Origin: Chamaelirium japonicum
Taxonomy: Eukaryota; Streptophyta; Magnoliopsida; Liliales; Melanthiaceae
NCBI GenBank assembly: GCA_947650365.1
Contig: OX393553.1
Span: forward strand, 70,851,463-70,915,462
Direction: 5' to 3'
Length of the DNA stretch: 64,000 nt
Shown here: piece by piece, positions 1 through 64,000 of the stretch
Numbering within the stretch: the first letter of the stretch is position 1
Layout of the letters: every line of letters begins with the position of its first letter
Translations under genes and position numbers: made by a program
Notes under the pieces: generated by a model
What the model saw: the letters and a program-made list of their open reading frames with translations, nothing else
Database searches by the model: none
Told to the model about the DNA's origin: nothing

Positions 1-320
1 AATTCAAGAGAAAAAAAATATGAGGTATTATCTTTACTCATTGAATATAAAATTTAATAAAAACAATATATTATCTTATTTGTTTTGGCCTAAAATTTGA
101 AATAAGCATTTTATCCAAATATCACATATAATACTTCCTATGTTTGTTTCGCAATATTCTCGAAGTGTAGGTAATGCGCTCATGAGCTGACGATACCGTA
201 TTTTTATGGTATTTTGAAACAGGGTATTAGAGGGAAAACAAGATAAAAGTTCAGCATTAGTTGGACCAAACCGGTGCGTTTGGACTCGACCCGAATGAAT
301 CCCTCTCAGCCCTCCATATC
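1..320. other. AT-rich intergenic sequence, no gene seen
   Basis: No coding region or RNA gene is recognisable. Positions 312-320 form the left copy of a 9-bp target duplication of the adjacent inverted-repeat element. Confidence 0.5.
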
Positions 321-1069
321 GGGGGTGTTCATCGGTTCAGGTTGACCCGTCAAACCGAGCCAAATCGATCTATATGGTTCAGTTTGGATTGGGTATTTTT
401 GACCATTCGATTTGGTTCTGAAAAAAAAAACCTGCTAAGATCGGTTCGGTTCTGGGTTGATTTTTTTAACCCGAACCAACCCAACCTGAACCATTGATAA
501 TATACCCTCAATAGTTACTACTGTACAGTCTCACTAATATTGTACGTTATACAGTGGTGACCCAAATCATCACCATTTCGTGCATTCAAGACTTTCAAGT
601 GTTCAACCGTGTGATGAAGCTGAAAAGTGAATGGTGTTGATATCTGCACCCACATAATTACTAGCATCCCCAAGTCCAAACTTATGAAATATCTCAAAGT
701 GAAAAGTTAAGGGTATTGCTAGTAATTTTGTGGGGACAAAGGCTTAAAAGTGAAATCGGAATCAACTCAGCAGCTCAGCCCACCTCACAGCCAATTTAAG
801 AACATTTAGTTGGATGTTCACTGCCAATTCAATCTCATTATTTTTGTCAATCAAGAATTTGGAACAAGCCGTGGAGGCGATATTTGAAGTTATCAAGCGA
901 TTTGAAAGACCCACAGAACTGAAACAAACCGAACTTTTCTGATTTGGTTTGATTCGTTTTTTACCAAGGAATTGTTTGGTTCGGTTCCATTTTTTAGAGA
1001 ACCGATCAACTCCGGTTCGGCTCCAAATTTATCAAAAAACGGAACGAACCTGAACCATGAACACCCCTA
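321..1069. mobile_element. Non-autonomous Mutator-like TIR element with 9-bp target duplication
   Basis: The left end (GGGGGTGTTCATCGGTTCAGG) is repeated inverted at the right end (1049-1069) with two or three differences. The flanks carry a perfect 9-bp direct repeat, CTCCATATC, at 312-320 and 1070-1078. A 9-bp duplication is typical of Mutator-like elements. The interior is rich in GGTTCGGTT/AACCGAACC words and has no transposase. It lies downstream of the EMB506-like gene. Confidence 0.7.
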
Positions 1070-1413
1070 CTCCATATCATTGCAGTACTGCATGTACACA
1101 GTTGTAATACTACATGCGTTTATATAATTCGCTGCACCTGTATACATGTGGGAGGTTCCTGCCATCACTAAATACATCTGTAGAAGGACTTATCACTAAA
1201 TACATTTGTTTGAAGGACCTATCACCAATAACCCCTAAAAACTATTGAGCTGCTTCTACTCATTAAAGAAATAATATAATAGTCAAGATCCAAAAACAAT
1301 GAAAACAAAGATGGTTCTTACTGAAACAACAAATGAGAAGTAAAGCATCCAAAGTATCAAGAAATGGTTTCTCTTGTGACCCCTCTACCTCCATCAGTAC
1401 ACAGCAAGGTCTT

Positions 1414-19169
<17,756 letters not shown>

Positions 19170-19304
19170 CTCCTCTGTGATGAGAGTAGAAACGGAGACG
19201 TGACGGGGGTCGGGGAGAGGATATGGGAATGGGACTACTCTGTGGGCACCCGCTATCGCACCCAACATTTTTGTGCTGGCACCCGTTAAACCCCAGTGTA
19301 AAAT

Positions 19305-19555
19305 GTAAATTACACTTTACCCCCCTCACGTTTAGCTAAAAAACACTTAAACCCTAAAGTTTAAAAACTACATTTTGCCCCCCTTCAATTGGGTTTTTGA
19401 TGAGATGAAAATTACCAAACGAGGAAATTAAGTATTTGATTGAACAGGGTATTGTGCTAACATTTCAAACGTTAGGGTATGATTTGGGACAAAAAAAACT
19501 ATAGGGGGGTTAAGTGTTTATGTTCAAACTGTAGGGAGGTAAATTATAATTTAGC
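19305..19555. mobile_element. MITE-like TIR element, copy A
   Basis: The left end GTAAATTACACTTTACCCCCCT is matched imperfectly by the inverted right end (GGGAGGTAAATTATAATTTAGC). The interior is clearly homologous, in reverse orientation, to the element at 38719-38942. It lies just upstream of exon 1 of the EMB506-like gene, so it may sit in its promoter. Confidence 0.7.
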
Positions 19556-19565
19556 TAAAGTTAAA

Positions 19566-20160
19566 GATAAATTTTATCCATACCCCAGAAATCTGTAATT
19601 AACCCACTCTCTCATTCGTTTCTCCATAACTATCTCAGAGTTTTGTTAATATCTATTATACCCTTATCTTGCACCCCGCATACCAACTAAAACCTAACTT
19701 AAATATAGAACCCTTTGAATGCCTATTTGAAAAGGAAATGATGGCGGTGGATATGATATCATCGTCATCGGTAACAGCAATGGCAACGAGACTCGACGAA
19801 TCCAACCCCCAATTCTTCCAATCAGATTCCTCCATAAGAGATCTAACCCCTCTACCAATGGGAAGAGGAGTCGGCACCCATGTAGGATGTATTTAAGAGT
19901 AGGGTGTGTTTAAGAGGGCGTATAATAACCGTTAAAAAAAAAGGATGTATAATTGGGGTATATTCAAGAGGGTGGGTGTTTAATTGGGGTATAATTTAGG
20001 TGGGACGGGCCATTTAACTATGGTGTATTTAAGGTGAGATGAAAAGGGAAAGGGTATTTTTGGGATAGGAATGGGGTATGATAAAAGAACATGGGATGTG
20101 TTTAAGTTTGTTGAAAATGGGGGCTAATTACAGATTTTTGGGGTATGAATAAAATTTCCC
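19566..20160. mobile_element. ~595-bp element with ~40-bp terminal inverted repeats
   Basis: The left arm, starting GATAAATTTTATCCATACCC, and the right arm, the inverse of a GGGAAATTTTATTCATACCC end, match over about 40 bp including CAGAAATCTGTAATTA/CAAAAATCTGTAATTA. The interior has no transposase but includes a less repetitive stretch (19734-19890) that may derive from other genomic sequence. A clear target duplication was not found. Confidence 0.65.
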
Positions 20161-20193
20161 AAATTAAAAGCACCAATATGCCCCTCCCCCATT

Positions 20194-20560
20194 TTGGTCA
20201 ATGGGTGTCCGCTGATCGATTCGGTAGTTGGCTACCGACCTCTCCATAGAAGTGTCGGTAGTTTCACGATGACACTTAAATGGTGGTTTTGGTGGGTATT
20301 CACCAACACTGTTGGGGGAGGGGGGGAAGATGGAGGAGGGAGGTGGAGGAAGAGGAGGGAAGGAAGAAGGAAGAGAGAGGAAGCGAAGGAAGGAGGAGGA
20401 AGGTGGAAGGAAGAAGGAGGGAAGTGGAGGAGGAGGAGGGGTTGGGACGGCGTCAGAAGAGGGTTGTAGAGGCGGCGAGTTACGGCAGGGCTGTGGGCTG
20501 CAGCAGAGAGGTGAGCTGCATGAGGCGACAAGGGCTGGAGGTTAGGATATTTTCGGGTTT
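20194..20560. repeat. GGA/GAA-rich low-complexity region
   Basis: Purine-rich GGAGGA/GAAGGA words produce several long overlapping frames on both strands. Composition explains them and no domain is recognisable. Confidence 0.6.
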
Positions 20561-20636
20561 CAGAGGGTGCCGATCAAAACTCCAAAATGGGTTGGACACT
20601 GAGGCTACTCAGGGTGCCAATGCTAAAGCCTCGGGC

Positions 20637-20970
20637 TAGGAATGGCAACGGTGTGGTTTTGGGCAAAACTAAAACCGCACCACAACACCAAACCGCCATA
20701 CCGAAATTGTACCGCACCGCGACGGTGTATCATTATGTAAAACCAAAATTGCACCATGCGGTGCGGTGCACCGCGGTTTATCATTATAATGATCTAAACG
20801 GTGCAATTTTATACGGTTTTGGTCAAAACTGAAATCGCACCGCTACACCGAAATCGAAAATCGAAACATCACCACATCGCAACGGTTTTATATTTTGGCA
20901 AACCAAAATCGTACCATGTGATGCTATTTATCACAATTTTTTATTTTAAATCGCACCGCTGCCATCCCTA
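20637..20970. mobile_element. hAT-like MITE (8-bp target duplication)
   Basis: Terminal inverted repeats TAGGAATGGCAACGGTGTG and CGCACCGCTGCCATCCCTA bound 334 bp of GCGGTGCGGTT-type words. Flanks CCTCGGGC (20629-20636) and CCCCGGGC (20971-20978) match at 7 of 8, the size expected for hAT elements. No coding capacity. Confidence 0.65.
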
Positions 20971-20978
20971 CCCCGGGC

Positions 20979-22057
20979 ACGGTCAATAAGCTCATAGTGG
21001 AGTGTCCTAGACCACCCCTTGGAACTCACATCGTTGGTGCATATCATGCGTCGCAATGTGGTGACCTCGTGGTGCATGTGTTGTGTCTTTGACCGGCAGC
21101 GGTCACACTTGCCTAAGCTAGTGTGCACTATCGACTTCAGCCGACAACAGGCTTTCCACAATCCCTTATTGAGGCATTTCGTCGAACACCTTGTGCAAAC
21201 CGTCGTGCCCTTGTGCACAACAATGCTCCCCTACGCGGCCCTTGCGCCAAAATCGCAGATCCCGGGATCCGACTGGGTGAGGCATAGTAATGGTCACCAA
21301 CCCGAGTTTAGGCTCGGTGAGGCTCATTAATTTGTTAGTGTACCAACCTGGCGGAATCACCACCTAAGCTTGAGGTTATCTCAGGTGGAGGTCGAATCAA
21401 ACCCTTTGACCAAGCCTAGGCCCTCGCTTAGACGCCTTCGTAATTTATGGGTTTTAATATGCTTGGATTGTGCGCCTCGATTGTCAGGGCTTGACTGTGA
21501 TGATCCAATGGGTGACGAATCAAACGAACTCTAATGAATTACGTAACAAAGTGATGATTAGCACATACCGGAAATATGGACCTCCAAGTGGTGTGCAGCC
21601 GAAAGTCCAAAGTAGACTTGGAGTCACAGTCATTGGTTGCGATAAAGATCAGTAACAGCCCTTTGATGGGACCTGGCCTAGATATCCTGATCGAGAGATG
21701 TAGTAGACACTGAAGAAAGTAAGTTGAGTGTGAATGCTCTGTTGTGAAAGGCATGAAAAACCACTTGGCCATCTGCATATGTTTGCACGAACAGATCACG
21801 TCCATGGATAGAGCTGGTCATCTTAAGAGATACAAGGCCTAATAGTAATCCTTACTAGGGGCAGGATGAACAAATTAAAACCGAGTTTCACAATAGGTTA
21901 GAAAACATTATTTAATTGTTGGCATTTCTACGCAAACGTTTAAATATCCAAACATTTGTATTATTCTATGCAAAAACATGTTAACCACTTAAATTATAAT
22001 CAATGGAATTCAATTGTATTCGTTTAATTTATTAAAGACTATTTAGCTATCACTAGC
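20979..22057. other. Intergenic sequence, no gene seen
   Basis: Mixed-composition intergenic DNA. Short frames here match no family I know. Confidence 0.4.
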
Positions 22058-22317
22058 AGTGTTTTGAAAACCGGACTGGATCGGACGGTTCAACCAGTTT
22101 GGATCGAAACCGGAACATGTTTCGGTTCGGTCTTTGAATAAACCGGTTTGTTTGTTAACTCAGTAATAAAACCTTGTAATTGAAGAATTTAGTAAATATC
22201 TATTTAAAAAAACATATTTTCATACGGTTCAAACGGTTGAACCACCGGTTTGAACCGATTTGGACCGAACTGGATGCCTTTTCAGTTCGCCTTCCGGTTT
22301 GGTTTTGAAAACATTGG
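22058..22317. mobile_element. GTTTTGAAAACC-ended repeat, copy 1
   Basis: It starts CAGTGTTTTGAAAACCGG and ends GGTTTTGAAAACATTG, with an interior of GGTTCAACCGGTT-type words. Flanking TCACTA on both sides (6 of 8 bases) suggests an 8-bp duplication. A homologous copy is at 47199-47476. Confidence 0.5.
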
Positions 22318-23039
22318 TCACTATTCTTCACCGGCCAACCCTCCGTCGGTAAAATAATTTTTTTTTTTAAAAAAAAATACTTTAATTTTATATTGTAATC
22401 CATGTTATTTTATATAACTATACAACTACAATCAATTAATATTTGCACAACTACAACCACAACCAAATAACCAATATTTGCATAACCACAACCACAACCA
22501 ATATTTGCACAACTACACAATTATAAATATCACCCATCGTTAATTATACATACACAATATAATATTTTTTGCAAAAAACATTACAAAATGTTTTTACAAA
22601 AACATAATATGTATGTGAGGGGCATGAACGTTGCTGCAGCTGCTACCGTTAATCCTCTAATGTTGCGCTTCCTACATTAAAAAATATATATTTATTATAA
22701 AAATTATTTTTAACATTCATAATTAATATAAAAAGATAATAAAAAGATTAATAAGTATAATTAACATCCGTAATTTTTAACTATTGCTAATGATTCTCTA
22801 ATCAGGTTTTGATCAAGTTTTAGGTTTTGAGTATAGATATTGAGAAACGTCTATATCCGTACTGGCCATGTTTCAAGTTTGGCTATCAGACTCTATTGTC
22901 ATCCCTAGTATTGGATCAAATTAACTTTGATCTGATCAGATCAATTTGGATTCAATCGAATAGATTTTTTATATTTCGGATCGAATAATATATTGGATCA
23001 GTTTAATGTCTCATTTTACGTGTTAAGAAATTAAATTTA
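22318..23039. other. AT-rich intergenic sequence
   Basis: Includes a short run of repeated ACAACCACAACCAATATTTGC words near 22440-22510. No gene seen. Confidence 0.4.
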
Positions 23040-23960
23040 TGTCCAATTTTTAAACCGGGACACCGATCGGTGTGTCGTCAAATTCGACAAGTTACTTTGG
23101 TCCCGTGAGGATACTCGTGCCAGGTTTCAAGACTTAAAGTAGCTCCTTTAAGATTTCACCATATGTTAGACGAATCTTGATTCTAAGCGTTAAAAAATCA
23201 TAAGTTTTTGTCTAATTTACAAATCAAAACTCCGATCGGTGTATCGTTCGATTCGATAAGTTACTTTGGCCCCAAGCAAGGTGTTCGTGCTTGTTTTCAA
23301 ACCTTTTACTAGCTATCTTAAGATTTTACCCTCTGATGGGCAAATTTAAGTCTAAGTATTCAAAAATCACAAGTTCTCTGATCATCTAATTACAAACTGG
23401 GACTCCGATTGGTGTGTCATCAGTTTCGATAAGTTACTTTGGCCCCAAGCGAGATGCTCGTGTCAAGTTTCATGACTTTAAGTAACTATTTTAAAATTTC
23501 ATCCTCTAATTGGCTTCTTTTGAGTCTATGTATTTAAAAATCCTAATTTTTATTTAATTTATAAACTGAGACTCCGATCGATGTGTCGTTAGTTTTAACA
23601 AGTTACTTAAATACCCCGCAAGGTGCTTGTGCCGGTTTTCAGGCATTTTACTAGCTATTTTAAGATTTCATCTTTCGATACGCAAATTTTGAGCATAAGA
23701 GTTCAAAATCATAAGTTTTTATATTTTGGACTTAATTTTCGGATGCGATCGGATCTTTATTGGATTGGATAGCATCCGATAGCATAGACTTAGTTACGAC
23801 AATTTACTTTGACCTTGATTGAGGTGCATGCGCTGGTTTTCAGTCATATTCCTAGCTATTTTAAGATTTCGCCCTTCGATTGGAAAATTTTTAGTCTAAG
23901 TGTTTAAAAATCATTAGTTTTCATCTAATTTACAAACTCCAAAAAAAGTTTTTATCATTA
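23040..23960. repeat. Degenerate ~170-bp tandem array, about five copies
   Basis: The marker GTTACTTTGG (or a close variant) recurs at 23091, 23260, 23433, 23602 and 23802, each preceded by CTCCGATCGGTGTGTCGT-like sequence and followed by TTTCA...TAGCTATTTTAAGATTTCA. Spacing is 169-173 bp with one interval of about 200. It directly abuts the CACTA transposase fragment. Confidence 0.75.
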
Positions 23961-24831
23961 GTTTTCATCTAATTTTGATTCATCAAATTTTGAGTCTAAA
24001 GGAGAATAAGATTTTGCCCTCCGATGGAAGTATAGGAGAACCTTTGCATAGTCATTTTTCTTCCTTCGGTTGATACTAGACTTGGCATCCACCTCTTTAT
24101 ACTTCGGTGCTCCGTATATGTGGCATGACCATGTATGTTCGTACTCCTTCCAATACAACATATAATTGTTCACGCATGCATCTATTTTGCCATAACCAAG
24201 CCCAAGATCTTTTATTGTCTTCTTTGCCTCGTAGAATGATTTCGGTATTGTCTCACCCATGGAAAAAGTCTCTTTCAACAACACTTGCAATATATTAAAT
24301 GACATATTACTACAATCATTGAGGTACTTCAAATAAAGAAGCTTTACAGTGAAATAGAGTTTTAAAAATTTCTCACACCCCGGGTATAGAGGTTGCTCAG
24401 CATCCTTAAGTAATCTGTAGAACTTGTCCGCTTCAATATTGGACTGATCACCTGACGACGTTTTCGTGCCTATTCCACCTTACAAATAATATATAATACC
24501 CTCCATCTCATCACCATTATCCGTATTAATATCATCGTCATCGACTACTGAGTTTGCATTTTCACCGTGAGCTGCCATGGGGACAACATCTAGTTCATCA
24601 TCGTGCGAGAACCAACGAGTATAGCTAATTTCAATATCACGTATTACCAAATCAACCTCACATTCCTCTCGAACCTTCTTAGTCACCCTTTCGCAGTCTA
24701 TACAGAGACACAATTTTTTCATCAAACAGTGCAAGACGCTCAAATACAAAATCCAAAAATTTTATGACTCCACTGTACTCTTGACTCATCCGATTCGAAT
24801 TACGTATCCAACTCTTATCAATCAAAGACAT
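23961..24831 (-). pseudogene. CACTA (En/Spm) TNP2-like transposase, 5' fragment
   Basis: Reading leftward from an ATG at 24831, the fragment opens with a transposase-associated domain (DKSWI, then FLDFVFERL; after a frame change ESYTRW-like SYTRWFSHDDE). It continues with LLKDAEQPLYPGC, LKYLNDCSNMSF, SFYEAKKTIKDLGLGY, KIDACVNNYMLYWKE and AKVLLYFHR, all in the order of plant TNP2-like transposases. Frame changes and stops separate the blocks, and it ends soon after the conserved AKVL-YF motif, so only about the first 250 residues remain. It is inactive. No intact CACTA termini were identified. Confidence 0.85.
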
Positions 24832-25399
24832 CTAAACCTATCTGGCCAAACATACACTTGCAGTAATTTTAAACCATATCTATGAGGCTCTGCCCCAACC
24901 ACACCGGTTATCTAAGTATTTGGGTGACTCCATATGGAGTATAGAGCATCACCCTAACTCCAAATGGTTCAAATGGACCCAAGGCCTGACTCCTTCTGTA
25001 AATAAAAAATTAGCGATAATTTCTAGCGAATTTTAATTAATAGGGTTAGGTTACAGGCCTGAAGGCCAGTCATTGACTGTGGCAAGCCATAGCATTCCTT
25101 AGAATCTACAAGGTTAGGATTTCATGGTAAGCTCACTAGTAGATTGTGAGAGAATAGGGTTATGCGATATTCTCTCTCTTACACTCTCTCATTCACTCAA
25201 TCATTCTCTTAGTACTCGCAATCTCACTTTCATACTCCAAATTGTTCAAATGGGCCCAAGACCCGACTCATTTTGGAACTGAAAAAATGGTGATAGCTTC
25301 TGCACAATTTTGTAGTTTTTTCAGTGCCTTCAACACTACGCGTGGGCAATCCTTCCTATCATTCTCAACCTGGACATTTTTAAAATTTATAGTTTTAAT

Positions 25400-25400
<1 letters not shown>
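24832..25400. other. Intergenic, with an imperfect direct repeat
   Basis: ACTCCAAATGGTTCAAATGG near 24958 recurs with changes near 25235, each followed by CCCAAG-CC-GACTC. It may belong to the decayed CACTA element. No gene seen. Confidence 0.4.

Positions 25401-25494
<94 letters not shown>
25401..25494. repeat. CT microsatellite
   Basis: A 94-bp CT run with two small interruptions. Confidence 0.95.
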
Positions 25495-25496
<2 letters not shown>

Positions 25497-26559
25497 CGCA
25501 CGTGAGATGTGTAGTTCAGAGCCGGTGAGATCTTGATTTACCTAGGACTGTGTTGTGGTTATCCGAGTAGGTCAGTATTCACTCACTGAATGATTAGTAT
25601 GAGACCAAAGTAGGTGTATTGACCGAAGGGTTTCTGGATACCTACTAACATAAATAAAATGTATGCTACAGACTTTTAGATGAAGTGCCCAACTTCAGTA
25701 ATGACTTTTGAATAATTTTCATGAATGACACTCTATACACCGTGTCACTAACAATGAATCACATTTATTAATTATAATAAAATATCAATAGATTGGGTTT
25801 TAGGGTACCATTCCAATAATACAAAGAGCTTTGTTTGGGTTAACAAGTGGTATCAAATTGATGTAGGTAGCGAAGGCCCTGCGCTACTATCTTAATGAAA
25901 CTAGGCTTTTCTACCTAAGAAACATTAATTTCAATCTCTAAGGAAGAAAGGGTAGCAAGGGTGTATTTGTCTTTTCACTGTGTTCAGTATTTTCTAATAT
26001 TCATGAGCTTTGATGAAGCTGAGGGAATCGATGTTAGGAAGGAGTGGTCAAAACTTGAGATCGATCGGATCGTTGGATATAAAGTACTGACTAGATCTAT
26101 GTGAAGATTTATTAAAAACAGTAAACATAATTTTAATATAAAGAGGTTGAAGAATAATACAGAATGCCACAACGATCCGATTAAACATAATAATGATTAT
26201 AAAATTTTAATGAGCTTTATAAAGGGGTGAACAATGAAGATTGATAACATCAAAAATGATGTGAAAGCAATTAAAATGATGGAAGATGATAACGACCTTG
26301 AAGATGACAAAAGTGATGAATAATGAAGATGGCTGAGTGCACCCGCGCATGAGACCCATAGCAAAAATAAAGATGGCAATCCATAGCGCATGGGCATCTT
26401 CATTAATGATTCCGAGTGCAAGATCGTTCGGGGTGAAAAAATGATTTTCTATAGGGTCTTTTGGTTGTCTTGGATTGCAAGATGCATTGGAAAGAGGGTT
26501 TGCTTGTACTTTGAAGAAAGGGAGAGAGATTCTTTCCAATTTTGGTAATCACCTCCAAC

Positions 26560-27620
26560 CTTGCTCCAATTAATTTTCTTGACACATCTTGATTAGATAT
26601 TTCTAGGGAATCGTTTGTATGTTGATTTGGAGCACTTAAAGGAGATGAATCGATCGATTCATTTGTTTCTCTCCTCCTTGTTTGGGGGCTCAAATTCTTG
26701 ATTGAAAATATGTGGTCTCTAGGTTTAATTGACTCTTGGTACGAGTGTGAATCTTCCTTTGGTGCTTGATCCCATCTTTGCTTAAGTAGAAAAAGTCATT
26801 TCTCTTTGGTTCTTCAGCCTCTTATTTCGAAGATCATAAATCCTATTGATTGTGATCGTCCCTAATGATGGAGTAGAAAATCCTTATTCGAGGGTCCACC
26901 CATTAGGGCTTGGGAGAGAGAAATCATTTTTGGGTTCCCACTGTTGTGGATTCAGTGGAGGTGGAATCCTATGGTCCAACCTTAGGAAATAGGATGGTGG
27001 GGCCTCATGGTGACAAGTATTTGTACGTGCGTGTACAGGTTGGGCTGTGAAGCTAGTGGTGCTTTTGAGGTCAGGGGCAGAAAGCAACAATATAAGTAAA
27101 GGATGTTGCGAGAGAATGAGCACGACGATTGCTGATCATCCGGCCAACCAATGTCGTGGAATGTCAGTCTGTGGCTTTGTCTGAGCTTTGGGTTATGAAT
27201 CATTACAGATCATCAGAGGTAACAATTTATTTTTCACCTTTACCCTTACTAGTGAATAACTTGCACCTTTATGTTTATCCCGACGTGGTTTTTTCCTTCG
27301 GGGTTTTCACATAAAAATTTCTGCGAGTGCTTTACATTAAATACTAGATTTAGGGATGCATGCATGACCCTATAAAGCATTTGCATACCAAGTGGAACTT
27401 TCACTTCTTCTTTATTGCTTAAACCTACTAAGTGTTCATTCAAGGTTCTTTGGAAAGAGGAAGAACAAGCACATGTTGATACTATCTGAGACAGAGTATT
27501 GCAGTTAAACACATGGGTTATTCCATAAATCTTTATCCCTAATGTGTCATGCTAAAGAAGACCGATCTTTGCTTTGCGATAAAATTTTAATTGGTATTGT
27601 TTCGTCCGTGCAACATGAAC
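26560..27620. repeat. Diverged dispersed repeat, second copy
   Basis: Homologous in order to 11900-12950. Upstream, at about 25840, GGTTAACAAGTGGTATCAAATTG resembles an LTR end followed by a primer-binding site, so a decayed Copia element is likely. No intact coding frame. Confidence 0.5.
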
Positions 27621-28262
27621 CACCCTTGTAAGAACTTTGTGAATTAGAAGTATGTACGGTTGTACCGTCAAAGAAGAGGTGGGGCCTGTGAAGATGATTG
27701 GGCCCCAATAAAGTCTTAAAAGCCCATGGATTGAAACCCATATAAATACCATGTCATTAAAATATTAATAAACTACCTGAAAACTAAAATAAATAAATGA
27801 AAACTACTAATAATGATTTTATTCAGCAAAAAAAAGTCCTGATACATATTAGGCCTACGTCACAAATCCAAGCAATTTTGGTGACTTGGATGATCTGAGG
27901 AAGTGCAAAGAGATTGAGACCTCCAATATCTAAATATACCGAGCAAATTCCTTGACTTGAAAATCTGAATTTTGAGAAACATATCTTGCGATTTGAATAA
28001 CTAGATTTTAAACCCCTTCATTTATGAATATCTTTGTTTGGGTAATCAACTTGATGCCTCTCGTATGTGTGTGTGTGCGCGCGCGCGTGTGTGTGTGAGA
28101 GAGAGAGAGAGAGAGAAAGAGAGGGTGCCTAAGGTCATTGGCGTTGAGGTTACCGACTACGTCAAGGTGATCCACATCGGTCTCTGGTGGGCGCAAGGAA
28201 CCCTAGACAGTCTCTCTATGAGGCAAAGAAAACGCATGATGAAATCATCAGGTCGATAATGG
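27621..28262. other. Intergenic with a small TG/CG/GA microsatellite
   Basis: A short alternating TG-CG-TG-GA run occupies about 28063-28122. No gene seen. Confidence 0.5.
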
Positions 28263-28509
28263 GAGGTGTTGTTTGGATAGGATTCTAATTTTTGGATTCT
28301 AGGAGCCCGGAATCCCAAAATCCCAAAAAAGAGCTTTGGAGTCTTCTTGATTTTGGGCTCCAGAAAAATGACTCAAATACATTTTGGGCTCTCCACAGAA
28401 ATACTTTTTGGGATCATATTGTATCCAAACAGGCTCTTTGTTTTTTTTAGGGATTCCGGACTTTCAGAATCCTAAAATCCTGAAATCGGAGAGTATCCAA
28501 ACAGGCCTC
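28263..28509. mobile_element. MITE-like element with GTTTGGATA ends
   Basis: Left GAGGTGTTGTTTGGATAGG and right CCTGTTTGGATA in inverse orientation (GTATCCAAACAGGCCTC, ending 28509) form terminal inverted repeats around 247 bp. GCATCCAAACA words recur at 28570-28670, suggesting a nested or adjacent relative. No coding capacity. Confidence 0.6.
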
Positions 28510-28798
28510 AACGACTGATTTGAAGCCCCAAATCCCTTGATTAAATTCAACTAAGAATTTTACAGATTTCAGTAGGCCGCATCCAAACAAAGAAATTTGT
28601 ATTAGTGGAATTTAAAATCCTTTGTGACCTCAAATCTCTCCTAAATTTACTGCATCCAAACACACCCTTATCCGCCATTGGAAGCATGAGAACCTTGAAA
28701 AAAAAACCGAAACCAAATGCATATCTAACCGATGAACTGCAGGTTTAAGGAAATGTTTTTTGCATGGTCATATACAAACCTTTAGGACTTGATCTCAG

Positions 28799-29144
28799 TG
28801 TTCGATACCCTCACGCCCCAAAACCCGGGTCGTAAGGGAAGATCCACAGCGGGTATATTAAGCAGGTGATGGGTGCCTCCCCAACTGATGTGGAACTATC
28901 CGTTAACACTCCCTCTCACGCGGAGCACGCGTGGCAATGATCCTCCCACGCGGAACATGCGTGGCAAGACAAGATCGGTGAAGAGCACCCCGAGCGGGAA
29001 CAGCAGTAGGAGATGGGCCAGCTCTGATACCATATTCAATACCCTCACGCCCCAAAACCCGGGTCATAAGGGGAGGTCCACAACGAGTATATATTAACCA
29101 GGTGATGGGTGCCTCCCTCACTGATGTGGGACTATCCATTACCA
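28799..29144 (-). mobile_element. TRIM-like small LTR retrotransposon, ~346 bp
   Basis: Two ~110-bp LTRs (28799-28908 and 29033-29144) share CCCAAAACCCGGGTC and GGTGATGGGTGCCTCC. The complement of TGGTATCAGAGC (29021-29032) abuts the right LTR and a purine tract in complement (CTCCCTCTCACGCGG, 28909-28923) abuts the left one, so the element is on the minus strand. The internal region of about 124 bp has no coding capacity. Flanks CTCAG and GTCAG match at 4 of 5. It lies 3' of the PRIN2-like gene. Confidence 0.8.
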
Positions 29145-29445
29145 GTCAGTAGTCATGGTCATCAGTATCAGCCCAGCCACAGATCTCATCCGGTGTGTAT
29201 CACATCTCTTGTTCTTCCAAAGAACATGACTACATGGAACTCACAGGGACAATCAGCACTGTTTAATTGATGCAGCAGAAGGAATACTAATCATCCATCC
29301 TCATTAGGAACACATCTAAGCAGGAGAGAGCATTACTCATCAACTGAAGGCTCACATCCCTGACTAACACTGAAGAATTCTCTGAACTCTACCTCCTCTG
29401 TTATAAGGGTCACGGCGGTTTCGGTAACTTCTGATATGGTACACT

Positions 29446-32400
29446 CTACGCCTGTTGTTTCTCCGCAACTCCATTCCACTCATCCCAGTCGTTGTCGATG
29501 TGTTTCTGGGCCCACACGACCGCTGCGCGTGCAGCCTGAGGCCCCCCGGGAAGTCCCCTCTCGTTCAGGGTGTCCGCCATATCGATGAAGGGGACAACCA
29601 AGAGCGTCCCCGGGCCACCATACTCCGTGTGCAGGAAGTTGCTCAAGATCTGTCGAGAAACCAGCAGATGAGAATATTCAGTACAAGGTTAATCTTAAGG
29701 GTGAGACAGGGTTTCTAATACTGAATGAGATGGATTCGGTTATCATAACATGAGAACCAAAATACATGTTCAAGATGAGTTGAAGATGCAATTTACAAGG
29801 CGAAGAACCAGGAATATTTAACCATTTAAGGAAGAGTGGACTGTGCAAGAACAAGATGCTGAGAATAGGAGGTCTTGTCACCATTAAGATCTGGAGATCA
29901 TCGCGTTCTCAAGGTGGAAGTAATTAAAGAATGATACTGTGCCAACATACGACCACAGGATTTTTTTTAAAAATTGATGACAATCTAAGAGAACCAAAGT
30001 TGGTCTAGTATTTTAAGGATTTGTAATGCTACATATAAAGCACTGCATCTGTCCGTGACGAAAACCGCCATCTAAGCCCGGATGCAAAAGGCTGGGGGTT
30101 GACAATAGGTTGAAAGCCTTTCGTCAAAAACCAACTCAGACTATGAAATGAATCCTAATTCAATATAAACGACGAAGAAGGATTCATAAAGCCAACCTCG
30201 GATAAATGGGACATGGCTTGATGGCTATGGTTATATATCCATGACGATGTGTTAAAAGGCATAAATGAATGCTTTTCTAGTTGCATGTTTTTATACCCCG
30301 GAGGGCATCAATGGTAAATGTTTAAGGCCCCTGAGGGCATCACCCATATTGATTTATTTCTAATTCGGAAACTATCATATCGCCCAAATCAACAAAAATC
30401 AGAGATAATCAATACATATGAACAAGCTCGATCATACCCTCTGGAAAAGGAAACTGTGGTTGCTACCTCATATTATGAATATATACAATTCCCAGTTCAA
30501 GATTTGTTTTTTAAAAAGGACACAATTCTATTACATCATGATACATTAAGACGTACATGTTTGCGGTTTTGTCCAATTCTTATGGACTGGACATATATTA
30601 AATAGTACAGAGGTTTCTACATGCACCCTTTATTTGGCATTTTTAATTTTATTGTAGTATGTCACTTATTTTACCTTGTATACTTCACTTCATACCTTTA
30701 CACATAGAATTGGCCCTTGGGTTCCCTTGGTCATACCATGATCTTCGTTTCCCCTTTTAACTCTCACTCTTGAAGGTTAAAAGATGGAAATAGAAGAGAA
30801 ATTTATTATCAAGAGGGGATGATTCAGTGGATGAGGGAGAAAAAGGTGGTGACAGAGGTCATATAATTGTGGGAAGTGGACAGATCCTTCCAAAGCATGA
30901 AGGGTTGTTCAAGCAGGCAGGAATCAGAGGTGAACTGGGGAGTACCCTGATAGATTGTTGTAACTCAGAGGACGACATGTCTGGAGCAATCGGAATCGTT
31001 GAAGGAACTGAAGTAATAGGTTGTGTGGTTGGTGGCGAAGCATTGGAGGACAAGGAAAAGATGGTGGTGGTGAGAGAGGTGGAGGAGGCGGTTTAACAAT
31101 CTTGTCATCTTAGAGGAATAGAAGAATGTGTGGAAGAAGAGCGTTTGTTCGTGGTTCTAGGTATGAGATCTACTGAGAGCTTAAAAGTAGACATCCCTGT
31201 ATTTTGAAAAACACAAGGGACCAGCACCACGAACCAAAGGCACTGGAGGCAGATGATTATAGAGGAGTGTGAGAACGATTGTAGGCCACTACAGGAGGAG
31301 TTGGGGAGGCTACTATCATATGAGAAAGTCTCTCCCTTCTCTCTATCAGATTGAAGGGAGAGAGCTCCCCCTTCTATATCGGATCGAGCATAAATGGAAT
31401 AGAGCATAAATGAGGAACTCCTTGGATTGAAGAGAAAGGAGCCTAGGGATAAAACCCTAGGGTCCATTCTCACATCTGCATCCTATACCCAGCAATAAGG
31501 AATTTTTCCTTTAGAGACTGCAGATTTTATCAGCTTGCTGGGTTTAATCAACATTACAAAGGGTGTGATGGCTTTCACTAAAACGTGGTACAATTCAATA
31601 TATCAACCAGAAGAGAGAAGAGAGAAAAGAGAAAAGAGGAGAGAATAGAAAGAGGAGAGAAAGCGTGAGAGAGGGTTTAAAGTCAAAGAAGAGAGAAGAA
31701 GAGAGAAAATAGAAGAAGCGAACTCACGACTCACGAGTCAAGCTGTCCCTCACTGCCTCAGTCCTCAGACAGGTACATAGGTTTTTTTTTTTGTATTTCA
31801 AATTTGCTTCCAAGACATAAGAGAGAGAGAGAGAGAGAGAGAGAGAAGTAAATCGAAAGGAACAAGAAAGAAAGAATTAGTAAGAGAATAATGCAAAGAG
31901 AATCCTAGAAGCTCAGGTGTCAATGTTACCCTTCCCCCCACTTGTCCATGATTATATCTTTTTTGTTGGATAGGGGTATCGGTAGTTAGCCCGGAGTTGA
32001 GTTGTCTGTGCACAGCTATGTGTTTTGCTCAATAGGAGCCTTTTCACTTGCTCACTCTAAGTTTAGCATGGATCTGTAATTTCCCTACTCACTTTCCTAC
32101 TTTTTGAGAGATGAATACAATTTATTTACTTTCAAAAAAAAAATAATTAAAGAAGAGAGAATAGAGAAAGAGAGAGAAGATAGAAAGTGAGAGCAAAGAG
32201 AGAAAGAAAGAAGAGGTAGGAGAGAGAAAAAGCGAGGGAAGAGATAAAGAGGGAGAATGAAGAGAGAGAATAGAAGAGAGAAGAGAGGAGATAAGAGAAA
32301 AGAGAGGAGTGGGGGGAAGAGAGAAAGTGCAAGAGAGAAAGAAGAGAGTAGAGAGAAAGAGGGAGAAAGAGAGAGGGAAAAGAGAAAGAGAGAAATAATG

Positions 32401-35400
32401 AAGAGAGAAAGAAAAAAGAGAGAACATAGAAAGACAGCGAGAGGAAAGAAAGAAGAGAGAAAGAGAAAGAAAGAAGAGCGAAGAAAGAAAGAAAGAGAAA
32501 AATAGAAAGTAAGAATAAAGACAGAGAAAGAGAAGCAATTTTATTAAGTTATCAATCGTAATTAGAATGGTAATTTTTTTCAAACAAACGGAAGGCCACT
32601 TGCAACTACTGCGATTAGATCAAAAATGGAGGCATCACAAGACTGAATGAGCACTTGGCGGGCAAGAAAAGGTAAATGACTAGTTGTGAGCACGTTCCAA
32701 CAGAGGTACGATCTCAATTTCAATAAATTTTTTATGACAAAAGTAAAGAGAAGATTATTGTTGTTGAGACTTTTGGTTCTGAGAGACCACATTTTACTAA
32801 AAGTCCGTTTATAAGGATTGAGCATAAAGAACCAAGCCTAGACGATAAAAGTTTTCATGATTTTGAATCAGAGGAGTTGTCGGATAAGGACGTGAGGTAA
32901 GAATGACGATAAGGCTTTCTCGTGAGGAAGCTCGTCGTCGAGAAATGAGAGAAAGAGGAGATCATAGATGTAGATGGTCATTGAGCGGTGTCAGTGGTAG
33001 TTCCCGCTTTACGAGTGATATTGGTGCTGGTGGAGCTAGTACTCGAGGTGACAGTAGTGCTAGCACTAGAGGAGATAAAGCTAGTACTAGCACTACTTTC
33101 CTTATTGTCTTATAATAGACTTATCAGTTATCATTGATTGTGTTTTGTAATTGTAATAATAAAAGTTTTCTCAAAACTTTAAAAGATTGTTTTTAAAAAC
33201 CTTTTTAACTTTGCCAAAGCCGGTCCGAAGCCTAAATAAAGAAGGGCAATTGGTTTTTAAATAGCTTAAATCCTTCAACATAATATTAGTAACTTAGGTG
33301 AGTTAGGCCTCTCTGTCCAACCATCACCTCGGGGAGTGGTGCTTCAGTAATATTGAGACCTAGTGGTCTTTTGTTCTTCTTGTTAGAACTTTTGGGCTAT
33401 TCGAGTTAGCTGATGCTAGTCGGGATTCCCTTTTGGGTGTATTGGTGCCCTTAGGCACAGTTTGTACATTCTAGTTATTTTAATAAACTAGTAGGGGTCA
33501 AGGCAGACACCCCCCCCCCCCCCCCCCCCCCTCATCCACTAAGAGGGATTTCTCAAAAAAAAGTATTTTTATAATTTTTCTTAAATCCCTCTAGTCTAAA
33601 TCCACTTAAACCTAACTACCTAAGGTTCTAAAACTAAATCCCCTAATTCCTAAAACTAACCCTACAGTAGTCTAAGATTTTTTTTCCTAATTTTGTAGAA
33701 TTATTTCTAAATTTTTAAACATTGCCTTTGACCAAACCCCATAATTAGCGGGATATCCCGCAATCAGCGGAAGGAGACAAGTAGACAAGCACCTGGTCTG
33801 GGATACCTATAAATAGAGGACTAGGGTTACGTTTTCAAGGACAATTAATGGGTTGGTGAAATTTCTCCTCTAACCTTCTATGCTTCTAGAGAGAGAGGGG
33901 GTGAGGAAAGAATATTGGAGAGTTTGATCGAATGTAATTCTGAGATCGGAGAGCTTGTATACACAATTTGATAGTGGCTCCCCGATTTCTCTTCCTGTTT
34001 ATGAGTGGGTTTCCACGTAAAACTGCGTGTTCACTCTGTGATTCTTTGTATTTCACTTGTTATCCTGGAAAGAACTCTGATCGGTGTTTTCCACGATGTA
34101 ATTTCCCCGACAAGAGATCTTAACCGTGGATCTCATCTCTTTGGGCTCTACCGTTGGATTCTATGTTTCCTTTGTGATTCCTCTAGTTTTACTCATTAAC
34201 ACGGTGAGACTCCGATCATTGTTCCCTACAGTGTGTTTCCCTTGATCCTTGAGATCTTGATCATGGATCACATCTTTTGGGTTTCATCATCCGATTTTCC
34301 ATGGTATCTTGTTGTGTGGCCCGATTTGTGTGATCCATGGTGTAAAACACTTGATCTCAGAGATCTTGTACGTAGATCATATATTTCGATAACACCTATC
34401 ATCCTTAAACTTATGGACTAATATAAGACATCAACAAAAAGCCTTTGTAATCTCCTTCATTGTCTATTAAGAGGCGATGATATTGCATGGAATCAGATTC
34501 TACTATCCGAGAAGTTCAAATAAAACAATGTGGTGAATTGATCTCTGGAAGCTCCCCTTTTGAAGTGATTCTTGGGATCAAACCATAGCAAGTTAGCAAC
34601 CAATTGATTTGGTTCCTCTAGACAGATATAGTAATAATGCTGAAATATTTGCAAGGCACATGCGAGAGATAGACGAACAAGTTCGATCACAGATTGCTAT
34701 GAGCAAAAAGAACTAAAAAACACGAGCTGACGATTCGTGGAGTTCAAGAAAGGAGATTTCATGATAGTGAGCTAGAGGCCTGAAAGATTTTCAAAGCAAA
34801 AATATTAGAAGCTACACTTGAGCTGTGCTAGACCTTACTAAATGCTAAGGAAGCTAAGCTTGAATGCATATATTCTTGAAGTTCCTGAAGATCAACATCA
34901 ACTGTACTTTCAATGTTGAAGTTCAAACTAATGATCGCCTCCCAAAACCCATGTTAGCAAGTACATAAGGCACAGTGATGGGAGAAGAGCGTGAAAACCT
35001 TGTTTTCCATGCAATTTCCTTTGTAGATCTGAATTGTGTAGGTTCATTCTTAATGAGCCAAGAGATCAAAGATTTTTGCTAAATTACAAGGTTAGACTCT
35101 TGTAGGTCCCACAAACCCATTCTACTCAGTCGGCCAAAAGACCAGGATAAGCTTCCTACATAGGATCACTAACAAAATTAGAGACATGGGTGATTACATG
35201 CACTAGTAGTGGTCAATAAGACAGTGAGCTACTAGTTCCATTGGCCTTCATAATACCTTCTGCACCTCTTCACATGGCGAAGTATCCCTTTATACTAAAC
35301 TACTAGAGGAAAAATCAACTTCTCTAGTTTTGTGATGAAAGGCCATCTTTCTTTGATTACCATGGATTTCCAACAGTTTCAACACGAATTTCCCAACAAT

Positions 35401-38400
35401 ACAGTCTTCTGAAAGAAATTTTATTTTCATTAGTTTTCATGGAGTTAATTTGAACATCAGTTGCTGCTCATCAAACATCAAGGTGGCCTTAGCTGTGCTT
35501 GATTGATGACTTCAAAAACCTGGCTATGTGTTCATTAATGATGCAAAATCAACTAACGAAAAATGACCAGTAAAAAGTAATTACATAATATTAAGCGGAC
35601 TTTAGCAGTTTTTCGATTTTTGGAGCCTTTTTGGCTGAAAGTGGAATTTAAGAGCAATGTTCTAAAAAGCACTAGGCGCTAGTCGGGCAGTGGGGGACCT
35701 TCTAGCGCCTAGGCGGCGCCTAGATGTTTTTGCATTTTTTTTTTATTTTTATTATTATTATGATATTATATATAATATATTTTTTAAAACTTATTATAGA
35801 TTCAAGATTATCCCAACTATTATTTTAAAGAGCATGTATCATTACATAACCATAAACTCAAGATTAATAAGAACAAAAGCAAGCATGATATTATCTCAGA
35901 TAATATCATAATAACAATAATATTAGTGCATTCTAAACCATAAATTTATAATTACCAATAATAGAATAACATTTATACACGTTCTAGTGCCTAGGTCGGC
36001 CTAGGCGGCCGTCTAGCTCTACCTAGAGACCTGGACCGCTTTTCTACACCGCCTAGGACTAAACTGGGCGGTGGGGGGCCTTTTAGCGCCTAGGCGGCCG
36101 CCTAGGCCGCTTTTTAGAACATTGGTTAAGGGCAAGAAAGTTTTCGTTGTTCACTTGTTTTCACTGGGGAGGATAAACAAAGATAAGGTATTATTCTTTG
36201 ACTTGATCTGTTTACAAACTAATTAAAATAACGTTTGAGGATAATGTAGGAATAATAATTGTATATCTGAAAATAATATCAATCTCTGCCTATTAAAATT
36301 TCTACTTACAAAATTCAAAAAAAAAAACCTATCCTACTTGATAATGATGGAACAGAGTAAGAAGATTGACTTGTCTATGAAGTGGAGAAAAGGATTCCCA
36401 AACTTAAAGCATCATGTACTTCCAAGATCAAAGACCAATCTGATCTGCTTCACTAGTGCTTCCATTTAACTCATCAAACTATCAAATTTCTCTCCATCTT
36501 TCTTTCTCTTCCATCGCCATCTTAGTCTTTCCATCAATGTAAATTTCATGTTGTTTAAATATTGCTACCGATCGACCATGAGATTTCACATAAGGATTGA
36601 GGATAAAATGGGCTTTCAGAAGAATGACTTCCTAATTCTTCATTCATGGACTTTGGAATCCCATAATGCAAAAAAAAAATATTTACCTCATCTTAGGTAA
36701 TACTTTCATCTAGTTAATGAAGTTATGCCATTCCTATGGTCATTCACGAGCACGACATACCAACCAGTTGCCTTTAGTAATCTAATCTTCGTTCTAGAAA
36801 TAGCTTACATAATGAGCAACGTCATCAGAGTGCATGGATCTCAAGAATGAAATGACATGCGATATATTCATATTAGATTTCATGTATATTTGTTTCCTAA
36901 CAAAAGGAACACATGCTCAAACAAATAGTGTATGATGAAATATACATTACTTGTGATAGGTTGTTATAAAAAACAGTGTATCATGCCCATGGTTCGAGGG
37001 CTCGTTGAACCCTAACCGGTTCAGATTTTAGTTGATCCGAAACGAATAGCCCTCAAACAAAACATATGCCCTCATTCAGACTTGTTTCAGCCGAACCACC
37101 CTCCAAATCGAGCCAAACTAGATGCGAACCCGACTCGATTCAGTCTAATCGGATCGGAATAATGTTGTCGAACTCAAATTGACCGAATCAAACCAGGAAC
37201 TTCATATCTTTTGACTGTTTACTGCTTTTTGCCAAAATAGCCGGATTGGTTCATTCTCACCTGGCCCAAACCAAAATTCTAAAACCTTGGTTATGTCATC
37301 CAAGAATAAACCATCACATCATATGTCTACATATGATTACTTTCACTAAACCCTTGAAATCTGACTAATAATCAAAATTTCACATATGATTAGAATTCTC
37401 CCAGACCTCATTCACATTTTTCACTCAACCTATTTTTACCTCTTCCTTTCTAAATTTATTCAAACCAAGCATCTAATAAAATACTTCATTTACTTCCTAT
37501 AACGTTAATGTATCAGACATTATAAGTCCCTATGTAAAGTAGTATGGTTCAAAAACTCAGCCGGCCCTAAGTCGTATTGGCCGGTTCATATTGGCTTCTA
37601 CTTATCGCGACTGATAAAAGGATGGATTCTGATTCAGCCGAGATCACTACAACTCAAGTAGTATTGGCGGATACAACCGAGTCAGACGGATACGTCCAAG
37701 TTGTATTGGTCTGGCCCACAAGCACAACCACTAACCGTCGGCTTTGTTGCCATGTTGCACATGGCCAATGCAGTCTATACAGCAGTAGCACTTAAGAAGC
37801 TCGAGCCCCTATTTATATATATGCATTCTTTATTTTTTTTGTCGAGTTGTACCAGTTTTTGGCCAGTCGAAAAAAGCCTTGATACTGAGGTTTCGAACCT
37901 TGACTGAGATCCTAGCCTTCATCCTTCTTTTTTTGGCCGATTCGTAACAAGCGATACCAAGTTGTATCTCCGAGTCGTATTGGTTTTTGGTCGGCAGATA
38001 CAGGCCCCAATACTAACTTTTTGAACCTTGGTAGCATCTTTCTCCTAATTAACCAAAAGTCTAGCATAAAAAATCAACAATTTTATTTTTTTCAAATAAT
38101 TTAGAGTTTACTTATGCCTCTTATTTTCTCACAAATTTCTAGGTAACAAATGTAACAAAAGACACATCCGTATATACATTTTTTCGGTAGAAAAATACAT
38201 TTATAGGATATAATAATGCATTTTTTGCTACTGCTTTCCCTTTTTAATCTTCTTTATGTCCAAATCGAAGCAACTTACAATCCAGTCCTTTTCCCAAACA
38301 TACACCACAAAACATCTACGGGTCTGTTTAAGAAGAACATCAAGTATTAAAACACCATTAACTCCTACATATCACAAGACAGATCAAAGATTCAGCTAAT

Positions 38401-39399
38401 CTATGATAAGGCCACAAACACCCAGCCGTAAAATTCAATAACCAGCACCCTCCTTTTCTTTGTAAACGACAGCGTAAGGAGTTATGATCGGGAAGACACA
38501 ACGGACCTCAGTGCAGACGCCAACGACTTCTTCAATGGAATCCCCAAAAAGATCTTTTTTCGACAGCCTCTCAAGAAGATGGGTCCTAAACTTGTCGGTC
38601 TCCTGAACACGAATTGATTACAAAAGAACACAATCATAAAACATTTTAAAAAAAATCAACTAGCATATACCTCTTAAGACCCAGAAACAAATATGAACCA
38701 TTATATACAAAGAAAGAAGAGAAAATTACACTTTGCCCCCCTGAAGTTTAGCTCAAAAACACTTAACCCCCCTGTAGTTTATTTTGTTCCAAACCGCCCC
38801 CTAAAGTTTGAAATGTCAGCACAATACCCCCTTTTGTCAACTACTTAATTTCCTCATTTGGTAATTTTCACCCGATCAAAACTGAATTGAAGGGGGTAAA
38901 ATGTAGTTTTTAAACTCTAGGGGGGCAAAGTGTAATTTACCCAAGAAAGAAACTAAATTTGCAAATTTCCTCACATTTCCGTGGAAGAAAAGGAGAAGCA
39001 ACGAAAAAGAGGTAATGGGTCACTAGAGATTTCCACATTAAACCCTAAAGAATCCCAAACCCAAGTAGTCACCGCCGAGATACGAGGGCGTAAGCGGTAG
39101 AGGATCGGGGGACTCACCGCTTCGGCGAATTCGGGGATTGGGTCCGGGAAAACGTACTCCGCCGCCTTGCAGAGAAGCTGGGATGAGGGGGGTGGGGACG
39201 GGAAGGAAGGGGGAGGGGGCGGTGGCGCCGATTGTCTGAGAGGGAACGAGTGATGAGACGTTGAAGGCAGGCGACGACGAGCAGGGATTGGTGGGTGTGA
39301 GGACGGAGGAGAGGGGTGGTGGTGGGAGAGCAGAGGAAGCGAGGGGGCAGAGGGGAAGGGAAGAGGAGGCGAGAAAGCTAGAGCTCTGGTGCTTGCCAT
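29446..39399 (-). CDS. PRIN2: PLASTID REDOX INSENSITIVE 2 (PRIN2) homologue, 3 exons, 193 aa
   Basis: Exons: 39118-39399, 38507-38602 and 29446-29649, all GT-AG and phase 0, giving 193 residues plus TAG. Residues 1-75 are Ser/Pro/His/Arg-rich and look like a chloroplast transit peptide. The mature part reads YVFPDPIPEFAE, FRTHLLERLSKKDLFGDS, then EYGGPGTLLVVPFIDMA and GGPQAARAAVVWAQ, the conserved plan of the PRIN2 family. PRIN2 is known from Arabidopsis as a small plastid protein that supports plastid-encoded RNA polymerase activity and redox signalling. Cysteines are at residues 77 and 124; redox roles for them here are only inference. An alternative start three codons upstream (39408) is possible. 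Intron 1 (38603-39117) contains a MITE; intron 2 (29650-38506, 8.9 kb) holds repeats and a Gypsy fragment. Confidence 0.87.
31800..32560. repeat. GA/GAAA-rich low-complexity region in PRIN2 intron 2
   Basis: A GA run (31820-31847) and a 400-bp stretch of GAGAAAGA-type words (32145-32540). The long frames read from it are compositional. Confidence 0.85.
33510..33531. repeat. Poly-C run of 22
   Basis: A single uninterrupted C homopolymer. Its length is likely to be unreliable in assembly. Confidence 0.9.
34470..34950 (+). pseudogene. Ty3/Gypsy integrase C-terminal fragment
   Basis: Translation in changing frames gives SSPFEVILGIKP, then ARHMREIDEQVRSQIAMSKK, then a F-KKGDFMIV-like block and NAYILEVPEDQH. 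This is the usual order at the integrase C-terminus of plant Gypsy elements. Several stops and frame changes separate the blocks, so it is a dead fragment. It lies in intron 2 of the PRIN2-like gene, antisense to it. A Copia-LTR-like block (GGTTTCCACGTAAAA) lies about 450 bp upstream and probably belongs to a different element. Confidence 0.7.
35655..36124. mobile_element. hAT-like MITE with CAATGTTCTAAAAAGC ends
   Basis: CAATGTTCTAAAAAGC at the left is perfectly inverted at the right (GCTTTTTAGAACATTG, ending 36124). The subterminal parts are palindromic CCTAGGCGGCCGCCTAGG words. Flanks TTTAAGAG and GTTAAGGG match at 6 of 8. The 470-bp interior is AT-rich and non-coding. It lies in intron 2 of the PRIN2-like gene. 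Confidence 0.75.
38719..38942. mobile_element. MITE, copy B, with perfect 9-bp target duplication
   Basis: Ends AAATTACACTTTGCCCCCCT and its inverse (AGGGGGGCAAAGTGTAATTT) bound 224 bp. The flanks carry a perfect 9-bp repeat AAGAAAGAA (38710-38718, 38943-38951), which fits a Mutator-derived MITE. It sits in the 515-bp intron 1 of the PRIN2-like gene and is homologous to the element at 19305-19555. Confidence 0.8.
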
Positions 39400-39414
39400 C
39401 ACAACCATCTCACC

Positions 39415-39418
<4 letters not shown>

Positions 39419-39452
<34 letters not shown>
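39419..39452 (-). promoter_or_regulatory. GA repeat in the PRIN2 5' leader
   Basis: On the coding strand this is a (GA)n run ending about 20 bases before the start codon. GA-rich leaders are targets of plant BBR/BPC GAGA-binding proteins; a role here is inference from position alone. Confidence 0.45.
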
Positions 39453-39456
<4 letters not shown>

Positions 39457-39499
39457 ACTCACTCACACTCTGTGTGTGTTGTCTCTCTATCTGTGTGTG

Positions 39500-40637
<1,138 letters not shown>

Positions 40638-40812
40638 CTGCGCTAAATGGCTACCAAAATGGCTTGGCGATTTGGTTACCTCGCTCACGGCCGGTAGCCT
40701 CTCAGCCCACAGCCACCATACCCACCATTTAGGCTCGGCCCATTATGAAAAAAAATAATATAAAAAGGTCCCATTTAGAATTTTTGCCTTAGGCCTCAGT
40801 CTCTTTTCCCCA

Positions 40813-40815
<3 letters not shown>

Positions 40816-40885
<70 letters not shown>
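40816..40885. repeat. CT microsatellite
   Basis: A 70-bp uninterrupted CT run. Confidence 0.95.
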
Positions 40886-40887
<2 letters not shown>

Positions 40888-41262
40888 GGTAGGGGAGGTG
40901 GGGGTTGGTTGGTCGCATCGAAGGCTCCCGCTTCGTGCCAATCGGCACGGGCATGCCAAAGGAGGTCAGGTGTGTTGTCGTCGCATACGACAATGGGGGT
41001 GGGGGTGGGGATGCCTGGAGGTTGTCTTGCCGCCGAAGGCAACCCGCTGCATTGCTGACATGTGTGTTGCCGCCGAAGGTGGCCCGCTACAGTGCTGACA
41101 GGCATGGGCATGCACTAGTATATGTCACAGGTTGGACTTTTGAGTTATATCACACTAGCACTCGAGTAAACATTAGTCATTTACTAATGTTGAACCAACT
41201 ACCAAGAGAAATCAATAGGTGGCTAAAGCCTAACACCCAGCGTGGACCTCCGGCTTGCTAGT

Positions 41263-41439
41263 TATTAGATGTAGTGTGTTAGTATACTATTAGTCCCACC
41301 TCAGTTGTGGTAACGTAATGGTGTGAGTTCTCTCTCTATATAAAGAGAGGTAGTCTTATGTAATGTTATTGAGATTAATGAGATAATACAAGGAGATTTT
41401 CTCTCCAATCCTATTCTCTCTCCCTCTCTCTTCGTAACA
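41263..41439 (+). repeat. E3 5' LTR
   Basis: 177 bp with a TATA box (TATATAAAG, 41337-41345). It ends TTCGTAACA and is identical to the 3' LTR. Confidence 0.93.
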
Positions 41440-41452
41440 TGGTATCAGAGCC
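41440..41452 (+). other. E3 primer-binding site
   Basis: TGGTATCAGAGCC directly after the 5' LTR, complementary to initiator tRNA-Met. Confidence 0.9.
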
Positions 41453-41839
41453 AACCCTCTTGGCCTAGGGTTCGACGCTCTCCTCTCCGGCCTCGGCCTC
41501 CTCGGTCGTCGTCGATGACATCGAGGAGGCCGGGAAAAATAAAAATTGTTTTTTTCCCGTCTCTCTCTCGCTCCTGACTATCGGATCGATGTAGTCGATC
41601 TGGTACGAACACTGGCGCTCTGCCGTCGCTACCGTCCCGAGCCCTACGCTCTGACCCATTGCGCATCCCTGCGCCCCGGTCACCGTCGGCCCTCGCCGTC
41701 GCTGATGCTCGTCGGCCTGCCGCCAGGCCCTGCATTCGGACACCGGCCCGCGGCCCGGCACTACATCCAGACTCAGCAATTGATGTCCACGGGGCAGGAG
41801 GTGGCTCTGCAGTCCCCGCTCCCACCCTGAACGTTGTCA

Positions 41840-42280
41840 ATGGCGGATGTTGCACGCAGCGGCGATGATCGGATCAAGGGCCCATGGACGCCTGAGGAGG
41901 ACCACGCCCTCCGGAAGCTCGTCCAGGCGCACATACCCCGGCCACTGGTCCCTCATCAGAACCTCCATCCCCGGCCGCTCCAGCAAGTCGTGCCGGCTCC
42001 GCTGGTGCAACCAGCTCTCCCCGCAGCACCACCCCTTCACCACCGAGGAGGGCGACGCCATCGTCCGGGCCCACCGACAACACCGACAACTCCGTCAAGA
42101 ACCACTGGCACTCCACCCTCAAGCGCAAGCTCGCCGCCACACTCTGCGCTCGAGCTCCCGCCGCGCCCGCTGTTCTCCGCACCGGCCTCGAGCTCATGCC
42201 GGCCCTGCACCCGCCGGCCTGCGCCCGCCGGCCCTGCCAGCCGGATCTGCCGCGCCGGCCCACCTGAAGACCTCGCGCTA
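41840..42280 (+). pseudogene. Captured R2R3-MYB fragment (subgroup 22, MYB44-like) inside E3
   Basis: From ATG 41840 the frame reads DRIKGPWTPEEDHALRKLVQ, the first helix of R2. After one extra base at about 41933 it continues in the next frame with WSLIRTSIPGRSSKSCRLRW and CNQLSPQ plus PFTTEEGDAIVRAH, the end of R2 and start of R3. The following ~50 bp of R3, with its central tryptophan, are missing. At 42073 the third frame resumes with TDNSVKNHWHSTLKRKL, the end of R3. The CRLRWCNQLSPQ and NHWHSTLKRKL signatures are those of the stress-related MYB44/70/73/77 group, whose genes are normally intronless. With two frame breaks and a deletion it cannot encode a normal MYB DNA-binding domain. 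Sense orientation to the LTR means it would be part of the element transcript. Confidence 0.88.
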
Positions 42281-42288
42281 GACCTCTG

Positions 42289-42640
42289 ATGCCCCCGCTC
42301 CCGTCTCCGGCTCGGCCCCGGGCCCCGCTCCCGTCTCCGATCTGGCCTCGGTTGTCGTCTCCGGCCGAGTATCCCGCACCGCCCGCCTATCCCGCACCGA
42401 AGTCCGATCCGTTCGGCACTATCCCGCACCGGCCACTTATCCCGCACCGGAGTCCGATCCGTTCGGTACTATCCCGCACCGGCCACTTATCTCGCACCGG
42501 AGTCCGTTCGGTACTATCCCGCACCATATCATTATCCCGTACCGGTACCTATCCCGCACCGGTGCCTATCCCGTATCGAACCCGAATATATCCCGTACGG
42601 AAAGATATCCCGTATCGGTGTCTTATCACGCACCGCTCAT
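42289..42640 (+). repeat. CCCGCACC-type tandem repeats in E3
   Basis: TATCCCGCACCGGCCACTTA and CGGAGTCCGATCCGTTCGG words are repeated several times (42370-42640), preceded by CTCCCGTCTCCG repeats. The frames through it are repetitive and resemble no known protein. Confidence 0.75.
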
Positions 42641-43250
42641 CCTTCCGCTCCAGCCCGCGCCCATTGTTCTTGCTTTGAGCCGGTGACTACGCTGTGCGGT
42701 CGAGTTCTCTCTCTATATAACTGATCACAGCCATCCGATTTGCATCAGATGGCTATGCTTTATGCTTTGCTGCCCCTGTGCTGTACATCCAACCCAGCAC
42801 GACCCTTGCACCCGATCCGACCCTCTTTCACCTGGCCCTTTGCGCCGCCCGGATCCTGTGCTCATAGCATCTCACCACCCGATCCGGCCCTTCTGTACCT
42901 GGCCGGCTCTTCGCATTTTCGCCTTGCGCTCTGATCTGTTGCGCTCTCTCTGCGACCCTGCACTCGAGCTGCCGCTCCACCTCTTGTGCCCGCGTCCTGT
43001 CTCCGGCACAGTAGCATGGGGGGCCAGATCTGGCGCTCCCGGCCATCCCCTCGCTGCTTGCACTCTCCTTGAGCCCTGCACTCTGTCAGTCAGCCCGCTG
43101 CGCCTTGCGCTTTGTCAGCCCGCCTTGCACCCTATGCCCTTGCGTTTTGCCGATTCGGCTGCCCCATCGCCCCGCTCTGTGCCCTTGCGCCTTGGTATTT
43201 TTGCGCTCTCCGCCCTACCGATCCGCCTTGCACCATTTGATCCTCTCTAG
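42641..43250 (+). other. GC-rich E3 interior of unknown origin
   Basis: Frames rich in Cys, Pro and Leu cross this stretch, but none is recognisable. At 42702-42720 there is an exact 19-nt copy of the LTR TATA region (GAGTTCTCTCTCTATATAA). It may derive from further captured sequence. Confidence 0.4.
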
Positions 43251-43631
43251 TTCCGGTCACACTTGTTTTGTGCCGGCTTTTGGATCTTTTTCTCGTTCCG
43301 GTCACACTTGTCTTGTGCCGGCTTTTAGATCCTCTCTAGTTCCGGTCACACTTGTTTTGTGCCGGCTTTTGGATCCTTTCTCGTTCCGGTCACATTTATT
43401 TTGTGCCGGCTTTTAGATCCTCTCTAGTTTCGGTCACACTTGTTTTGTGCCGGCTTTTGCATCCTTTCTCGTTCCGGTCACATTTGTCTTGTGCCGGCTT
43501 TTTGATCCTCTCTAGTTCCGGTCATATTTGTTTTGTGCCGGCTTTTTGGATCCTTTCTTGTTCCGGTCACACTTGTCTTGTGCCGGCTTTTGGATCCACT
43601 CTCGTTTCGGTCATTCTTGCGCCGGCTTTCC
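43251..43631 (+). repeat. 44-bp minisatellite in E3, about 8.7 units
   Basis: Units begin TTCCGGTCACACTTG and continue TTTTGTGCCGGCTTTTGGAT. Successive units alternate between CTTTCTCG and CTCTCTAG endings, giving an 88-bp higher-order period. The period is not a multiple of three. Confidence 0.9.
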
Positions 43632-44087
43632 TTGGTCTTGTGACCCTATCAGAGCTACAACTCTTCATCTTCTCCTTCTTCTTTGTCTATGATGATTGAG
43701 ATCTTCTAAGAGGTGTCAAGTACTTGCTTCGGCCGGGTGCTTGCCTCTTATGAGGTCTCACGCATTCACATCTTTTCGTAGCCGCTCTCTCTCCTTTCGG
43801 CCTCCATTATTGCCGGCTTCCATCACCGTCGGTTTCCTTCGCTCCGATCCTTAGTGATCATTGTCAATTCCCCCGGTTGACCTGCTTACAGGTTGGCCGG
43901 GTTCCCCCGGTTGTCCTGCTTGCAGGTCAATCGGGTTTTCAGGACGACTTGCTTGCAGGACGCCCTGGCACTATCTTTACTTTTCAGCATAAAAAAGGGT
44001 TATTTGATGTAATTTTTTTTCCCTTTTTTTTTCTTTCTTTCTCCTTCCTTTTATTAAGCAAACTGATGTCGGTTTATACCTTACATC

Positions 44088-44101
44088 AGTTTGACGGGGG
44101 G
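44088..44101 (+). other. E3 polypurine tract
   Basis: CAGTTTGACGGGGGG directly before the 3' LTR. A small purine run, similar in position to those of E1 and E2. Confidence 0.65.
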
Positions 44102-44278
44102 TATTAGATGTAGTGTGTTAGTATACTATTAGTCCCACCTCAGTTGTGGTAACGTAATGGTGTGAGTTCTCTCTCTATATAAAGAGAGGTAGTCTTATGT
44201 AATGTTATTGAGATTAATGAGATAATACAAGGAGATTTTCTCTCCAATCCTATTCTCTCTCCCTCTCTCTTCGTAACA
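44102..44278 (+). repeat. E3 3' LTR
   Basis: Identical to the 5' LTR over 177 bp and followed by the CTAGT duplication. Confidence 0.93.
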
Positions 44279-44283
44279 CTAGT

Positions 44284-45197
44284 AAATAGCCGATGGTTAT
44301 TATTTTTTTAAACCAACTACCAACTCAAGAGCCAACCAGAATCAACCTGACCTTAGTGTGGGTTGGGTTGGTTCGAGTCTATGCCCAAGTCGGGCTGGTT
44401 CGGGTTTCAATATGGTAGAACCAAACTAGCTCGGTTTGGTTCCAGTTTCGCTCAAACCCAAACCAACCCGATCCGAGTTGCATACTTGCATCCCTACTCA
44501 TTGCAACCTCTCTACTCTCAGAAGAGCAATGCTACTCAGCCAGAAGGTTTTCCCGATTCCACTCAGCCCGATTGACGTCGCAACGTGCAACTGGTGGTGT
44601 AAAAGACTTAAATATCGCTAGTGGGTTTCAGCCACCAGTTGCTCGCTGCCATGTCAATCGGGCCGGCGAAATCTGAAAAACCTTCGAGCTAAATAGCATT
44701 TCTCCTCTTAGAAATAAATGATCCATTTCGTCCGTATTTGAGAGTTAACGGATACAAATGGGTCACCGGCCCATCTCCTAAGCGGGCCGATTCAAAAAAA
44801 AAAAGATCAACCCAGGACAAATGAGCTGTCGATGCACTCGGCCTGAAATGATTGAGTGTAGGAGGAAGAAGATGGGGGAGGGAGGATGAGGTTGGACGCG
44901 ACGGTCGGCACGAGATCAGTGGCACTGTCAAAAAAGAAGAGAAGAGAAGAGAAGAGGAAGAAAAAAAAGTTGCTTACAGAGTCGGAGGCTACCTTTAATC
45001 TCGAGCTACCCTTAGCCAAAGGTTGCCTCCTGTCCGCCTTTGCAAAAATTTGTAAGGTATATAGCCGCCCCCATCTTTCAACCATACTAACGGTTTAAGT
45101 GTTTGTTCCGTAGATAAGTCTACTTTGTGTTGTTATCTAAAGAGTGTTTTGTTATTTAGAAAGTGTAGTGGCTCATCTTGGCTTCGAAAGAGAATCA

Positions 45198-45200
<3 letters not shown>
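44284..45200. other. Intergenic, no gene seen
   Basis: Contains GGTTGGTTCGG-type dispersed text (44340-44490). No coding region is supported. Confidence 0.45.
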
Positions 45201-45283
<83 letters not shown>

Positions 45284-45328
45284 TGTGTGTGCGTGCGCGC
45301 ACGTGTGTGTGCGCGTGTGTATATGTGT
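45201..45328. repeat. Compound CT/TG microsatellite
   Basis: (CT)33 is followed by (TG)12 and a mixed TG/CG stretch. It has the same CT-to-TG composition switch as 40521-40636. Confidence 0.95.
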
Positions 45329-47198
45329 CAGAGAGGAGAGCAGAGCAGACAAGAACAATTTGGAATTATTAGAGGTGCCAATACAGACAAAAAAATAAAG
45401 TTTGGTGCCTAAAAATGAGTATGCCAATTGCCAAGCTTAAGTTTGTGGGTGCATATAAAAAATCCGGAAAGAAAAAAAAATAAGACAAAGATAAGGAGAG
45501 AGGGGTCGGTACCTATGCTGGAGTTAGGGTATGTTTGTATTCGATCAACAGACTAACTAACAAGTAAATGGGGTAAAAGTTCTACTTTGTTGCTGCTTGG
45601 ATCCAAAAAGTTATAGTAAAATAAATGATAGGAGGTTTACTACTCGCCAACAAGTTTTACTCTTAAAAAACCAAGTAAAACATTTGATTTACTATCAAAT
45701 GGCTCCGCTGACCCACACCACATCAGCAACGGCAGGATCGAGATAGCATATTGTGATGGATTCGACGATTAGGGGAGCGACACGTGGGGATCCCAGTTTC
45801 AATGGCCACGAACTATGGGCCATGGGATGAATGCCACAACCACCGGCTACCGCTGCCCTGTTGGCAACGTCCGTCGTGCACCATTGTCGTCGGCCACCAC
45901 CCCCTCCTGCCACCGTCCACCATCCACGCCGACAACCGGTGGCCCGCCATCGTCCCGTAAGCCACTACCCACCGCCTCCCGCCCCGGTGGCGAGTGGTGG
46001 ACAGTGGCCGACAGGCGGCAACGCGGGTTGTCGGTGACCGACGGGGGCTGCTGGACAGCAGTCGTTGAGGCTGCGACGGATTGTCAGTGGCCGGCGGGGG
46101 GGGGGGGGACGGCGGCTGCGAGCGACCGATAGATTTAATTTTTTATTTATTTTACTAGTCAATCTAAACAACCATCCAGAAGTAATGATTTACTTTATAG
46201 ATCAATACAACAACAAGAAGAAAATCAGATTTAAAAGTTGATCTAGGAGATTTGTTAGCCCACATCCGATTTATAGCCTTTACTTTGCAGGTCCGAAAAA
46301 CAAACATGTTAGGGTTCCAATGAGCAGGATCTCGTGAGTACCAGCTCCTCTCCAGTGGACACGACCTCCTCTCGAACGGATACCACATCCTTAGCTACAA
46401 AGTCGAATTCAACAGTTCGAAGGTGCGAGGTGATAGAAACGGGAGCACGTACATCGACTGTTAACCAGTAAAGTAACAGCTGAGTTGGAAAAATTACTTT
46501 ACTTCCCAAAAGGTGATTCAGGATTATGTAAACATTTTGACAATTCTATTTTGAGTAATGATAAGGGAGCCCCATTATACAGGTCCCATCAGTAAGCCCC
46601 ATGATGTGTTTGCATGTATTTGTTTCAGTTACCAACATAATGTTTGTCCAACACTCTGGACATCCGACAGACAAGATCTGGGCACATGACGATAGGGCTA
46701 CAAACGAGTCAAGCTGAGCTTTAGTCCGCTTTTGAAGCCTAAGCTTGAGACTAGGGTACGTTCAATTAGTGATCGAATAAACTTTAATGCACCCTTATCG
46801 TGCTTGTTCTTGAACTCCAGAATCAGTCAAAAGCGTAGACAATATATGTTACGTCTGATCAATCCTCTTATGAGCCTATTGACAAACCTACTCATGAGCC
46901 CTAAACAAGCATGTTCACAAGCCCAACCGAGCTAAGCTTTAATCGGCTTGAGCTTGGCTTGTTTATTAAAGGGTTGAAACTCTAGGCTAGGGCTTGGGTC
47001 GATTAGCAATCGAACAAACTCGAACGAGCATTTATCGATCTTGTTTGTGAGCCGCTCGCAAGCAGGTTGGTACGATTGCAGCCCAATGGGGGTGTGACTT
47101 ATGGGTCTGGCTTGGGCCGCTTTATGTACCCAAATTTTAAAGAAAATAATAAGGAGCCCTATATAGCTCAACAAATCCAAAATTGACATTCAAAGCGG
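45329..47198. other. Intergenic with a GC-rich island at 45690-46130
   Basis: The island gives frames of up to 105 codons on the plus strand, rich in Pro, Thr and Ser, with no recognised domain, and ends near a G run (46096-46109). No gene can be supported. The rest is AT-rich. Confidence 0.4.
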
Positions 47199-47476
47199 GT
47201 GTTTTGAAAACCGGACCGGATCAACTGGTTGAACCAATCCTATGATAAAAGCTGCTTCTGAAAAATTTTATAATAATAATTAGAGAAATTATGTGTCACC
47301 TAGGCTTCGAACATTTGACCTGATGAATGAATTACAACTATCGCTTGTAATGTTTTATGGTACAAATTACATCTAATTTATCATAAGATATGTCTGGTTC
47401 AACAAGTTGAATCATCGGTTTGAACCAGACCGGAGACCTTTTATGTTCCTTGTCCAGTTCGGTTTTGTAAACATCG
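47199..47476. mobile_element. GTTTTGAAAACC-ended repeat, copy 2
   Basis: It starts TGTTTTGAAAACCGGACCGG and ends GGTTTTGTAAACATC. Homologous to 22058-22317. Confidence 0.5.
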
Positions 47477-48158
47477 GCGGACTTTTTATTTCATTTTATA
47501 TTTAATATTTACCTATTTTATATATTTTAAGATCATATGACTTGGATAAGAAACAACAGTTGAATATATTGAGCTATTTAATGGATAAATAATTAATATT
47601 ATCAATTTAAAAAAGATGAGCACAGAGACCACAACATACCAATGCCAAATAAATTCTAAAATTTATTGGATACCTTGTAACAGCGATGAAATCAAGCTAT
47701 CGTGGTTTACATGGGAATCCGAAATCCTGTCCTGCGAGCCGTTTTGCAGAATTCCAACACAATACCGATCAATTCCATGCAACTATGCAAGTTGGTAAAT
47801 CACTTTCCATCCAGAACCCAGAAGCAAAAGACCAAATCAACGAATCGAAATAATTGTCGAACATTACATTGAATTTTTTTTCGTTCTTTCCAGTGAGTCA
47901 CATTCTGCGAGGATCCAACAATCATCGCCATAAATTACATTCTGCGAGGAACGAACAACTTTGATTGCCATCAAAGATATTTTGATCACAGTAGACTCGG
48001 CTGCTGAATACCTGGAAAGCTGACTCCAGTAGGCGGCCTACAATGTCTGATCCTAGCTTCAGCTTCCATGCATGCCCCACGGAACTCATCTCGATCATCA
48101 GGTCGCTCCCTCGGAACCGATGCCAACATGTATTCATTTCTGTCGAATAATGAAGCAA

Positions 48159-61820
<13,662 letters not shown>

Positions 61821-62057
61821 CTACATAAACAAACCAATACAGAAAAGGAGAAGGGTTTTAGAGGAACCACAAAGCTATACAAATATCTTAAGAGTTAAGA
61901 CATGCAAACATATGTGCATCAAAACAGTACAAACAAAATAAAAGAGAAAAGAAAAGCACCATTAAGGTCGATTCCTTGGCTTGCAAGATCAAGTGAATGA
62001 GAGCAAATACAGAACTCAAAGAAATCAAAATAACATAATGAAGATTTTTCATTAATT

Positions 62058-62311
62058 TGAATCATGTTTCATTTCATTTTGTGGCCGCTTGATTATACAA
62101 CAGCTACCAACCATAATGTCAGCACACTCACCTTTTCCAACAATATAACAAATATTAGCAGTACTGTAGTAGTAGACTAGCACATGAATCATGTTTCATT
62201 TCATTTTGTGGCCGCTTGATTATACAACAGCTACCGACCATAATGTCAGCACTCTCACCTTTTCCAACAATATAACAAATATTAGCAGTACTGTAGTAGT
62301 AGACTAGCACA
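62058..62311. repeat. 127-bp tandem duplication, two copies
   Basis: Copies 62058-62184 and 62185-62311, starting TGAATCATGTTTCATTTC, differ at two positions, so the duplication is recent. Confidence 0.9.
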
Positions 62312-63879
62312 TGGTGAACACACGACCTAATTGCTGCTAATTTTACCTTATATAAGAACATTAACCATTATCCTCATCATTGTTTATAGCCATTATAACA
62401 ACAATAACCTTCTAACCCAGTCTCATACCACTCCAACAAGTATACCCACACAAACACATAGCCAAAATAGCAGCCTCCAAAATAATTATAAATTTCTTTG
62501 GGAATGTGGAAAGATAATAATACATTAATTGGAAGAAAGAAAATAAAGTTCGAACAAATAGATTCAATTTTAGATGTTTGCGGGCCTCTAATGATAATAT
62601 TTAAGTGACAACTTCAGGAATGTTAGAAATGATAACTGAGTGATTATTAGGCATGAAGCCAAAATATATAATATTAAAACTCACAACATAATGAGGCTAC
62701 TCTAGACATCTGTGGGTTGTATTATTGTATAAGATTATACACAAATACACCATTTCAGTACCAAATCACAAACAGCCCCTTGAAACTAAAGGTGGATACA
62801 TTGTGAATTTATCATAAAGACAACCCAACTACCAAGCAGGTATCACAACAAGTTCATCAATGGAAAGAAGAGACAAAAACAAATGAAAGTGCAGCAGCTA
62901 AAGAACTTGTCTTTATAAGGATGGCCTCCAAAGGTGAAGCTGAACTGAAGAGCTGAAGCTGGTCAAAGAACCCATAGAAGAAGAACATGATCAGTTAAAT
63001 CGTGAGACAACTACACAACAAAACCAATACTTTCTCGCTTCCTTCAAACTTGTGTCTCCATATGCAGAGATAAGTATTGCTTTCGTAGCAATTAATGCAG
63101 GGAAAAGATCCAACGGTGGATCAATCAAGTTCCATCCGAAGTAGTGAAGACTGAAGAGAAAGGGAAAGAGGGCGAAGAAAGCCACTCTCTTCTAGAATAA
63201 ATTTAGCAAGCTGAATTCACTAAATTTTTTTCAAAAAAGAACTCATTACAAAAGGGTTAGAGGCCCCTTTTTGTATAGACCTAACTAGGACTAATGTTAA
63301 TCTAACTAGAATCTAGAACCACAAGTTTCATAGGAATGGGTCTACTAACTTGTTCTCTTTTTTAATCTCTAAATGTTCATATGATTTTAGGAATAGTATT
63401 ATTTTTTTGTTTTCAATGAAGTAAGGAAGCATCATTTTAAAACTCGGTCGATACTAGTACGTATCGGCTGGTGTGTACCAGTTTCAAGCCCAACCGGACC
63501 GATACTCCCTCCGAAACAGGTATTGAACCTGTATCGACCAATACCTATCAATATTGGTCCATATCAGCCGAGTTATGCAGGTATAGGCAAGTACGGGTCC
63601 ATGCTTTCAAATTCATTTGTCATAATTATCAACAAAGTTCGTAATTTTTTTTTCCTTTAATAAGAGAGTGTATGTAGATGCATATTTGTTCAGTCTAGTC
63701 ATGTATTATGTAATTTTTTTATGATGACAGTGGAGTTCACTATCAAAGAGTAGAGGTAAACATGCCTAGTAACAAAGGCCAATTGACAAGTAGGAAGTTT
63801 TGCTCTCAATTACAAGCAAAGCAATAGATTATAAAAAACACAGTAAAAGACAATCCAATGACGTTTGTATGTGACAAAC

Positions 63880-64000
63880 CCTAGAGGGGAGAGAGAGAGA
63901 GAGAGACGGCTAGGGTTTGGGGAGAGAATGAATCAATCTCTCATTAGGACTTTAGCCAGGAATATATACCTATACATGTTAAGCAATGAGTCCTATACAC
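63880..64000. repeat. Truncated dispersed repeat at the right edge
   Basis: A GA run, then GGCTAGGGTTTGGGGAGAGA and CATTAGGACTTTAGCC before AATATATACC, in the same order as 2191-2310. It is cut by the window end. Confidence 0.4.

Follow-up and report, generated by a model that had tools for sequence, protein, structure and literature searches.

A gag/pol-less LTR retrotransposon with a MYB44-like gene piece in Chamaelirium japonicum probably belongs to a family with replaceable host-gene cargo

Introduction

How did a piece of a MYB44-like gene come to lie inside a retrotransposon without gag or pol, and is such a piece peculiar to one copy? The question is raised by E3, an element in a 64,000-nucleotide stretch of the Chamaelirium japonicum genome (C5:70851463-70915462, here called the window), which a sequence-only reading had described as a very young LTR retrotransposon carrying a captured MYB44-like fragment. 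Reports of gene capture by LTR elements mostly concern isolated events spread over many families. A single family with varying cargo would make capture measurable in terms of its junctions, the orientation of the cargo, the choice of mRNA and, from LTR-dated sister copies, its timing. We searched the 1.52 Gb assembly that holds the window with the LTR and primer binding site (PBS) of E3 and with its MYB piece, and compared the copies with one another and with host genes.

Structure and insertion of E3

E3 measures 3016 bp, of which 2662 bp are interior, and contains two LTRs, a target-site duplication, a PBS and a polypurine tract (PPT) in the order of an LTR retrotransposon (Table 1); this structure is confirmed. 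The LTRs agree at 177/177 positions, the bases immediately outside them differ, and the ends of the repeats coincide with the perfect 5-bp duplication CTAGT. The LTR termini are TA..CA rather than TG..CA, and the PBS is one which we take to be of the initiator Met-tRNA type. An assembly duplication of the LTRs is excluded in practice, since numerous unlinked loci have the same LTR, PBS and PPT and are likewise flanked by 5-bp duplications. With 0 differences in 177 bp, the insertion has an upper 95% age bound of about 0.65 My at 1.3e-8.

A Pfam search of the interior in six frames (E<=1) returned Myb_DNA-binding matches only and none to gag or pol. The identical LTRs with their duplicated target, the PBS and PPT and the absence of gag/pol, all noted in the sequence-only reading, are upheld. 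The stretch 44040-44101, which includes the hairpin before the PPT, has z = -4.6 relative to shuffles. As a separate observation, 42702-42720 is a 19-bp internal match to the TATA region of the LTR, present with at most two mismatches inside 7 of the 31 copies analysed below.

Table 1. Features of E3, in window coordinates.
Feature	Position	Strand	Basis
Target-site duplication, left copy, CTAGT	41258..41262	.	sequence
5' LTR, 177 bp, TA..CA termini, TATATAAA at 41337-41344	41263..41439	+	
PBS TGGTATCAGAGC, directly 3' of first LTR	41440..41451	+	
Conserved leader, common to 30/30 other analysed copies	41440..41560	+	
A-run/T-run inverted repeat; shared 5' part of many copies stops in or just past it	41531..41559	+	
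Zone left of MYB piece, older or unidentified cargo	41561..41826	+	
Captured MYB44-like gene piece, sense	41827..42138	+	
Remaining central cargo zone with TATCCCGCACCG repeats (50-bp unit)	42139..42632	+	
3' domain with hairpins; per 50-bp bin, 15-30 of the 30 other analysed copies share it	42633..44101	+	
44-bp tandem repeat inside 3' domain	43239-43613	+	
Hairpin (AAACTGATGT/ACATCAGTTT) immediately 5' of purine tract	44060..44092	+	
PPT GACGGGGGG, directly before second LTR	44093..44101	+	
3' LTR, same sequence as 5' LTR	44102..44278	+	
Target-site duplication, right copy, CTAGT	44279..44283	.	

A family with shared ends and a variable middle

The LTR and PBS query gave 2561 first-look candidates in the genome, of which 40 were scored, and the 40 listed match at 95-100%. 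All 40 listed places lay in the window or were fetched, and 31 elements were analysed; these are the copies with LTRs most like those of E3 and not a random sample. The search of the same genome proposed in the sequence-only reading thus uncovered a family with shared ends. Its copies are 2.0-3.3 kb long, and 27 of the 31 are flanked by exact 5-bp target duplications, the exceptions being a tandem-array unit (L009a) and three copies with one or two mismatches. Median LTR divergence over the 31 copies, a set that includes one with a truncated second LTR (L025), is 1.7%, corresponding to about 0.66 My at 1.3e-8 per site and year, and four copies have no LTR difference. Among the copies listed, the PBS is the same in the 5' ends, with one base changed in L016, and the PPT is the same or nearly so before most second LTRs.

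The first 286-397 bp are common to all 31 copies and the last 1.2-2.4 kb are mostly shared, with poorly shared stretches in some copies. Between them lies a middle part with a median of 763 bp (31 copies) that is mostly unshared: in 26 of the 31 copies, at least 227 bp of middle sequence occur in at most one other analysed copy, and five copies (L009a, L012a, L013, L031 and L039) have no private cargo sequence. In E3 itself, the zone left of the MYB piece is shared with 19/30 copies at its left edge, then with 7, then with 0-3 further right, and the zone right of the piece with at most 6/30 copies in any 50-bp bin. Pieces of the middle are shared patchwork-wise between copies, in the same orientation in all matches listed, and in L030 the A-run/T-run stretch beside the cargo is tandemly duplicated.

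The MYB44-like piece and its parent genes

The MYB piece of E3 is homologous to its parent from 13 nt before the ATG to the end of R3. A frameshift-tolerant alignment of the region to a plant MYB reaches a score of 320, whereas 30 base shuffles of the region stay at or below 42 and the opposite strand gives 30; three open frames of E3 hold a MYB44-like start with R2 and parts of R3. Furthermore, 22 of 37 protein candidates match the piece at E<=0.001, the named ones including MYB44- and MYB73-like proteins of several plants.

The search for a parental MYB led to two divergent (head-to-head) genes at C5:66.876-66.879 Mb, on the same contig as E3 and about 4 Mb from it. These parents, A and B (C5:66875683-66876030 and C5:66878264-66878617), have frames that stay open over the whole of the sequence fetched, with 246 and 215 codons that both run into its ends. 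E3 is identical to parent A in 297/311 aligned columns and to parent B in 295/310, and the earlier claim of a sense MYB44-like piece with R2 and R3 stands. Relative to parent A, in which homology to E3 starts 39 nt past the end of a TATATATAAG, E3 shows two losses, of 44 nt (in R3) and 6 nt, and a gain of 1 nt, and hence encodes no working MYB domain. E3's own cargo presumably derives from mRNA, an origin that it cannot itself show because the corresponding stretch of both parents is intron-free.

The piece has 20 matches in the genome, and none of the other 30 analysed copies is among them. It nevertheless recurs at three further loci of the family, which indicates that it moved with the element; the refuting outcome named in the sequence-only reading, a piece absent from all other copies and lying in a separate later insertion, did not arise. 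More specifically, L045, at a contig end, consists of an LTR, the leader and MYB sequence with the same 44-nt loss as E3; L047 has an LTR, the leader and the first MYB part, followed by what by eye is another gene-like piece; and L048 has the last 69 bp of the MYB piece and a 654-bp match to the E3 interior, with no LTR in the fetched stretch. The left MYB junction is the same in E3, L045 and L047, which together with the deletion shared by E3 and L045 argues for one capture followed by spread. The remaining genome matches are shorter or less alike and are presumably other MYB genes. The description 'very young' accordingly holds for the last insertion of E3 but fails for the MYB capture, given that the piece is 4.5% diverged from parent A, is broken and shares one 44-nt deletion with L045.

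Host-gene pieces in sister copies

The cargos of all 31 copies were searched against Pfam at E<=0.01, a threshold at which about one chance match is expected per set of 93 sequences. Their three sense frames (93 sequences) matched 13 Pfam families, none named for a transposon protein, and their antisense frames (93) matched 7 families, one at chance level; a Mito_fiss_reg match in the antisense frames (E 0.0064) was treated as chance. A host-gene match was obtained for 15 of the 31 cargos, above the Pfam cut-off in 14, and the other 16 have no assigned Pfam host gene (Table 2). Beyond what the sequence-only reading had proposed, MYB is thus one among many host-gene cargos of the family: 13 kinds of piece exceed the Pfam cut-offs, all in the same central zone, with E-values down to 2e-25 (WRKY) and 8e-32 (thaumatin). 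Assigned cargos are in sense in 11 elements and antisense in 5, L042 being counted in both.

Table 2. Host-gene pieces assigned to cargos.
Cargo	Element	Orientation	Evidence
MYB	E3	sense	Pfam
Thaumatin	L010, L014, L041	sense	Pfam
Tubulin	L016	sense	Pfam
DUF7870	L024	sense	Pfam, below cut-off
RPL12	L027	sense	Pfam and PDB match
Carbamoyl phosphate synthase	L035	sense	Pfam
G-patch	L036	sense	Pfam
Aspartic protease C-terminal domain	L040	sense	Pfam
RRM	L042	sense	Pfam
Cytidine deaminase	L017	antisense	Pfam
Mitochondrial carrier	L026	antisense	Pfam
WRKY	L030	antisense	Pfam
Lectin	L032	antisense	Pfam
PLP enzyme, closest PDB chains threonine dehydratases	L042	antisense	Pfam and PDB

The three thaumatin cargos are 95-96% alike and were taken as one capture. 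L042 carries pieces of two genes in opposite orientations; its RRM piece occurs at nine other places at 92-97% and its threonine dehydratase piece at none of those nine, a distribution that points to cargo having been exchanged or added.

Several candidates were left uncounted. For a TFIIB-like cargo noted by eye in L015, two frames were without a Pfam match and one of these also lacked a PDB match. Flotillin-like cargos noted by eye in L020 and L029 were treated in the same way, L020 yielding nothing in PDB and, in Pfam, just a weak coiled-coil match below cut-off. Nothing exceeded the Pfam cut-offs in 21 chosen frames of L015, L020, L023, L025, L029, L033, L037 and L038. A weak DUF7804 match was also seen, not tied to any one element.

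Cargo without parental introns

Besides those of MYB, parent loci are established for the WRKY cargo and for one threonine dehydratase exon. The WRKY cargo of L030, also present at C2:68840296 (96%), aligns to its parent (C8:63411443-63412150) in three blocks of 95, 99 and 88% identity, separated in the parent by two GT..AG introns of 66 bp (GTAAG..TTTAG) and 81 bp (GTCTG..GGCAG). The cargo joins ...AAGAAGAG to GAAGGCACTGC exactly at the 66-bp intron and ...ACACCCAAG to AGGCTACTAC exactly at the 81-bp intron. The threonine dehydratase cargo of L042 is 98% identical to one 180-bp parent block on C4 that is flanked by AG and GT; it runs past both ends, and its codons there appear to fit the neighbouring threonine dehydratase exons. 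Cargo without parental introns, the mark of retro-capture of a spliced mRNA, is thus found for WRKY and, for one exon at both borders, for threonine dehydratase. This result indicates that spliced mRNAs were captured. At the left cargo junctions examined there is no clear poly(A) tail, and the element's own A/T runs lie there.

Capture mechanism and alternatives

Taken together, we consider it very likely that the family to which E3 belongs is non-autonomous, keeps its 5' part (LTR, PBS and a leader of about 120 bp) constant and its 3' part (repeats, hairpins, PPT and LTR) largely so, has a replaceable cargo between them, and captures host mRNA by template switching in trans. In this account, another element would provide the proteins that package the family's RNA, reverse transcribe it and integrate the product. 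While copying, the reverse transcriptase would switch from the element RNA to a co-packaged host mRNA and then resume on an element RNA, which would yield a new copy with a host-gene piece; in later rounds, cargo may be swapped, trimmed and recombined among copies. E3 carries the 5' portion of a MYB44-like gene that lies on contig C5. Movement in trans, already proposed in the sequence-only reading, remains the probable route: no coding capacity was found, yet most copies have exact 5-bp duplications. Template switching in trans is the most likely joining step; patchwork sharing of cargo and the tandem duplication in L030 fit repeated strand transfer. Sense cargos would come from mRNA copied in minus-strand synthesis and antisense cargos from plus-strand synthesis; the antisense pieces (cytidine deaminase, WRKY, lectin, threonine dehydratase and mitochondrial carrier) count against the model in needing an extra step.

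Other origins of the cargo have to be weighed against this one. Had a single accident placed a gene piece in one copy of an otherwise unremarkable family, as in Bs1, one would understand why none of the other 30 analysed copies is among the 20 MYB matches, and such events are well documented in a 2026 review (PMC13317346); this reading is nonetheless contradicted in our sample by host-gene pieces of many kinds in the same central zone of 15/31 copies, and we regard it as very improbable. Entry of cargo as DNA into integrated copies, by repair filler, ectopic gene conversion or insertion of another transposon, with later spread, would accommodate both orientations and the short, mosaic nature of the cargos. 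It is very improbable, given that the introns of both multi-exon parents examined are absent from the cargo and that cargo is placed between the same shared ends.

The central zone might instead be a remnant of the family's own gag/pol or leader, with gene matches arising by chance in G+C-rich sequence, and indeed the main inserts listed are mostly 0.65-0.74 G+C and roughly half of the copies lack an assigned gene. However, the 88-99% identity of cargo pieces to host loci that contain open frames or exons, the Pfam E-values of the WRKY and thaumatin pieces and the lack of any gag/pol match in six frames of E3 make this extremely improbable overall, and it is refuted for MYB, WRKY and threonine dehydratase.

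Capture of host mRNA by template switching thus remains the favoured account, and a more specific version can be formulated. In many copies, the shared 5' part stops within the A-run/T-run hairpin of the leader or directly past it, and it is this stretch that is duplicated in L030, which suggests that the hairpin may be a capture hot spot. The family resembles a natural device for collecting and shuffling host messages. That it is a specialised mRNA sampler, with the hairpin as a strand-transfer platform and a helper element that routinely swaps the middle for host mRNA, is a tentative idea that we hold to be rather doubtful. If true, it would mean ongoing libraries of promoter-bearing host-gene chimeras in both orientations, and a standing chance of parent silencing or new gene formation.

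Comparison with known systems

Pack-MULEs and other Pack-TYPE elements are non-autonomous and carry diverse host cargo between conserved ends. The E3 family works like them in these respects but is an LTR element with spliced cargo, whereas Pack-MULEs are DNA transposons that carry introns too, as stated by Gao et al., 2016 (PMC4717578). Bs1, a TRIM with a P450 piece, Rider/SUN and template switching are covered in the 2026 review (PMC13317346). Like Bs1 of maize, the family consists of LTR elements with exon-only, not full-length pieces of several host genes (three in Bs1); unlike Bs1, where transductions entered one element type, it has different cargos across gag/pol-less copies in both orientations. 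GmaRetroS15 and other TRIMs contain exon-only gene pieces, sometimes of more than one gene (Gao et al., 2016), and resemble the family as small LTR elements with 5-bp duplications and exons only. Capture was described there for 30 elements of 1,172-1,449 bp from seven of 289 TRIM subfamilies, in contrast to 15/31 sampled copies of a single family with lengths of 2.0-3.3 kb.

In pepper, retroduplicated NLR genes lie inside non-autonomous LTR elements; for about 72% of these genes the element lacks gag/pol, which implies help in trans (Kim et al., 2017, PMC5664825). Spliced host mRNA was captured by LTR elements in both systems; the pepper study centres on one gene class, whereas the E3 family has unrelated host genes in one cargo zone. 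Pieces of host genes inside LTR elements are also described for rice and sorghum (PMC3726574) and for maize, with 425 such elements in a set of 35,229 full-length elements, at least 189 captures and, under the conditions of that study, zero cases with two standard genes (PMC2774510). Unlike in maize, about half of the sampled copies of the E3 family have gene pieces, and L042 has two genes in opposite orientations.

That LTR elements capture genes is not new. What is unusual is that about half of the copies sampled from one family carry differing cargos at a single position, and a non-exhaustive search of mostly openly accessible literature found no prior report of such a family. Behind an LTR with a possible promoter function, the family places fragments of host genes in both sense and antisense, which could plausibly give rise to small RNAs directed at the parental genes and to exon shuffling.

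Classification

TRIMs are under about 1.5 kb, LARDs combine long LTRs with a long non-coding interior of over 4 kb, retrozymes have a hammerhead ribozyme in the LTR, and Pack-MULEs have terminal inverted repeats and a 9-bp duplication. E3 and its family fall outside all four: the copies, at 2.0-3.3 kb, are too long for TRIMs, the 177-bp LTR and the interior too short for a LARD, a scan of 41200-44350 against Rfam gave no ribozyme or other RNA at E<=0.5, and E3 has direct LTRs with a 5-bp duplication. No own gag/pol was found in six frames of E3, and the other copies are likewise just 2.0-3.3 kb. A 31-mer of the LTR had no match in viral contigs.

The family may be Copia-like, to judge from the resemblance of the PBS and PPT of E3 to those of E1 and E2, two elements of the window that encode Copia-type pol. 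Neither is a parent of E3, with which they share no homology beyond the PBS and short matches, and no autonomous partner was identified. The best relative of the E2 pol is from an orchid, at 74%.

Internal features of E3 and its family

The 3' domain of E3, the LTR retrotransposon without gag or pol that carries a captured MYB44-like gene piece, contains stable hairpins, and folding of the two surrounding segments compared with shuffles gave z scores of -5.1 and -4.6. These hairpins are possible packaging or strand-transfer signals. The same domain holds a 44-bp tandem repeat, which has matches in family copies. The interior of E3 also has a stretch identical to the TATA region of the LTR, and this stretch is found internally, with at most two mismatches, in 7 of the 31 family copies.

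Coordinates of features in the window and at family loci
Feature	Position	Details
E1 (Copia)	4800-9845	LTRs about 180 bp each, 98.9% alike
TATA-region copy	42702-42720	19 bp
Tandem repeat	43239-43613	44-bp unit, 8.5 copies; higher-order unit 88 bp
Folded segment	43868-43960	z -5.1
Hairpin	43872-43935	
Folded segment	44040-44101	z -4.6
Hairpin	44060-44092	
Inverted repeat	44516-44712	74%, blastn self match, opposite orientation
E2 (Copia)	56201-60303	LTRs 141 bp, 99.3% alike
Tandem array	L009:2950-8853	G000:C10:831949-837893
Duplication	L012	G000:C7:33800304-33808303

At locus L009, family sequence forms a tandem array in the order LTR-interior-LTR-interior-LTR. L012 has an apparent duplication of about 3.2 kb, with two copies of LTR plus leader, each preceded by the same flank, ATAGGAAA. 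By eye, ankyrin-gene-like cargo was seen in two copies, L018 and L047, and in the latter it lies immediately 3' of the MYB piece.

Neighboring elements

The imperfect inverted repeat just beyond E3 is perhaps a small terminal-inverted-repeat element. In E1, the pol frame is broken by stops, the target site duplication is TATTT provided that the LTR ends in CA, and a clear gag is absent, the matches there being only weak zinc-finger/zinc-knuckle ones. Pfam found no gag match in E2 except the GAG-pre-integrase domain, which belongs to pol; E2 is possibly a gag-less element. Its pol is a single uninterrupted frame of 1256 amino acids, its target site duplication is ATAAC, and its closest relative (74%) is from the orchid Platanthera.
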